Positions 1 through 64,000 of a DNA stretch of 64,000 nt are shown piece after piece. The DNA is from Sulfurospirillaceae bacterium. GTDB lineage: Bacteria > Campylobacterota > Campylobacteria > Campylobacterales > Sulfurospirillaceae. A program made the position numbers and the translations under genes. The stretch covers positions 1 to 64,000 of the forward strand of contig JAQUWL010000005.1 of NCBI GenBank assembly GCA_028692875.1. The letters are read 5' to 3'. Under the pieces are notes generated by a model. That model saw only the letters and a list, made by a program, of their open reading frames with translations, was not told the origin of the DNA and made no database searches. The stretch's first letter is position 1, and every line of letters begins with the position of its first letter.

Positions 1-195
1 TATACACATACGCAAAAAGTCCTTCTCTATCCTAGCTCCTGGTGGGCGCAAGATAAGTGGAGCAGACTTTGCCTCCTGCACATATCCCGTCCATACCATA
101 CCGCCAAGTGCTGAAAGACCTACACTTTGCGCCATCAACGAGAGAAATTTTCGTCTCTCACTGATAACCGGTTTTTTAGATTCTAGATTGCTCAA
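1..195 (-). CDS. napG: NapG, ferredoxin-type quinol dehydrogenase subunit of nitrate reductase (5' part only)
   Basis: The first 65 codons are visible and the gene runs off the left edge. The N-terminus has a twin-arginine signal with SERRKFLSL, a hydrophobic stretch and then KSAPLILRPPGA, which fits NapG, the periplasmic four-cluster ferredoxin that passes electrons with NapH from menaquinol toward NapA. The iron-sulfur motifs lie outside the window. The start is a TTG at 195; an AAAGGA sequence at 201-206 sits five bases upstream and no better in-frame start is present. It follows napA by 23 bases, as expected for the epsilonproteobacterial order napA-napG-napH. Confidence 0.88.
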   Translation of the reverse strand, partial: MSNLESKKPVISERRKFLSLMAQSVGLSALGGMVWTGYVQEAKSAPLILRPPGARIEKDFLRMCI

Positions 196-218
196 AACAA
201 TCCTTTCTTAATCTTTTC

Positions 219-3008
219 TTATGCTTTCTTAAGCTTAACAGAACATTTTTTGAAGTCTGTTTGCTTTGAGATAGGGCATGTTGCGTCTAGACAAACTTTA
301 TTGATCATTACTTTTTCGTCAAAAAACGGAACATATACCAATCCTCTTGGTGTTCTGTTTCTTCCTCTTGTCTCAATACGTGCCTTAACTTCGCCTCTTC
401 TGCTCTCTATCCAGATCAATTCGCCTTGTTTAAAGCCTTGCGCTTTAGCGTCTTCTGGATGCATATAACAAAGCGCTTCTGGAACCGCACGATAAAGCTC
501 AGGAACCCTCATGGTCATTGTGCCAGTATGCCAGTGCTCAAGAACACGACCTGTACACAACCAGAAAGGATACTCTTTGTCTGGCATTTCACATGGATCC
601 ATATAAGGTCTCATAAAGATTTTTGCTTTGTTTGCCAAAGAGAACTCTTCTGCGCCCTCAGGTTTTGTCAAGCTTCCTCTTTTGAGTTTTTTCATAGCTC
701 CACCGTAGAATGCAAATTCGCCAGTGTTAGCTTTTGCTGCATACGGATCGTACTTAGCGTTAAATCTCCACTGAGTCTCTTTGCCATCAACGACTGGCCA
801 TTTTAGACCTCTAACTTTATGATATGTATCGAAGTCTGCCAAGTCATGTGCATGACCTAGTCCAAACTGTCTATACTCTTCCCACAATGCTTTTTGCATA
901 AAGAAGCCATAACCTTTCCATACTTGACCATCACTACCTAGTACATTTCTGCTATCGCCGAAAACTTCAGTATTGTCATAGCCTTCACCGATAGGATCTT
1001 TTGGCTTGAAAGATTTCATATATGGAGTTGCAAAGAGTACATCATAAAGTGTATCTGTCTCTTTGTATCCCATCTCTTTAGCTTTTCCGATAACATTTGG
1101 TATCTTGCCACCTTTTATAGGTTGCTCGCCCCAAACATCAGCGATAGTAAATCTCTTAGAAAGCTCGATATACTGCCATGTATCACTCATTGAGAGACCA
1201 GTTGGTATAACTTGTTGTCTCCAGTGCTGTGTACGTCGCTCAGCATTGCCGTAAGAACCCCACTTCTCATAAATCATAGCTGTTGGCAAGATAAGGTCAG
1301 CAACTTTTGCTGAAATACCAGGATAACCATCAGAACATACGATAAAGTTATCAAGCTCACGTGCTGCTTTCAACCAGTGGTTAGCGTTCGCAGTATCTTG
1401 GTATGGATTACAAACGTTTACCCATGCAAATTTGATTTTTCCACTTTCGATTTGTCTGTGGATATTCATAATATGCTGATATCCCATTGGATTAATCGTT
1501 CCCGCAGGAAGTTTCCATACTTTTTCAGTAATCTCTCTATGCTTTGGAATAGCACAAACCATATCCGCAGGAAGTCTGTGTGTAAATGTTCCTACTTCTC
1601 TAGCAGTTCCACAAGCTGATGGCTGTCCTGTAAGTGAAAACGCACCGTTGCCTGGTTTTGCTTGTTTGCCCAACAAGAAGTGAACCATGTATGATTGCTC
1701 ATTTACCCATGTTCCTCTTTGGTGTTGGTTCATACCCATTGTCCAGAAAGATACTACTTTTCTGTTTTTATCAACATACAATTTTGCCAATGCTTGCAAT
1801 TTTTGCTTAAACGCATCCAAAGACTCGTCTGGATTTCCTTTAGAAATCTTTGCTACATAATCAAGTGTATAAGGCTCTAAACCTTTTTTAAACTCTTCAA
1901 AGCTAATCTCCCAGTGAGCACCAGCTTTTCCGCTATTTTTCATCTCCATCATATCGCCAGCTTTGTAGCCAAATGGTGCAAGAGCTGGAGCCTCTTTTTC
2001 GCTAACGACTTTTTTCTCTTCTTTTGAAATAGTCTCAAGCTCTTTGTCTGAATAGCCAAGTTTTTTAGCTTCAGCAGGCATTCTCATACCATAACCGATG
2101 TTTACAAAACCTGTTGTAAAGATAGTGTGTTTTTTAACAAAATCCCAATCAATAGAATCTGGATAATTGAACACAATCTCTCTTGCTAGATAGTTCCAGA
2201 TAGCAAGGTCTGTGCTTGGAGAGAAGATAATCTCTATATCTGCAAGGTCAGATCCTCTGTGTGTATATGTAGAGATGTTAACAACTTTTACTTTTTCTGG
2301 ATCTGTTAGTTTTCTATCACTAACGCGTGACCAAAGAACTGGGTGCATCTCAGCCATATTGGCGCCCCATGTAACGATAGTATCTGTTAATTCGATATCG
2401 TCATAACAACCTGCTGGCTCATCAATACCGTAAGTCTGCATAAACGCAACAACCGCTGATGCCATACAGTGACGAGCATTTGGATCGATACCATTTGATC
2501 TAAAACCACCCTTCATCAACTTAGCGATAGCATATCCCTCTTGGATAGTATATTGACCTGAACCAAATACACCTATTGCCTCTGGACCACCTGCTTTGAA
2601 CGCTTTTTTGATGTGTTTTTCCATCTCATCAAAAGCACGTTTCCAGCTAACTGGTTGGAACTTACCTTTCTTATCAAACTCACCCTTATCGTTCATACGA
2701 AGAAGTGGTTCTTTAAGACGGTCTGCACCGTACATGATTTTCGCAGTAAAATATCCCTTGATACAGTTAAGACCACGGTTTACTGGACATGCTGGGTCAC
2801 CTTTTACGGCAACAATTTTACCCTGTTTTGTTGCAATCATAATACCACAACCGGTACCACAAAAACGACAAACTGCTTTATCCCAACGCCAACCTGCTTC
2901 AGCTTGTTCTGCTGCGGCCTGAGCCTCTTTAGGTACGCTAATACCTACTGCTGCTGCTGCACTTGCGGCGGCTGTTGTCTTAAGAAAGTCTCTTCTTGAA
3001 AGCGACAT
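219..3008 (-). CDS. napA: Periplasmic nitrate reductase catalytic subunit NapA
   Basis: This 929-residue molybdoprotein reduces nitrate to nitrite in the periplasm. A Tat signal (SRRDFLK, then an Ala-rich stretch) is followed by the [4Fe-4S] ligands Cys47, Cys50, Cys54 and Cys82, and by the molybdenum-ligand region NARHCMAS with Cys181. It needs bis-MGD, whose synthesis involves mobB at 14.4 kb. The length agrees with epsilonproteobacterial NapA, which is about 100 residues longer than the enterobacterial form. The start has an AGGAGGT ribosome site seven bases upstream. Expression is probably driven by the promoter and Fnr-type box at 3039-3081. No key residue is missing. Confidence 0.98.
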
Positions 3009-3038
3009 ATAGATACCTCCTGATTTGAGTTACTCTGT

Positions 3039-3081
3039 ATTTTATCACTTTCAAAATTAACAAATCTATGACTTAAGTCAA
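3039..3081 (-). promoter_or_regulatory. napA promoter with Fnr/Nss-type operator
   Basis: On the minus strand TTGACTTAAGTCAT (3068-3081) contains the perfect 12-base palindrome TGACTTAAGTCA (3069-3080). A -10-like TAAAAT lies at 3039-3044, 31-36 bases after the palindrome centre, which predicts a start site about 42 bases from the centre, the class II Crp/Fnr activator geometry. The centre is about 66 bases before the napA ATG. The same arrangement occurs at 10834-10875. Confidence 0.75.
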
Positions 3082-3114
3082 ATAGTAAATTTTAATATTA
3101 AAGTTCGTTAAAGG

Positions 3115-4512
3115 TTATGACTCTTGAGTCTCTTTTTCAGAAGCCTGAGGTGCGTATTTGTGGTCTTCCATGGCATTAAGACTCTTTTTTAACTTTTGTA
3201 GCATTCTGGTAACATGTATCAGATTTTCAGCAGATTGGATAGCTATATCCTCCGTAGCATTGACATTTTTATCGAAACGATTTTTTTCACTCTCATCAAT
3301 ATCCATATCACTAATAGCATCTTCAACATCTTCGGCTAGCTGTTGCAGTTCACTAATCGCATTTTCGGCACGCTCAATAGCCTCTTCAGAGTGACTCATC
3401 GCAGAGTTTACTTTTTTTATAAATTTGGAGATATGAGAAGATGCCTCTTTTAGCTCATCCTCGCTGTTTTCATGGTCTTCGTGAAGTATCATATTTTGAT
3501 TTTTAATATTTTCAACATCAGCAAACGAAAGCTCTTTTGTTTTTCGTATAAAATCGTCTAGGTGTGCCACAATATCTCTTGAAACTATAAAAGAATAAAG
3601 TATGATAATCAAAGCCACCAACAAAGACAGATACTGAAATACAACAAAGAAGTTATTTTGCCTTTCGCTATCATCTGTATACAACCAAACCGCCTCATCC
3701 ATAGTGTTTAGAAGTTTTACATTTTTTTCATAGATGTATGCGAGGCGCTTATTGATGTCTCCTTCTATATTTAGGAGTTTAGTCAAATAAGCTTGATACT
3801 CTTCCCAATATGCGTGAACCTCTTCAACACTCCTGTAAACATCGGGGTATCTCTTAAGCTCCTCATCTGTTACAAAATCCTCAACAGTGCTTCCATACAA
3901 ATTTTTCGCCTCGAAAAAGAGAAGAAAATCCTGCTTGTTGTCCGTCCTAAGATATCTCTCAATATAAAATCCCATTCTTTGAGACAACATCCTTTGTCTG
4001 CCAGAAAAGTCGATATACAAGCCACGCAAATCTTCTGTTACCATTTTTTTGACAACAACATCTGAGAGCGACAAAAGTTTTTCTGTTTTTTGTGTTAGTG
4101 TTTCTATCTCTGGCTTAACCTCATTGATATCTTTTTTTAAAGCCTCAATCTCTTTTTTAAAGGGCTTCCAAATCTCCATAACCTCGCTTAGCTTAACCTT
4201 GATACTCTCATCTCTAGGCGTATATATCCCTTTGGTCTCATTTCCAAAGAGCAGGTCATTTAGATTTTTCTCAAACAAATCCACAGCCGTATCTATCTCT
4301 CTAAAATCGTTGGAATGTCTATGTATAATAAAAAATATATCTTTGCTCATTTTTTGAGAAAGCATCCTCTGCTTGCCTGCAATATTTATGATTAGAGAGT
4401 CTTTTTTGCTTACGTCATTCATGGAGACTGTCAATAAAATAATTAAAACAATAATAAACGAGAGAAGTCCCCCAACAAGTCTCATTTTTGCGCCGATACT
4501 AGTAGGCTTCAT
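3115..4512 (-). CDS. Membrane protein with two PilJ/NarX-like sensor motifs, no kinase or MCP tip
   Basis: This 465-residue protein has an N-terminal membrane segment (about 12-30), a periplasmic region, a second membrane segment (about 288-312) and a C-terminal coiled-coil tail. The periplasmic part carries two similar motifs, INIAGKQRMLSQKM (42-55) and FSGRQRMLSQRM (169-180). These match the PilJ N-terminal family and resemble the nitrate-binding P-box of NarX/NarQ (AGSLRMQSYR). No histidine-kinase domain or methyl-accepting hairpin tip is visible, so any output is by protein contact, which is an inference. The start at 4512 is preferred over the ATG at 4530 because GAGGA sits seven bases before it. 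It lies directly after a Crp/Fnr gene and directly before napA, suggesting nitrate or nitrite sensing. Confidence 0.7.
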   Translation of the reverse strand: MKPTSIGAKMRLVGGLLSFIIVLIILLTVSMNDVSKKDSLIINIAGKQRMLSQKMSKDIFFIIHRHSNDFREIDTAVDLFEKNLNDLLFGNETKGIYTPRDESIKVKLSEVMEIWKPFKKEIEALKKDINEVKPEIETLTQKTEKLLSLSDVVVKKMVTEDLRGLYIDFSGRQRMLSQRMGFYIERYLRTDNKQDFLLFFEAKNLYGSTVEDFVTDEELKRYPDVYRSVEEVHAYWEEYQAYLTKLLNIEGDINKRLAYIYEKNVKLLNTMDEAVWLYTDDSERQNNFFVVFQYLSLLVALIIILYSFIVSRDIVAHLDDFIRKTKELSFADVENIKNQNMILHEDHENSEDELKEASSHISKFIKKVNSAMSHSEEAIERAENAISELQQLAEDVEDAISDMDIDESEKNRFDKNVNATEDIAIQSAENLIHVTRMLQKLKKSLNAMEDHKYAPQASEKETQES

Positions 4513-4522
4513 AGCTATTCCT

Positions 4523-5188
4523 CTATTCATAAATCTTTTTCAGCTCGTTCATGTTAAGCACTACTACACTGTTTTTGATAATCTCAATGGTGCCATTTCG
4601 TGTCAATTTTTTAAGGATTCTAGAGAGTGTTTCTGGTTGAATATGTAACATGTAGGCTATTTCGTGTTTTTTTAGATTGTTAAAATTTTGAAGATCATTA
4701 GCAAGCATATGAGCCACTTTAGCAGTGCCATCATATACTACATCTCGGCTTATTACCTTTTGCATTTGAACAATGGCGGAAAAAGATTCAAAAAGCATTT
4801 TTTGAGACAAGGAAACATCAGCGTAAAAAATCTCTCTAAAAACATCTCCGTTAAACTCTATTATCTCACTATCTTCTAAAAATTCTGCATTGGCGTAACA
4901 CTGAGTTTTGGAGATATTGCTAAAACTTGCCAAATCAAAAACCAAAGAGTTTCCAAAAAGCGAGTAGAGAAAAACTTCATTGTCAAATCTATCTACTTTA
5001 TAGAGCTTTAAAGAGCCACTAACAAGATAAAATACTTCATTTTTTTTCTCTTTTTCATAAAAAAGAACATCCCCTCTACTAAAGTATCTTATTGTTGAAG
5101 AGGCTCCCAGTTTGGCTATAGCCTCGCTATCAACATCTTTTAGAAGTGGTATAGAATGAAGATATGTATCGTTGTAAACGCTATTCAT
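4523..5188 (-). CDS. Crp/Fnr-family regulator (Nss-like), nap-linked
   Basis: This 221-residue protein has an N-terminal cyclic-nucleotide-binding-type beta barrel (about 15-120), a dimer helix and a C-terminal helix-turn-helix. The recognition helix PETLSRIL keeps the Glu-xx-Ser-Arg pattern that in Fnr reads TTGA half sites, matching the palindromes before napA and the octaheme operon. It has one isolated cysteine and no Fnr-type cysteine cluster, so it is not a classical oxygen sensor. Fnr-like proteins without clusters (NssR in Campylobacter, NssA/B/C in Wolinella) respond to nitrogen oxides. Its stop lies about 10 bases before the PilJ-domain gene, so the two are probably co-transcribed. 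The effector is unknown. Confidence 0.82.
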   Translation of the reverse strand: MNSVYNDTYLHSIPLLKDVDSEAIAKLGASSTIRYFSRGDVLFYEKEKKNEVFYLVSGSLKLYKVDRFDNEVFLYSLFGNSLVFDLASFSNISKTQCYANAEFLEDSEIIEFNGDVFREIFYADVSLSQKMLFESFSAIVQMQKVISRDVVYDGTAKVAHMLANDLQNFNNLKKHEIAYMLHIQPETLSRILKKLTRNGTIEIIKNSVVVLNMNELKKIYE

Positions 5189-5214
5189 CAGTCTCCAAAA
5201 TTTCTGTTTACTTC

Positions 5215-5220
5215 ATTATA
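5215..5220 (-). promoter_or_regulatory. -10 element for the Crp/Fnr-PilJ transcription unit
   Basis: A perfect TATAAT on the minus strand lies about 27 bases before the start codon, within the 70-base gap after the exported-protein pair. T-rich sequence lies upstream and no clear -35 is seen, as is usual for Campylobacterota sigma-70 promoters. Confidence 0.55.
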
Positions 5221-5258
5221 CATTTTTTTATTTGATTTTAGCGTATAAAAAAAAGAGT

Positions 5259-5798
5259 TTAGTATTTGTAAAAAATACTCAATATGCACTTTTCGTTTGT
5301 CACCATATAGACAGCAACATTAACTAGGTTATCAGGGGTTAAGCCTAAAGATTTCAATCTTTCATTTACAGCATCTTGCATATCTTGCTCTTTAAAACTA
5401 GTATGAACTATACTGACCCGAACTTGTGCTTTATCACTAACATTTGCCTGAAAACTTGCATCTTTTGGCTTGTTGTCTAGCATAAATTTAAAAGATGAGC
5501 CTTGATTTAGGTTTAAAATAGATGCGACTTTTGGGCTGATAAACTCCTTCCAATTTTCTCCATCATGTTCAAACAAAACAACAACATTGTAGTCATTTTC
5601 AACTTTTATCAAATCGCCTTTCTTTGGGCTAGGAGGAAAAGGGTCAAACTCGCCTATAACATTTACCTTTGAGAGCAAACTTTTTACCTCTTTCTCGTCT
5701 CCTTTATCCAAAAGCTCACGCAATGGGGTTGATCCAAACAAATGATTTACTAAAAGCAAAAGGACAAAAAGACCCTTTAAGAAAGATAGAGTACTCAA
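5259..5798 (-). CDS. Exported protein of unknown function
   Basis: A 179-residue product with an N-terminal hydrophobic signal (FLKGLFVLLLLVNHLFG) and a soluble, lysine-rich remainder that I do not assign to a family. It contains a Pro-rich segment (FDPFPPSPKKGD, about 51-62) and a single cysteine near the C-terminus, with no heme or metal motif. It overlaps the upstream gene by four bases (ATGA-type), so the pair is translationally coupled. Its place between the octaheme operon and the nap regulator suggests a periplasmic role in nitrogen-oxide metabolism, but only by position. Confidence 0.6.
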   Translation of the reverse strand: MSTLSFLKGLFVLLLLVNHLFGSTPLRELLDKGDEKEVKSLLSKVNVIGEFDPFPPSPKKGDLIKVENDYNVVVLFEHDGENWKEFISPKVASILNLNQGSSFKFMLDNKPKDASFQANVSDKAQVRVSIVHTSFKEQDMQDAVNERLKSLGLTPDNLVNVAVYMVTNEKCILSIFYKY

Positions 5799-6430
5799 TT
5801 TCCGCTCGTTATCTCTTCTAGCAATTTACCAGAAGAAAGCATAAGATAAACACTTGCATCTTTTATTTCATTCTCTTTTATCATTATTTCTTGAGAAGAG
5901 ACTAACTTTACGGTTATATATGCGTCAAAATCAACTTTTTGATTTTTTGTCTTAATAGTATCTGCAAGGTTTCCCTCTTGCACTTCAGCCGAAAGCGAAT
6001 CTTTGTATTTCTTCAAATCTTCATCGGTAAGAAGTTTTCCATTTTTATCATAGCTCCAATATAACATCTTCTCGTGTGCAGTGGCGGTTGGTTCAGAATA
6101 ATCTATAAAGCACTTTCCAATAATCTCTTTCATCTTCTTGCCATCAACAGTACCATAGTCTTCGTACACAATCAAAACTCTATCATTGCTTTTTTTAGCT
6201 ATAACATTTAGATTTTTATCTTTAAATTTGTATGTACCAGCATAGGCCTTTTCACTTGCAACATTTGTCTTAGCTATCTTTTTTTGCTCATCCGTTAAAA
6301 CCTTTCCGATAACATAACCACCCAAACCCATGTTTAAAGAGGCTACTTTATCCTCTAACTCACTTGCTTGTGCAACACAAAAAATTGCCGAAAAAGCCAA
6401 AACCAAGAACGTCCTAAACACTGATTTCAT
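5795..6430 (-). CDS. Exported protein of unknown function
   Basis: A 211-residue protein with a clear signal peptide (cleavage likely after AQA at about 22) and no recognised domain. The mature part is rich in Lys and Asp and includes a segment around LMLSSGKLLEE near the C-terminus. It is the first gene of a two-gene unit with its own promoter, and is separated from the octaheme operon by a strong terminator at 6511-6547. A palindromic TTACATGTAA lies in its leader at 6452-6461. Function unknown. Confidence 0.6.
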   Translation of the reverse strand: MKSVFRTFLVLAFSAIFCVAQASELEDKVASLNMGLGGYVIGKVLTDEQKKIAKTNVASEKAYAGTYKFKDKNLNVIAKKSNDRVLIVYEDYGTVDGKKMKEIIGKCFIDYSEPTATAHEKMLYWSYDKNGKLLTDEDLKKYKDSLSAEVQEGNLADTIKTKNQKVDFDAYITVKLVSSQEIMIKENEIKDASVYLMLSSGKLLEEITSGN

Positions 6431-6470
6431 AGAGATCCTTATAGATATGATTTACATGTAATGTTTAAAA

Positions 6471-6476
6471 ATTATA
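6471..6476 (-). promoter_or_regulatory. -10 element for the two exported proteins
   Basis: A perfect TATAAT on the minus strand lies about 41 bases before the start at 6430 and just downstream of the octaheme-operon terminator. The following leader contains TTACATGTAA and an AAGGA ribosome site. Confidence 0.5.
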
Positions 6477-6510
6477 CAGATAAAAAGTATATAAATTGTA
6501 AATGAAGAGC

Positions 6511-6547
6511 AAAAAAAAAGGGGTGCTGAGCAAAAGCCCAACACCCC
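6511..6547 (-). terminator. Rho-independent terminator of the octaheme cytochrome operon
   Basis: On the minus strand a GC-rich hairpin (GGGGTGTTGGGC, loop TTTT, GCTCAGCACCCC) spans 6520-6547 and is followed by nine T residues (A's at 6511-6519 on the given strand). Two of twelve stem positions are mismatched. It lies about 30 bases after the cytochrome stop codon. Confidence 0.9.
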
Positions 6548-6576
6548 TAAAATCAAAACTTAAAATGGCTTAAAGA

Positions 6577-8175
6577 TTATTTAATACCATATCTTGCTTT
6601 GTTTTCTGCCTCAATCTGCTTCATTTGATCAGCATTGTGAGGGTTGCTTCCATCTTTAAACCATACATGCTCAGGTCTATCAATGATGTCTGCGATAAGT
6701 TTTTTATACTTATCTTCTTTGCCACCATCTTTTGCTATTTTCATAACTGCAGGCAACATTTTCTCATAGAAGTGTCTAGCAACTTCATACAGACCATGCC
6801 AGTGTGTATAGTCAGGAGCTTGCATAGCAGCACCATGTCTAGCACGTCTACCCTCATGGTGCCAAATCTCAAACCAGATATAACCTAAGTCATACTGTCC
6901 TTGACCGAAACCTGAGTTTTTAGTAAGACCATCTTTTTGCAACTCTTTATACAATGCAAGACCTGGCTTAGCAAACTTGTCGTTGTATGTTACAACAAGA
7001 GAGTCAAACTGCTTATAGAAGTTCTCAATATGGTGTGTTGAGTGGCACACTTTACAAACTTGTTGCATATTTTCTCTTCTGTCAGACCAAGCAAGAACCT
7101 CTTTGATCTTCTTCTTAGCAACTACCTTCTCAAGTACATCGCCTTTTCTTACCATCTCTTTAGCGTCGATAACATCTCCAACTTTTGGAGCAACTTCGCC
7201 TGGAACATCTTGAACTTTACCATCTTCAAACACAACCCTATTAAGTTTTGCAGAGATGATTGGTCTTAGTGTCCAAGAGATTCTATCGCCGATGTTGTGA
7301 GTTGACTTAGTGATAGAGCCATTTGGTTTTTGGATAGAACCCATGTGACATGTAGAACATGTTGGAGCAGCGCTATAGTCTTTTCCAAGAACCCACGTGC
7401 CTTTTTTCTCAATGTTCATACCGCCAGCAACTTTGCCTTTTGGAGCTGAGAAGTAAGCAATACCGTGCTTAGACTCTTCGTAGATCTCTTTTTGTGGATG
7501 ATCTGGTCCCAAGTGACACTTACCACAGTTCTCTGGTTGACGAGCACGGCTTGAGCTAAAATCGTGTCTTGAGTGACATGCATTACAAGAGCCTTTTGTT
7601 CCGTCAAATCCGATTCTACCGATACCTGAGTTAGGATATGTCATATAGTCCATCTTAGGAGCGCCAGCTTCGTTGAAGATTTTCTTGCCATTTTTGTCAA
7701 GTTCAAACTTCAAGATAGAGCCGTGGCACTGCCAACAACCATTAACTGCGTCTGCTTTTGTATCTGGGAAAGATGCAATAACATCAGCCAACATATTGTC
7801 CAAAGAAGCCATAATCTCGCCAGCTGTTGCGTGGTGAGAGTTTGTCATCTCTTTAACTTCTCTCTCGTGACAGAATTTACAGTCATTTGGAGTTTGAATA
7901 GTCTTGATAACTACGCCCTCATGCTCATATGCAGTAACATCGCCCTTATCTGCAGCATGACATGTAAAACAACCAACATTTGCATCTTTGTGAGATGAAT
8001 TTTGCCAGTGGCTAACAATTCCCTTATTCTCCTTCATGTGACAGTTAAGACACTTGTCATTTGCATTCTTGACAGCAGCGTCGTTAACCTTGGAAGAAGC
8101 TTGAGTAGTAGCGTAAGCGCCACTTGCTAAACCTATCGCCATTAAAACAGCGACAACCAATTTGCCTAACTTCAT
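6577..8175 (-). CDS. Octaheme cytochrome c of the hydroxylamine oxidoreductase (HAO) family
   Basis: The 532-residue precursor has a Sec signal (cleavage likely after AYA at 22) and eight CxxCH heme sites at 42, 69, 99, 147, 197, 217, 273 and 374. The segment CGKCHLGPDHPQKEIYEESKHG (217 onward, shown by its ends CGKCH and SKHG) and the C-terminal WHHEGRRARHG with PDYTHWHG are characteristic of HAO. Epsilonproteobacterial HAO homologues are known to reduce nitrite or hydroxylamine to ammonium rather than oxidise hydroxylamine. Genes for a quinol dehydrogenase just upstream fit a reductive role. The start at 8175 is chosen because AAAGGAG lies six bases upstream; an ATG ten codons earlier lacks such a site. 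NrfA is excluded by the lack of CxxCK, and MccA by the absence of its long-spaced heme motif. Confidence 0.88.
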   Translation of the reverse strand: MKLGKLVVAVLMAIGLASGAYATTQASSKVNDAAVKNANDKCLNCHMKENKGIVSHWQNSSHKDANVGCFTCHAADKGDVTAYEHEGVVIKTIQTPNDCKFCHEREVKEMTNSHHATAGEIMASLDNMLADVIASFPDTKADAVNGCWQCHGSILKFELDKNGKKIFNEAGAPKMDYMTYPNSGIGRIGFDGTKGSCNACHSRHDFSSSRARQPENCGKCHLGPDHPQKEIYEESKHGIAYFSAPKGKVAGGMNIEKKGTWVLGKDYSAAPTCSTCHMGSIQKPNGSITKSTHNIGDRISWTLRPIISAKLNRVVFEDGKVQDVPGEVAPKVGDVIDAKEMVRKGDVLEKVVAKKKIKEVLAWSDRRENMQQVCKVCHSTHHIENFYKQFDSLVVTYNDKFAKPGLALYKELQKDGLTKNSGFGQGQYDLGYIWFEIWHHEGRRARHGAAMQAPDYTHWHGLYEVARHFYEKMLPAVMKIAKDGGKEDKYKKLIADIIDRPEHVWFKDGSNPHNADQMKQIEAENKARYGIK

Positions 8176-8230
8176 GTAGATCTCCTTTAAAAATTTTCCG
8201 ACCAACCTTCCACTATATCATCATTAAAAA

Positions 8231-9424
8231 CTAATGAACCAACTCTTTATCAGCTTCACTCTCCCAAAGAGGGAAAATTTTGCTCAATATCCAAAGGGTA
8301 ACGATTGGGGCTACAAGCATAATAATCGTAACCAAAATACCCTCTTTGCCTAAAAATTCTGGATGGTAAACAGAGAAACCTCTTTCACTTTTTGCCATCA
8401 CTTGACCACCGATAACAACATTCCATCTCATAAACAAAACTTGTGCTAAAAGCATAAATGAAACAATAGGTCCAGCAATCAATAGAACATTTCTGCTTAC
8501 TTTTACCAAAGAAAGATAACCTAAAGCCAAAAATGGAATGATTGAAAGAATTTGAACTTGCATTATCCAAAAACTCCAGTTCAATGGACCATCAAGCGCA
8601 CTCTTGACATGATGCCAACCCTCTGTTCCGCCATACGCATGAACAGCTAGCTCAATCATCTCAAACAAAAAGTCAAAAATAAAGAATGCCCAAAGCAACT
8701 TAACCATAACTTTGATGGTATCAGTGCTGATATCTTGCATTCTTCCTGTCATTTTTTTGATAACGATATAAAATAGTATCATACCAGCAATTCCTGAAAC
8801 AGAAGCTGACAACAAGAAGATGATCGGCATCAATGGAGTAAACCACCACTCAACCGTCTTAACAGCACCAAAAATAAAACCAACATATCCGTGCAATGAA
8901 CAAGCCAAAGGAATACCAACAGCTGCCATAACAAACGCAACTTTATGGTCTCTTTTTCTGCCCTCTAGGCTAAGATCATTTGTCCAAAGCGTAAGAACTT
9001 CATAGATAGCCTTTTTAACGCCTGTTGTTGTAGCTTTAAGCGTAGTAAGCTCATATCTGTAGATAACAAGGATTTCAAAAATCAACAAGATTGAATATGC
9101 CATGTAAATATAGCCGAAACCTGACATCATAGATGGTCCAACAAAGTTTGGCGTAAATAGCATATTAAGTGCACGCTCTGGATGACCTAGATGGTTCAAC
9201 AAAGGAGCGGTAACAAAAAGTAGCCAAGAGAGTGCAAATATCAATGCGAACTTTGCAACTGGCTTCAACTCTTTAACATTAAACACGTGCGCCAAAGCAG
9301 ACACAATAAATGCTCCCGCAACAACACCCGTAATATAAGGATAAATAACAATCATCAAATTCCAATGAACGTGCTGATCATTTGGAAACACATAACTTAA
9401 TAATTCCATTGCTGCATGCTCCAT
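8231..9424 (-). CDS. NrfD/PsrC-family membrane quinol dehydrogenase subunit
   Basis: A 397-residue integral membrane protein with about ten hydrophobic helices, recognised as a large NrfD-type subunit (NrfD/PsrC/MccD group) by its helix pattern and segments such as PLLNHLGHPERA and the Gly-rich SASVSGIAGMILF. Such proteins oxidise menaquinol and hand electrons to a partner ferredoxin. Its start overlaps the ferredoxin stop (TAATG), indicating coupling. A GGAG site lies nine bases before the ATG. The octaheme cytochrome follows after 55 bases. The direction of electron flow is inferred from the operon. Confidence 0.85.
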   Translation of the reverse strand: MEHAAMELLSYVFPNDQHVHWNLMIVIYPYITGVVAGAFIVSALAHVFNVKELKPVAKFALIFALSWLLFVTAPLLNHLGHPERALNMLFTPNFVGPSMMSGFGYIYMAYSILLIFEILVIYRYELTTLKATTTGVKKAIYEVLTLWTNDLSLEGRKRDHKVAFVMAAVGIPLACSLHGYVGFIFGAVKTVEWWFTPLMPIIFLLSASVSGIAGMILFYIVIKKMTGRMQDISTDTIKVMVKLLWAFFIFDFLFEMIELAVHAYGGTEGWHHVKSALDGPLNWSFWIMQVQILSIIPFLALGYLSLVKVSRNVLLIAGPIVSFMLLAQVLFMRWNVVIGGQVMAKSERGFSVYHPEFLGKEGILVTIIMLVAPIVTLWILSKIFPLWESEADKELVH

Positions 9425-10230
9425 TATATTATCTCCTCTCTAGCGCCCACATAGTAAAGGGCTGGCTCATTTCCGAGTGGCTTTTTCAAAACTTTTAAAA
9501 CAGTTTTTGATCTAAATATTTTTGCAACTTCGCTTTCAGGATCATTAAGATCACCGAACTTTCTTGCTTGCGTAGGACATGCATTAACACATGCTGGAAG
9601 CTTGCCTTTAACAACTCTATGGTAACACCATGTACACTTATCGGCTGTTTTTGTCTCATTGTTGATAAATCTCACGCCATAAGGACAAGCTTGAACACAG
9701 TATCCACAAGCTACACAATGTTTATTGTCAACCAAAACAAATCCATCTGGTGATTTAAAGGTTGCCGCAACTGGACAAACTTGAACGCATGATGGCTCTG
9801 CACACATGTTGCATAGTTTTGGAACAAAAAACGCATCTTTGATTTCGTTTTTAATATCAGCTCTTGGAGTTGCATAACCAGCCTCTCCGCCATTTGGAGC
9901 ATCAACATAAACGGTATTGTAGATATCAATAACATATCTCTCAACCCATGTTCTGTATTGACCTTCTGGAACACTGTTTTCAGCGCGGTCTGCCACACAA
10001 CAGTTACCACAACCGATACAACTTGTCACATCTACCATAAAAGCATAATTTTTTATTTTATCCGTAGGATTAATTAAGCTTAAGCCTTTTTTGTCCTGCC
10101 CAAGCACTTTTGCAAACAACTCCGAATTCATCGGAATCATAAGCATAAGAGAGCCTGCAACGGAGCCTTTGATAACTTTTTCGATAAAGCCTCTTCTGTC
10201 TTTATCAATATAAGCTTGATCTATTTTCAT
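9424..10230 (-). CDS. NrfC/MccC-like periplasmic four-cluster ferredoxin
   Basis: A 268-residue protein with an N-terminal DRRGFIEK Tat-like motif and hydrophobic segment (about 19-36), followed by four cysteine groups: 71/74/77 plus 78, 140/143/148/152, 172/175/178/182 and 199/202/214/218. This is the NrfC/DmsB-type arrangement that carries electrons from an NrfD protein to a cytochrome. The first group is odd: the canonical fourth position (81) is Asp, while an extra Cys sits at 78. It overlaps the tetraheme gene by four bases and the NrfD gene by one, so the three are one translational unit. Confidence 0.87.
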   Translation of the reverse strand: MKIDQAYIDKDRRGFIEKVIKGSVAGSLMLMIPMNSELFAKVLGQDKKGLSLINPTDKIKNYAFMVDVTSCIGCGNCCVADRAENSVPEGQYRTWVERYVIDIYNTVYVDAPNGGEAGYATPRADIKNEIKDAFFVPKLCNMCAEPSCVQVCPVAATFKSPDGFVLVDNKHCVACGYCVQACPYGVRFINNETKTADKCTWCYHRVVKGKLPACVNACPTQARKFGDLNDPESEVAKIFRSKTVLKVLKKPLGNEPALYYVGAREEII

Positions 10231-10802
10231 TTTTCAACCCCGTCATTTGAATCTTCATCTTCTTTTTTGACTTTGCCTGATTTTGCATTTCGTACTGAGG
10301 CATCCATCTCTTCCCTTAACTGTTTAACCATTTTCATGTTTTGGTAAGGTGCATGTACTACGTGACATTGGTCACATGTATGCGTCAACTTAACCTTTTG
10401 GTCCTCTAAGTGTTTTGGCAACTCAATCATCTTAATCTTGTCTGGTCTACCTACAACTTGTTGGTGACATTTTAAACAAAGAGCTTTTTGATTTTCGCTT
10501 TTTGTAACTGGCATATCGCCAATCTTTTTGCCATCTGCAGCGTGTTTTGCAACAGGTCCGTGACATGCTTCGCATGACAATTTTTCATGCTTATCTTCTG
10601 CTGCCATCTCGTAAACCTCGATATGGCACTCTTTACAAGATTCATTCGTACCGTTTGTCAAGATACGAGAAGCCTCCTCATTGATGTAGTTACCTCTATA
10701 GTAACCATACTTTCCCCAGCTGTCGGGTACCATAAAAGCCCTTCCCACAAGGACAAGACCTATGATTCCCACGAAAACTAACGCAAGGCGCAAGTAGAAC
10801 AT
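10227..10802 (-). CDS. Membrane-anchored tetraheme cytochrome c
   Basis: A 191-residue protein with one N-terminal hydrophobic helix (about 3-24, uncleaved-anchor type) and four CxxCH sites (CKECH, CEACH, CLKCH, CDQCH). The tail is charged and rich in Lys, Asp and Glu. It is the first gene of the octaheme operon and is the likely electron carrier between the NrfCD pair and the octaheme enzyme. It is not a clear NapC/NrfH relative, because those have a different heme spacing and the NapC signature is not evident. The promoter and Fnr-type box lie just upstream. Confidence 0.82.
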   Translation of the reverse strand: MFYLRLALVFVGIIGLVLVGRAFMVPDSWGKYGYYRGNYINEEASRILTNGTNESCKECHIEVYEMAAEDKHEKLSCEACHGPVAKHAADGKKIGDMPVTKSENQKALCLKCHQQVVGRPDKIKMIELPKHLEDQKVKLTHTCDQCHVVHAPYQNMKMVKQLREEMDASVRNAKSGKVKKEDEDSNDGVEK

Positions 10803-10833
10803 GCATACTCCTAATTCCTAAACTTTGGCTACA

Positions 10834-10875
10834 AGTTTACTTTTTTGTATAAGAAAAAACATTGACTTAAGTCAA
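10834..10875 (-). promoter_or_regulatory. Promoter and Fnr/Nss-type operator of the octaheme operon
   Basis: The perfect 14-base palindrome TTGACTTAAGTCAA lies at 10862-10875, with its centre about 66 bases before the start at 10802, the same distance as the napA box. A -10-like TAAACT at 10834-10839 lies 30-35 bases past the centre, giving class II activator geometry. No -35 is apparent, as expected for an activator-dependent promoter. Confidence 0.8.
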
Positions 10876-11147
10876 ATTACCATCCATTGAAAGCCCGCAA
10901 AGACGGTAAAATCATCTTGAATTATTCTATATATTTTTTGCTTAATTTAACGCACTTTTCAAAAATAAAATTGAAAAAGTACCGCTAAAATCAGCGAATA
11001 AGAATATTTTTGTCTATTTAAAATAAAAATCCAATAAGCATATATTCTTAAATTATGTGGAAAAATTAAAAAAATTAAAAAGTGTTTATTTTAGTAGCAA
11101 AAAGCTTTTTTTCAAAATATTATAAACTAAATCATACTCTTAAGTTT
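10876..11147. other. Non-coding stretch between octaheme operon and Crp/Fnr gene
   Basis: Together with the promoter this gap is about 345 bases and very AT-rich. I see no gene or RNA. It holds a short inverted repeat, TTACC (10877-10881) and GGTAA (10905-10909), directly upstream of the Fnr-type box, and an AAAAAGCTTTTT palindrome near 11098-11110 downstream of nothing obvious. It may contain further activator sites. Confidence 0.5.
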
Positions 11148-11789
11148 TTACTCAACAAGTTGTTTTAATTTCTCCTCATTTAAAATAATAACAGAATTTT
11201 TGTCTGTTGTTTCTATAATTTTAGAAGATTTTAATCTCGTAAGCGTTCTGGAGAGAGTTTCTGGGGTTATATTTAAAATAGATGCGATTTGGGTATTTTT
11301 CAAAGTGCCAAAAAGTTCGGCATTTCGCAGTAAAAACTTTGCAACTTTCGCCTCGGAAGTTAAAACCACTTCGTTTTGAACAACATTTATAAGTATTTTT
11401 AATTTTCCTGCTAGTGATTTTATAATCATCGAAGATATTTCAGGATTTTGAAAAAACCCCTCTTCTAGCTTTTTATAATCTATCTTAAGAACCTCTGCTT
11501 TGGTTGTAAACTCTGCTGTTGCAGGATATGGAATATTTTCAAAATTTGCCAACTCTGCGATTAGGTTGAGGTTATTAAATTGATGCAAAAAAATCTGCTG
11601 ACTTTTGTGGTTTGTTTTATAAAGCTTCAAGCCACCTTTGAGTAAAACATGCATATATTCAGGATTGTCGCCCTCGTAAAAAAGTATCTCTTTTGGCTCG
11701 TAACTTTTGATAGTAGAAATCTCTTGCAATTTTTGAATATGCCTTTGACTAAGTGCCGAAAACATAGGTATTTTTTTTATTCTTTCCAT
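11148..11789 (-). CDS. Crp/Fnr-family regulator (Nss-like), linked to the octaheme operon
   Basis: A 213-residue Crp/Fnr protein with an effector-type beta barrel (about 10-115) and a C-terminal helix-turn-helix whose recognition helix is PETLSRTLTR, keeping the Glu-xx-Ser-Arg that reads TTGA half sites. It contains no cysteine at all, so no iron-sulfur cluster can form; heme or nitrogen-oxide sensing, as proposed for Nss proteins, is possible. It lies upstream of, and codirectional with, the octaheme operon but is separated from it by about 345 bases and a promoter. It is clearly a paralogue of the regulator at 4523-5188. Confidence 0.83.
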   Translation of the reverse strand: MERIKKIPMFSALSQRHIQKLQEISTIKSYEPKEILFYEGDNPEYMHVLLKGGLKLYKTNHKSQQIFLHQFNNLNLIAELANFENIPYPATAEFTTKAEVLKIDYKKLEEGFFQNPEISSMIIKSLAGKLKILINVVQNEVVLTSEAKVAKFLLRNAELFGTLKNTQIASILNITPETLSRTLTRLKSSKIIETTDKNSVIILNEEKLKQLVE

Positions 11790-11828
11790 TAAAAATTATC
11801 TCGCTTATTTTTCATTAAAATCGCTTTC

Positions 11829-11834
11829 ATTGTA
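11829..11834 (-). promoter_or_regulatory. -10 element of the second Crp/Fnr gene
   Basis: TACAAT on the minus strand lies about 40 bases before the start at 11789, in the 155-base gap shared with the divergent yggT gene. Confidence 0.4.
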
Positions 11835-11886
11835 ACAAAAATTTCTTTAATGAATAACGATAACCTATCTTTAACTATTGAATTGT

Positions 11887-11892
11887 TATAAT
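11887..11892 (+). promoter_or_regulatory. -10 element of the yggT-slt unit
   Basis: A perfect TATAAT preceded by T-rich sequence lies 53 bases before the yggT ATG. Confidence 0.5.
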
Positions 11893-11944
11893 CTTAGCCC
11901 AAAATAGAGTTTTACTATATAAAAAACTTCAAGGAGATGGAACA

Positions 11945-12241
11945 ATGATTATTCTCTCAACGCTTGTGGAGGCATTGGCAAATATTTTACATATGATCAT
12001 AAATATCTACATGTGGGTTGTTATCATATCTGCACTTATTACTTGGGTGCGACCCGATCCATACAATCCAATAGTTCAAGTTCTTACTCGCTTAACAGAG
12101 CCTGTTTATGCGTTTGTGCGAAAATATGTCCCAACAATACTAGGAGGTATAGATTTGGCACCTATTATGATTATTTTGGCACTTCAATTTTTAGATTTAT
12201 TTGCAATCAAATTGCTTTATATTTTGGCTAATGCACTTTAA
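11945..12241 (+). CDS. YggT-family small membrane protein
   Basis: A 98-residue protein with two hydrophobic regions and the YggT-family signature around SALITWVRPDPYNPIVQ and the second-repeat segment DLAPIMIILAL. The family consists of inner-membrane proteins linked to envelope and osmotic stress functions; the exact role is unsettled. AAGGAG lies upstream of the ATG. Its 3' end overlaps the start of slt by 11 bases. Confidence 0.85.
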   Translation: MIILSTLVEALANILHMIINIYMWVVIISALITWVRPDPYNPIVQVLTRLTEPVYAFVRKYVPTILGGIDLAPIMIILALQFLDLFAIKLLYILANAL

Positions 12242-13883
12242 AATTTTTATCTACTTCTGTCTTTGCGTGGCATCTTTATTGGGTGCCACCGAGGATAAGG
12301 ACACTCTTTTTTTCTTTAGAAACAAACCAGCTTGTTTGGCAAAAGATTTTTATATTAGCAGATATCTAAAACTTCCTTCAACCACACCTCAAGAAGCAAA
12401 TGAGCTTTTTCACATGGTGCACAGGATGACCTATCCACTATTTTATAGTTTTGCTGAAAAAATGGACAATCAAGAGTATAAAAAAATAGTAAAATGCCTA
12501 AAAATGGACTACAAAACACTTTTGACTCAAGATAGTGAGTGTATCGCCATTGGAATAAACCCCAGCATAGTTGCCGCATTGGATAAAAGAAGGATAAAAG
12601 AGCTATCTTTTCAACTCTCTGATTATAAAAACATAACTCAAATACTCGACATAATGAGTAGCAAAGATGTGTTTCAATCGCTTATGCAAGCAAAAGAATC
12701 TACCTTTTTTAGCATCTTTAATGGTTGTGGAAGTGCATACAGAGAAACTTTTTTAAACCAACACATCTCGGTTGAAAAACTTGAACAACTCGCCTCTAGC
12801 AGAAAATTTAAATACACCGTAAAAATAGCCTACGGTAGCACAAAATTGCATAGTCTGAAAAAAAATCTTCTACATGTAAGGGCTGAAAAAGTCTTGGATC
12901 ACGAAGCACTATTTTTTATGGGGATTAATGCTATAAATGAAAACAGAAAAGATATAGCACTATCGTTTTTCGATGAGGCTAGCAAAAAGGCAAAAAAACG
13001 TATTGATGCCGATAGAGCACTCTTCTGGCAATATTTGATTACAAAAAATGAAAAATATCTCAACTTGATGGTAGAGAGTTTTGACATAAATATCTACACA
13101 CTTTATGCCTACGAAAAATTGGGCAAAAAACCCATAAATATCATAACTCCACATTTTAAAGGAGAGCATCCAACATTTAATATAAAAAATCCTTTTTCGT
13201 GGGCTGTTTTACTTGAAAAAACTACCCAAATGACAACGGCAGAGATAGAAGAAGAGGCAAACAAATACCGATACGACAACACCCTGCCTCACTATACTTA
13301 TCTTATGGAAAGAGCACTTAAGGGAAAGGCAAATTTTTATCCGATGCCTTATCTTCAACACTTGATTTCATATGATGTGTCAAGAGTTGCGCTTATGCTC
13401 GCTATCGCACGTCAAGAGAGTAGATTTATCCCATCGGTTGTATCGGTCTCATATGCGTTAGGAATGATGCAATTTATGCCATTTGTTGCTAAAGATATTG
13501 CACTGAAAAACGAGATTGAAGATTTTGATTTGGACAATATGTTTGACCCAAAAACTGCCTATGACTTTGGAAATATTCATCTGGATTATTTACAAAAATA
13601 CCTATATCATCCGATTTTTGTGGCATACGCCTACAACGGAGGAATCGGCTTTACAAAAAAATTGCTTCAATCAAAAAAGCACTTTATGGATGGAGAGTAT
13701 GAGCCATTTTTAAGCCTTGAGACTATGCCTAACGAAGAGAGTAAAGATTATGGAAAAAAGGTACTTGCCAACTATGTAGTATATATGCAACTATTAGACC
13801 AAAATGTGTCTATTAGTAATCTTTTTGAAACTTTAACTCAACCGTCTTATACAGATCGCTTTCGAGAGAAAGAGATACGTTGA
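12231..13883 (+). CDS. slt: Soluble lytic murein transglycosylase (Slt-type)
   Basis: The 550-residue periplasmic enzyme cleaves glycan strands of peptidoglycan with 1,6-anhydro ends. A signal peptide (FKIFIYFCLCVASLLGA) precedes a long alpha-helical superhelical region and a C-terminal SLT domain (about 385-510) with the catalytic Glu in IARQESRFIP, the ALGMMQFMP motif and AYNGG. The start at 12231 inside the end of yggT is preferred because it begins the signal peptide; an ATG ten codons upstream adds residues inside yggT. Its last 71 bases overlap the convergent lipoprotein gene. Confidence 0.9.
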   Translation: MHFKIFIYFCLCVASLLGATEDKDTLFFFRNKPACLAKDFYISRYLKLPSTTPQEANELFHMVHRMTYPLFYSFAEKMDNQEYKKIVKCLKMDYKTLLTQDSECIAIGINPSIVAALDKRRIKELSFQLSDYKNITQILDIMSSKDVFQSLMQAKESTFFSIFNGCGSAYRETFLNQHISVEKLEQLASSRKFKYTVKIAYGSTKLHSLKKNLLHVRAEKVLDHEALFFMGINAINENRKDIALSFFDEASKKAKKRIDADRALFWQYLITKNEKYLNLMVESFDINIYTLYAYEKLGKKPINIITPHFKGEHPTFNIKNPFSWAVLLEKTTQMTTAEIEEEANKYRYDNTLPHYTYLMERALKGKANFYPMPYLQHLISYDVSRVALMLAIARQESRFIPSVVSVSYALGMMQFMPFVAKDIALKNEIEDFDLDNMFDPKTAYDFGNIHLDYLQKYLYHPIFVAYAYNGGIGFTKKLLQSKKHFMDGEYEPFLSLETMPNEESKDYGKKVLANYVVYMQLLDQNVSISNLFETLTQPSYTDRFREKEIR

Positions 13884-14319
13884 TATCGCTCAACAAAGGT
13901 GCTTTAACATGTATATATTTAGCCCATGGATTTGATGTTGGAACAATGCGAAGAAGTGGGTTTTCTTTTGCTAGGATATCTGTTTTAACGTCATAATAGC
14001 GTCCATTTACACCAAATCTAAAACTCTGCAACACCTCATCTTGGGTTATATTTTTGCCTTTAAAATAGCCATCTTGAATATATATAGCAACTAAAAAATT
14101 CTCTTTTTCATTGTCTTCAATCAAGGGATGTTTAATGGGAGTTAAATATGTTGCCGAGATATAAGTCTTAAGACCATCAAGATTGGAAATGTCTGTTTTT
14201 TTAGTATTGGCAAGGGCATACTCTGTGGCTTTTTCCATCTGAAGTTGGGTGTTTGGATCTTTTTGAGAGCATCCCCAAATAAAAAGCAACACAAGTCCAA
14301 AAGAAAAAATATAGTGCAT
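13813..14319 (-). CDS. Small lipoprotein of unknown function
   Basis: A 168-residue precursor with a lipobox ending FIWGC at about residue 17, followed by a soluble domain of unknown fold. The start at 14319 is chosen because AGAGG lies six bases upstream; an ATG five codons earlier lacks a site. The gene sits convergently between slt and mobB, where I recall Campylobacter also has a lipoprotein gene. Its 3' end overlaps slt by 71 bases on the opposite strand. Function is not recognised. Confidence 0.72.
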   Translation of the reverse strand: MHYIFSFGLVLLFIWGCSQKDPNTQLQMEKATEYALANTKKTDISNLDGLKTYISATYLTPIKHPLIEDNEKENFLVAIYIQDGYFKGKNITQDEVLQSFRFGVNGRYYDVKTDILAKENPLLRIVPTSNPWAKYIHVKAPLLSDINVSLSLESDLYKTVELKFQKDY

Positions 14320-14402
14320 ATAAACCTCTCGCAAATGATAAAATTGCTAGATTGTAAACTTTTTTTAATAACAATCTCATTAAAGGCTAAACTTTTTTTA
14401 GT

Positions 14403-14408
14403 TATAAT
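14403..14408 (+). promoter_or_regulatory. -10 element of the mobB-fbp-metG unit
   Basis: A perfect TATAAT lies 30 bases before the mobB ATG, with T-rich sequence upstream. The AGGGAT ribosome site follows. Confidence 0.55.
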
Positions 14409-14438
14409 CGCCAATACATTAAAACAAATAGGGATAAT

Positions 14439-14936
14439 ATGAAATCGCTTGCTATTGCTTTTACAGGTCCTTCAAATAGCGGAAAAACAACTATCATCGT
14501 AAAAGTTGCTGAAATTTTAAAAGAAAAATACCATCTTGCCATCATTAAAAATGACCCTAAAGATAAAGCCTCTTTTGATGTTGAAGGCAAAGACAGCTGG
14601 AAATTTTATCAAACAGGTGCAGAAGTTGTTGTAACCTCGCCTACTCGCACAACTCTTTTTTCGCAACGCCAAAAAAGTTTAGATGAGATTATCGACATGC
14701 TAGGCGAATTTGATATATTGCTAGTAGAAGGGCTTAAAACACTTCCGCTTCCACGCATAGCTATCTTTAGAAATACTATTGATGAGAGTTATTTTGATTG
14801 TAGTGATGCTATCGCATGTGACGAGAGTGTCAAGCTTGAAAACTATGTCATTCCTAAAAATATTGCTATTTTAAACCTTAATGACCCATCACAAATCGCA
14901 AACTGGGTACTAGAGCACGCAAGAAAGGTTAGATAA
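14439..14936 (+). CDS. mobB: Molybdopterin-guanine dinucleotide biosynthesis protein MobB
   Basis: A 165-residue P-loop GTPase-like protein with GPSNSGKTT at about 10-18 and a DILLVEGLK Walker-B-like segment. MobB assists MobA in making the guanine dinucleotide form of molybdenum cofactor used by NapA. Length is normal. Its stop overlaps the fbp start (TAATG). It heads a plus-strand run through fbp and metG. Confidence 0.9.
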
Positions 14937-15775
14937 TGCTAGAAGATATTTTTGAGGCTATTAAAAAATCAGCTATCCGCATAAAAAAAGCTATAGAGTT
15001 TGACGACACAGGATATTCACAAAATCAAAACGCAACAGGCGATACGCAACTAAAACTTGACATAAAAAGCGATTTGATTATTGAAGAAGAGTTTCAAAAA
15101 GTAACATCCATAAAAGAGATAGTAAGCGAAGAAAAAGAGGATAAAACACCTTTACATGTAGAGGGAAGATACCTTATCGGTTACGACCCACTAGATGGTT
15201 CAAGCTTAATTGATGTTAACTTAAGTGTTGGGTCTATTTTTGGTATCTATGATGGTGGCTATGCTGGAAAAAATCTTATTGCATCTGTTTATGTGGTTTA
15301 TGGTCCTAGAGTCGAGTTGGTCATTGCAACAGATGATGTTAAACTTTATAGATTAAATCAAAATAGTGAATTTGTCTTTATAAAAACAGTAAAACTTAAC
15401 GAAAAAGGCAAATTAAATGCAACAGGAGCTACCCAAAAAGGCTGGTCAGCAAAACACAAAGAGATGGTAGATGCCATTTTTCAAGATGGATATCGGCTTA
15501 GATACTCTGGTGGTATGGTTCCAGACTTGCACCAAATCCTTCTAAAAGGTGGTGGGCTTTTTTCATATCCAAGCACAACTGACGTTCCAAATGGAAAACT
15601 TAGAATGATTTTTGAAGTATTTCCTTTTGCTTTTGTGTATGAAAAAGCTGGTGGTTTAGCAATAGATGGCAAAAGAAGGATTTTAGACTTAACTCCATCT
15701 CATCCACACGACACAACACCTTGTTTTTTTGGCTCTAAAACAGAGATAGAAAGAGTGCTAAAAACTTATGAATGA
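14936..15775 (+). CDS. fbp: Fructose-1,6-bisphosphatase class I
   Basis: The 279-residue cytoplasmic enzyme hydrolyses fructose-1,6-bisphosphate in gluconeogenesis. The metal-binding signature [19 protein letters not shown] lies around residue 84, and the substrate region includes [13 protein letters not shown] and GKLRMIFE. The protein is shorter than the roughly 330-residue enterobacterial enzyme but typical for the phylum. It overlaps mobB by one base and the next small gene by eight. Confidence 0.93.
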
Positions 15776-15968
15776 GACAGTAGAAAAAGATATTTATCAA
15801 AAAAATTTAGAAGAAAAGAGTAGATTTTTAAAAGAGTGTCAAGAGAGCAAAGGTCTTAGAAGTTGCCTTAATTGCGAAGATGTATTTACATGTGAGATTC
15901 GCAAAAAGTATGTTATTTCAGCACACCAAAGTATGTCAAAAGGCGATGGTGGCGGATTTGAATTTTAA
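15768..15968 (+). CDS. Small cysteine-containing conserved protein
   Basis: A 66-residue protein with four cysteines, three in a [11 protein letters not shown] cluster (about 32-42), and a C-terminal GDGGGFEF tail. The spacing might bind a metal, though the fourth Cys (KECQ) is ten residues away. It is wedged between fbp, which it overlaps by eight bases, and metG. I recall a similar small gene at this place in Campylobacter. Function unknown. Confidence 0.7.
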
Positions 15969-15986
15969 ATTATTTTAGGAAAATGT

Positions 15987-17924
15987 ATGACAAATAGAGC
16001 TTATGTAACCACACCTATCTACTACGTAAATGATGTACCTCATATAGGACATGCTTATACAACCATCATTGCCGATACTATGGCACGATATTATAGGCTA
16101 AAGGGGTATGAGACATTTTTTCTCACAGGCACAGATGAGCATGGTCAAAAGATAGAACAAGCCGCCAAACTTAGAGGAAAAACGCCACAAAACTATGCTG
16201 ATGAGATTAGTGGCAAATTTAAAGAGCTTTGGGATAATTTTGACATTAGCTACGATAAATTTATTAGAACTACTGATGAGCAACACAAAATAGGCGTTCA
16301 AAAAGCATTTAAACAGATGTTCGACAAAGGGGATATCTATAAAGGCGAATACGAGGGTCACTACTGCGTAAGTTGTGAAACTTTTTTTACAGACACTCAA
16401 CTCATCGACAATGAAGGCTGTCCAGACTGCGGAAGAGCAACCACTCTTGTAAAAGAAGAGAGTTATTTTTTTAGACTTTCACAATATCAAGAAAAACTAC
16501 TCCAATGGTACAACGATGACGAGAGATGTGTGTTACCAAAAGGAAAGAAAAACGAGGTCATAAGCTTTGTAAAACAAGGGTTACGTGACCTTTCTATAAC
16601 TAGGACGAGCTTTGACTGGGGCGTTAAATTGCCCGAAGAGATGAATGATTCTAAACATGTTATGTATGTTTGGCTAGACGCTCTTTTAAACTATATCACA
16701 GGGCTAGGATACGGCAAAGACGATAAAAATATGCACTTTTGGCCTGCTACTATTCATCTAGTGGGCAAAGATATTTTGAGATTTCATGCGATTTATTGGC
16801 CTGCATTTTTGATGAGTTTAGACCTTCCTTTACCTAAACATGTAGGAGCACACGGCTGGTGGACAAGAAATGGCGAAAAAATGAGTAAATCCAAAGGCAA
16901 TGTCGTTAATCCAAAAGAGGTTGCAGACGCATATGGTTTGGAAAATTTTCGCTACTTTATGCTTCGAGAAGTCCCATTTGGACAAGATGGGGATTTTAGC
17001 CAAAAAGCATTGATTGACCGTATAAATTCGGATTTAGGCAATGAGCTAGGAAATCTTCTAAACCGCATTATTGGCATGAGTGGAAAATATAGCAACTTTG
17101 CCATCACTTCCAAAGATGTAAAAAAATATCACTCAAAAGAGCTAGAGAATGCTTTGTCTATTTTATCTACATGTGAGGCTTATTTGCTTGATTTGCAAAC
17201 AAACAGATACCTTGAGGAGTTATGGAAAGTACTTGCCATCGCAAATCAATCAATCACGCTTTATGAGCCATGGGTAAAAATCAAAGAGGGTAAAACAGAT
17301 GAGGCGTTGGCTACGGTTGCATTGGTGGCAAACTTATTGGCAAAGGTTACTATCTTGTTGTATCCAGTTATGCCAAAAACAACTCAAACCATCGGCAAAG
17401 CTATGAGTATCGAGATGACAACATCAACATATGAGCATCTTATTGGAGATAATGGTCTTTTAAAAGATTTTGTTATTGAAAAAGTTCCACCACTATTTCC
17501 TCGAGTAGAAGAGGAGCTAATCGCAAATGCTACGCCTATCGTAGAGTTGCTGGAGGCGGAAAAAACACAAAAGAAAAGCACAAAGAAAAAAGAAGAATCC
17601 ATCATAACTATCGACCAGTTTTTTGAGACATCATTGAAAATCGGCACCGTAATAGAGGTCAAAGAGGTAAGTGGAAGCGATAGATTGCTTCAACTAAAGG
17701 TCGATTTGGGTGAAAACCAACCACGACAAATCATCGCTGGCATAAAAGAATATTATGCTCCACAAGATTTGCTCAACACTCAAGTTTGTGTAGTCTCAAA
17801 TCTTAAACCTGCAAACATAATGGGACTTTTAAGCCAAGGTATGTTGCTGGCCGCCAAAGACAAACATGGTTTGAGCTTGATTCGTCCTGAAAATCCTAGA
17901 AAAAATGGTTCTTCTGTTGGATGA
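15987..17924 (+). CDS. metG: Methionyl-tRNA synthetase
   Basis: A 645-residue class I synthetase charging tRNA-Met. The HIGH motif is at 19-22, the zinc knuckle uses CVSC and CPDC (about 128-147), and KMSKSKG follows the catalytic fold at about residue 300. The C-terminal 100 residues form an EMAP/OB tRNA-binding domain after a lysine-rich linker. AGGAAA precedes the ATG. The stop overlaps the next gene by four bases. Confidence 0.97.
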   Translation: MTNRAYVTTPIYYVNDVPHIGHAYTTIIADTMARYYRLKGYETFFLTGTDEHGQKIEQAAKLRGKTPQNYADEISGKFKELWDNFDISYDKFIRTTDEQHKIGVQKAFKQMFDKGDIYKGEYEGHYCVSCETFFTDTQLIDNEGCPDCGRATTLVKEESYFFRLSQYQEKLLQWYNDDERCVLPKGKKNEVISFVKQGLRDLSITRTSFDWGVKLPEEMNDSKHVMYVWLDALLNYITGLGYGKDDKNMHFWPATIHLVGKDILRFHAIYWPAFLMSLDLPLPKHVGAHGWWTRNGEKMSKSKGNVVNPKEVADAYGLENFRYFMLREVPFGQDGDFSQKALIDRINSDLGNELGNLLNRIIGMSGKYSNFAITSKDVKKYHSKELENALSILSTCEAYLLDLQTNRYLEELWKVLAIANQSITLYEPWVKIKEGKTDEALATVALVANLLAKVTILLYPVMPKTTQTIGKAMSIEMTTSTYEHLIGDNGLLKDFVIEKVPPLFPRVEEELIANATPIVELLEAEKTQKKSTKKKEESIITIDQFFETSLKIGTVIEVKEVSGSDRLLQLKVDLGENQPRQIIAGIKEYYAPQDLLNTQVCVVSNLKPANIMGLLSQGMLLAAKDKHGLSLIRPENPRKNGSSVG

Positions 17925-18922
17925 GAATAGAAAATCTTCTACGCATTACAAACGGAAGGCTATTAAATAGTCCTTCCATTGATGCCTTTGAAGGCATAGC
18001 CACAGACAGTAGTAAAGTGTGCCGAGGCGATCTGTTTATAGATATCAAGGACTCCAACGAAGATATCCAAAATGCCATCAAAAACGGAGCTTATGCGATT
18101 ATAGCTCAGCACCTACCATCTAAAGCGATTGATGAAGAGGTTGCATACTTACATGTAGCCTCCATAGAAAAATCTATGCTTAAACTAGGACGCTTTCTTA
18201 GTGCACAAAAAAATATCAAATTTACCATTATTGACGCTGTTCAAAAAGCACTTTTGGTCTCTCTTGGTCTAAGCAGAAAGATAAAAATACTCAGCAGTGG
18301 TTGGATAAACATCTTAAAAGAGTTGCAAAAAGCTTCAGAAAATGATCATTTTTTTATACTTGATGAGACAATAGCAAACACGTTAAATCCCCAATCAAAA
18401 CCCCTTATAAAAACAGCCAATCTTTTAAATTGCTCCTCTAAAGGGCTTTTTTTAACCTCTTTTGCACACAATCAAAAAGTTTATCAAGATATAAAAATAC
18501 CCTCTTTTTTCCTAGACCCACTTGGTAAAATATTGGCATATTTGGATGAAAATAGCATTGAATACAAACTAGAATCACTTTGTCATATAGAGCATTTTTT
18601 TCCGCTTTTCATAACGCAAAAGATTAAAAAAAAGGAATTTGGCACAACCGATAGAGTCCTTATATTTGAAAAAGATAAAACACTTTTTTTGCAAGAAAAA
18701 GCCTATCTTTCAAAAAAAATTCCCTCTTTCGATCTTCTTTTTTGTATGCCAACGACCAAAAAAAACCTACATGTAGAGAAAAATGTCTTCTTTTATAGTG
18801 AATGTAAAGATTTTGAAGCTCTCTGCAAATATGTCTTCAAATATGCTCTAGTGCTTGGAGATAAAAACGATTTTGAAGATTTTTTAAATAGAGATGTTGT
18901 GGTTCAAGCCTCTCTTTTTTAA
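17921..18922 (+). CDS. MurF-like N-domain protein lacking the ATP-binding domain
   Basis: A 333-residue cytoplasmic protein whose first 90 residues resemble the UDP-substrate domain of MurE/MurF ligases ([18 protein letters not shown], then NGAYAIIAQ). The expected GxxGKT P-loop and the central Mur-ligase core are absent; the rest (about 95-333) is Lys- and Phe-rich and not recognised. It could be a degenerate Mur ligase turned regulator or a distinct enzyme. It is translationally coupled to metG (ATGA overlap), and two TACATGTA octamers lie inside it. I recall an uncharacterised gene at this position in Campylobacter. Confidence 0.6.
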
Positions 18923-18936
18923 CATTAAGGAAAAAT

Positions 18937-19356
18937 ATGCTGATTATTGAAAATGAAACAAGCCACTCTTTTGAAGAGGCTCTTCTTTATGCTATTTGCG
19001 ATGAGCACACTAGTAAAGAGGTAGAGTTAGTTATCGCAGATGATGCCTCTATGCTAGAGCTTAACCTGCAACACAGAGGCAAAGACAGCTCGACCGATGT
19101 CTTAAGCTTTCCACTCGAAGATTTTCCACACACGCCTCTAGGCTCTATCGTTATCAATATAGAGATGGCTCAAGAAAAGGCGATTGAGCTAGGGCATCAA
19201 ACGAAAGATGAGATTGCTCTGCTTTTTATTCACGGACTATTGCATCTTTTGGGCTATGACCACGAGTGCGATAATGGAGAGATGCGAGAAAAAGAGGAGG
19301 AGCTTATCGAAAAATACGCCCTACCTAAAAGCCTTATTACAAGAGTTCTTGAGTAA
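18937..19356 (+). CDS. ybeY: Endoribonuclease YbeY (rRNA maturation)
   Basis: A 139-residue zinc-dependent RNase involved in 16S rRNA 3' maturation and ribosome quality control. The metal motif [12 protein letters not shown] (about 104-115) carries the three conserved histidines, and [13 protein letters not shown] is the other family signature. AAGGA lies five bases before the ATG. Its stop abuts the stop of the convergent mrdA gene with no space, and no terminator is visible between them. Confidence 0.95.
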
Positions 19357-21147
19357 CTACTGCTCGATATAGCCTAGCTCTAAAAGTTTGTCGTAGATTT
19401 GGGACACCATGGGTCCAGCCTCACTTCCTCCATGCCCTCCATGCTCTATCATAATTGTAACCGCATATTGAGGATTATTAAAAGGTGCGTATGTTGTTAG
19501 CCACGCATGAGAACGCTGATAATACTCCATGTCTTGCTCTTTCATCCTCTTTTTTTCTGTTTGTGAAATACCAACAACTTGTGCAGTTCCAGTTTTTCCT
19601 GCGATTTTTACTTTTGATTTTACGTATCTGTTTGCAGTTCCTCCGGCAGAGTTAACAACATCATGCATAGCCTCTCTCGTTATTTTAAGATACTTCTTCT
19701 CGTTTTCGCTAAATATACTATTGTCTATTTCATACAAAACATCATTGCCGTCTATCTTGGAGACAAAATGAGGTGTTACTCCATACCCAGTAGCCAATAG
19801 TGCTGTATAACGGGCTACTTGTAGCGGGGTTACCAAAAAATAACCTTGCCCAATAGATGTAATAAGTGTTTCTCCTTGATACCAGCCTTGTCTATATTTT
19901 TGCATTTTCCATGCTCTTCCTGGAACTGAGCCTACAAACTCTCTAGGCAAATCAATATTTGTTTTTTTTGCAAAACCTATCTTTTCTAAAAATGGAGAGA
20001 TATTGTCTATGCCACCTTTAAGACTTGCCTTGTAAAAATAATCATCACAACTCTCTTTAATAGCACGCATATAGTTTACAGAGCCATGCCCATCTTTTTT
20101 CCAACAACGAAAATCTCTACCGCCAAGCTCCAAAGTCCCAGTACACCAAAAATTTGTATAAGGAGTGATGATTCCAGAACTTAAAAGTGCAAGTCCGACC
20201 CCCATTTTTATAACAGAACCCGGAGGATACAATCCATTGATAAGTTTATTGGTAAAAGGGTGGTTCAAGTCTGTAGCCAAAGCACTCCATTCCTCTTGCG
20301 AAAGACCACTTACAAATCTATTTAAATCATACTCTGGAAAGCTACCTGCGACCAATATCTCACCGTTTCTAACGTCCATTATAACAACAGCGCCGCTCTT
20401 ACCCTCAAAAAGGGTTGCTACATACTTTTGCAACTCTATATCAATACTCAATACAATATCGCTACTCTTGGGAAGGCTTTTTGAAACCTCTTCTATCTCT
20501 TGATTGAACGCAGTTACTTTAATTTTTTTGTAGCCTTTTTCGCCCTGCAAAACACCGTTATAATGTTTTTCAATGCCTGTTCTTCCAGAATATCCCACGA
20601 GCTTTGCCACAGGATCATCTTTTGCCTCATTTATGTCTGTTTTTCCAACATATCCCACAACATGTGACGCCAAATCTCCGTGCGGATATTGTCTTTTTGA
20701 AGATATCTCTATTTTGAGATTTTCCCGCATAGATATCTTTGAAAAAACAGGCAAAATACTCTCGTGAGAGACAAAGCTTATTACCGGGACAAAATCGTGA
20801 CCATAAGGAGAGTCCAATCTAAGATACTGCTTTTTCATCTCTGCAACACTGTAAAGAGGCAATATTTCAGATAAAAAAGCTATCTCCTTTTCTAAAATAT
20901 GGATATTTTGCTTGGAGCTTAACTGAGGTCGCACACCTATTGAAAATCCTAGTTTGTTTACGGAAAGAGGTTTGTTGTTTCTATCCAGTATGGCACCTCG
21001 CAAAGGCGGAAGCTCAATCGTTTTAACTGCATTTTGTTTGGCAATCTCTTCGTAATAGGCGTTTGATTTTATACTGATATAGTAGATTCTAACAAGCAAG
21101 ACAAGCCATACAAACGCAAAAAAATATAAAAGTATCTTTATTCTCAT
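19357..21147 (-). CDS. mrdA: Penicillin-binding protein 2 (elongasome transpeptidase)
   Basis: A 596-residue class B PBP that crosslinks peptidoglycan during cell elongation with RodA (46.9 kb). It has one N-terminal membrane helix, a PBP dimer domain (GAILDRNNKPLS near 54), and a transpeptidase domain with SVIK (active-site Ser), a SxD-type SCD in KESCDD, and KTGTAQ. Length is typical. Its start overlaps the stop of an MreD-like membrane protein by four bases. Confidence 0.94.
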   Translation of the reverse strand: MRIKILLYFFAFVWLVLLVRIYYISIKSNAYYEEIAKQNAVKTIELPPLRGAILDRNNKPLSVNKLGFSIGVRPQLSSKQNIHILEKEIAFLSEILPLYSVAEMKKQYLRLDSPYGHDFVPVISFVSHESILPVFSKISMRENLKIEISSKRQYPHGDLASHVVGYVGKTDINEAKDDPVAKLVGYSGRTGIEKHYNGVLQGEKGYKKIKVTAFNQEIEEVSKSLPKSSDIVLSIDIELQKYVATLFEGKSGAVVIMDVRNGEILVAGSFPEYDLNRFVSGLSQEEWSALATDLNHPFTNKLINGLYPPGSVIKMGVGLALLSSGIITPYTNFWCTGTLELGGRDFRCWKKDGHGSVNYMRAIKESCDDYFYKASLKGGIDNISPFLEKIGFAKKTNIDLPREFVGSVPGRAWKMQKYRQGWYQGETLITSIGQGYFLVTPLQVARYTALLATGYGVTPHFVSKIDGNDVLYEIDNSIFSENEKKYLKITREAMHDVVNSAGGTANRYVKSKVKIAGKTGTAQVVGISQTEKKRMKEQDMEYYQRSHAWLTTYAPFNNPQYAVTIMIEHGGHGGSEAGPMVSQIYDKLLELGYIEQ

Positions 21148-21614
21148 CGCTTCACTTCAAACAAAACATAAGAGAAAAAACAATCAAATAAAATATAGTA
21201 GATGTACTCATAGCCCAAATGATAAAAAGGTAAGTTTAAAACGTAAGATGCAAGATTATTGACTGCAAAATGTCCAAGATAGGCTGTTACAACATATCCT
21301 GTCAAAATACAATTTCCACAATTTGTAAAATTTTGTATCTTCTGTTCAATAAAATAGTAAAAAACAATAAAAAACACAATAGAAGAGAAAAGATAAAAAC
21401 CTTTATTTAAATCAAAAAAAATCAGATATAAAAACGAGAGTGTCACAAAAAATATCTTCTCTTTGTTGTCTATATTGATAACTATATAACAAAAAAATAG
21501 CCCAAGCAAAGGAGGAATAATAGTATACACGGATGAGAGAATCTGAATAAAAACTATAAAAACCGCAAATAAAAAGGTTTTTAGATATTTTTGATCAGAG
21601 CTACTTCGTCGCAT
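21144..21614 (-). CDS. Polytopic membrane protein in the MreD position
   Basis: A 156-residue hydrophobic protein with five to six membrane helices, directly upstream of and overlapping mrdA. Size, topology and location suggest an MreD-like elongasome subunit, but the sequence alone does not prove it. The start is uncertain: the ATG at 21614 leaves a 34-base overlap with the upstream acetyltransferase, an ATG at 21641 a 61-base overlap; neither has a strong ribosome site. Confidence 0.6.
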   Translation of the reverse strand: MRRSSSDQKYLKTFLFAVFIVFIQILSSVYTIIPPLLGLFFCYIVINIDNKEKIFFVTLSFLYLIFFDLNKGFYLFSSIVFFIVFYYFIEQKIQNFTNCGNCILTGYVVTAYLGHFAVNNLASYVLNLPFYHLGYEYIYYILFDCFFSYVLFEVKR

Positions 21615-22039
21615 ATAGGAAAGTGTTTGCATTTGATACAATCAGCCCAAATTTTTTGGGATGGTAGTGACTCTTTGGGGATTTCAACAAAACCAACAGA
21701 TTCAAAAAAACTCTTTTTGTAAGTTAGGGTAAAAACCTTTTTAACACCTAGCTCAACACCCTCTTTAAGAAGAGCATTCACAATACCCTTTCCTATCCCT
21801 TGTCCTCGGTACGCCTCATCAACCACCAAACTTCTTATTTCTGCTAAATCATCAGCATGAAAATGCAAAGCACCAAAACCTATAATTTTATCTTCATCTT
21901 TGGCGAGAATATATGAGCGTATATTTGTCGCCATCTCATCAGAGCTTCTAAACAAAATAATGCCTTTTTCAACTTCGCTCTTAACAAGTTGTTGCATCAA
22001 AGATATATCGCTTAATTTTGCTTTAGTAAATAAAATCAT
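21581..22039 (-). CDS. GNAT acetyltransferase, short ArgA-like N-acetylglutamate synthase
   Basis: A 152-residue GNAT protein with the acetyl-CoA loop RGQGIGKGI at about 88 and a C-terminal CIKCKHFPICDEVAL cysteine cluster. Short single-domain ArgA proteins with this tail are known from several bacteria that lack the kinase-like ArgA domain, so a role in the first step of arginine synthesis is likely. It overlaps engB by four bases. Confidence 0.72.
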   Translation of the reverse strand: MILFTKAKLSDISLMQQLVKSEVEKGIILFRSSDEMATNIRSYILAKDEDKIIGFGALHFHADDLAEIRSLVVDEAYRGQGIGKGIVNALLKEGVELGVKKVFTLTYKKSFFESVGFVEIPKESLPSQKIWADCIKCKHFPICDEVALIKNI

Positions 22040-22638
22040 AAGACAACTCCAAAAAGTCTATTAAAAATCTCTTCCACCGCTTTAGAAATACCTTTTTTGC
22101 TACTGCTCGAAACTAAAAGTGAGTTTGGAAAATTTTTCAAAACAACTCCTGTCTCTTTTTGTGTCAATTTGTCTGATTTTGTAAAAATCGTTATCATTTG
22201 CTGGTCTGGTCTTAAAATCTCTTTTATATATGCATCAACATCTTTGTCTATCTCCAAAAACGGATGTCTTGAATCCACCAGGTGAACAAAAAGTCTTATT
22301 GATGTTCTTTGCTGAATAAACCTATTTAGACTTTTTTGCCACTCCTCTTTCATTCCCTTTGAAACTCTTGCGTATCCAAATCCTGGCAAATCAACAAATC
22401 TTGCCAAAAAAAGTTCCTTATCCCTTAAAAATGTTACATTAAAGAAATTTATAAGTCTTGTTTTCCCTGGAGTAGATGAGCTTTTTGCCAACCCTTTTCT
22501 GTTTGTTAAAGCGTTAATGATGGAGCTTTTTCCAACGTTACTACGTCCTAAAAAAACGACCTCTCCTACATCCTCGGAAGAGCATTGTTCAATTGTTGAG
22601 GCAGATGTAAGAAAAACAGCATCCCTGATTGCAACCAC
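22036..22638 (-). CDS. engB: Ribosome biogenesis GTPase EngB/YsxC
   Basis: A 200-residue GTPase needed for large-subunit assembly. G1 is GRSNVGKSS (about 31-39), G3 DLPGFG, G4 TKSD and G5 SSSS. It lies one base after lptA in a packed minus-strand run. Confidence 0.94.
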   Translation of the reverse strand: MVAIRDAVFLTSASTIEQCSSEDVGEVVFLGRSNVGKSSIINALTNRKGLAKSSSTPGKTRLINFFNVTFLRDKELFLARFVDLPGFGYARVSKGMKEEWQKSLNRFIQQRTSIRLFVHLVDSRHPFLEIDKDVDAYIKEILRPDQQMITIFTKSDKLTQKETGVVLKNFPNSLLVSSSSKKGISKAVEEIFNRLFGVVL

Positions 22639-23103
22639 CTATTTTTTATCCTCTACCTTGAATATAAACTTAACAGGTGTACCCTGCTTTCCGTCCACCT
22701 CATATCTTCCAGTTTTTTGGTCAATTGAGACAAAATCTCCATACACTTTTTTATCGGTATCAATTTCATGCATAAATGCTTTTTTTTCAAGCGTGTATTT
22801 ATTGGCAATAGGGTCATATACCAATTTTTCAGCCTCTGCATAGTATCTTTTATTATTCATAATCATATTTATTTTTGCATCGCCTGTAGCTGTGTATTTT
22901 AGCGGTTGTTTTTTATCATCAAAATCTATAACTATTTTTTTTGCAGTTAGTTTGTCTTTCTCTTTAGTTACTTTAACATTGCCCTCAAAAACACTGATTT
23001 TTTTTGCTTCATCTGCTGAAAACTTATCCGCCGTAATCTCCACTTGAGATGTTGCTCCCATAGCTAAAACGCTAGCAAGCAAAAATGCAAAAATATATCT
23101 CAT
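22639..23103 (-). CDS. lptA: LPS transport periplasmic protein LptA
   Basis: A 154-residue protein with a signal peptide (cleavage after AMG/ATS region, about 17-19) and an OstA/LptA beta-jellyroll beginning VEITADKFSADEA. It bridges LPS transport from LptC to the outer-membrane LptD. It follows lptC directly (stop and start adjacent). Confidence 0.88.
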   Translation of the reverse strand: MRYIFAFLLASVLAMGATSQVEITADKFSADEAKKISVFEGNVKVTKEKDKLTAKKIVIDFDDKKQPLKYTATGDAKINMIMNNKRYYAEAEKLVYDPIANKYTLEKKAFMHEIDTDKKVYGDFVSIDQKTGRYEVDGKQGTPVKFIFKVEDKK

Positions 23104-23634
23104 CTATCTTTTCTCCATAATTATAGTCGAATGTATACTAAGAGCCGATATTTTGCCCTCTTTCATCTGATAAACAAATGAATTGCCCTCGGTTGTGCTA
23201 TTTTTTTGTGTAAACACAAAAGGAATATCACTACTTAAAATTTTATTTTTGACATCATATTTTATCTCATCGCCTGTCAACTTTAAACCATCAGTTCGCT
23301 CATAATGCGTATCTTTGGAAAAAGTCAAAATACCATCTTTTTGGATACCTCTTTTTGACCTTAAAATATCAATAAGACCTGTATCTCCCTTATGCATAGC
23401 ATCAATATCCAGAAGAACATCAAAACCATCATACCTGCTGAGGTTTTTGGCAAATAAAATGGCTCTCAGCCCACCATTATCTATTTGATAACTTTTAATA
23501 TCAAATAGTTCAATATTTGGGATTTTAGTGCCATCAGCTCTATATTCTTCTATTTTATATGGGTTCTTTAGCAACAGAAATATCATAACTGCGAAAAATA
23601 AAATCGCTCCGTAATATAGTATTTTTATGGCCAA
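23104..23634 (-). CDS. lptC: LPS export protein LptC
   Basis: A 176-residue protein with one N-terminal membrane helix (about 6-24) and a periplasmic LptC-type beta domain. The assignment rests on topology, size and position between kdsC and lptA, the same order as in many Gram-negative genomes. It overlaps kdsC by 10 bases. Confidence 0.8.
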   Translation of the reverse strand: MAIKILYYGAILFFAVMIFLLLKNPYKIEEYRADGTKIPNIELFDIKSYQIDNGGLRAILFAKNLSRYDGFDVLLDIDAMHKGDTGLIDILRSKRGIQKDGILTFSKDTHYERTDGLKLTGDEIKYDVKNKILSSDIPFVFTQKNSTTEGNSFVYQMKEGKISALSIHSTIIMEKR

Positions 23635-24122
23635 AGTTTTAAAAACTCCCCTGTAAGATTTTCCCTCTCTAGCACCATGTCAATCATCTCTCTAACTGCA
23701 CCTTTTCCGCCTTTGCTTGAGAGTACTACATCGACTTCTTTTTGCACGATTTTCATTGCATCAGCAGGACAGAAAGATAGCTCAACAGCTCTTAGTAACG
23801 ACAAATCATTTATATCATCGCCGATTGCCGCAACATTTTCCCAAGCCAAGGAAGCCTCTTTTAATATTGCCTCCAAAACACTCTTTTTATCTTTGACGTC
23901 TTGATAAAGATAATTTATCCCAAGCTCTTTAGCTCTTTTTTCGACCAAAGCTGATTTGCGACCTGTTATGACGGCACTTTTTTTGCCCAATTTCATCCAC
24001 GAAACAATACCAAAGCCATCTTTTACGTTAAAAACCTTAACCTCAAAAGAGGGGTCATTCCCATAGATAATACCACCATCGGTCATACAACCGTCTACAT
24101 CAAAAACAAGAAGTTCAATCAC
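23625..24122 (-). CDS. kdsC: 3-deoxy-D-manno-octulosonate 8-phosphate phosphatase KdsC
   Basis: A 165-residue HAD hydrolase (C0 class) with the nucleophile motif FDVDGCMTDGG at residue 6, VITGRKS, and GDDINDL. It removes phosphate from KDO-8-P for the LPS core. It overlaps hisB by four bases. Confidence 0.9.
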   Translation of the reverse strand: MIELLVFDVDGCMTDGGIIYGNDPSFEVKVFNVKDGFGIVSWMKLGKKSAVITGRKSALVEKRAKELGINYLYQDVKDKKSVLEAILKEASLAWENVAAIGDDINDLSLLRAVELSFCPADAMKIVQKEVDVVLSSKGGKGAVREMIDMVLERENLTGEFLKLWP

Positions 24123-24691
24123 AACACGCCTTTTGTACTAGGAACACCTAGTCTCTCATTTTTAGCCAAAGCACGTCTTAGTGCGACTGCGAAAGATTTA
24201 AAGGTTGCCTCTAAAATATGATGTCTATTTTTTCCTCTTTTACACTCAAAATGGACTGTCAAACAAGCGTTTGTTACCAATGCTCTAAAGAACTCCTCTG
24301 CAAGCTCGCAATCAAACTCGCCCACTTTTCCATCAATCTCAACAGCATAAACAAGATAGGCTCTATTACTCAAGTCTAACGCACACTCAACACTTGCCTC
24401 ATCCATCACAACAACCGCATTGGAATATCTCTCAACACTGTTTATAGGATAAATCGCTTCCTTAAGTGCCTTTCCCAACACAATGCCAACATCCTCAACA
24501 CTATGATGAAAATCAACATGTATATCTCCATTACATGTAAGCTCCAAATCTATCAAAGAGTGCTTTGCAAACGCTTCTAACATATGGTCAAAAAAACCTA
24601 TACCTGTTGATATTTTTGCCTTTCCACTACCATTTAAATTCAGTTTTGCACAAATACTAGTCTCTTTAGTATCTCTTTTAATTTCTTTCAT
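24119..24691 (-). CDS. hisB: Imidazoleglycerol-phosphate dehydratase HisB
   Basis: A 190-residue monofunctional enzyme of histidine synthesis. The two metal motifs HVDFHHSVEDVGI (about 54-66) and KNRHHILEATFK are present. There is no fused phosphatase domain, as is normal outside enterobacteria. It sits between rlpA and kdsC rather than in a his operon. Confidence 0.95.
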   Translation of the reverse strand: MKEIKRDTKETSICAKLNLNGSGKAKISTGIGFFDHMLEAFAKHSLIDLELTCNGDIHVDFHHSVEDVGIVLGKALKEAIYPINSVERYSNAVVVMDEASVECALDLSNRAYLVYAVEIDGKVGEFDCELAEEFFRALVTNACLTVHFECKRGKNRHHILEATFKSFAVALRRALAKNERLGVPSTKGVL

Positions 24692-24693
24692 TT

Positions 24694-25476
24694 TTATTCC
24701 TTAACAATAAAAGAGCCTTTAAAAGCTCCTCTAGCTATAAAATCTCTAGCCTCATCTTCGCCGCCAAAACCTTTTAGCCAAACTCTATAAATAGGAGTAT
24801 TTTCAAAAATATGCTCTTTCATTACAGCACTATATCGTCCCTCAAGATTTTGATTGTCACTTGTAAATCTTTGTGCACCACTCTTGTTTCTAAATGCACC
24901 AATCTGCACAAAATAGTCATCAATAATAACGCTCTCTTTTACTGTTGGATTTGCATTAACAAAACCTCCAAATCCCACAACATCAAGTCTTACCGGTGCC
25001 GTTCCTTGATTTGCCATAGCTAGTTTTGTCGCCACCCCATAAGAGAGATCGATAATTCTAGTTCCAACAAAAGGACCACGATCATTGACTCTTAAAACAA
25101 CGCTTTTATTATTCTGAGTATTAGTAACTCTTAGCATTGTATTCATCGGAAGAGTTTTATGTGCAGCGGTCATGGCATACATATCATAATACTCTCCATT
25201 GGATGTTTTTTTTCCGTGAAAATCCTTACCATACCAACTAGCAATTCCAGAAAAAGAGTCTCCCACGCTTACTTGCGTAGGATAGTAAGTTTTACCCAAA
25301 ACAGTATAAGGTCTCATAGTTGCTCTATGCATACTTGGAGAATCTTTGACTATTGCGGGAGCGTCTTTACGTGAAAAATCTGAGACATCTTGATATCTAC
25401 TCTTGGTGGAGCACCCAAAAAAAACAAAAGCTATTAGTAAATAAATAAAAATCTTAGTATATCTTAGCGATAACAA
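24694..25476 (-). CDS. rlpA: RlpA-like septal lipoprotein/lytic transglycosylase with SPOR domain
   Basis: About 260 residues with a lipoprotein signal (FVFFGCS), a double-psi beta-barrel (GIASWYGKDFHGKKTSNGE through RVNDRGPF) and a C-terminal SPOR domain that binds denuded peptidoglycan. I choose a TTG start at 25476 because GGAG (25483-25486) lies six bases upstream and it gives a clean signal peptide; ATG starts exist at 25491 and 25506 but lie deeper inside mltD. It overlaps the mltD 3' end by about 23 bases. Confidence 0.88.
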   Translation of the reverse strand: MLSLRYTKIFIYLLIAFVFFGCSTKSRYQDVSDFSRKDAPAIVKDSPSMHRATMRPYTVLGKTYYPTQVSVGDSFSGIASWYGKDFHGKKTSNGEYYDMYAMTAAHKTLPMNTMLRVTNTQNNKSVVLRVNDRGPFVGTRIIDLSYGVATKLAMANQGTAPVRLDVVGFGGFVNANPTVKESVIIDDYFVQIGAFRNKSGAQRFTSDNQNLEGRYSAVMKEHIFENTPIYRVWLKGFGGEDEARDFIARGAFKGSFIVKE

Positions 25477-26668
25477 TACTATCTCCAACATTGAGATGGG
25501 AACCAATTTTGTTATTTAACTTTCTCAAATCGGCAATAGAAATATTATATTTTTTGGAAATTGACTCAACTGTATCACCATGTTTAACTGTATGGTTTTG
25601 TGCTTTTTTGCTTAGCACAGGAATAATCAATTTTGTATTTGGTCGTAAGCGAATTGTTTTCATATCGTTTTGCTCTTTAATGTCATTGAGCGAAACACCA
25701 TATTTTTTAGCAATGGTGGCTAAGGACTCTTTATGTTTCACTGTATGCACAAAATACTTGCCAACATTCTTGGTAACATCAAATTTTTGGGCAAAAACCA
25801 CCTGTTTATCATAAGGAATGTAAATATAATTATCCTTACCATAAGGTGGAACAAAAGAGTATTTTAGGTGAACATTATAGGACCTTAGCTCCTTGAGCGA
25901 AACTCCTATGCTTTGAGCAATATCCTCCAAGGAGGCTCCCGCTTGAACATTTACTTTAAGAAATGTGAAACTACTGCCTCGATTTAAAAAATGTTCCGAC
26001 TCATTTTCTAACATCAAATCAGAATTGTTTGATAGATATTCCATCGTGACGATTTTTCGAACAAAATGCCTGCTCTCTCTTGGTATATACTTTTTCTTTT
26101 CATCCAATAAGACATTTAGATTGTCGGTTCCTGCTTTTGCTATTGCCTTTCTAAGAGCACCCTCTCCACAGTTGTAAGCAATCGCAACTAAATACCATTT
26201 GCCAAACATGCTGTAAAGATTTTTTATATATTTTATTGCTGCCTCGGTTGATTTTATAGGATCACGCCTCTCATCAACATAATCATCTATTCTCAATCCA
26301 TAAAGTTTTGCGGTATAAGGCATAAACTGCCATAGTCCTGAAGCTTTTGCTGAAGAGTAAGCTGTTGGCTTAAAATTTGACTCCACCATCGCCATGTACA
26401 AAAAGCCATCTGGGATACCTGATTCTCTAATCATTTTTCGTAAAAAAGGAACAAATCTATAGCCATTTTCCAATATCTGAAGAAAGTGTTTTGTTTTATA
26501 CTCGTCCATCCCCTCCTTCATAGACAAAAAAATTGAATCTTTTAAAAAAGAGGTGTGAATATCAAAACTTCTGAGTGCTTGAGCCTGTTTTTGGTAGTTG
26601 TTACCTGAAGCTAAAAATGCATACAAACCCTGGTAAAGCATAATAAGAATTACTACAATCCTCAGCAT
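25454..26668 (-). CDS. mltD: Membrane-bound lytic transglycosylase D with LysM repeats
   Basis: A 404-residue periplasmic enzyme. After a signal peptide, the SLT domain (about 75-200) has the catalytic Glu in MAMVESNFKP, ASGLWQFMP and AYNCGEGA. Three LysM-type repeats follow (about 240, 300 and 360). It overlaps tatD by seven bases and rlpA at its 3' end; together these form a peptidoglycan-remodelling pair. Confidence 0.9.
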   Translation of the reverse strand: MLRIVVILIMLYQGLYAFLASGNNYQKQAQALRSFDIHTSFLKDSIFLSMKEGMDEYKTKHFLQILENGYRFVPFLRKMIRESGIPDGFLYMAMVESNFKPTAYSSAKASGLWQFMPYTAKLYGLRIDDYVDERRDPIKSTEAAIKYIKNLYSMFGKWYLVAIAYNCGEGALRKAIAKAGTDNLNVLLDEKKKYIPRESRHFVRKIVTMEYLSNNSDLMLENESEHFLNRGSSFTFLKVNVQAGASLEDIAQSIGVSLKELRSYNVHLKYSFVPPYGKDNYIYIPYDKQVVFAQKFDVTKNVGKYFVHTVKHKESLATIAKKYGVSLNDIKEQNDMKTIRLRPNTKLIIPVLSKKAQNHTVKHGDTVESISKKYNISIADLRKLNNKIGSHLNVGDSIVIAKIY

Positions 26669-27495
26669 TTTTCTCCCTTAAAATTAAAATAATTATTTAG
26701 TTTATCTTGTTTCGTCTTTGTAAATTCTTTAAAAAGAGACATCGCATTTTTAGTGGTTATGTTACATACATCCTCCGCAGACATGTCTAGTGTTTGAGCT
26801 ATTTTTTCTACCACAAGGACCGTATACGCTGGTTCATTGCGCTCACCCCTGTGTGGCGTTGGAGAAAGATAAGGTCCATCTGTTTCAATAAGTAACTTTT
26901 CAAGAGGAATTTTTGGCAATATCTCTACCAATTTTTTGGCATTCTTAAATGTAACAACTCCCCCTATACCAAAGTAAAATCCCTTATCTGCCAAATCAAG
27001 CAGATGTTCCGAAGCATTGTAGCAATGGAGCACTCCGCCCACCTCGCCAGCTTGCTCATCTAATAGAACTTTTTTACTATCATCATTTGCATCTCGGATA
27101 TGTACAATCAGAGGCTTTTTAAGCTCTTTTGCAAGCCTTACATGTAGAGAAAAAACTCTTTTTTGTGCCTCTTTCTCAACGCTTTGCTCATCAGCATCCT
27201 CGGGAAGCCTAGAGTAGTCAAGTCCACACTCGCCAATAGCAATACACTTCTCATCCTTTGCAAATTCACGCAAAACAGACTCATTGTACTGCAAATGATG
27301 ATATGGATGAATACCAACAGCAAAATATATATTGGAGTATAAATGAGCAATAGTCCTCGCTCTTTGTATGTCATTTATATCTGCTGCGGGAATTAAAATT
27401 CCTGCCACGCCACTCTCTTGTGCACGTTTCAAAACTTTATCTAAATCTTCTTCATACTGTTTGTCGTCAAGATGACAATGCGTGTCAATAATCAT
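26662..27495 (-). CDS. tatD: TatD-family metal-dependent hydrolase (DNase)
   Basis: A 277-residue TIM-barrel hydrolase with the metal motif DTHCHLDD at residue 3, GECGLDY (about 92), HIRDA, HCYNA and ETDGPYL. TatD enzymes are 3'-5' exonucleases acting on DNA and RNA. It lies eight bases downstream of the REC-REC-GGDEF regulator. Confidence 0.92.
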   Translation of the reverse strand: MIIDTHCHLDDKQYEEDLDKVLKRAQESGVAGILIPAADINDIQRARTIAHLYSNIYFAVGIHPYHHLQYNESVLREFAKDEKCIAIGECGLDYSRLPEDADEQSVEKEAQKRVFSLHVRLAKELKKPLIVHIRDANDDSKKVLLDEQAGEVGGVLHCYNASEHLLDLADKGFYFGIGGVVTFKNAKKLVEILPKIPLEKLLIETDGPYLSPTPHRGERNEPAYTVLVVEKIAQTLDMSAEDVCNITTKNAMSLFKEFTKTKQDKLNNYFNFKGEKC

Positions 27496-27503
27496 CTTTT
27501 TCT

Positions 27504-28766
27504 CTATTGGAATGCTATTTCAACTCTATTTCTGCCATTTTCTTTGGCAGCATAAAGTGCATCATCTGCTTTTCTTATAGCATCTTCTACTGTTTTGCTC
27601 TGTTCATCAAAAGATATTCCTATGGAAACTGTAAATAAAACCTCATTTTTATCTCTTAAAACTATTTTCTCTGAAGCGATTTTGGCTCTAAGTTTAACAA
27701 AAAATTCCATAGCGTCATTTTGCCCAATATCTTTTAAAACCACACAAAACTCCTCGCCACCAAAACGAGCAATCAAGTCACTGCCTTTTGTATTTTTGCG
27801 TAAAATATCCGCCACGGCACAAATGACTTTGTCTCCTGCATCGTGTCCAAAAGCATCATTAATATTTTTAAATTTATCAATATCAATCATCGCCACAGCA
27901 AAAGACTCTTTTCTCTTTTTGGCGTTAGAAAAATAGGCCAAAGTCTCTCTTAAAAAAAATCTGCGGTTTGGAAGATTGGTTAAAAAATCCGAATTTGCCA
28001 TTTTTTCGATAGTTTCTATATACTCTATCGATTCTATAGAGTTGTTAAGTCTGCATATCAACTCTTCTTGAGTAAAAGGCTTGTTTATAAAATCATTGGC
28101 ACCATTTTTCAAAAACTTAGCCGATATCAACTCTGCATTACTAGAGGTCATGGCTATCACGGAAAGTCTGTTTTTTGAGTATTTTTTTCGCACCTCTTTG
28201 GTAAGCTCCAATCCATCAATAACAGGCATATTAAAATCGGTTAAAATAAGTTTGATATCTGGGTTACTGTTTAAAAAAGAGAGTGCTTCCTCGCCATGTG
28301 CGGCAACAAAAACTTGAAACATTTGTCTTTGTAAAAACTTCTTAATAGCAGAACGTGTCGAAATAGAGTCATCAACAATCATTACTTTCGTTTGACGATT
28401 TTTATAGAGCCTATCAATTAAAGTAAAGACATAATTTACATCGTCAATATTTCCCTTAAAAACATAATCTATAATATCTTTTTTTAAAATACTCTCCCTC
28501 GTCTCTTGATCCATGCTACCAGTTAAAACTATTGATGGAACTTTATGCTCAATCATATAATCTACAACCTCGCCATTTGGAGCATCTGGAAGATTCAGAT
28601 CAAGGAGTGCTAAAAAATACTCATTTCCAGCATCAATAAATTCAACCGCCTCATTAAGCGAATGAGCTATGTCTACATTAAAAATTAAATTTGACTCCAT
28701 CTTTTTAGCCAAAAGCTTAGATAAAGCCTTGTTGTCTTCTACGATTAAAATTTTTTCTTCCAACAT
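27504..28766 (-). CDS. REC-REC-GGDEF response regulator, CbrR-like diguanylate cyclase
   Basis: A 420-residue protein with two receiver domains (about 5-118 and 128-243) and a GGDEF domain (about 255-418). Both receivers keep the phospho-acceptor Asp (LALLDLNLPD and LILTDFNMP). The catalytic motif is GGEEF, so cyclic-di-GMP synthesis is expected. The inhibitory I-site RxxD, five residues upstream, reads KGSD and is therefore absent. Position next to tatD and recN matches Campylobacter CbrR, which as I recall has this architecture and affects bile resistance. Confidence 0.85.
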   Translation of the reverse strand: MLEEKILIVEDNKALSKLLAKKMESNLIFNVDIAHSLNEAVEFIDAGNEYFLALLDLNLPDAPNGEVVDYMIEHKVPSIVLTGSMDQETRESILKKDIIDYVFKGNIDDVNYVFTLIDRLYKNRQTKVMIVDDSISTRSAIKKFLQRQMFQVFVAAHGEEALSFLNSNPDIKLILTDFNMPVIDGLELTKEVRKKYSKNRLSVIAMTSSNAELISAKFLKNGANDFINKPFTQEELICRLNNSIESIEYIETIEKMANSDFLTNLPNRRFFLRETLAYFSNAKKRKESFAVAMIDIDKFKNINDAFGHDAGDKVICAVADILRKNTKGSDLIARFGGEEFCVVLKDIGQNDAMEFFVKLRAKIASEKIVLRDKNEVLFTVSIGISFDEQSKTVEDAIRKADDALYAAKENGRNRVEIAFQ

Positions 28767-28797
28767 TTAATCCTCAATTCTTTACATGTATAAAAAG

Positions 28798-28803
28798 ATT
28801 CTA
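28798..28803 (-). promoter_or_regulatory. -10 element of the CbrR-like gene
   Basis: TAGAAT on the minus strand lies about 32 bases before the start at 28766. TACATGTA (28783-28790) lies between it and the GAGG ribosome site, in the likely leader. Confidence 0.4.
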
Positions 28804-28923
28804 GCATAAAAACATGGGAAATTTTATAAAAGAAATGATTGGTCGAACCTTTATAACCACCACAAAAAAATATTTATCGATAATTAAAGAGAATCACTCA
28901 CATCTAAAACGTAAATAGTAACA

Positions 28924-28959
28924 ATGTCTGTAATTCCTGTAGTAAAAATTTTCAGACAT
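28924..28959 (-). terminator. Inverted repeat just after recN, possible terminator
   Basis: ATGTCTG (28924-28930) and CAGACAT (28953-28959) form a 7-base stem immediately after the recN stop. No T tract follows, so termination is doubtful. The rest of the 194-base gap has only the downstream promoter. Confidence 0.35.
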
Positions 28960-28960
28960 C

Positions 28961-30505
28961 TTACAAATCCCTACTTGCCAAAAGTGTTTTTGCAAATCGT
29001 GTCGCCTCTTCGCTGACATGTTCGCCACTTACCATTCGAGCTAGCTCGACAACACGTTGTGTTTCATTCAAGAGTTTAACCGAGCTTTCGCCCTCACTAC
29101 TTTTTTCTATGCAATAGTGCAAATCCGCCAAAGAGGAGAGTTGTGGCTGATGAGAGATGGCAAAAATTTGGTATTTTTTAGAGAGTTTCTTAAGAACTTT
29201 AGCTACGCTCATAGACTCCTTGCCACTAAGGTTTGCATCTATCTCATCAAGAATTAGCACACCTTTTTCGCTTGAGAGCAAAAGGTCATTTTGTGTAGCT
29301 ATCAAGGCAAGTCTTAGTCTGTTATATTCTCCTGAGCTAAGTTTTTTAACATCAATGGCTCCAAGCTCAACACGCAAACTGTCGCAACCTAACTCAAACA
29401 TAGGAACTTCGTCCAAATACAACTCAATATTGTTCATATACAGTTGAGCTAGGTATTGATTTATTTTATCCATCAGCAAAGGCATGGCATTTTGACGTCG
29501 CTTTGTCAAAATCAAAGCACGCTCGCTTAGCGAAACATATAAAGATGTTACTTTTTTTTGTAAACCCTCTTTTTCAAAACTAAGATTTTCATATCCTTTA
29601 AGCTCTTCTTCTTTGGTTTTTTTATGTGCCAAAGCTAGCTCAATAGAGCCGTATCTTTTTTTTAGAGATGCTAGCTTTTCGATACGCTCCAAAAGCTCTT
29701 CTATATTGATATCTTCTAGCTCTCCTAGCTTTTCGCTCTCTTTTTCAAAAATAGCCCTAAGCTCATTCATCGCCTCATCAAAAAAAGCACTTCCTTTCTC
29801 CATCAAACGCAAAGCATCACAAACACTTGACTCAATAGAAAAAATAGCGCTAGCACTAGCAATGGCTTGTTCAAGTTTCTCTTTTTTTGATAATGTTTTT
29901 TTAAATGACATAAGCTCTTCATCTTCGCCTATTTTTGGGGATATCTCATCTATTTTTGATATTTCAAAACGTGCAAACTCTTTAAGTTCTTCTATCTTTT
30001 GCTCTTTACATGTAAGATCATCTAGTTGAGCTTCAAGTTCTTCAAAAAAAGAAAACTCCTCTTTAAATCTCTCTACCTCCTCTACATGTAAAGAATTTTC
30101 TTTAAAACATAATGCGTCCAAAAGAGCCAAAAGTTTGCTATTTTCAAACTCTGAACCATCTTTAACAGATAGGTAATTTACATATGTTTTTGAAATATCC
30201 ACCATTGTTTTTCTTGAGACATTTTGAGCATTTACAAAATAACGAGCGCTCTTTCCCTTGAGCATTTTAAGTACGGTTGGGCTGTCTTTTTCTATACCAA
30301 AAGGCTCTACATCAATCTCCTCTTCAAGTGTTGCCTCAACTACGTCAGCATAGGCATCGACATAACCAAACAGAGAAAGAAGTGCTTGCATAAAAACAGA
30401 TTTTCCAGCGCCACTAGGTCCTGTAAAAGCTATCAGCCCCCCAGAAAAGAAGAGTTCACACTCTTTAAAAGAGAGGTGATTTTTGAGATAGAGTCGCTCT
30501 ATCAT
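28961..30505 (-). CDS. recN: DNA repair protein RecN
   Basis: A 514-residue SMC-like ATPase in double-strand break repair. Walker A is GPSGAGKS near residue 30, a long coiled-coil middle follows, then the LSSGEYNRLRLAL signature and LILDEIDANLSG Walker B. It is slightly shorter than the roughly 550-residue E. coli protein, as is usual in this phylum. It overlaps nadK by four bases. Confidence 0.93.
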   Translation of the reverse strand: MIERLYLKNHLSFKECELFFSGGLIAFTGPSGAGKSVFMQALLSLFGYVDAYADVVEATLEEEIDVEPFGIEKDSPTVLKMLKGKSARYFVNAQNVSRKTMVDISKTYVNYLSVKDGSEFENSKLLALLDALCFKENSLHVEEVERFKEEFSFFEELEAQLDDLTCKEQKIEELKEFARFEISKIDEISPKIGEDEELMSFKKTLSKKEKLEQAIASASAIFSIESSVCDALRLMEKGSAFFDEAMNELRAIFEKESEKLGELEDINIEELLERIEKLASLKKRYGSIELALAHKKTKEEELKGYENLSFEKEGLQKKVTSLYVSLSERALILTKRRQNAMPLLMDKINQYLAQLYMNNIELYLDEVPMFELGCDSLRVELGAIDVKKLSSGEYNRLRLALIATQNDLLLSSEKGVLILDEIDANLSGKESMSVAKVLKKLSKKYQIFAISHQPQLSSLADLHYCIEKSSEGESSVKLLNETQRVVELARMVSGEHVSEEATRFAKTLLASRDL

Positions 30506-31377
30506 TTGCTTCCCCAGCGCAATTTTTCCTTAAGAACATCAAAATAATCCCCATCTAATTCTTGAATCAATTTAACACTTTGCGGGGAAACTCGCACCTC
30601 AATAGAATCAAAATCCTGCATATCATAAGTATCTTGCCCATCAATAACAACAACATTGTTCTCTTTGCTGGTAAATTCTAGCTCAAAGTCTCCAGGCAAA
30701 ACCAATGGACGCTGAGTTAATGAGTGAGGGCAAACAGGTGTTAAAATAAGAGCTTTTGTCAAAGGATAAATGATAGGACCGCCAGCAGATAAGTTATAAG
30801 CAGTAGAGCCTGTTGGTGTTGAGACAATCAACCCATCTCCATAATAAGAGTTAAACAGATTGCCAAAAGCATACGCATCTATCGTTGTCATTCCTGATAT
30901 TTTTGGTCTAGTTATAACCATATCGTTAAATGCAAAAATTACCTCTTTTGAGCTACCGCTAACCAACGATACTTCAAGCATAATTCTTTTGTCTATTCGA
31001 TATTTTTCTTTAAAAATTTTATCTATAAAAGTGGTTATTTCGTCAGTTCTGATATTTGTTAAAAAACCAAGTTGACCAGCGTGGATTCCCAAGATAGGCT
31101 TATTGTAGCTAAAACTTCTACGACACAATGAGATAAGCGTGCCATCTCCACCTAGGGAGATTAGAAAATCACTCTGCTTGCACATTGTCTCAAAAGGCAC
31201 ACCATCGCACCCCAAAAGTCTTGCACTCTGCTCATCTACCATCAAACAAGCACCGTTTTTTTCGATAGCACTCTTTATGGCAAGATAGTGTCTATCTAGG
31301 GATACGCCTTTGGGTTTTATAACCAATCCAACGTGCTTAAAAGAGTCTATTTTTTGCATTTTTTCTGTTGTTTTCAT
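30502..31377 (-). CDS. nadK: NAD kinase
   Basis: A 291-residue enzyme phosphorylating NAD to NADP. The GGDGT motif lies in SLGGDGTLIS (about 93-102), and the NE/D-type and substrate segments (STPTGSTAYNLSAGGP) are present. It heads the minus-strand run recN-nadK; aspS is divergent. Confidence 0.94.
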   Translation of the reverse strand: MKTTEKMQKIDSFKHVGLVIKPKGVSLDRHYLAIKSAIEKNGACLMVDEQSARLLGCDGVPFETMCKQSDFLISLGGDGTLISLCRRSFSYNKPILGIHAGQLGFLTNIRTDEITTFIDKIFKEKYRIDKRIMLEVSLVSGSSKEVIFAFNDMVITRPKISGMTTIDAYAFGNLFNSYYGDGLIVSTPTGSTAYNLSAGGPIIYPLTKALILTPVCPHSLTQRPLVLPGDFELEFTSKENNVVVIDGQDTYDMQDFDSIEVRVSPQSVKLIQELDGDYFDVLKEKLRWGSK

Positions 31378-31473
31378 AGTGAAAAATTCTATCTTTTATT
31401 TCATTAAGTGTAGCTCAAAAATATAAATCAATAGACAAAAACACCATAAAGGAAAGTATGAATTCTTTTTTGC

Positions 31474-31479
31474 TATACT
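31474..31479 (+). promoter_or_regulatory. -10 element of the aspS-adk unit
   Basis: TATACT preceded by a T-rich stretch lies 39 bases before the TTG start of aspS. Confidence 0.5.
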
Positions 31480-31517
31480 AAAGCTTTTAAAAACCAACAG
31501 ACATAGGAATTACGGCA

Positions 31518-33266
31518 TTGAGAAGTCATTATTGTACAGAAATTAACGAAAACAATATCGGAGAAGTGGTCGAGGTTTGCGGATGGACCAACAACCATAG
31601 AGACCATGGTGGGGTTATATTTATTGATTTGAGAGATAAAACTGGGCTAGTTCAGCTTGTGTGCGACCCAGCAGATAGCGTATCGGCACACACGATAGCC
31701 TCACATGTAAGAGATGAGTTTGTCTTAAGAGCAAAAGGGCGAATAAGAGCCAGAGGCGAAGGACTTGAAAATCCACGTCTTAAAACAGGCAAAATAGAGA
31801 TAGTTGTGGATGAGCTAATAGTTGAAAATGAAAGCGAAACTGTTCCTTTTGTGATTGGTGATAATAATGTCGGCGAAGATGTTCGCCTTAAGTACAGATA
31901 TCTTGACCTTAGAAATCCCAAAGCTTATGAGATTTTCAAACTAAGAAGCAAAGCTACTGTTGCGGTTAGAAACTCTTTGGATGCACAAGGATTTTTAGAG
32001 GTAGAAACTCCGATATTGACCAAATCCACCCCAGAGGGAGCACGTGATTATCTAGTGCCAAGCCGTGTACACAATGGCGAGTTTTACGCACTTCCTCAAT
32101 CTCCTCAACTATTTAAACAACTTTTGATGTGCGCTGGATTTGATAGATATTTTCAAGTGGCAAAATGCTTTCGTGATGAAGATTTAAGAGCTGACCGTCA
32201 ACCAGAATTTACGCAAATTGATATCGAGATGAGCTTTTGCGACCAAGAAGATGTTATGAAGGTCACTGAAAACTTATTAAAAGATGTCTTTAAAGCATGT
32301 GGACATGAGATTCAAACACCATTTAACCGTATTAGATACAAAGATGCTATGGAAAAATATGGTAGCGACAAACCGGATTTGCGTTACGACTTAAGCATGA
32401 TTGACGTTATTGATATCTTTTCCAACTGCACCAACGCAATCTTTAGCAATATCGCAAAAGACTCTAAGAAAAACCGCATTAAAGCACTCAAAGTTCCAAA
32501 TGGCGACAATATATTTTCAAAACGACAAATGCAAGGTTTTGAAGAGTATGTTAGAAAATTCGGTGCTTCTGGACTAGGCTACTTCCAAATGAAAGAAGAT
32601 GGGCTAAAAGGACCTTTGACAAAGTTTTTTAGCGAAGAAGATATTCAACGAATTGTTGACGTAGCCGACCTACATGTAGGAGATGCTATCTTCTTTGGAG
32701 CTGGCGAGAAAAAGCTTGTTCTAGACTACATGGGACGCTTTAGAATCTTTTTAGCCGAGCAGATGAATATAATACCTAAAGATGTTTTTGAGTTTTTATG
32801 GGTTGTCGATTTTGAGATGTTTGAGGTTGAAGAGGGCAAGATAAAAGCACTTCATCACCCTTTTACAATGCCTAAAGATATTGACAATACGCCAATTGAC
32901 GAAATGGAATCAATCGCTTATGACGTGGTTTTAAATGGTGTTGAGCTTGGTGGAGGTAGTATCAGAATTCACAAAAAAGAGATTCAACAAAAAGTCTTTA
33001 ACCTTTTGGGCATCAGCGATGAAGAGGCTCACGAAAAATTTGAATTTTTACTTGATGCACTAAAATACGGTGCACCGCCACATGGTGGTTTGGCATTAGG
33101 ACTAGACAGACTAATGATGCTAATAACCAAAAGCGATAGTATTCGTGATGTTATTGCGTTTCCTAAAACACAAAAAGCACAATGTCTTCTTACAAGAGCT
33201 CCTAGCGCAGTTGAAAACGACCAACTAAGAGATCTTGGCATTAGAATCAGAGAAAAAAAATCATAA
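31518..33266 (+). CDS. aspS: Aspartyl-tRNA synthetase (probably non-discriminating type)
   Basis: A 582-residue class IIb synthetase with an N-terminal OB anticodon domain ([19 protein letters not shown]), motif 2 [18 protein letters not shown] and motif 3 GLALGLDRL. The start is a TTG at 31518, with AGGA about nine bases upstream; there is no upstream ATG in frame and the protein begins at the usual place. Many epsilonproteobacteria use AspS that also charges tRNA-Asn, with GatCAB; that cannot be decided here. Confidence 0.96.
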
Positions 33267-33286
33267 TAAAAGGGAGTGTGGGGATT

Positions 33287-33859
33287 ATGAAAAAACTATT
33301 TTTAGTTATTGGAGCACCAGGAAGTGGCAAAACAACGGACGCTAGTCTTATAGCCGAAAAAAATAGCGATACGATTGCACATTACTCAACAGGCGAATTG
33401 CTTAGAGATGAAGTGGCTAGCGGAAGTGAGCTTGGTAAAACGATTGACTCTTATGTGAGTGCGGGCAACCTAGTTCCGCTAAATATTGTTATCAATACCA
33501 TTGTTAGTGCTATTAAAAATAGTCCAAAAAACGTCATTTTGATTGATGGCTTTCCACGCTCAGATGAACAGATGAGAGCACTGGATGAGATTTTACAAAC
33601 AGAAAAATCAGTCAATCTTGTTTCTGTTGTCGAAGTTGAAGTTAGCGAGCAAGTAGCATGTGATAGAGTTTTGGGTCGTGCACGTGGTGCTGACGACAAC
33701 GTAGAAGTGTTTAAAAACCGCATGAAAGTCTATACTGCCCCATTAGCTAGCATCCAATCATTTTATGAGAGTAAAAAATTACTACATAAAATCAATGGAG
33801 AAAGAACGATTGATGAAATCGTCAACGATATGGAAGCTTATATCAAAAGTCAAATCTAA
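33287..33859 (+). CDS. adk: Adenylate kinase
   Basis: A 190-residue nucleoside monophosphate kinase (ATP + AMP to 2 ADP) with GAPGSGKTT at about 9-17 and [11 protein letters not shown]. The LID is short, as in Campylobacterota. The ATG at 33287 is preferred over the GTG at 33278, which would sit almost on top of the AGGGAG ribosome site at 33271-33276. Confidence 0.93.
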
Positions 33860-33867
33860 ACTATTTG

Positions 33868-33887
33868 CCCTGCTTTTTTAAGCGGGG
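33868..33887. terminator. Hairpin between convergent adk and amidase genes
   Basis: CCCTGCTT, loop TTTT, AAGCGGGG forms an 8-base stem with one G-T pair. It lies nine bases after the adk stop. There is no downstream T tract on either strand, so it may be a weak or bidirectional terminator. Confidence 0.45.
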
Positions 33888-33904
33888 TGCTCTTACATGT
33901 AAAG

Positions 33905-35377
33905 CTAGTTTTTTAAAAAATAACTCTCAATTCCCTCAGCTATACCTTCCGCCAAAAGCTTCTGGTACTGCATATTTGTCATTCTCTCAGCCTCTGTCGG
34001 ATTTGTTATATAGCCTATTTCTGCCAAAATCGAGGGCATTTGTGCTCCAACCAAAACCCAAAAAGGTGCTTCTCTTACACCGCCATCCACAACATCATAT
34101 TTTGTCCTAAGGCTTTTTAAAACTTCTCGGTGTATGTCGATAGCAGCCTTATTTGAGGCAACGATTTTGCTATTGTTAAATACATTCAAATAGGTCTCTT
34201 TGGCATAAAAATTCATCTCGTCCAAATCCGACTTATTCTCAAGTGCTGCAACATTCTTGGAGCGATTTGACCTATCTGGAGAGAGAAAAAATGTCTCAAT
34301 TCCTTTCATAGACAACACTTTGCTCTCATTTGGGGCAGCATTTGCATGTATAGACACAAACATATCAGCATTTTTATCATTTGCCAATTTTGTTCTATCT
34401 CTCAAATTTATAGAGGTGTCATTTTTGCGAGTATAAAAAACTTTGAAACCATTTTTCTCCAAAATATTTCCAACTTTAAGTGCTACTTGAAGCACCACTT
34501 TTTTTTCCATAGTTTTCCTGTATCCAACCGCACCCGCATCTTTACCACCATGTCCAGCATCCAAAACGATGATTCTACTTCGCTTTGGAGTGTCTAAGAC
34601 TACTGGTTTTTCCTCTTTTTTTACGGCAATATCTTCCTTTTTTTGCAAAACCAAATCAGAATGCTTTCCAAAGATAATATTTATTCTGTTGTCATTTACA
34701 TACAAAGGCGACTCGACTTTTTTTGTTGATTCCAATACTACCCTAATGTACTCTTTGTTGTATTGAGCTATTTTTATACTTTTATATATTGGCGGAACAG
34801 AGAGTTTTGGCTCACTCAATAAAATTGCCGGAATATCATAAACTTGACGATAACTATTTTCGTTTTTGAGAACCAAAGCTTTTACTTTGTCTTTATCTAT
34901 TTTGGCGTTAAATTCCATAACAAGTTCGTTAGCGTTGATTTTAATACCTTGCATACGTGCCTTAAACTCGGACTCTTTTGGGAAAAAAGGCTCTTTTTTG
35001 TCTTCTTCTCGCTTAAAAATATTCTTATTATTTTTTGAAATGAATTCTTTTTTTAATTTATCGGAAGATGTATGTGGTTTTTTAAGCTCTTTTTCAACCA
35101 AAAAGAGCTCTTTTTCATAATTTGAGCCACCCATATGAAGTATTTTAGAGGTTGAAACCAATCTTTTTAGAGTTTCATACCTAAGCTCATTATCTCCAGA
35201 AATAATTGATTTTATATATATATTTTGCAATCCATGATAGATTCTAAGTGTTTCATCATTGGACGCACGAGAAATCTCAGCATCATAACGCTTAAGCATC
35301 TTGAGAGACTCAGCATCGGCTAAAAGAGTTGTCGCCAACAAAAACAATAAAACCGATATTTTAACTATTTTCTCCAT
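33905..35377 (-). CDS. N-acetylmuramoyl-L-alanine amidase (AMIN + Amidase_3)
   Basis: A 490-residue exported zinc amidase that separates daughter cells. A signal peptide and an alpha-helical region (to about 120) precede an AMIN-like beta domain (about 140-235), a Lys-rich linker and the Amidase_3 domain (about 265-488) with zinc ligands in DAGHGG, EKKVVL, SIHANA and AEIGY. It resembles AmiA of Campylobacter and Helicobacter in context. It overlaps the upstream gene by 17 bases. FtsEX and the LytM protein at 40.9-43.6 kb are likely activators of such an enzyme. Confidence 0.9.
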   Translation of the reverse strand: MEKIVKISVLLFLLATTLLADAESLKMLKRYDAEISRASNDETLRIYHGLQNIYIKSIISGDNELRYETLKRLVSTSKILHMGGSNYEKELFLVEKELKKPHTSSDKLKKEFISKNNKNIFKREEDKKEPFFPKESEFKARMQGIKINANELVMEFNAKIDKDKVKALVLKNENSYRQVYDIPAILLSEPKLSVPPIYKSIKIAQYNKEYIRVVLESTKKVESPLYVNDNRINIIFGKHSDLVLQKKEDIAVKKEEKPVVLDTPKRSRIIVLDAGHGGKDAGAVGYRKTMEKKVVLQVALKVGNILEKNGFKVFYTRKNDTSINLRDRTKLANDKNADMFVSIHANAAPNESKVLSMKGIETFFLSPDRSNRSKNVAALENKSDLDEMNFYAKETYLNVFNNSKIVASNKAAIDIHREVLKSLRTKYDVVDGGVREAPFWVLVGAQMPSILAEIGYITNPTEAERMTNMQYQKLLAEGIAEGIESYFLKN

Positions 35378-36458
35378 TAACCAACTTATATATTAGTTCT
35401 TTTACGCTTATTATTTCTTTTAATTTATAACCGTTTGAGCCTGTAAAAAAAAGTCCTGTATTAACTTTCCCTAAATATGCGTCCGAGAGTCTATCTGCGA
35501 TACAATAGCCGACTTCTTTGGCTTCTTGACCCCTGTGGCAAGGCGACACACAATTGCTGATACACTTAACTGCTGGCCCCTCTTTTTTTTCAACCATATG
35601 GATAAGGTTTGTTCTTACACCTCTTGCTGGATACCCAACAGGTGATTTAAAAAGTTTAATATTTTCTTGTGTAGATTCGATAATTATATTTTTAAAATTT
35701 TCATTTGCATCACATTCAAAAGTGCCAATAAAACGTGTTCCCATTTGAACACCACTTGCACCAAGTGCAATCATTTTTTCAACATCTTCGTGATCCCAAA
35801 TGCCTCCAGCGGCAATCAATGGAAAATCTCCCCAAAGCTTTATCTCTTCCAAAACAGGTACTATCAAATTTTCCAGCTGATATTCATCCATACCACACTG
35901 TTCATATGTAAAACCTTGATGTCCACCACTCAATGGACCTTCTACTATAACAGCATCTGGAACCCTGTCGTAACGTTGTTTCCATCTCTTGCAAATAATC
36001 TTAAGTGCTTTTGCGGAAGAGACGATAGGAACCAATGCAACATCGGGATATCCTTCTGTAAATTCCGGCATATTAGTAGGCAACCCTGCACCTGTAATGA
36101 TAATATCAACACCGGCCTCACAAACATCTCTCACCACTCTTCCATAATCATTTATAGCATACAATACATTTGCCGCCAAGGGCTTATCGCCACAAATTTT
36201 TCGAGCATTTTTTACAATAGCTATTAAGGCCTCTTTGGAGTAAAAATTATCCACTTCGAACGGTCTTAGTGTAATATTTTTTTTACTATATTTTAAATCC
36301 TCATAATAGCCCGTACCTACAGTGCTAATAACGCCTAATCCACCCTCTTTGCTTACAGTTCCAGCAAGACCATCCCAGCTTATACCAAGCCCCATACCAC
36401 CTTGAACAATCGGATATTGAACGGTATATTTTCCAATTTTTAGAGAATTGTTTAACAT
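35361..36458 (-). CDS. Nitronate monooxygenase-like flavoprotein
   Basis: A 365-residue TIM-barrel FMN protein of the 2-nitropropane dioxygenase/nitronate monooxygenase family, with YPIVQGGMGLGIS at the start, EGPLSGGHQGF containing the catalytic-type His, and AAGGIWDHEDVEKMIALGASGVQMGT. The C-terminal CISNCVSPCHRG cysteine cluster is a notable addition. I recall the same gene between amiA and tyrS in Helicobacter. The true substrate is unknown; nitronate detoxification or an enoyl reductase-like role are possible. Confidence 0.78.
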   Translation of the reverse strand: MLNNSLKIGKYTVQYPIVQGGMGLGISWDGLAGTVSKEGGLGVISTVGTGYYEDLKYSKKNITLRPFEVDNFYSKEALIAIVKNARKICGDKPLAANVLYAINDYGRVVRDVCEAGVDIIITGAGLPTNMPEFTEGYPDVALVPIVSSAKALKIICKRWKQRYDRVPDAVIVEGPLSGGHQGFTYEQCGMDEYQLENLIVPVLEEIKLWGDFPLIAAGGIWDHEDVEKMIALGASGVQMGTRFIGTFECDANENFKNIIIESTQENIKLFKSPVGYPARGVRTNLIHMVEKKEGPAVKCISNCVSPCHRGQEAKEVGYCIADRLSDAYLGKVNTGLFFTGSNGYKLKEIISVKELIYKLVNGENS

Positions 36459-37657
36459 TATTTAACCTTTAGTTTGGCAAATTTTCTTTTGCCTACTTGA
36501 AGTACATACTCACCTTTTTCCAACTGCAACTGTTCGTCACTAATTTTTTCCTGATTGATTTTAACAGCACCTTGAGAAATATCCCTTCTTGCTTGAGATG
36601 TTGAACCAACAAGGGCACACCCTGCTAGGGCTTTAGCTATCCAAATAGGAGCCACCTCTTCAAATTCGTCCATCTCGGAAGGAAGTTCATTTTGCTTATG
36701 AATTCTATCGAATTCCTCTTTTGCTTCTTTTGATGCTATTTTTCCATGGAATCTCTCCACAATTTCACTTGCCAAAGCCTCTTTGGCAGCTTTTGGATGA
36801 AGCATTCCACCGTCAACATCTTTTTTAAATTGCTCTATCTCCGGCAAACTCCTAGCACTCAAAAGCTCATAATACTTCCACATCAAAACATCACTAATGC
36901 TTAAAAGTTTTCCGTACATGTCAGATGGCTCATCTGTTACGCCTACATAATTTCCAAGCGACTTACTCATTTTGTTGACACCGTCCAACCCTTCAAGCAA
37001 AGGCATCATTACAACCGCCTGTTCTTTGCCAACATTATAGACTCTTTGAAGATGTCTTCCCATTAAGAGGTTAAACTTTTGATCTGTTCCGCCCATCTCA
37101 ATATCGCAATTCATCGCCACACTATCATAACCTTGTAGCAATGGATACAAAAATTCGCTAATAGATATAGGTGCTTGCGACTTATATCTCTTGTCAAAAT
37201 CCTCTCTCTCTAACATTCTGGCAACATTAAAAGTTGTAGTAAGCTCAACAAGACCCGAGGCACCCAATGCTTCAAGCCATTGAGAGTTGAACATAACAAC
37301 CGTTTTCTCTGGGTCTAATATCTTAAAAACCTGATCTTTATAACTTTGTGCATTTTTTAAAACTGTCTCTTTGTCAAGCTTTTTGCGAGTCTCATTTTTA
37401 CCTGTTGGATCACCTATCATACCTGTAAAATCACCTATCAAAAACTGAACAATAGCACCATATTTTTGAAGCATTGCCATTTTTTGCAACAAAACAGTAT
37501 GTCCCAAATGTAAATCAGGAGCCGTTGGGTCAAATCCAGCCTTAACATAATAATTGATGCCTTTTTCAAAATAATTCTTCAAAAGCATCTCTATACGCTC
37601 TTGATCTATTATCTCGCTAACGCCTCTTTTTATCTCTTCTAAAGCCTCTTTTACCAT
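36458..37657 (-). CDS. tyrS: Tyrosyl-tRNA synthetase
   Basis: A 399-residue class I synthetase with HLGHTV (HIGH-like, about 51), KMSKSLGNY and a C-terminal S4 RNA-binding domain (about 335-399). It is the TyrZ-like long form. Its stop overlaps the next start by one base. Confidence 0.95.
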   Translation of the reverse strand: MVKEALEEIKRGVSEIIDQERIEMLLKNYFEKGINYYVKAGFDPTAPDLHLGHTVLLQKMAMLQKYGAIVQFLIGDFTGMIGDPTGKNETRKKLDKETVLKNAQSYKDQVFKILDPEKTVVMFNSQWLEALGASGLVELTTTFNVARMLEREDFDKRYKSQAPISISEFLYPLLQGYDSVAMNCDIEMGGTDQKFNLLMGRHLQRVYNVGKEQAVVMMPLLEGLDGVNKMSKSLGNYVGVTDEPSDMYGKLLSISDVLMWKYYELLSARSLPEIEQFKKDVDGGMLHPKAAKEALASEIVERFHGKIASKEAKEEFDRIHKQNELPSEMDEFEEVAPIWIAKALAGCALVGSTSQARRDISQGAVKINQEKISDEQLQLEKGEYVLQVGKRKFAKLKVK

Positions 37658-37681
37658 ATTTCGCTTCCCTTGAAATTTGTC

Positions 37682-39841
37682 TTACTTATACGCATCATTA
37701 ACAGATACAAAGTCTATTACCCTATATTTGTTTTTCAAATTTTCCTTGACGGATTCCATATTTTTATCTGGCAACTCCAAAATCATCTCAAAATAGTCTC
37801 CATGCCCTTCATCTTCGGTACTTCCGATCTTTATACTTACTAGATTTATCTGCATTTTAGCCAAATAAAATAAAAATGAGGCTAAAGAGCCTTTTTTGTT
37901 ATCTAAACTCACAAGCAACTTGTACCTATCAGGGGCTTCACGTGTCCATTTAACAAAAATCATCTCCTCTTTTTCAAGCATTAGTGTCGCAGCTCGATCA
38001 CAAAGTTTATGATGAACAAAAACCTCATTGCCTTTTTTAAAACCGACTATATCATCGCCTCTTTTTGGGTGGCAACAGTAGTCAAAAGAGACATTGGAGA
38101 TGTTATGATTTGAGTAGATAACAATATTTTGAAATTTTTGTTTTTTAATCTTATACTTGTCAATCTTAAGCAGAGGAAAAAGTAGTCTATCGCTCTCTGG
38201 ATATTTTCTTAAAGCATTTACAACATCTTGCAAAAAAATAGAATCTGTGGATATTTTGAAAACCTTTTTAACCAAATTTTCACGCTCTAGCCAATCCATA
38301 ATTTTGGTCTCTCTGGCATTAAAAATAGAAACTAAAATCTCAATTGCTGCTTTATTATTTATCTCTTTTATTTTTTGACGACAGTTAAGTTGAATAGCAT
38401 TTTTAGCCTTTCCTGTTTTTACACTATTAATCCAGCTACATCTAAACTTTGGCTCATCAGAGGTAATAACTCTTACGATATCGCCATTTTTCAACTCAGT
38501 CAGAAGCGGAACTTTTTGTTTATTAATATATGCCTCTTCAGCATAAAGTCCTACTTCAGTATGCACTTCATATGCAAAATCTAAAACCGTTGCACCACGA
38601 GGAAGTGTAAAAATATCTCCTTTTGGGGAAAATACAGCAATATCTTCACTATAGAGATTATCTTTTGCAATAGCATAAAAATCCTCAATATTTTCAATAT
38701 CTTCGTTCTGATTTTTTAGGTCATTTAGCCATCCTAATTTTGGGTTAAGACCTCCTCCGGTTTTATATTTCCAATGAGCCGCAACCCCATACTCTGCGGT
38801 TCTGTTCATATCATACGTTCTTATTTGAGATTCAATAATTGCTTTATCGTCAAAAACAGTTGTATGAATCGTTTGATATCCATTTTCTTTTGGAATAGCA
38901 ATATAGTCTTTAAAGCGAGAAATAAGAGGATTAAAGTGCTGATGGATAATGCCTAAAACTCGATAACAATCTATCGGTTTTTTAACAAGAATGCGTATCG
39001 CCAAAAGATCCAAAACCTCTTCTATTGAGATTCCTTTGCGTTGCATTTTCATATGGATTGAGTAATAGTGTTTAATTCTTTTTTGTATAGTAAAATCGCT
39101 CTCTTGAAAACCTTCTACCAGCATAAACTCATTCACTCTTGATATAAAGTGATTAAGTCGCAATAAAAGCTCTTGCTTCTGTTCTTTTAAAAAGCTATCT
39201 ATTTTGGCATACTCAGCTGGCATCACATAATAAAAACTCAAATCTTCCAAGAGATTTTTAATAGATGAGATACCCAGCCTGTGAGCTATTGGAGCATAAA
39301 CAACCAAAGTCTCTTCGCTAATGCGTTTTTGTTTTACCGAAGACAATGCCTCCAAAGTTAGCATATTGTGCAATCTATCACATAACTTAACAACCAAAAC
39401 TCTAACATCGCTAATGGAAGCAATAAGCATTTTTCTAAAAGTAAGAGCTGAAACCATTAATTTTTCGTTTGAAGATGATGGAATTAACTCTGTGTCACGC
39501 ATGGCGATAATCTTTGTTAGCCCGTCTACGAGCTTCATAACCTCATCACCAAACATCTTCTTAAGCTCCCCTATGGAGCAAGTTGTATCTTCAACAATAT
39601 CATGGAGAAGTCCAGCAATAATCATCGCATCATCACCACCCAAGTGCGATATTATTGTAGAAACCAAAATAGGATGCACAGCATAAGGTTCGCCGCTTTT
39701 GCGATACTGGTTTTTATGTTTATCTATCGCAAAAAACAATGCTTTTTCAATGGCATCGGTTTTGGATGTATGTTTGTAAAAAAGCTCTACGGACGATTCT
39801 ATGTCTATACATTTTTTTACAGACTCAATTAACGCTTCCAA
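37682..39841 (-). CDS. spoT: Bifunctional (p)ppGpp synthetase/hydrolase RelA/SpoT
   Basis: A 719-residue RSH enzyme controlling the stringent response. The HD hydrolase (HPILVSTIISHLGGDD, LLHDIVEDT) is at about 57-85, the synthetase domain with KDYIAIPKENGYQTIHT at about 300, TGS at about 390-450 and ACT at the C-terminus (about 645-717). Both catalytic centres look intact. It is probably the only long RSH in the genome, as in other Campylobacterota. Confidence 0.94.
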   Translation of the reverse strand: MEALIESVKKCIDIESSVELFYKHTSKTDAIEKALFFAIDKHKNQYRKSGEPYAVHPILVSTIISHLGGDDAMIIAGLLHDIVEDTTCSIGELKKMFGDEVMKLVDGLTKIIAMRDTELIPSSSNEKLMVSALTFRKMLIASISDVRVLVVKLCDRLHNMLTLEALSSVKQKRISEETLVVYAPIAHRLGISSIKNLLEDLSFYYVMPAEYAKIDSFLKEQKQELLLRLNHFISRVNEFMLVEGFQESDFTIQKRIKHYYSIHMKMQRKGISIEEVLDLLAIRILVKKPIDCYRVLGIIHQHFNPLISRFKDYIAIPKENGYQTIHTTVFDDKAIIESQIRTYDMNRTAEYGVAAHWKYKTGGGLNPKLGWLNDLKNQNEDIENIEDFYAIAKDNLYSEDIAVFSPKGDIFTLPRGATVLDFAYEVHTEVGLYAEEAYINKQKVPLLTELKNGDIVRVITSDEPKFRCSWINSVKTGKAKNAIQLNCRQKIKEINNKAAIEILVSIFNARETKIMDWLERENLVKKVFKISTDSIFLQDVVNALRKYPESDRLLFPLLKIDKYKIKKQKFQNIVIYSNHNISNVSFDYCCHPKRGDDIVGFKKGNEVFVHHKLCDRAATLMLEKEEMIFVKWTREAPDRYKLLVSLDNKKGSLASFLFYLAKMQINLVSIKIGSTEDEGHGDYFEMILELPDKNMESVKENLKNKYRVIDFVSVNDAYK

Positions 39842-39849
39842 GGATTGTT

Positions 39850-40062
39850 TTACTCTTCTTCAACAGATTCTAGTCTTACTTTTCCTTCAGCAATCTCAAG
39901 AAGTGCAATATCTACAAATTTATCCTTTGTTTTATCTGCTTTAACTAATGGTTCTGCACCATTTGCCAATTGTTCTGCACGCTGAGAGACCATCAAGGAA
40001 AGTCTATATCTATCATGTCCAACTAACTCAAGTGCTTTGGCTGTAATTTGTTCTGTTCTCAT
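39850..40062 (-). CDS. rpoZ: RNA polymerase omega subunit
   Basis: A 70-residue protein with the omega signature [15 protein letters not shown] and a D-K-x-x-x-x-A motif ([12 protein letters not shown]). It lies eight bases upstream of spoT, the common rpoZ-spoT pairing. Confidence 0.92.
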
Positions 40063-40075
40063 TTTTTTCCTTTAA

Positions 40076-40831
<756 letters not shown>

Positions 40832-40857
40832 TTACAACAATTGACCTAAAAAGCTGA

Positions 40858-42093
40858 TTATTTACTGCTGATTAATTCTAGAGGATTGATGTGATAATTT
40901 TTTTGAGTTACCTCAAAAGTCAAATCGCCATCAACCCTACCTATAACATACCCTTTCTTGATTTTCTGTCCAACCTGAATCGTAGGGGCAATTTTAGATA
41001 AATGTGCATAAATAGTATGGATTTCATCACTATGTTCAACTATCACAACTTTTTCAAGCATTGCAGTATCTTTTGCAAAAATAACTTTACCGCTCAATAC
41101 ATTTTTGACCATCGCATCAGGTGTTTTTGAGCTTAAAATAACCGACTCATTGAAAATTTTTATTTTATAAATTGGGTCGATATAATCTCCAAATTTTCGT
41201 TTTACAGTATAACTATCTAGCGGTGCTATGGTTTTTTCGCCCGTATATTTTTTTACACTACTGTCCTGGTAGGAAGAGCCTATCTGCCTAACTGAAGAGT
41301 CTGCTCCAGCATCATCAACTTTGCCTGTTTTGTCCCTAGCCTTAAGAGATGCTCTACGTGCTGCTTCAGCACTTTTTTTATCCTCTTCGATTTTTAAAAT
41401 TTTCAATTTTTGCAAGGTCAAGCGTATCTCCTCACGCTCTTTTTCGATATCTTGCAATTTTTTCTTATATGTCTCTTTTTTTGAACTTAAGACCTCAATA
41501 GAGCGCTGTCTTCTTTTCTCCAAAGCCACAAGCTCATCTTTTTTGTTTTTGGCACTCTTGATTTCAGACTTGATATTTTTAACTGCGTTGCTGTGTTCAT
41601 AAATTTGCTCATTTACCTGCTTATAATCCGTTGCAAGCTTTGCAAACTCTTTTTTTATAACAATTTCCATTTTATCAAGTATCTCATCTATTAAAATTCC
41701 ATCTTCATTGTCCACATATCCACTGTCTGCCACCAAATAAAATGAAAAATCTTCGGCAATAATTTTAATAATCTTTGTCTCAAGCTCTTTTTTCTGGCCG
41801 GATAAGTCTTCTGTATTCTTGGTTAGTTTTTCTAAAACCTCATATTTTTTATTAATCTCTTCTTGTGAATGGAAAATATTTTTGTTTAACTCTTCTATCT
41901 TTATTTTAATATTTTCAAGATTTCTCTCTTCTGCCAAAATTCCCTCTGCAACATCTTGAATTTTTTCAACAATTTTTCTTTCGATTTGAGATTTTGTTTC
42001 AAGAGTTTTTGATTTCAATTGAATTTTATTGGCAATATCGCTTCCAAAAAGAAGAGTCGATATGCAGAACAAAAGCAAAAAGTTTTTTATCAT
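40858..42093 (-). CDS. EnvC-like periplasmic protein with coiled coil and LytM (M23) domain
   Basis: A 411-residue exported protein. A signal peptide is followed by a long coiled coil (about 20-245), a linker and a LytM domain (about 310-405) with VIFAKDTAMLEKVVIVEH and TIYAHLSKI. The M23 zinc ligands seem incomplete because the first HxxxD is not evident, which suggests an amidase activator like EnvC rather than an active peptidase. In other bacteria FtsEX recruits and opens EnvC; here ftsE and ftsX are the adjacent genes, and the amidase at 33.9 kb is the likely target. It overlaps ftsX by four bases. Confidence 0.85.
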   Translation of the reverse strand: MIKNFLLLFCISTLLFGSDIANKIQLKSKTLETKSQIERKIVEKIQDVAEGILAEERNLENIKIKIEELNKNIFHSQEEINKKYEVLEKLTKNTEDLSGQKKELETKIIKIIAEDFSFYLVADSGYVDNEDGILIDEILDKMEIVIKKEFAKLATDYKQVNEQIYEHSNAVKNIKSEIKSAKNKKDELVALEKRRQRSIEVLSSKKETYKKKLQDIEKEREEIRLTLQKLKILKIEEDKKSAEAARRASLKARDKTGKVDDAGADSSVRQIGSSYQDSSVKKYTGEKTIAPLDSYTVKRKFGDYIDPIYKIKIFNESVILSSKTPDAMVKNVLSGKVIFAKDTAMLEKVVIVEHSDEIHTIYAHLSKIAPTIQVGQKIKKGYVIGRVDGDLTFEVTQKNYHINPLELISSK

Positions 42094-42899
42094 ATTTCCG
42101 CCGTATTTCTAGAAACTGCCGTTACAACAAGAAATGAAAAAAGTAGCGAAATGCCCAATAAAATACCACTATCTTTAATCAAATCGATACTCGGAATTAA
42201 AATATCTAACTCCGATGCAACTTCTTGAATAATTGGGACTTTTGGCATAAAGTAATAAAATAGAGATATTAATGCTGTACTTATAACAGAATCAACAATG
42301 GTCATTCTGTACAATATGGCACTTTTCATAAAAAAAGAGGCACCAAAAAGCGTCATAATAGACATTCTTTTATTGTGCTCATATATCCAAATCTTAATCT
42401 GCTTAAACATCAGTAGTAAAGCGACCATAGCTATAAAAAATGAAAAAACATAGGCTACTCCTTGCAAAATAGAAAACATTTTAAATATTTTCTCATGAGT
42501 TCTTGCAAATGTTTCCACTCTGGATATATTTTTATATGCACTCAGTTTTGTTTTTATATTTTCAACTCTTTTTTTATCCGGAATAGAATTGAGCTTTATA
42601 GAGTAAAATTTCGGCAAAGCCACTTGCAATAGGGCTAAATTTTTTGAAGACATATCATTTTTAAGCCTATCCAAAATCTTTTTAGAACTAATCTCTTCTA
42701 AAGATTTTATATCCGGTATTTGTGCTCTTATCTCATCTTCTTTTATCTCCGATGATGAAACAACAATAATAGAGTAGTCATTAACAATTTTTTGAGCATA
42801 GTCGCTAACAACACTATTTGTAAATATCACAAACTGAAACGAAAATAGAAGAACACAAAGTGACAAAATAACAGAAATATGTGCATTAAGGGACTTCAT
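42090..42899 (-). CDS. ftsX: Cell-division ABC transporter permease FtsX
   Basis: A 269-residue membrane protein with one N-terminal helix, a periplasmic loop (about 30-145) and three C-terminal helices, the FtsX topology. The start at 42899 is preferred because GGAG lies six bases upstream; an ATG at 42911 is also in frame. It overlaps ftsE by 14 bases and the EnvC-like gene by four. Confidence 0.88.
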   Translation of the reverse strand: MKSLNAHISVILSLCVLLFSFQFVIFTNSVVSDYAQKIVNDYSIIVVSSSEIKEDEIRAQIPDIKSLEEISSKKILDRLKNDMSSKNLALLQVALPKFYSIKLNSIPDKKRVENIKTKLSAYKNISRVETFARTHEKIFKMFSILQGVAYVFSFFIAMVALLLMFKQIKIWIYEHNKRMSIMTLFGASFFMKSAILYRMTIVDSVISTALISLFYYFMPKVPIIQEVASELDILIPSIDLIKDSGILLGISLLFSFLVVTAVSRNTAEI

Positions 42900-43557
42900 G
42901 CAAAACTCCATTTTCTAGAAAAAAATGTCGATAGTAAATACCTAAAGCCGAAGGAATATTGTGAGTTACCACTACAATAGTTGTACCCAAATGCTCTTTT
43001 GCTCCTTTAAGCAAGTTCCATATAACCTCACTAGAATAATTATCGAGATTTCCAGTTGGTTCATCTGCAACTATCATAAGAGGATTGTGAGCCAAAGCTC
43101 TTGCCATAGCAACCCTTTGCTGTTCGCCTCCGCTTAACTCAAGTGGATACTTGTCAGCCTTATGAAGCAACTTTACATGTTTAAGTAGTTTTCTGGCTTG
43201 CTCAACACAAACACCTCTAGAAAATCCTCCTATCACAAGGGGCAACATTACATTTTGCTCAACGTTCCATTCGTTGATTAGTTTATAGTCTTGAAATACA
43301 ATCCCGAGGTATCTTCTTAAAAGATTGAGATTTGATGTTGGAATATTTTTCAAACCCACACCACAAACACTCAAACTTCCTCCGCTAGGCTCAATTTCAC
43401 CATAAAGCGTTTTAATAAGAGTTGATTTTCCACTGCCACTTTTGCCTGTAATAAAAACGAAGTCATGTGGCTTAATAGACATTGTAACATCCGTTATAAT
43501 AGGCTCATCGTTGCCATATCTAACACTTAAATTTTGGGCGTTAACTACATATTCCAT
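42886..43557 (-). CDS. ftsE: Cell-division ABC transporter ATPase FtsE
   Basis: A 223-residue ATPase with Walker A GKSGSGKST (about 38-46), signature LSGGEQQRVAMARAL and Walker B MIVADEPTGNLD. Its 5' end overlaps trmB by 17 bases. It should work with FtsX to control septal peptidoglycan hydrolysis. Confidence 0.92.
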   Translation of the reverse strand: MEYVVNAQNLSVRYGNDEPIITDVTMSIKPHDFVFITGKSGSGKSTLIKTLYGEIEPSGGSLSVCGVGLKNIPTSNLNLLRRYLGIVFQDYKLINEWNVEQNVMLPLVIGGFSRGVCVEQARKLLKHVKLLHKADKYPLELSGGEQQRVAMARALAHNPLMIVADEPTGNLDNYSSEVIWNLLKGAKEHLGTTIVVVTHNIPSALGIYYRHFFLENGVLHEVP

Positions 43558-44716
43558 TTATCCACTCTTTAATTAAATTATCCGCTTTAGAATTTCCATT
43601 TGAAGCTAAAATATTATCTGGAAAATAGGACATCTTTTCTCCAGATATAAAAACATAGGCCCTTTCACTTCTTTCGCTTGCTCCAAAAGAGAGTTTTATA
43701 AAGCCTGAATTCTCATTTATATCGTATAGTTCTTCAAAATGAACAAAAAAGCCATCTCCTCGTATTGTTTGATTGTCAAAGTGCACTTTAATTTTTGAAA
43801 AATCACACCCTTTGTCAAAAAAAAGTTTTTTAATTTTCTCTTTTTCTGGCGAAACCTCTTCATTGATAAAGACGATGTCATAGATGTCTTTGTCCATTTT
43901 TCGCCATCTATCTTCATACTTGCTTGTTATCTCTAGATTTGCATTTTTACGTACATTTAAGCTCATCTTGTTTAGCTTGGCAAACTCACCAAAAGAGTAC
44001 TCAAAATATGTGTCGCTATCTGTTCTTAGCTCAATTCTTCCATCAAGTTTTAGTACTCTAATGGACTCTTCTATAAAATCTTTTGATATAACTCTTCGAT
44101 GTGGTTTTTTATCCCACGGCACTGGAAAATGGACAAAAATCCTACCAACACTATTTGAAGATAAAAACTCCAAAAAGAGTCTTGCGTCATAATCCACCAC
44201 CAAAACATTATCTATACCGTGAATTGCACAAAGATTTAAAACTTGTTCAATAGAGGGCTTATGAATCTCGAGTCCGATAAAAAGCTTATCTGGGTTTTTT
44301 TTGGCTTGATGTAACAGATGTCTTCCGCTACCAAATCCTATCTCTACCCAAATCTCCTTATCAATAACAAAATCTTTCGCAAAATAATCAATCGATTTTA
44401 GTTGATCATAACTCTTTACATGTAGACTTTTTTTTGGCTCAATATTTGAAAAAATCTCTTTTGACTGAGTCATATCTCTAAAGTCCACCAAAGCCCTTTG
44501 AAGCAATCCTGCTTGAGATGGACGTGTGATTTTATCGCCCTTTATGAGATACTTATCTTTTTTTTGAACGACTTTGATAAAAAAACTCTCACCCTGCATT
44601 GCAACTTTTATAAGTTTTTCTCCATTTTCAGCAACCGCAGAAAACTCGAACAGAGTTTCTCTAAAAACTGCTGGATAGCATGGTTCACAAAGGACTTTTG
44701 TTTGAAAATTGGGCAT
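43541..44716 (-). CDS. trmB: tRNA (guanine-N7)-methyltransferase TrmB, long form
   Basis: A 391-residue enzyme making m7G46. The SAM motif WVEIGFGSGRHLLHQA lies near 130, followed by IGLEIHKPSIEQVL and IFVHFPVPWDKKPHRRV. It is about 150 residues longer than E. coli TrmB because of extra N-terminal (to about 120) and C-terminal parts, typical for Campylobacterota. It overlaps ftsE downstream. Confidence 0.92.
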   Translation of the reverse strand: MPNFQTKVLCEPCYPAVFRETLFEFSAVAENGEKLIKVAMQGESFFIKVVQKKDKYLIKGDKITRPSQAGLLQRALVDFRDMTQSKEIFSNIEPKKSLHVKSYDQLKSIDYFAKDFVIDKEIWVEIGFGSGRHLLHQAKKNPDKLFIGLEIHKPSIEQVLNLCAIHGIDNVLVVDYDARLFLEFLSSNSVGRIFVHFPVPWDKKPHRRVISKDFIEESIRVLKLDGRIELRTDSDTYFEYSFGEFAKLNKMSLNVRKNANLEITSKYEDRWRKMDKDIYDIVFINEEVSPEKEKIKKLFFDKGCDFSKIKVHFDNQTIRGDGFFVHFEELYDINENSGFIKLSFGASERSERAYVFISGEKMSYFPDNILASNGNSKADNLIKEWINGICS

Positions 44717-44724
44717 CCTTTGCC

Positions 44725-45951
44725 TTAATCCTTCGGAATGGTTATTGAAAAAGATTCGGAAGGCTTAGATGCCAATCCATACTCATCAATAGCTATAATA
44801 CTGTATTTGTATGCAATCCCGACAGAGACATCTTGATCATGAAAACTACGCTGAGAAATTCCAGTAAATGTCTGCTTCTTTCCACCCTCTCGTATAATAT
44901 TATATTTTACCGCCCTATTGTCCGTAGCACTCCATGTAAGCATAATGCTTGAACCATCGTGCTTGATTGAAAAAGGAACTGGAGAATTTGGTGCTGAAAG
45001 AGTACTTCCTGTTGCTGGTGCTTTCTGTTTTAAAGATTCCAGCCCATCTTTATCTACCGCAGTAACTTTGTAGTAGAAGGTACTACCATTATCATTTACA
45101 AGGTCTTCAAATTGGGTGCTCTTTGTTTTGGCATGATAATCATAAAATGACAAAAGTGAACTTGAAGAGCGGTAAACTTTATAATAAACCAAATCTTGCT
45201 CAGAAGAAGGCTCCCAAGTAAGAACAATTTTCTTAGGCTGTCCCGATGTCGCCTTAAGTCCCTCAACCTCTTTTGGGAGTGGCTTGGTGTTAGCCTCTAC
45301 AATTTCGCTCGGTTTTGATATAAGACCGTCATATGTTTTGACACGAACTCTATAGCGATAGACATAATTATCTTTCAATCCAGCGTCAATATATTCGGCA
45401 TTAAGTCTTCCATCTATAGTTCCAACCTCTTTCCAGTCGGTTGATCTTAAATCGTTTCTCTCTATGATGTAAGATTCTACCCTATCATAGGAATGAGGTC
45501 TCCATACAACTTTTACTCTTTGGGGCAATCCAACAATCGCCTTAACATATGAGACAGAAGGAAACATCTCATTGGTGCTAGCCGTCACTATTGGACTAGG
45601 CTCAGACTCCCTCTTGTCTTCAGAAAAAATAACAAAACGATAGTTGTACTGCGTTGCAGGTTTTAATTTTGTATCAACATAGTGCGAAGCATACTTATCC
45701 TTAATAGAGGCTATTTTTTCCATTTTCCCACTGTCAGAGGCTCTATAAATATAATAACCAGAAACTCTCTCAGCATAGCTAGGCGTCCACTCAAAACCTA
45801 TCTCGGTTATATCCGAAAGTGTTTTTACGGAGTCAATTTTAGGCAATGATGGGTCTACAACCGGCGTCTGTGGGGCTTCAAGACTTTTTTGACATCCACT
45901 GCCCAAAAGGAGAAAAATAGAGATTAATATCACTTGAGTCAATCTTTTCAT
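44725..45951 (-). CDS. Fibronectin type III lipoprotein, FlpA-like
   Basis: A 408-residue lipoprotein with lipobox LLGSGC and at least three fibronectin III repeats (about 45-130, 135-225, 230-320, probably a fourth to 405), recognised by spaced Trp and Tyr in phrases such as GYYIYRASD, YRFVIFSED and YYKVYRSSS. In C. jejuni the gene at this position encodes the fibronectin-binding adhesin FlpA; in a free-living species the ligand would be different. AAGGA lies eight bases before the ATG. Its 5' end overlaps the RluD-type gene by 74 bases in another frame. Confidence 0.86.
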   Translation of the reverse strand: MKRLTQVILISIFLLLGSGCQKSLEAPQTPVVDPSLPKIDSVKTLSDITEIGFEWTPSYAERVSGYYIYRASDSGKMEKIASIKDKYASHYVDTKLKPATQYNYRFVIFSEDKRESEPSPIVTASTNEMFPSVSYVKAIVGLPQRVKVVWRPHSYDRVESYIIERNDLRSTDWKEVGTIDGRLNAEYIDAGLKDNYVYRYRVRVKTYDGLISKPSEIVEANTKPLPKEVEGLKATSGQPKKIVLTWEPSSEQDLVYYKVYRSSSSLLSFYDYHAKTKSTQFEDLVNDNGSTFYYKVTAVDKDGLESLKQKAPATGSTLSAPNSPVPFSIKHDGSSIMLTWSATDNRAVKYNIIREGGKKQTFTGISQRSFHDQDVSVGIAYKYSIIAIDEYGLASKPSESFSITIPKD

Positions 45952-46858
45952 GCAACTCTTCCTTGTTAAAATTTTTTTCTAAATAGAGCCTAAAATCATC
46001 AAAAAAAGGCACCCTAATCTCCAATAGTTTACCTGTTCTAGGATGTTTTAGATACAACATATAGGCGTGTAACATAACTCTAGGGATTTTACTATTTTGG
46101 CTCTTAAAACCGTATAAACTATCTCCCAAAATATGACGAGATAGCGAGTTTAGATGCACTCTTATTTGGTGTGTTCTTCCGCTAAAAAGCTTTGCAAGTA
46201 TCAACTCACTCTTGCCATCACGAGAAAGAGCTATTTTGCAAAAAGCACTCTTAGCCTCTCTTCCATCTTCAATAACGGTCATTTTAAGGCGATTTTTGGG
46301 ATTTCTTGCTATGGGCAAATCTACGACGATATTCTCTTTAAGCGGAGTGTCGATAAGTGCCACATAATATCTTCCCATGCTTTTATCTTCCAACTGTACA
46401 GATAACGCCAAATGTGCAGAATTGTTTTTTGCAACAACCAAAGCACCGCTAGTCTCCTTGTCGATACGATGAACGATGCCATGTCTTTGTTCTCCACTAA
46501 GCGTTGATAAAGAGATGCCCTTAAATTTAAGCCAATCCACCAATGTTGCCTCTTTAACGCTAGGTGCTGGATGAACAGTTAGAAAAGGAGGTTTATTTAT
46601 GACCAACATATCATCATCTTCATACAAAATATCAATGTCAAAATCAATAGGTGCAAAATTATTTTGAAACTTTGCCTCTACCAGCTCATAACTTACAGCA
46701 TCCCCTTCGCCCACTTTGAAACTTGGCTTTTTAATGATTTTTTCATTGACTAAAACGCCCTCTTGCTTGATAAATTTTTCTATTTGGTTTCTAGGAGTAT
46801 TTAGTGCTCTGCTCATTGCAATATCTAATCTTTCATTGGCACTACATGTAAATTCCAT
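45878..46858 (-). CDS. RluD-family rRNA/tRNA pseudouridine synthase
   Basis: A 326-residue protein with an N-terminal S4 domain (about 10-60) and a pseudouridine synthase domain with the catalytic Asp in HRIDKETSGALVVAKN (about 130). The downstream region FSGRTHQIRVHL is diagnostic. The RNA target (23S positions as for RluD, or others) cannot be read from sequence. The 3' end overlaps the lipoprotein gene by 74 bases. It heads a long minus-strand chain down to 33.9 kb. Confidence 0.9.
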   Translation of the reverse strand: MEFTCSANERLDIAMSRALNTPRNQIEKFIKQEGVLVNEKIIKKPSFKVGEGDAVSYELVEAKFQNNFAPIDFDIDILYEDDDMLVINKPPFLTVHPAPSVKEATLVDWLKFKGISLSTLSGEQRHGIVHRIDKETSGALVVAKNNSAHLALSVQLEDKSMGRYYVALIDTPLKENIVVDLPIARNPKNRLKMTVIEDGREAKSAFCKIALSRDGKSELILAKLFSGRTHQIRVHLNSLSRHILGDSLYGFKSQNSKIPRVMLHAYMLYLKHPRTGKLLEIRVPFFDDFRLYLEKNFNKEELHEKIDSSDINLYFSPFGQWMSKKS

Positions 46859-46892
46859 CCTCGAATTTTCCTTTTTTAAGATTTAATTTTGA

Positions 46893-46898
46893 TATACT
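46893..46898 (+). promoter_or_regulatory. -10 element of rodA
   Basis: TATACT within TTTGATATACTTTG lies 33 bases before the chosen TTG start of rodA. The presence of this promoter argues against translation starting at the TTG at 46889. Confidence 0.5.
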
Positions 46899-46930
46899 TT
46901 GTAAAAATTTTTAAACACAAAGAGGTTTTT

Positions 46931-48037
46931 TTGTTTCAAATTGATAGGCGAATAATAACACATTTTGATTTTTTGCTTCCAATTCTGGTTATTCCTATTG
47001 TTTGGGTCTCTTTTTACCTTATCTCAGAGGCAAATACCAACCTTGCGAACAAGCAAATCGTCTACTACTGCGTTGGTGCTTTTTGTTTTGCTTTTTTTTT
47101 CATAACTCCTATTAGAAAAGTTGAATGGCTTATCCCTTTTTTTTACTGGACAACCATCTTATTGTTACTTAGTGTTGACTTTTTTGGGGTTTCAAAATTG
47201 GGTGCTAGAAGATGGCTTGAGATTCCATTTATTCATTTTACTATTCAGCCCTCAGAACTTTTCAAACCCGCTTTTATTTTGATGCTCGCTTATCTTATAA
47301 AACACAATCCTCCAGATGAAAAAGGTTATGGATGGAAAGATTTTACAAAGCTAAGCTTTTACATACTTCTGCCTTTTGTTTTGATTTTAAAAGAGCCGGA
47401 CCTTGGTACTGCTATGTTACTTATTTTGGTTGGGTATGGCATTTTGTTTGTTGTCGGAGTTAATAAAAAAATATGGATTACGCTGGCTATAGCTATCAGC
47501 ATAAGTGGTCCTTTTATGTATAACTCACTTCACGACTATCAAAAAAAGCGTATTGTAGATTTTTTATCAGAAAAGCCTAGCTATCATGTTAGACAGTCTA
47601 TTGTCGCTATAGGCTCTGGCGGACTTAATGGAAAAGATATGGAAGATGCCACCCAAACTCACTATAAATTTTTGCCCATTGCTACGAGCGATTTCATTTT
47701 TGCATACCACACAGAGAGGTTTGGGTTTTGGGGAGCCGTTGGACTTATATCTCTTTATGCACTACTTATAGTGCATCTTATGACACTAAATTTTAAGCTA
47801 AAAAATGACTATTTCGGTCAGGTTATGACAACAGGGGTTTCTCTTTTGATTTTTTTCTACATGGCAGTCAACATAGCCATGACGGTTGGATTTGCTCCTG
47901 TTGTTGGAGTGCCACTGCCTTTTTTTAGCTACGGGGGGAGTAGTTTTATTACTTTTTTTGCAATGTTTGGAATATTGGAAAATTTGATTGCCTTTAGATT
48001 TGATCCGACTTACAAATTCATCAAGTACAGTATATAA
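46931..48037 (+). CDS. rodA: Rod shape-determining SEDS glycosyltransferase RodA
   Basis: A 368-residue membrane protein with about ten helices that polymerises glycan strands with PBP2 (19.4 kb). The SEDS signature VPLPFFSYGGSSFI lies near the C-terminus, and the catalytic-loop region is LKEPDLGTAMLL. I choose the TTG at 46931 because AGAGG (46921-46925) lies five bases upstream and the protein then begins FQIDRRIITHFD as usual. The tRNA gene follows after 50 bases. Confidence 0.9.
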   Translation: MFQIDRRIITHFDFLLPILVIPIVWVSFYLISEANTNLANKQIVYYCVGAFCFAFFFITPIRKVEWLIPFFYWTTILLLLSVDFFGVSKLGARRWLEIPFIHFTIQPSELFKPAFILMLAYLIKHNPPDEKGYGWKDFTKLSFYILLPFVLILKEPDLGTAMLLILVGYGILFVVGVNKKIWITLAIAISISGPFMYNSLHDYQKKRIVDFLSEKPSYHVRQSIVAIGSGGLNGKDMEDATQTHYKFLPIATSDFIFAYHTERFGFWGAVGLISLYALLIVHLMTLNFKLKNDYFGQVMTTGVSLLIFFYMAVNIAMTVGFAPVVGVPLPFFSYGGSSFITFFAMFGILENLIAFRFDPTYKFIKYSI

Positions 48038-48087
48038 ATTTATCTTTTTTTAACATTTTAAAGGCTAAAATACCACTCTTTTTAAAA

Positions 48088-48164
48088 GGGTCCTTAGCTC
48101 AGCTGGTTAGAGCACCCCGCTCATAACGGGGTGGTCGTAGGTTCAAGTCCTACAGGACCCACCA
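48088..48164 (+). tRNA. tRNA with CAU anticodon (Met elongator or lysidine Ile2)
   Basis: A 77-base cloverleaf with encoded CCA. The acceptor stem is GGGTCCT/AGGACCC, the anticodon stem CCCCG/CGGGG, and the loop CTCATAA places CAT at 48122-48124. The T arm is GTAGG-TTCAAGT-CCTAC. It is not initiator tRNA, because the first base pair is intact and the anticodon stem lacks the G-C run. Elongator Met versus Ile2 (modified by TilS) cannot be settled; acceptor positions 4-5 (T, C) are mixed relative to E. coli. Confidence 0.95.
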
Positions 48165-48210
48165 CATCTTTTTTAAAATCCTAAATTTACTTTACAAAAT
48201 AAATCTGTGA

Positions 48211-48216
48211 TATAAT
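48211..48216 (+). promoter_or_regulatory. -10 element of trkA-trkH
   Basis: A perfect TATAAT lies 35 bases before the trkA ATG; a TTTACA upstream is too close to serve as a standard -35. Confidence 0.5.
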
Positions 48217-48250
48217 TACCGTTTAGCGTAAAAAAAATTGCGGAGCCAAA

Positions 48251-49588
48251 ATGCAAGTTATCATAGCAGGTGCTGGAAGAGTTGGGTACACAGTTGCCAA
48301 ACATCTTATGAAAGACAACGACGTAACCGTAATTGACCAAAATGAATTTGCCATCAAAAACATACAGGAAAATCTTGATGTTTTAGCAATATGCGGGAAT
48401 ATCGAAAATCCTCACACCTATATGGGGGTATCTGCACAAATTGACCTCTTTATAGCAGTTACAGATTCTGACGAAACAAACCTTTTATCAGCTTTGATTA
48501 TTGACAGCATTACAACAGTAAAAAAGAAAATTATACGTCTAAGAAATGACTTTTTTGCCAATAGCACCATTAAGGAAAAACTCAATATTAGCGAAACAAT
48601 TATCCCCTCTTTTGAAGCAGCTCAACCATTTAAATATCTTGTGGATTTTCCACATGCACACAATGTAAAAACTTTTGCTTATACAAAAGCTCTCTTGGTT
48701 TCTGTTCGCCTTAGAAAAGATTTTGAACCTACAATGATTTCTAAATTTGTTAATAATTTTAACAATGAGCTCTCTATTGCTGGGGTAGAGAGAGACAAAA
48801 CATTTTACACACCAAAGCCCATCGAAATGCTTTTAGCAAATGATTTAGTTTACTTTTTTGCATATCCAAAAGCGATTATTGCACTAAGATCAGTAGTTTA
48901 TGATTGGAATGAGGTGCAAACACCTATTAAAAACTGCATTATCGTAGGAGCCGACTCGCTCGGAGTAGAGATAGCTAAAGTTCTTCTCAAAAAAGGAATA
49001 GATGTTCAAATTATGGACAAAGATATGGCATTGTGCAAAAAGGCCAATTTAGAGCTTAAAAACAAAGTTGATGTAACAAAAACAAACTACGATGCTGACC
49101 ACATCAATGACAAAAACAAATTTGATACTGACATGTTTATCGTAGCCACACGAAAAGACGAATATAATATAACAAAATGTCTTGAAGCAAAACAAAAAGG
49201 TATTAAAAAAATCGTTGGCATCAATAATGACCTAGCATACTCGTCGCTAATGCGAAATATGAACATAGAGGTCGTTAGAGGCGAAAAAATAAATGCCTAC
49301 TACTCCATACTTGAAAAAATAGACTCTTCTCAGATTATTGTTCAAAAGAAATTTTGTGGTGGCGATGGAGTTATTGTGCTAAGAAAAATTTTTGCAAACT
49401 CCACAATAATAGGAAAAAAGATTGAACTACCTTCAAAAATAGAGGAAAAAGGTCATTTTATAGCCCTTAGAGACGAAGAGATGCTTTGCTTGAGAGATAT
49501 AGATATTATAAAAAAAGATGATATTATCGTCTTTTTTACAAAAGAAGAAAATTTTGAACTTTTATCAAAGTGGCTTAAAAACATCTAG
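48251..49588 (+). CDS. trkA: Potassium uptake regulatory protein TrkA
   Basis: A 445-residue peripheral protein with two RCK units. Each has an NAD-binding Rossmann domain (IIAGAGRVGYTVAKHL at residue 4 and IIVGADSLGVEIAKVL near 231) and a C-terminal TrkA_C part. It gates the TrkH channel. It is full-length TrkA rather than the shorter KtrA. It is followed by trkH after 12 bases. Confidence 0.92.
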   Translation: MQVIIAGAGRVGYTVAKHLMKDNDVTVIDQNEFAIKNIQENLDVLAICGNIENPHTYMGVSAQIDLFIAVTDSDETNLLSALIIDSITTVKKKIIRLRNDFFANSTIKEKLNISETIIPSFEAAQPFKYLVDFPHAHNVKTFAYTKALLVSVRLRKDFEPTMISKFVNNFNNELSIAGVERDKTFYTPKPIEMLLANDLVYFFAYPKAIIALRSVVYDWNEVQTPIKNCIIVGADSLGVEIAKVLLKKGIDVQIMDKDMALCKKANLELKNKVDVTKTNYDADHINDKNKFDTDMFIVATRKDEYNITKCLEAKQKGIKKIVGINNDLAYSSLMRNMNIEVVRGEKINAYYSILEKIDSSQIIVQKKFCGGDGVIVLRKIFANSTIIGKKIELPSKIEEKGHFIALRDEEMLCLRDIDIIKKDDIIVFFTKEENFELLSKWLKNI

Positions 49589-49600
49589 AAAAAGGCATTT

Positions 49601-51040
49601 ATGAGCTTAAAAAGTATTTTAAAATTTACCTCAACTGTTGGATTGGTTATTTTTTTGTTTTTTTTGCTTCCAATACTTGTGGGTTTATATTATGGCGAAG
49701 ATATGAGTTTATACGCCATATCCATATTATCTCTTTTGTTTTTTAATGTGGTTGTTCTTGCACTGCTTAGAAAACATAACCTTTCTCTGGGCGTCAAAGA
49801 GAGCATTATCTCGGTCAATCTAGTTTGGATATTGTTGGGCATTGGTGGAGCCATACCTCTTGTTTTATATACAAATATTGATTTTGCTAGTGCCTTTTTT
49901 GAGGCAATTAGTGGTTTTACAACAACAGGAGCAAGCATATACACTGATGTTGAGATACTTCCTCGCTCCATTTTATTCCATAGAAGCCTAATGCATTGGA
50001 TTGGTGGTGTTGGAATTATCGTTTTAGGTGTTGGGCTACTGCCATTAATCAATCCTAGTGGCTCGCTAAGTCTTTTTAAAGCCGAATCAACAGGCATATC
50101 TATCGACAAAATCACTCCAAAGATTAAAGATACTGCAAAACTGATTTGGGGAATATATCTCCTTTTTACCGTATTAAACATTTTTGCTTTAAAAATCTGT
50201 GAAATGTCTTGGTTTGATGCTATCAATCACGCTTTATCTACAGTTGCTACAGGAGGATTTTCAACCAAAAATTCATCTTTGGGATTTTTTAGTGATGGAG
50301 CGATAGCTGTTACTACTTTTTTTATGATTATCTCGGGCATAAACTTTATCGCTCATATCCGCTTTATTGGGGGAGATAAAAAATGCTATTTCAATGAAGA
50401 GATGTACTGGTATTTAGGTCTTTTTCTTGTATTGTCTGTTTGTTTGACACTAATTCACTTTGCTAAAAGTGACGATACTTTATATTATTCTGCTCTTCAC
50501 TCATCCTTTACCATAGCAACCCTTGCAACAACAACAGGGTTTGCAAGTGTAGATTATGAACAGTGGGGGCAATTTGCAATAACGGTTATGGTTTTGGCAA
50601 TGATCATGAGTGCACAAGCTGGCTCAACCGCCGGTGGTGTTAAAATCATACGTTATGTGCTATTTTTCAAAAACATCTCTTTGGAGATAAAACGCTCTTT
50701 ACGACCAGATTTGATTATCTCTTTGTTTGTTGATGGTAGGCAGATAAAATCTTCCATCATCAACTCTATTTTTGGTTTCTTTTCGCTATTTTTGCTAACT
50801 CTAGTCGTTGCTACATTTTACATGTACGCCAGAGGATATGATGCTCTTACATCTATAACAACATCAATAGCGATGTTAGGAAATGTTGGTCCCGCCTTTG
50901 GGATGACAGGACCAACTGACAACTATGCGTTTTTCTCTTGGTATGATAAAATTTTCCTCTCTGCCGTTATGATTATAGGGCGTTTAGAGTGCTACACTGT
51001 TTTTATCTTACTAAGCAGAACTTTTTGGAGAAAATTTTAA
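49601..51040 (+). CDS. trkH: Potassium transporter TrkH
   Basis: A 479-residue membrane protein with about ten helices and four selectivity-type loops (SGFTTTGAS, TVATGGFST, TTTGFASVD, LGNVGPAFG). It forms the K+ pathway regulated by TrkA. A terminator follows at 51039-51076. Confidence 0.93.
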   Translation: MSLKSILKFTSTVGLVIFLFFLLPILVGLYYGEDMSLYAISILSLLFFNVVVLALLRKHNLSLGVKESIISVNLVWILLGIGGAIPLVLYTNIDFASAFFEAISGFTTTGASIYTDVEILPRSILFHRSLMHWIGGVGIIVLGVGLLPLINPSGSLSLFKAESTGISIDKITPKIKDTAKLIWGIYLLFTVLNIFALKICEMSWFDAINHALSTVATGGFSTKNSSLGFFSDGAIAVTTFFMIISGINFIAHIRFIGGDKKCYFNEEMYWYLGLFLVLSVCLTLIHFAKSDDTLYYSALHSSFTIATLATTTGFASVDYEQWGQFAITVMVLAMIMSAQAGSTAGGVKIIRYVLFFKNISLEIKRSLRPDLIISLFVDGRQIKSSIINSIFGFFSLFLLTLVVATFYMYARGYDALTSITTSIAMLGNVGPAFGMTGPTDNYAFFSWYDKIFLSAVMIIGRLECYTVFILLSRTFWRKF

Positions 51041-51076
51041 AACTCTCTTTTAAAAACGAGGGAGTTTTTTGTTTTT
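51039..51076 (+). terminator. Terminator after trkH
   Basis: AAAACTCTC (51039-51047) and GGGAGTTTT (51060-51068) form a 9-base stem with one G-T pair, followed by TTTTTTGTTTTT. The stem lies inside the last codons of the convergent NifX-like gene. Confidence 0.65.
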
Positions 51077-51388
51077 ATACTTATCGTAAGCTTCTTTAAC
51101 GCTCATCTCAATCGCACCAGAATAAACCTCTATAGAGGATTTTTTAAGAACCTCAATAGCATTGCCTCCCGGACCATTTCCTGTTATGAGAACATTTACG
51201 CCATTTTCTATTAAAATTTTTGCTACAGTGGGACCTGCTCCATGTTCATGACTTTTTGCTTCACAATTATCAAAAATAATTAGAGTATCTTTGTCTTCAT
51301 CGTAAATTAAAATATAATCTGTTCGCCCAAATCTAGGCTCCATCTCACTTTGCCACTCTCTACCTTTTGTAGTAAATGCTATTTTCAT
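51050..51388 (-). CDS. NifX/NafY-like protein (dinitrogenase Fe-Mo cofactor biosynthesis fold)
   Basis: A 112-residue protein of the fold shared by NifX, the NifB C-terminus and the Desulfovibrio orange protein (ORP), which binds a Mo-Cu sulfide cluster. Seen here are MKIAFTTKG at the start, EPRFGRTDYILIYD, EHGAGPTVAKIL and LITGNGPGGNAIEVL. No nif genes are near, so nitrogenase work is unlikely. The start at 51388 has AGGAG eight bases upstream and overlaps the preceding stop by four bases. It is the last gene of the four-gene cluster. Confidence 0.82.
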   Translation of the reverse strand: MKIAFTTKGREWQSEMEPRFGRTDYILIYDEDKDTLIIFDNCEAKSHEHGAGPTVAKILIENGVNVLITGNGPGGNAIEVLKKSSIEVYSGAIEMSVKEAYDKYKNKKLPRF

Positions 51389-52278
51389 TCTACACACTCC
51401 TTTTTGTTAATAATTTTTTCTATTTTATCCCAACATAAACAAACCGCTTTTTTTAGCTCTATATCAGTATATTCAACTACACTCAAGCCCTCTATCATAG
51501 CCTGAGTAAAAGATGGACTGTGCGGTAAAGAGCCAATATGCTCTATCTTCTTCTCTCTCAGAAAAAACTCAATCTCCTCTGCGACAATATCGTTGATGTC
51601 ACACTTATTGATAATACACCCAGCTTTGAGGTTAAACTTCTCAACAACGCCATAAACCCTTTTTAAATCATGCAATCCACTTTGCGTAGGCTCAGTTACA
51701 AGTACCACAAAGTTGGCTCCAGACAAAGAGGAGACTACTGGACATCCGATACCTGGAGAGCCATCAATAATGACATATTTAAGATTGTTCCGTTGAGCTA
51801 TTTTTTTGGCTTCACTCTTTACTTTAGCAACCAATTTTCCAGAATTTTCAGCTCCGATTCCCAGCTTTGCATGTACCATTTGAGCGCCCGTCTTGATGGT
51901 AGAAATATACCATTTTCCAACGTTTCGCTTATTCATAGTTATCGCATTTGGAATACACACCCTTGCACAATAACCGCAACCTTCGCACGAAATCTCATCA
52001 ACGGTATATTTTAACTCGCAAAAATCAATCGCATCAAATCTACATACTTTTGCACATCTTCCGCAATTTCTACAAATACTCTTATCAATAAACGCTAGCT
52101 CTCCGCTATAAAAATCCTCTTCAAAAGAAAAATCACTCTCAAGCAAAAGATGTAAGTCTGCTGCATCCACATCGCAATCAGCCAAAACAGCATCTTTCTT
52201 AGCCAAACACGCAAAAGAGGCAACCATAGAGGTTTTGCCAGTGCCCCCTTTTCCAGATATTACAACTATCTCTTTCAC
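51385..52278 (-). CDS. MinD/NifH-type ATPase with inserted 2[4Fe-4S] ferredoxin domain (second copy)
   Basis: A 297-residue P-loop protein with deviant Walker A GKGGTGKTS at residue 9, DCDVDAADLHLLLE, and an inserted ferredoxin (CRNCGRCAKVCRF and CEGCGYCARVCIP, about 64-113). The rest completes the ATPase fold (VIIDGSPGIGCPV). Paired copies like this occur in the anaerobe-specific orange-protein complex and probably help to build or load a metal-sulfur cluster. It overlaps both neighbours by four bases. Confidence 0.85.
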   Translation of the reverse strand: MKEIVVISGKGGTGKTSMVASFACLAKKDAVLADCDVDAADLHLLLESDFSFEEDFYSGELAFIDKSICRNCGRCAKVCRFDAIDFCELKYTVDEISCEGCGYCARVCIPNAITMNKRNVGKWYISTIKTGAQMVHAKLGIGAENSGKLVAKVKSEAKKIAQRNNLKYVIIDGSPGIGCPVVSSLSGANFVVLVTEPTQSGLHDLKRVYGVVEKFNLKAGCIINKCDINDIVAEEIEFFLREKKIEHIGSLPHSPSFTQAMIEGLSVVEYTDIELKKAVCLCWDKIEKIINKKECVE

Positions 52279-53141
52279 GCTCGCTCCTTACATGTAAGGG
52301 ATTTTAGGAAACAAGAGATTTTTTCAAGCTCACACTTGACGCTTTTACTACTATGATAAATCAAAGCACCCTTTGAGTATAAAACCGCCAATGCTTTGTC
52401 GTTTGGTATTTTTGCCAAAATTTCTATATTTTCACTTTCACAATATGCAAAAACTCGGTCATCTTGAGCATCATAACGATTTACAACCACGCCAAAAGGC
52501 TTTTTTAATACACGCATAGTCTCAACCGCTAATTTCAAATCATTAAGACCAAAAGGAGTTGGCTCTGTTACCAATATCACAAAGTCAACATCCTTAACAG
52601 CCTCAATAACAGGGCAAGATGTTCCTGGAGGACAATCATAGATAGCTATTGTGTCTTTTAAGAGAAGTTTGTCAACATATGTTTTGGTTTGCGATATCAA
52701 GGAGACCGCCTGCTCTTCACCCAAATCCAACTCGCCTTCAATAAGCTCCATATCTGGCATAACATAGTGTCTGGCTGTACCCATTTTTTGAGCGAACATA
52801 GGAAGTGACTGCGTAGGGCAAAGTTCAGAACAAGCGTAACAGCTATGGCAGAGGTTTGGAAACACTAAAATCTCATTTGCAATACCCAATAGTGCGTGAT
52901 AGTTGCAAACCTCAACGCACTTTTGGCAAAAAGTACAACTCTCCTCACTCCACTTTGGTATCATTTTATACTTTGGTTCCTCGCTCAAAAGCTCTCCAGC
53001 CAAAAAGAGTTTTGCATTTGGCTCCTCCACATCCAAATCCACCAAAAAAACACTATTTTTTTGAGCCAAAAGCGAGGCTAGATTGACACTTAAAGTCGTC
53101 TTGCCTGTTCCGCCTTTTCCACTAGCTATGGCTATTTTCAT
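52275..53141 (-). CDS. MinD/NifH-type ATPase with inserted 2[4Fe-4S] ferredoxin domain (first copy)
   Basis: A 288-residue paralogue of the next gene, with GKGGTGKTT at residue 9, VDLDVEEPNAKLFL, and ferredoxin motifs CTFCQKCVEVCNY and CHSCYACSELCPT (about 71-108). The ATPase end has IYDCPPGTSCPV. Its 5' end overlaps the DUF134 gene by 20 bases and its 3' end the second copy by four, so the pair should be made in matched amounts, perhaps as a heterodimer. Confidence 0.85.
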   Translation of the reverse strand: MKIAIASGKGGTGKTTLSVNLASLLAQKNSVFLVDLDVEEPNAKLFLAGELLSEEPKYKMIPKWSEESCTFCQKCVEVCNYHALLGIANEILVFPNLCHSCYACSELCPTQSLPMFAQKMGTARHYVMPDMELIEGELDLGEEQAVSLISQTKTYVDKLLLKDTIAIYDCPPGTSCPVIEAVKDVDFVILVTEPTPFGLNDLKLAVETMRVLKKPFGVVVNRYDAQDDRVFAYCESENIEILAKIPNDKALAVLYSKGALIYHSSKSVKCELEKISCFLKSLTCKERA

Positions 53142-53820
53142 TTTGCTCTACATCTTTATTTTTATATTTTTCATTAAGCAACTCTTCTCGAACCATTATA
53201 TGTCCGCATTTTGGACATTTTTGAGTTGTGCATTTAACACCTTTTTCATGAGGTACTTTCTCTCCGCACTTATAGCAGATGCAAAATCCCCCAACCCCGT
53301 AAGCACCGCCCTTGTTTCTGCCTCTTCCCACGCCTCTATTTCTATCGCCAAACATTTCGTCTCCTTTAGAAAATTCCATTCTGTTGGCTTCAACACAGCA
53401 TCTTCCGTGTCCAAATCTTCCAGCAAAATCGCAATACTCCAAAGAGCCACAAGAAGGACACTCTTTGACCTCATCTCCCATATCAACATGAAACAAATAA
53501 CTGCATTTTTTGCATTGGTAAAGATTTCTTCTAAATCGAACAAATCCTCCATAAATATCAAGCCTTTTTCCATCAACAAGCATTTGTGCTACTTTTTTGC
53601 GAGCTCTCTCAATCAATCTTGTAAAAGTTGATCTTGAAACTCCCATCTGCTCAGAGGCTTCGCTATGCTCCATTCCTTCATAATCCGCCAATCGTATGGC
53701 CTCATACTCATCTAGCTCCAAAGTGACGATAGATAAATTTTTACCTCTCATTCCCAGTGGTTTAAAACTCTTAAAAAGTGGTGGGCAATGCACCACCCTA
53801 TCTTTTGGATTTCTAGACAT
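53122..53820 (-). CDS. DUF134 (UPF0251) helix-turn-helix protein with C-terminal zinc ribbons
   Basis: A 232-residue likely regulator. The N-terminal DUF134 region has ELDEYEAIRLADYEG and the helix-turn-helix MGVSRSTFTRLIERARKK. The C-terminus has cysteine pairs (CKKC, CPSC, then CICYKC, CPKC) around a Gly/Arg-rich linker, likely zinc-binding. The start at 53820 is chosen because AAGG lies seven bases upstream; 18 further codons upstream would run through the promoter. DUF134 genes are often next to NifX-like and MinD-type genes in anaerobes. It may control its own operon through the palindrome at 53859-53874. Confidence 0.82.
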   Translation of the reverse strand: MSRNPKDRVVHCPPLFKSFKPLGMRGKNLSIVTLELDEYEAIRLADYEGMEHSEASEQMGVSRSTFTRLIERARKKVAQMLVDGKRLDIYGGFVRFRRNLYQCKKCSYLFHVDMGDEVKECPSCGSLEYCDFAGRFGHGRCCVEANRMEFSKGDEMFGDRNRGVGRGRNKGGAYGVGGFCICYKCGEKVPHEKGVKCTTQKCPKCGHIMVREELLNEKYKNKDVEQNENSHS

Positions 53821-53852
53821 AATCAAGCCTTGCAAGATGTTCTTTTTTTGGA

Positions 53853-53882
53853 AGTATAATACACATATGTGCATAATGTCAA
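53853..53882 (-). promoter_or_regulatory. Promoter of the DUF134 cluster with palindromic operator in the spacer
   Basis: On the minus strand TTGACA (53877-53882) and TATACT (53853-53858) are 18 bases apart, an almost consensus sigma-70 promoter, rare in this phylum. The spacer contains the palindrome CACATATGTG (53862-53871), extended imperfectly to 16 bases (53859-53874). A protein bound there would block polymerase, so repression is likely. Confidence 0.65.
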
Positions 53883-53914
53883 GAGTAAAAACTTATCTAC
53901 ATGTAGGAAGTTTT

Positions 53915-55177
53915 CTATTTTTGAAGTGTTAAAACAGCCTCTTTGATAGCCTTTAAAAGTGTATCTATCTCATCTTTTGTATGTGTATAATGGACGCTTA
54001 TTCTAAGCCAGCCGGGTTTTTCATTGAAAATTTGCCCATCACTCAACTCTAACAAATCGTGCCCATAAGGACCAGCACAACTACACCCTGCTCTTGTTTG
54101 GATATTGTATTTTTCAGAAAGATATTTTGATATATCATAGGGACTAATTCCTTCAAAATTGAGAGAAAAGATAGGCAATTTTTCTTTATATGGCTTGCAA
54201 TATAACTTCACACCATCAATCAATTTAATGCCTTTTGCAAAATATTGTCTCAACTCAAGCTCTTTGTTGTGAATAACATCTAGTCCTATTTGGTTGCGTA
54301 GGTTATAAGCAAGAGATGCTCTTATAAACTGTAAAATACCAGGCGTTCCAGCATCTTCAATATGTTCAAAATCACTCAAAAAAGAGTGGCTTGTTCTTGA
54401 GACGTATGCGACCGTACCTCCTCCTGCAAAAGTAGGCTTGTCACATGTAGAGCAAAGAGATTTTCTTATGACGAGCAACCCACATGCACCCGGACCTCCT
54501 AAAAGCTTGTGAGGAGAAAGATACAAAGCATCATAAAATCTACAATCAACATTGAGATACGGCGAAGATGCCGCACTATCTAGACAAACAACACCTCCAA
54601 AACGCTTTACTAGGGCATAGATAGCTTTATAATCTGTCAAAACGCCTGTCACATTTGATGCCACCGAAAATGATGCGATAATCTCTCTGTGCGAATTTTC
54701 AATAAGTTTTTTCTCAAAATAGCTCAAGTCAATCTGGTCATTTTCTCCAAGCGGAATGCGAACAACTTCACACAATGCCTCTCTAAAACTTACCTCGTTT
54801 GAGTGATGCTCATAAGGTCCAACAAAAACCAAAGGCAACTCTTCAAGCTCAATTTTATATCGTTTTCGTGTCATTGGTGGGATATATAGTCCCATAATCT
54901 CTTGAAATTTTTTGACCGCACCAGTAGCTCCTGTACCACAAGGGATAAGATAAAAATTATCGTCTATCTCTAATGCTTTTTTCAAATCTTCTCTAGCTTT
55001 TTCATAGTAAGCAGTTGTTTTGATGGCACTTGACGAGACTTCTGAATGGGTGTTTGCATAAGTTTTGAGTATCTTAAGTATCTTTTTTTCGATAGGTTGA
55101 TAGGCTTGACCTGTTGCAGTATAGTCAAAATACAAAATGGATTTGTCTTTTATAATATGTTTTCTAATCTCTTGCAT
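53915..55177 (-). CDS. Class V aminotransferase, cysteine desulfurase-like
   Basis: A 420-residue PLP enzyme. The PLP-lysine is in LSPHKLLGGPGACG (about residue 208), an HH pair occurs in GPYEHHSNEVSF, and a C-terminal cysteine loop AGCSCAGPYGHDLLEL resembles SufS/CsdA enzymes. It could supply sulfur for the metal-sulfur cluster proteins encoded just downstream, but it is separated from them by a promoter. Its own promoter overlaps the flgS promoter. Confidence 0.78.
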   Translation of the reverse strand: MQEIRKHIIKDKSILYFDYTATGQAYQPIEKKILKILKTYANTHSEVSSSAIKTTAYYEKAREDLKKALEIDDNFYLIPCGTGATGAVKKFQEIMGLYIPPMTRKRYKIELEELPLVFVGPYEHHSNEVSFREALCEVVRIPLGENDQIDLSYFEKKLIENSHREIIASFSVASNVTGVLTDYKAIYALVKRFGGVVCLDSAASSPYLNVDCRFYDALYLSPHKLLGGPGACGLLVIRKSLCSTCDKPTFAGGGTVAYVSRTSHSFLSDFEHIEDAGTPGILQFIRASLAYNLRNQIGLDVIHNKELELRQYFAKGIKLIDGVKLYCKPYKEKLPIFSLNFEGISPYDISKYLSEKYNIQTRAGCSCAGPYGHDLLELSDGQIFNEKPGWLRISVHYTHTKDEIDTLLKAIKEAVLTLQK

Positions 55178-55205
55178 TATCGCTTATCCGTAAAATTTTT
55201 TGGGT

Positions 55206-55213
55206 ATTATACT
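55206..55213. promoter_or_regulatory. Face-to-face overlapping -10 elements (aminotransferase / flgS)
   Basis: TATAAT on the minus strand (55206-55211) and TATACT on the plus strand (55208-55213) overlap by four bases in the 65-base gap between the divergent genes. The two promoters cannot be occupied at once. Confidence 0.5.
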
Positions 55214-55242
55214 CTTTATAAATATGCTCAGGATTAAAAAAG

Positions 55243-56262
55243 ATGATTGATGAAAGTTTATTAAACAGTCTTAATGCCAAAGAAAAAGAGATTTTCAAAA
55301 AGGGACTTCAAGACCTTATAGACCAAACATATGTTATCGAAGACGAATACAAAAAACTAAATGAATCCTACACCGCATTGCAAGATTTTATCCGCCAAAT
55401 CATAGAGGTACAACCAAATGCTCTTTGGGTACTAGACGAAAATGGTGAAATATTTTTACAAAATAGTGAAGCTAAAAAAAGCGAAGGGCTACTATCTTTT
55501 ATTGACAAAAACAGACAAACTTCCGAAATCGAACACGAAGGCTCTTTTTATCTTGTAAAAAGCACAAAAAAATCAGACAAAATCATCATAAGTGCAACTG
55601 ATATCACGCAGGAAAAAAGACAAGAGAGACTTGTGTCTATGGGGCAAGTTGCTGCACATCTTTCACATGAGATACGAAATCCTATCGGCTCTGTTGCTCT
55701 GCTTGCCTCTACACTTTTTAAAAAAGTTGACACAAACACCAAACCTCTTGTTCTGGAGATAAAAAAATCCATCTGGAGAGTCGAGCGTATCATCAAGGCG
55801 ACACTGCTTTTCACAAAAGGCGTACAGCCAAATATGGGCTATTTTTATCTAAATGAGCTAAAAAAAGAGTGCGAAAGCTCAATTGAGCACTACTCTTACT
55901 CTAAAGAGATTGTCTTTAATTTTGATTTCCCACATGTAGCCATTAAGGGCGATGTTGATTTGTTGACGTTGGTGTTACAAAACTTTCTTTTTAATGCCAT
56001 AGATGCAATTGAAGAGAGTGATAATGAAACAGGGACTATTACTCTTAGCTATCAAGAAGATAAAGAGTTTGTGGTTTTACATGTAAAAGACGATGGAAAG
56101 CCCATTGAAAATAAAAACATCCTTTTTGAACCGTTTAAAACAACCAAAACAAAAGGAAATGGCTTAGGATTAGCCCTTTCTTTGCAAATTATTCAAGCAC
56201 ACAATGGCAAAATCGAACTTTTGGAAGAGACCAAAGGATTTTCAATCAAAATAGCGCGCTAA
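55243..56262 (+). CDS. flgS: FlgS-type soluble sensor histidine kinase
   Basis: A 339-residue cytoplasmic kinase with no membrane helix: an N-terminal coiled coil, a PAS-like region (about 60-125), HisKA with HLSHEIRNPIGS (about 144) and HATPase with NAIDAIEESDNE and GNGLGLAL. This layout matches FlgS, which phosphorylates FlgR to switch on sigma-54 flagellar genes in Campylobacter and Helicobacter. A different small kinase is possible, as no flagellar genes are adjacent. AGGA precedes the ATG. The stop overlaps the convergent antiporter by four bases. Confidence 0.8.
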   Translation: MIDESLLNSLNAKEKEIFKKGLQDLIDQTYVIEDEYKKLNESYTALQDFIRQIIEVQPNALWVLDENGEIFLQNSEAKKSEGLLSFIDKNRQTSEIEHEGSFYLVKSTKKSDKIIISATDITQEKRQERLVSMGQVAAHLSHEIRNPIGSVALLASTLFKKVDTNTKPLVLEIKKSIWRVERIIKATLLFTKGVQPNMGYFYLNELKKECESSIEHYSYSKEIVFNFDFPHVAIKGDVDLLTLVLQNFLFNAIDAIEESDNETGTITLSYQEDKEFVVLHVKDDGKPIENKNILFEPFKTTKTKGNGLGLALSLQIIQAHNGKIELLEETKGFSIKIAR

Positions 56263-57734
56263 AGGCTTACACGTGTAAAACGTTTTGATACTCTTTCAAA
56301 ATCTTCTTTACTATCACAATAGACTAACAAAAGATCATTTTCTTGGAAAAGCGTTGAGCCTGTTGGTTTCAAGCTTTTTCCTTCTCTATCAATCAACACA
56401 ATTAAAAACTCATGAGGAAGCTCTAACTCAGCCAAAGATTTTCCAACCACCTCCGATTCTTTGTCTACATAAAGCTGCTTAAGCGCATGGTAAAAAAGCG
56501 GTGAATAAGGTCCATCAGCAACAGAGGGAGCTGGTGTATTGTTTTCTTCAACCCCTAACAACCGAGCAACCACAGGCAATGTCATCCCTTGTATTAGTAA
56601 AGAAATGAGTACTACTAAAAAAACCGTATTGAAAATCATGGAAGAGTGTTCTAATCCTTTTAAAAAAGGATAAGTCGCTAAGACAATAGGAACCGCACCT
56701 CTAAGCCCTACCCATGAAATAAAAAGCTTCTCTTTCACACTTAAAAGACTTCGCGTTAATGTCATAAAAACACCCATAGGCCTTGCCACAAACGTTAACC
56801 ACACCGCAACAACCACACTTTGCCATGCCACATGGTGTAATTCTGAGGGAAAAACCAATAAACCCAACGTCAAAAACACCCAAATTTGCATAATCCATGC
56901 TAAACCATCGTGAAAACCAACAAGATTTTTTTTATGGGTAAATTCCCTTGCATTGGCTGCAATGCCTGCAATATAGACGGCTAAAAATCCATTACCTCCT
57001 AAAAGTGCCGTCGCACCAAAGAGTAATAAAATCCATGCAATACTAAAAACAGGATAAAGCCCATAATAACTTAAATGCAGTCGATTTAAAATAGAAGGCA
57101 ATAAAATCCCAAAGAGGTATCCCATAATGCCCCCAATAAGAAATTGCAGTACAAAGATACTGAGCAACTCTGCAAAAGGAATTCCTTGAGGCATGGAGAT
57201 GAGTTGAAGTATCGTCAGTGTAAGAAAGATTGCCATTGGGTCATTACTGCCCGATTCTAACTCTAAAAGAGGCGCCAATGGGCGTTTAAGCGCAATGCCT
57301 TTTGCACGTAAAATAGCAAAAACAGCTGCCGCATCTGTTGATGATATAATAGCTCCCATCAATAAAGACTCTAATATACTCAAGCCAAACACATAATACG
57401 CACAAATCGCTGTTAAAATCGCTGTTAAAAATACACCTATCGTAGAGAGAAGCAATCCTTCTTTAAGGACTGGTTTAATCGCTTTCCACGACGTATCAAT
57501 CCCTCCTCCAAAAAGAATAAAAATCAGTGCGATGGTACCGATACTTTGGGCTAAATTTGGATTGTCAAAATGGATTCCAAGGATACCATCGGAACCTGCT
57601 AACATACCAAGCCCAAGGAAAATAAAGAGCGTTGGGATACCAAATTTATCTGAAATTTTACTTGAGAGCACACTTACAAGCATTAAAAATGCTGCCAATA
57701 CCAAATAAAATTCCAAATTTTCAATAATCATCAT
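56259..57734 (-). CDS. NhaP2/CvrA-type cation/proton antiporter with RCK_C domain
   Basis: A 491-residue protein with about twelve helices and a C-terminal TrkA_C domain (about 405-487). Motifs ISSTDAAAVFAIL and LESGSNDPMAIF mark a CPA1 antiporter; the TrkA_C tail is typical of K+/H+ antiporters of the NhaP2/CvrA group. It probably exports K+ in exchange for H+, complementing TrkAH. A stress protein gene lies just upstream (15 bases). Confidence 0.84.
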   Translation of the reverse strand: MMIIENLEFYLVLAAFLMLVSVLSSKISDKFGIPTLFIFLGLGMLAGSDGILGIHFDNPNLAQSIGTIALIFILFGGGIDTSWKAIKPVLKEGLLLSTIGVFLTAILTAICAYYVFGLSILESLLMGAIISSTDAAAVFAILRAKGIALKRPLAPLLELESGSNDPMAIFLTLTILQLISMPQGIPFAELLSIFVLQFLIGGIMGYLFGILLPSILNRLHLSYYGLYPVFSIAWILLLFGATALLGGNGFLAVYIAGIAANAREFTHKKNLVGFHDGLAWIMQIWVFLTLGLLVFPSELHHVAWQSVVVAVWLTFVARPMGVFMTLTRSLLSVKEKLFISWVGLRGAVPIVLATYPFLKGLEHSSMIFNTVFLVVLISLLIQGMTLPVVARLLGVEENNTPAPSVADGPYSPLFYHALKQLYVDKESEVVGKSLAELELPHEFLIVLIDREGKSLKPTGSTLFQENDLLLVYCDSKEDFERVSKRFTRVSL

Positions 57735-57749
57735 TTTACGATTATCCTT

Positions 57750-58580
57750 TTACTGTACTTTGTAAATAAAAACATCTGTGCTTGATTTTTCCAAAAGATC
57801 AAATGCAAAAAAGCTAATACTTCCCGTGGTATGAATAGCCACCATATCGGCTTGCAAGTCTTTGTGATTCTCTTCAAAACGCTCAGAACTGAGTAAATCT
57901 TTCCTAACAATCGGCAATGTTTGTTTTGCAGGAAGATTGAGCGTGTGGATAAACTCTTTCAATTGCGTTTCTGCATTTCTTCGACTCTCGTCTTTAAATT
58001 GAGCTATTTCATTCTCATTAAAGCCATACACACCCAGTCTAAATTCAAAAGGGATGCTATATAGATGGAGTAAAATCAATAAAGCATCAGGAAACAGATG
58101 TGCAATCTCTTGAATCACACGAGAAGATGCCTGCGATAAATCCGTAGGAATTAAAATCGTTTTATACTCAAGGTATGCCTTCTTTTTAGCAACAACAATA
58201 GGAATATGTGACTCTCGAATAATCGCTTTTGTGTCTGAGCTCATAAAAATCTCTTCAATAGGATGTTTCGTTCTGTTATCTCCTATCATCACCATATCTG
58301 CACCTATAGTCTGTGCGACAATAGAAATGGTTTTTTCAAGATTGCCTTTAACACAATGAAACTGCTCTTCCTTTAAAAGAGGATACAACGATGATAATTT
58401 TTCCCAACAATGTTCTTTAATCAAATCAATACGCTTGCTTTCTTGGAAAAAAGAACTCTCAACCACATGCACCACATGGATATTTCCTTGTCTTGATGTC
58501 GTAAAATCGATGGCTTTTTGCAGTAAATCCATGCTATTCTCAGAAAAATCAGTCGCAACCAATAGTGTAAATTTTTCCAC
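57750..58580 (-). CDS. Tandem UspA universal stress protein
   Basis: A 276-residue protein with two UspA domains (about 3-137 and 142-276). The usual ATP motif (GxxGx9GS) is degenerate in both halves (MVMIGDNRTKHP and HTTGSISFFAFD), so ATP binding is doubtful. I choose the GTG at 58580 because AGGAG lies six bases upstream and the domain begins at once (EKFTLLVATDFS); an ATG at 58607 is also in frame. It precedes the antiporter by 15 bases, suggesting a pH or ion stress pair. Confidence 0.82.
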   Translation of the reverse strand: MEKFTLLVATDFSENSMDLLQKAIDFTTSRQGNIHVVHVVESSFFQESKRIDLIKEHCWEKLSSLYPLLKEEQFHCVKGNLEKTISIVAQTIGADMVMIGDNRTKHPIEEIFMSSDTKAIIRESHIPIVVAKKKAYLEYKTILIPTDLSQASSRVIQEIAHLFPDALLILLHLYSIPFEFRLGVYGFNENEIAQFKDESRRNAETQLKEFIHTLNLPAKQTLPIVRKDLLSSERFEENHKDLQADMVAIHTTGSISFFAFDLLEKSSTDVFIYKVQ

Positions 58581-58796
58581 TGTATACTCCTTGCTTAATC
58601 TTTTCAAAAGCCCTGTTTTAGGTCTTTATGGTTATAAATCATTATAACTTTTTTCGATGTTTCTGTCAATTTCATGTATTAGTCCATAACATATGGCACT
58701 GAGGGTTAGTTTCTAGGAGGTATTGTACAGGAGTTTTCATATGTAAACCATGATGGGGGATTATGGAGAGCATTACAGAAGAAAGCTAGAAGTGGC
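58581..58796. other. Non-coding gap between the UspA gene and dnaE
   Basis: No gene of credible length is present. A plus-strand segment (58750-58800) can encode only about 16 residues (MMGDYGEHYRRKLEVA) and may be chance or the tail of a lost gene. Several ribosome-site-like AGGAG strings are unlinked to ORFs. The gap may mark the edge of the inserted antiporter pair. Confidence 0.4.
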
Positions 58797-58809
58797 TTAA
58801 CCCACTTCT
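58788..58809 (-). terminator. Hairpin across the dnaE stop codon
   Basis: AGAAGTGG (58788-58795) and CCACTTCT (58802-58809) form a perfect 8-base stem with a six-base loop that contains the dnaE stop. On the minus strand it is followed by a weakly T-rich sequence, so it may be the dnaE terminator. Confidence 0.4.
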
Positions 58810-61800
58810 ACATACTCTATTTGGAAAACTTTATCATCAAGAGAGTCATCCACGCTAAAACGTGTCTCCAAAACAACATCTTGAAGTTTTGACGTTATAA
58901 CGATATTTAGCGGTCTTTTTCCTGGAGTTTCTCGAACCATTTGATACACAACATCAAGCCTTGAAACATCATCAGCCAAATCTATAATTAATACTTTTGC
59001 CTCTTGAGGTGTCTCTATAATCTTTGTTTCGATTTTCTCTTTTTTTGCCTCTTCCAAATCCATAATCTTTAAAACTTTTACCTTTTGGGCTTGTCCATCA
59101 TTTGATATTTCAACCTTAAAGCACAAAGGTTTGTCCAAATCCATTTTAGATAGTCTTTCCAAATCTTTTGAAAATACAGTAACTTCGATATTGCCGTGAA
59201 AATCCATCAAATTCACAACACCAAACTTGTGACCTTTTTTGCTAATCTTCTCAGTAATCCCCTCAACTTTGGCGATAAAAAGTGCCTTTGAACCGTCGCT
59301 TATCTGTTCAATCTCGCTTGAAAGAGTGTAGTCTATCTCGTCTATCTCTTTTCTAAAGTTATCCAACGGATGTCCAGAGATATAAAAACCTATCGTCTCT
59401 TTTTCAAGCTCTAAAATTCTTTTCATATCAAACTCTTGATAGTTCTCTATCGTGATGTTTGCGCCTATCATCTCTGAGCTATCTCCAAAGAGCGAGTTTT
59501 CAGCCATCTTTTTAGCACGAGAACACTCTTGTCCAGCATCTACTATCTTCTCTATCTGCTCCAGCAAAGCTCTTCTGGTATATCCAAATCCATCGAAACT
59601 GCCAGATTTTATGAGCGATTCTAACACTCTTTTATTGACCTTTGAAGTATCTATTTTTGAGATAAAATCCTCTAGGCTTTTAAAATTTTCCTCATTTCTA
59701 ACTTCCAAAATCTTGCCAATCGCCGATGCACCAACACCCTTAATAGCCCCCAATCCAAACAGTATCGCCTCTTGAGAATCGCCATCTTTGATAGCACTAA
59801 ATTCAACCAAACTATGCGTAACGCTCGGGGGCAGAAGTTTCAAGCCTAGACGTTTGACCTCATCAATATATTTAACAATTTTATCGGTATTGTCCTGCTC
59901 GCTGGTCAAAAGGGCTGCCATAAACTCTTGCGGATAGTAGCATTTTAGATATGCCGTTTGAAAAGTTATCATCGCATATGCAGCGGAGTGAGATTTGTTA
60001 AAACCATAACCTGCAAACTTCTCAATCAAATCAAAAAGCTCGATGGCATGTGCTCTGTCTAAACCTTTATTTACAGCACCTTGCGCAAACTCTTCTGCTT
60101 TTTGCCTCATATAGTCTATCTTTTTCTTACCCATCGCACGACGTATCAAATCCGCTTCGCCTAGGCTAAAACCACCTATACTTTGAACAATCTGCATAAC
60201 TTGTTCTTGATAGACGATAACGCCATAAGTTGGCTCCAAAATCGGTCGCAACGGCTCGGTAAATTCATCAAAAAAGTAGTTGATCTCTTTGCGTCCATGT
60301 TTTCGCTCGATAAAATCATCCAACATGCCTGACTCCATCGGACCGGGACGATAAAGAGCCAAAACCGCTACCAAATCCTCAAACGTATTGGGCTTTAGTC
60401 GCTCATTTAAGGATTGCATACCGCTTGATTCTATCTGGAACAATCCAACAGTATCGCCACTTTGAATCAGTTCATAAACTTTTGGGTCATTGACATCAAG
60501 TAGATTAAAGTCAATCTCAACATCATATCTTGAGCGTATAAGCTTGAGAGCATTGTCGATAACTGTCAATGTCTTTAAGCCCAAGAAGTCAAATTTTATC
60601 AAATCTACATCTTCAAGAAAGTTCAAAGAGTATTGCGTCACAAGATGTTCTTCGCCAGAGGGTTGATAAAGTGGTGTTTTATGCCACAACTCCTCATCGC
60701 TTATAACCACACCTGCTGCGTGCATACCAGAGTTTCGATTTAGACCTTCAAGTGCAAGTGAAAACTTCCAAACCCTCTCAATTCGTGGGTCGCTCTCGAT
60801 TAGCTCTCTAAGTTTTGGCTCTTTTTGAAAAGCCCCATCTTTGTAGCTCTCCTCTCCTTTTACACCCTTGCCATTTAGTGTGATGCCAAGCTCATCTGGT
60901 ATCAACTTTGCCATCTTGTCTGCTTCAGCATAAGGGATACTAAGCACTCTGGCAACATCACGGATAACGCCTTTTGCCAAAAGCTTACCAAATGTTATAA
61001 CTTGTGCAACATTGTATCTTCCATATTTATTTACCACATAATCAATAATCTCGCCACGTCTGCTTTGACAAAAGTCGATATCGATATCTGGCATACTGAT
61101 ACGTTCAGGATTTAAAAACCTTTCAAAAAGAAGGTTGTACGGCATCGGGTCGATATCGGTAATATTTAGCGAATACGCCACCAAACTTCCAGCCGCACTT
61201 CCTCTGCCAGGTCCTACGGGAATGCCTCGCTCTTTAGCTTCTCGTATAAAATCCCAAACGATTAACATGTAGCCAGCAAATTTCATATCGCAGATGATTT
61301 TAATCTCTCGCTCTAAACGCTCTTTGTATGTTTCGTGCTTTGAACTCTCTACATGTAAGAGTCTTTTTTCTAGTCCTTCACGACATTTATGTGCAAAATA
61401 TTCATCATCATTTTGAAAAGAAAATCCCTCTTTTTGAGCATACTCTTTTGTAAATTTAAATTTTGGAGGCGTTGGGTCACCTAGCTTTATCTCAAGATTG
61501 CATTTTTCAACAATCTCTTGCGTGTTTTCAAGGGCTTCTGGAATATCTTCAAACAAAGAACTCATCTCTTGAGGACTTTTAACAAAAAACTCATGCACCG
61601 AGTGACGTAAACGATTTGGGTCATCAAACTCTTTGTTCATAGCAATACACATAAAAGCCTCGTGTGCTTCGGCATTGTCTTGCGACAAATAGTGCGTATC
61701 GTTGGTCGCTATCAGCTTGATGCCAGTCTCTTTGGAAATACGTATGATGTCATCATCGATGTTTAGCTGGTCTTCAATGCCATGACGCATAATCTCCAGA

Positions 61801-62366
61801 TAAAAGTCATCTCCAAATATCTCTTTATATTCTAGTGCAATCTCTTTGGCTCGCTCATAACCTTTAGCGCCAAATTGAACATTTTTTTTATTTAGATTTA
61901 GATGCCAATTTATCTCGCCTTGCAGACACGCACTTGAGCAAATCAACCCTTCACTATGCTCTTTTAATAATTTTTTATTGATTCTAGGGTAGTAGTAAAA
62001 TCCGTTAATATAGCTTTGAGAGGAGAGATACATAAGATTTTTATAGCCGATTTCATTCTTCGCAAGCAAGCACAAATGATAACGCTGTTTTGTTGTTTTA
62101 TCGCCCAAATCTTCGCTATTGTGGATATAAGCCTCAATGCCAATAATCGGCTTTATACCCTCTTTGCGCATAGTTTTATAAAAATCAATCGCTCCAAACA
62201 TATTGCCATGATCCGTAATAGCAACAGAAGTTACGCCTTGAGACTTTAGTTTTTTTGCCAATTTTCCAATTTGATTTGCACCATCCAATAGTGAATATTC
62301 AGTATGTAAATGCAAATGCGTATAACGTGCTTCGCTCATATCAAGTCCAAAATTATTTTTTTTCAT
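58797..62366 (-). CDS. dnaE: DNA polymerase III alpha subunit
   Basis: A 1189-residue replicative polymerase. The PHP domain starts with HLHTEYSLLDGANQIGK, the palm has PDIDIDFCQ with catalytic aspartates, and the C-terminal region has HhH and OB-fold parts. Length is normal for DnaE1. The start is uncertain between 62366 and an ATG nine codons later, which has a GGAC-like site upstream. It is transcribed alone, divergent from the efflux operon. Confidence 0.96.
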   Translation of the reverse strand: MKKNNFGLDMSEARYTHLHLHTEYSLLDGANQIGKLAKKLKSQGVTSVAITDHGNMFGAIDFYKTMRKEGIKPIIGIEAYIHNSEDLGDKTTKQRYHLCLLAKNEIGYKNLMYLSSQSYINGFYYYPRINKKLLKEHSEGLICSSACLQGEINWHLNLNKKNVQFGAKGYERAKEIALEYKEIFGDDFYLEIMRHGIEDQLNIDDDIIRISKETGIKLIATNDTHYLSQDNAEAHEAFMCIAMNKEFDDPNRLRHSVHEFFVKSPQEMSSLFEDIPEALENTQEIVEKCNLEIKLGDPTPPKFKFTKEYAQKEGFSFQNDDEYFAHKCREGLEKRLLHVESSKHETYKERLEREIKIICDMKFAGYMLIVWDFIREAKERGIPVGPGRGSAAGSLVAYSLNITDIDPMPYNLLFERFLNPERISMPDIDIDFCQSRRGEIIDYVVNKYGRYNVAQVITFGKLLAKGVIRDVARVLSIPYAEADKMAKLIPDELGITLNGKGVKGEESYKDGAFQKEPKLRELIESDPRIERVWKFSLALEGLNRNSGMHAAGVVISDEELWHKTPLYQPSGEEHLVTQYSLNFLEDVDLIKFDFLGLKTLTVIDNALKLIRSRYDVEIDFNLLDVNDPKVYELIQSGDTVGLFQIESSGMQSLNERLKPNTFEDLVAVLALYRPGPMESGMLDDFIERKHGRKEINYFFDEFTEPLRPILEPTYGVIVYQEQVMQIVQSIGGFSLGEADLIRRAMGKKKIDYMRQKAEEFAQGAVNKGLDRAHAIELFDLIEKFAGYGFNKSHSAAYAMITFQTAYLKCYYPQEFMAALLTSEQDNTDKIVKYIDEVKRLGLKLLPPSVTHSLVEFSAIKDGDSQEAILFGLGAIKGVGASAIGKILEVRNEENFKSLEDFISKIDTSKVNKRVLESLIKSGSFDGFGYTRRALLEQIEKIVDAGQECSRAKKMAENSLFGDSSEMIGANITIENYQEFDMKRILELEKETIGFYISGHPLDNFRKEIDEIDYTLSSEIEQISDGSKALFIAKVEGITEKISKKGHKFGVVNLMDFHGNIEVTVFSKDLERLSKMDLDKPLCFKVEISNDGQAQKVKVLKIMDLEEAKKEKIETKIIETPQEAKVLIIDLADDVSRLDVVYQMVRETPGKRPLNIVITSKLQDVVLETRFSVDDSLDDKVFQIEYVEVG

Positions 62367-62453
62367 TGTACTAAAATGTTACTTACAGAGCTATTTACTC
62401 TACGTTAAAACAAATATGATATTCTTTCACAATTTATTTTTAAGGCTTTTATC

Positions 62454-63596
62454 ATGTTCAATTATCTTCAAAGACTTGTTTTAACACTCTTTGCGTGTAG
62501 TGCATTTTTGGCTACATGTACTCTTGCTGAAACAACAAAGAAAAACGATGCCCCGCCACCAAAACAGGGTATGCCAACTCCAAAAGTTGATGTTTTTGAA
62601 ATCAAATCATTACAAGAGTTGCCCATCGTATTAGAGTATCCAGCCCAAGCCCAAAGCTCACAAAGTGTTACCATAAAATCCCGAGTTGAGGGTATTTTGA
62701 CAAAACAGTTTTTTAAAGAGGGTGATCTTGTAACAGAGGGTGACACTCTTTATACGATAGACAAAGAGCTATTTGAAGCAAGCTACAATATGGCAAAAAC
62801 AGCTCTTGATATTCAAGAAGTGCAGCTAGCCAAAAGCAAGAAAGATTGGGAGCGAGCCAATGCTTTACATCAAGCACAAGCTTTGAGTGAGCAAGAAAAA
62901 GACAATGCTTACTTTGCTTATGAGAGTGCCAAAGCAAATGTCCAAAGTGCTAAAGCAAATCTAGAAAACGCTAGCATCAATCTTAGCTACACAACCATAA
63001 AAGCTACCTCTAGCGGATTTGCCAGACTTAAACAAAGCGATGTTGGAAACTTTATATCCAAAGGAACATCATTGGTTGAAATCACGAAAACAGACCCTTT
63101 ACATGTAGAGTTTTCTATCCCAAATATAGAGATACTAAACCAAAAATACAACCTTGTTGCCAAAAAAGATTTGCTTAAAGTTTTTGCGAAAATCGGCGAT
63201 AAAAGAGTTGAGACAAATGGTTTTATTGATTTTTTTGATAAAAACATTGACCCAAAAACAGGCTCCTTGAAAGCTAGAGCGGTATTTGAAAACAAAAACA
63301 ATGCTCTTTTGCCAGGTCAATTCTTACATGTGGGCATTGAGGGAATTAGCAAACAAAACGTATTTAAAGTTCCCCAAAAAGCAGTTGTGCAAACACCACT
63401 TGATTTGATTGTGTTTGTTGTCAAAAACAATAAAGTTATATCCAAACCAATAAAGATAGCAGAAACATCTGGAGAGTATTTTGTTGTTGAGAGTGGACTT
63501 GAAGTGGGAGAAAAAGTTATCGTTAATAATCTTTTCAGAATCAAACCTCAAAGCGAAGTTGTCGTTGATAAGATTGTAAATCAAGAGGCGAAGTGA
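62454..63596 (+). CDS. RND efflux periplasmic adaptor (MexA/AcrA/CmeA family)
   Basis: A 380-residue membrane-fusion protein with a signal peptide (FACSAFLATCTLA), biotinyl-lipoyl-like halves (SVTIKSRVEGILTKQFFKEGDLV at about 66 and ATSSGFARLKQSDVGNF), an alpha hairpin (about 110-175) and a beta-barrel domain. A -ATC- sequence near the signal end does not fit a lipobox well. It links an RND pump to a TolC channel. Its stop overlaps the next start (TGATG). Confidence 0.9.
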   Translation: MFNYLQRLVLTLFACSAFLATCTLAETTKKNDAPPPKQGMPTPKVDVFEIKSLQELPIVLEYPAQAQSSQSVTIKSRVEGILTKQFFKEGDLVTEGDTLYTIDKELFEASYNMAKTALDIQEVQLAKSKKDWERANALHQAQALSEQEKDNAYFAYESAKANVQSAKANLENASINLSYTTIKATSSGFARLKQSDVGNFISKGTSLVEITKTDPLHVEFSIPNIEILNQKYNLVAKKDLLKVFAKIGDKRVETNGFIDFFDKNIDPKTGSLKARAVFENKNNALLPGQFLHVGIEGISKQNVFKVPQKAVVQTPLDLIVFVVKNNKVISKPIKIAETSGEYFVVESGLEVGEKVIVNNLFRIKPQSEVVVDKIVNQEAK

Positions 63597-64000
63597 TGTT
63601 TTCTAAATTTTTTATCAACCGTCCAATCTTTGCAACGGTTATCTCCATATTGGTTGTTATCGCTGGTGTAATTGCCATAAAGGTACTTCCAGTTCAAGAG
63701 TATCCTAGCATAGCTCCTCCACAAATAACAGTATCTGCCACATATCCAGGAGCCGATGCACAAACACTTGCAAATACCGTTGCAGGACCTCTAGAAGAAG
63801 AAATTAACGGCGTCAGTGGAATGATTTATATGAACTCGACCGCTGCTCCAAATGGTACAGTTTCTGTTAATGTCTATTTTCAAATCGGTACCGATGTAAA
63901 TCAAGCCAAAGTAGATGTAAACAACCGTGTTCAAGTTGCCACCAACAAACTTCCAGAAGCGGTTAAAAGACTAGGTGTTACCACTACGGAGCGTTCTCCT
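63596..64000 (+). CDS. RND efflux pump inner-membrane protein (5' part)
   Basis: The first 135 codons of an HAE1-type RND transporter are present: MFSKFFINRPIFATVISILVV followed by VLPVQEYPSIAPPQITVSA and YPGADAQTLANTVAGPLEEEI. This is the AcrB/MexB/CmeB class of proton-driven multidrug pump. The gene runs off the right edge. Coupled to the adaptor by TGATG overlap. Confidence 0.93.
   Translation, partial: MFSKFFINRPIFATVISILVVIAGVIAIKVLPVQEYPSIAPPQITVSATYPGADAQTLANTVAGPLEEEINGVSGMIYMNSTAAPNGTVSVNVYFQIGTDVNQAKVDVNNRVQVATNKLPEAVKRLGVTTTERSP

Follow-up and report, generated by a model that had tools for sequence, protein, structure and literature searches.

An NrfCD-linked octaheme cytochrome module of the HAO family, probably a quinol-dependent nitrogen-oxide reductase, in a Sulfurospirillaceae bacterium

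The closest described counterpart of the locus studied here was reported by Slobodkina et al. in 2017 (PMC5276818), who found a four-gene locus beside nap in the thermophiles Thermosulfurimonas and Dissulfuribacter and considered it a candidate nitrite reductase, with a tetrathionate or polysulfide role given as the alternative. The set TDIS_0606-0609 comprises the same octaheme cytochrome, NrfD, ferredoxin and transmembrane cytochrome near nap, and T. dismutans, in which NrfA is absent, ammonifies nitrate (PMC5276818). A further relative is the epsilon-Hao/HaoC system (reverse-HURM) of Campylobacter, Caminibacter and Nautilia. It likewise belongs to the octaheme HAO family, has the residues Met-X7-Trp, is linked to Nap and tends to occur without NrfA. 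In E. coli NrfABCD, an NrfCD quinol dehydrogenase delivers electrons via a multiheme relay to a periplasmic nitrite reductase (PMC12285233).

We analyzed a 64,000-nucleotide stretch of DNA (the window), which is contig 38 of a 1.94-Mb genome assembly (99.87% complete). All genes named below lie on its minus strand. The initial annotation had reported four closely spaced genes closed by a strong terminator, and the open reading frames of the window bear this out. From 10802 down to 6577, the genes encode THC, a membrane-anchored tetraheme cytochrome c and putative electron relay (10227..10802; 191 aa, four CxxCH); an NrfC/TtrB/PsrB-like ferredoxin (9424..10230; 268 aa, Fer4_11/Fer4_7) with a Tat-like RR start (RRGF) and four cysteine groups; an NrfD-like membrane subunit of a quinol dehydrogenase (8231..9424; 397 aa, PF03916, approximately 8 to 10 transmembrane segments); and OCC, an octaheme cytochrome c predicted to be the catalytic subunit (6577..8175; 532 aa, eight CxxCH, signal peptide). 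All the CxxCH motifs and cysteine groups and the NrfD protein listed in the annotation were present. The first three genes are coupled, overlapping by 4 bp and 1 bp. The mechanical reading frame of OCC opens at TTG 8205; the likely start is ATG 8175 behind AAAGGAG, which gives 532 residues. OCC is followed by an intrinsic terminator (6519..6548, minus strand; 13-bp stem, U-tract) with an energy of -25.4 kcal/mol (z = -5.9). Beyond it lie the fifth gene, for the exported protein DUFA (5795..6430; near-invariant PT..AH....YW), and a sixth, for the small exported protein DUFB (5259..5798). Two Crp/Fnr-family genes flank the operon, one upstream (11148..11789; PF00027 and PF13545) and one between the module and napA (4523..5188), which is conserved in loci L033 and L045. 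The periplasmic nitrate reductase gene napA (219..3008; TIGR01706, 1374.7 bits, over the cut-off) is close by, as annotated, and is the probable source of nitrite for the module.

The octaheme protein had been assigned to the HAO family, and both its sequence and its predicted fold place it there and not outside. A profile search found PF13447 in OCC. At the top of the sequence search were IhOCC of Ignicoccus hospitalis (4qo5; phmmer E=1e-44), HAO and hydrazine dehydrogenase; NrfA was matched weakly, and neither MccA nor OTR was matched significantly. A Foldseek search of the PDB with the predicted fold (pLDDT 79) gave 11 significant matches, all of the HAO family: IhOCC 4qo5 ranked first, followed by the Kuenenia "reducing HAO-like" complex Kustc0457/0458 and then by nitrifier and anammox HAO together with HDH. 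None of these 11 was MccA, OTR or the octaheme nitrite reductase ONR. Judged by sequence and model, OCC is thus an HAO-family cytochrome. A search of viral contigs for OCC gave no match.

The active-site residues were compared next. D225-H226, the Asp-His pair of HAO, lies in a GPDHP motif and is invariant in 20 diverse relatives. In these 20 sequences, which include epsilon-Hao, W459 is invariant and M451, eight residues before it, is found in at least 90%. A Trp at the Tyr position with a Met eight residues before it has been described as the Hao signature, and absence of the Tyr cross-link has been tied to reductive catalysis (PMC8940962). OCC therefore appears to carry the epsilon-Hao Met-X7-Trp where the nitrifier enzyme has its cross-link Tyr; this positional equivalence is based on the description in PMC8940962, since the HMMER local alignment to N. 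europaea HAO ends before this stretch.

Electron input by a quinol-linked NrfCD pair with a dedicated tetraheme cytochrome, and not by a NapC/HaoC-type protein, had been proposed, and the profile matches agree with it. THC shows an N-terminal transmembrane peak and matches Pfam C7/c3, not PF03264; by its sequence profile, it is outside the NapC/NrfH/HaoC family. In the PDB, it weakly matches octaheme nitrite reductases over their N-terminal triheme region (E=1.2e-5). The ferredoxin matches Fer4_11 (E=1.9e-26), NrfC (161 bits) and NF011569 TtrB (205.8 bits, short of the cut-off at 416), and its best PDB match is 2vpw_B (PsrB/"NrfC"; E=2.9e-45). The NrfD-like protein matches PF03916 (E=1.3e-39) and shows ten peaks of hydropathy, of which three are closely spaced; a sequence search of the PDB gave no match at E<=0.01. 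Ferredoxin and membrane subunit are of the NrfCD type, both scoring under the equivalog cut-offs for NrfC and NrfD proper.

A scan of GTDB genomes yielded 205 relatives, and the best 80 of these were retrieved. They came from Campylobacterota, Krumholzibacteriota and many Desulfobacterota/Thermodesulfobacteriota. In 56 of the 58 loci with enough sequence, spanning at least three phyla, the octaheme gene is preceded by those for THC, NrfC and NrfD, showing that the gene order is conserved beyond chance. The annotated four-gene order is thereby upheld, but the module extends further: DUFA lies downstream of OCC in 69/72 loci and belongs to the module as its fifth, periplasmic member. Nor is the four-gene order new, since it was described with the same hypothesis in 2017 (PMC5276818). 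The distance matrices of the five module proteins correlate (r 0.70 to 0.91), as expected for co-inherited genes, with a contribution from shared species history. DUFA matched no family in Pfam or NCBIfam, and its AF2 model (pLDDT 91.6) gave no significant fold match in the PDB; it probably serves the complex in assembly or docking. DUFB was detected in the window and five other loci only, all of them from Campylobacterota. Named carriers of the module are T. dismutans, Desulfocicer vacuolatum, Desulfopila sp. IMCC35008 and Desulfamplus magnetovallimortis. Locus L124 holds another, distantly related HAO-NrfCD combination, whose NrfD and tetraheme cytochrome differ from those of the module.

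In the phylogenetic tree, OCC of the window falls into a Campylobacterota clade of nine (support 100/100) inside an NrfCD-linked clade. This OCC clade is mainly from Desulfobacterota and is separate from epsilon-Hao: the HaoC-HaoA pairs (approximately 455 aa), in which HaoC of L007, L008, L017 and L022 belongs to PF03264, form a different branch together with a 515-aa group. The tree is weakly rooted at its base, because the outgroup HAO sequences were HMMER-aligned segments only, and long branches meet there. The Campylobacterota sequences are nested among those of Desulfobacterota (support 96/94), while an AU test did not reject a single Desulfobacterota clade (p=0.109). Transfer of the module from Desulfobacterota to Campylobacterota, favored by the bootstrap values, is therefore likely. 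These data bear on the proposal in the initial annotation that NrfCD replaces HaoC. That picture is wrong, since the epsilon-Hao/HaoC pairs of the same bacterial order branch apart and the OCC clade is accompanied by NrfCD operons in Desulfobacterota, too; an epsilon-Hao with a swapped donor was rejected on the same grounds. The module looks like an import and not like an epsilon-Hao with an exchanged donor.

We then examined which other nitrogen-oxide enzymes are encoded in module genomes. The 99.87%-complete host genome contains one Hcp and no NrfA (PF02335), NapC/NrfH/HaoC (PF03264) or NirS, which answers the search for nrfA/nrfH and haoC suggested with the annotation. Strong NrfA matches were found in 4/54 module genomes. 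Since only approximately 4 of 297 Desulfobacterota species in a whole-phylum set harbor the module, too few for a test, co-occurrence was analyzed at the order level. Among 243 Desulfobacterales, the module is present in 16 and NrfA in 43, with no overlap (P=0.04, marginal and uncorrected for shared ancestry). Among 299 Campylobacterales, HAO-family genes occur together with NrfA in 5 genomes, against approximately 13.5 expected (Fisher p=0.0014, uncorrected for kinship); 2 of the 6 Campylobacterales module genomes (G232 and G128) also hold NrfA. NapA was detected in approximately 37 of the 54 module genomes (E below 1e-70, a cut set at the gap). The other 17 or so lack a clear NapA, so nitrate respiration cannot be the sole setting of the module. 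Only 9/82 loci have napA inside the fetched flank; the loci of the window, L045 and T. dismutans are among those that napA adjoins.

The region upstream of the operon contains a Crp/Fnr-type palindrome, TTGACTTAAGTCAA (10862..10875), located 73 bp before the THC start. It is the only copy of TTGACN4GTCAA in the 1.94-Mb genome. At a conserved distance from the operon, the box recurs in L042 (-90) and L044 (-84) and, with a single mismatch, in L045 (-74); TTGATN4ATCAA variants are present upstream in L043 and L035, and the box is absent in L041, L046, L107 and L120. The palindrome matches the HcpR consensus TTGACnnnnGTCAA, which was published for sites preceding hcp and norB of two cyanobacteria (Rodionov et al., PMC1274295). 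In the host genome, TTGATTGATATCAA is located at -72 of its own hcp. The Crp/Fnr protein encoded at 11148-11789 is a candidate regulator: it has no Cys and thus lacks the FNR cysteines, and a homologue is also encoded upstream in L045. Probably, a Crp/Fnr regulator of an NO-responsive type switches the operon on.

Together, the gene content and order, the homology, the residue signature, the lack of NrfA and NapC-type donors in the host genome and the unique upstream box lead us to regard the module, with good though not full confidence, as a periplasmic quinol-dependent nitrogen-oxide reductase, in which NrfCD and THC feed OCC and nitrite is the main substrate. The NrfD-like subunit would oxidize menaquinol, and electrons would pass via the NrfC-like ferredoxin and the anchored THC to OCC, which in the periplasm would reduce nitrite, supplied by Nap or by external sources, to ammonium or hydroxylamine. 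OCC is likely to accept NO and hydroxylamine as well; we infer reduction of nitrite, nitric oxide or hydroxylamine as the most likely activity of the module. A literature search found no assay of any module member.

The same chemistry could also serve another role. The module might chiefly be a quinol-coupled detoxifier of nitrosative stress, acting on NO, hydroxylamine and low nitrite, and not a system for growth-supporting nitrite respiration. We regard this as possible, at clearly lower probability. The HcpR-type box and the Crp/Fnr regulators without FNR cysteines fit such a function, as does the proximity of hcp, which is located directly upstream of the module in Desulfocicer vacuolatum, a carrier with neither a clear NapA nor NrfA, and close to it in L063 and L094. 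The presence of the module in sulfate reducers without clear NapA and the retention of NrfA by two hosts point the same way. On the other hand, several loci, including those of the window, L045 and T. dismutans, have napA as a neighbor, NrfD-type quinol oxidation fits energy conservation, and T. dismutans, which carries this locus but no NrfA, grows by ammonification. Growth respiration and detoxification are both compatible with these data and may differ by host.

A role of OCC in the turnover of sulfur compounds (tetrathionate, polysulfide or sulfite), like that of MccACD, Psr or Ttr, is unlikely. It would suit the hosts, which are mostly sulfur bacteria, and the ferredoxin, which is closest to TtrB and PsrB, and it continues the tetrathionate/polysulfide alternative of PMC5276818. 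However, this likeness of the ferredoxin reflects only an NrfCD-type partner, OCC is an HAO-family protein lacking significant MccA or OTR matches in sequence and fold, and the control box of the nitrogen-oxide type and the nap and hcp neighbors point elsewhere. We consider it very improbable that the complex runs oxidatively, passing electrons from hydroxylamine or another nitrogen compound to the quinone pool: HAO homology and the quinone-reducing operation of some NrfD-family complexes (Qrc, Hyd-2; PMC8076601) make this direction compatible with the sequence, but a Trp in place of the cross-link Tyr, as OCC appears to have, is linked to reductive enzymes, the hosts are mostly anaerobic sulfur bacteria, and the regulatory box and the hcp association argue against it.

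The preferred reading, nitrogen-oxide reduction, addresses how nitrite is converted to ammonium in sulfur bacteria lacking NrfA, a question raised for Thermosulfurimonas, Dissulfuribacter and cable bacteria. Surveys that rely on nrfA only overlook the module, which is directly testable as a defined five-gene unit whose marker gene (DUFA), control box and named carriers are available. The chances are about even that THC-NrfC-NrfD-octaheme HAO plus DUFA constitutes a separate class of respiratory nitrogen-oxide reductase complex, which moves as a unit between phyla and provides many sulfate reducers, sulfur disproportionators and Campylobacterota with an NrfA-independent route of ammonification or NO defense.

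Compared with known systems, the module combines familiar parts differently. OCC is approximately 35% identical to epsilon-Hao, on a separate branch, and would receive electrons from NrfCD and a non-NapC tetraheme cytochrome, whereas the epsilon-Hao donor is a NapC-type tetraheme cytochrome (PF03264). In E. coli NrfABCD, the catalytic subunit NrfA and the relay NrfB are both pentaheme cytochromes; the module has an octaheme HAO-type protein and a tetraheme relay. The sulfite reductase MccACD of Wolinella likewise joins NrfCD-type subunits to an octaheme c reductase (PMC8076601), but MccA represents another octaheme family, to which OCC has no match. IhOCC is the closest solved structure by sequence and fold, yet it is distant (24% in the structural alignment), belongs to another host with other partners and lacks the His of the GPDHP motif. 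The pOOC of cable bacteria, a Desulfobulbaceae multiheme protein encoded beside nap in the absence of nir and nrf, has been proposed as a nitrite reductase (PMC10926707); it resembles OCC by description only and may or may not be OCC. The nearest counterpart is the T. dismutans S95 locus (L104), with an OCC that is 58% identical, the same gene order, DUFA and NapA nearby. That locus comes from another phylum and has napMADGH, while the window has a Campylobacterota-type napA. In PMC5276818, two periplasmic genes of unknown function were said to separate two loci; here, DUFA is part of the module. Beyond the order described in 2017, our analysis contributes this fifth gene, the distribution of the module, its placement in a clade, its NrfA/NapA/Hcp context and its control box.

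At L130:10103-11688 (genome G743), a locus of a relative of OCC, the HAO-family octaheme cytochrome c, the OCC gene is split by a frameshift. No genes for THC (the membrane-anchored tetraheme cytochrome c), NrfC or NrfD were found adjoining the split gene, and DUFA, the exported fifth-gene protein, is present alongside it. Thus, L130 is a module in decay or an incomplete one. At L035:9630-10703 (G039:C1), we detected an in-frame fusion joining NrfD residues 1-152 to OCC from approximately residue 337 of the 542-aa OCC ORF. One heme site is left in the fusion ORF, and THC and NrfC are both intact beside it. The source genome, G039, is a single contig. The fusion reflects either natural enzyme loss or an assembly error.

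Locus L124:822-5561 (G639) encodes a shorter HAO-family octaheme protein (461 aa), located after a different tetraheme protein, a ferredoxin and an NrfD-like protein. This is a second NrfCD-HAO pairing, which appears to be independent. In the ~515-aa HAO group, which makes up one branch together with the HaoC-HaoA pairs, the HAO gene at L133 and L135 shares its strand with ferredoxin-like ORFs, a two-heme ORF and a NapA fragment; L135 also harbors a second, apparently degraded HAO copy.

In the window, a protein with a PilJ-type sensor domain (3115-4530) is encoded between napA and a Crp/Fnr gene. The same order was found in L033/L045, which points to a nitrate/nitrite-responsive unit.

A weak similarity (E=1.2e-5) links THC of the window (10227-10802) to the N-terminal triheme portion of octaheme nitrite reductases, a hint that they have a relay domain in common.
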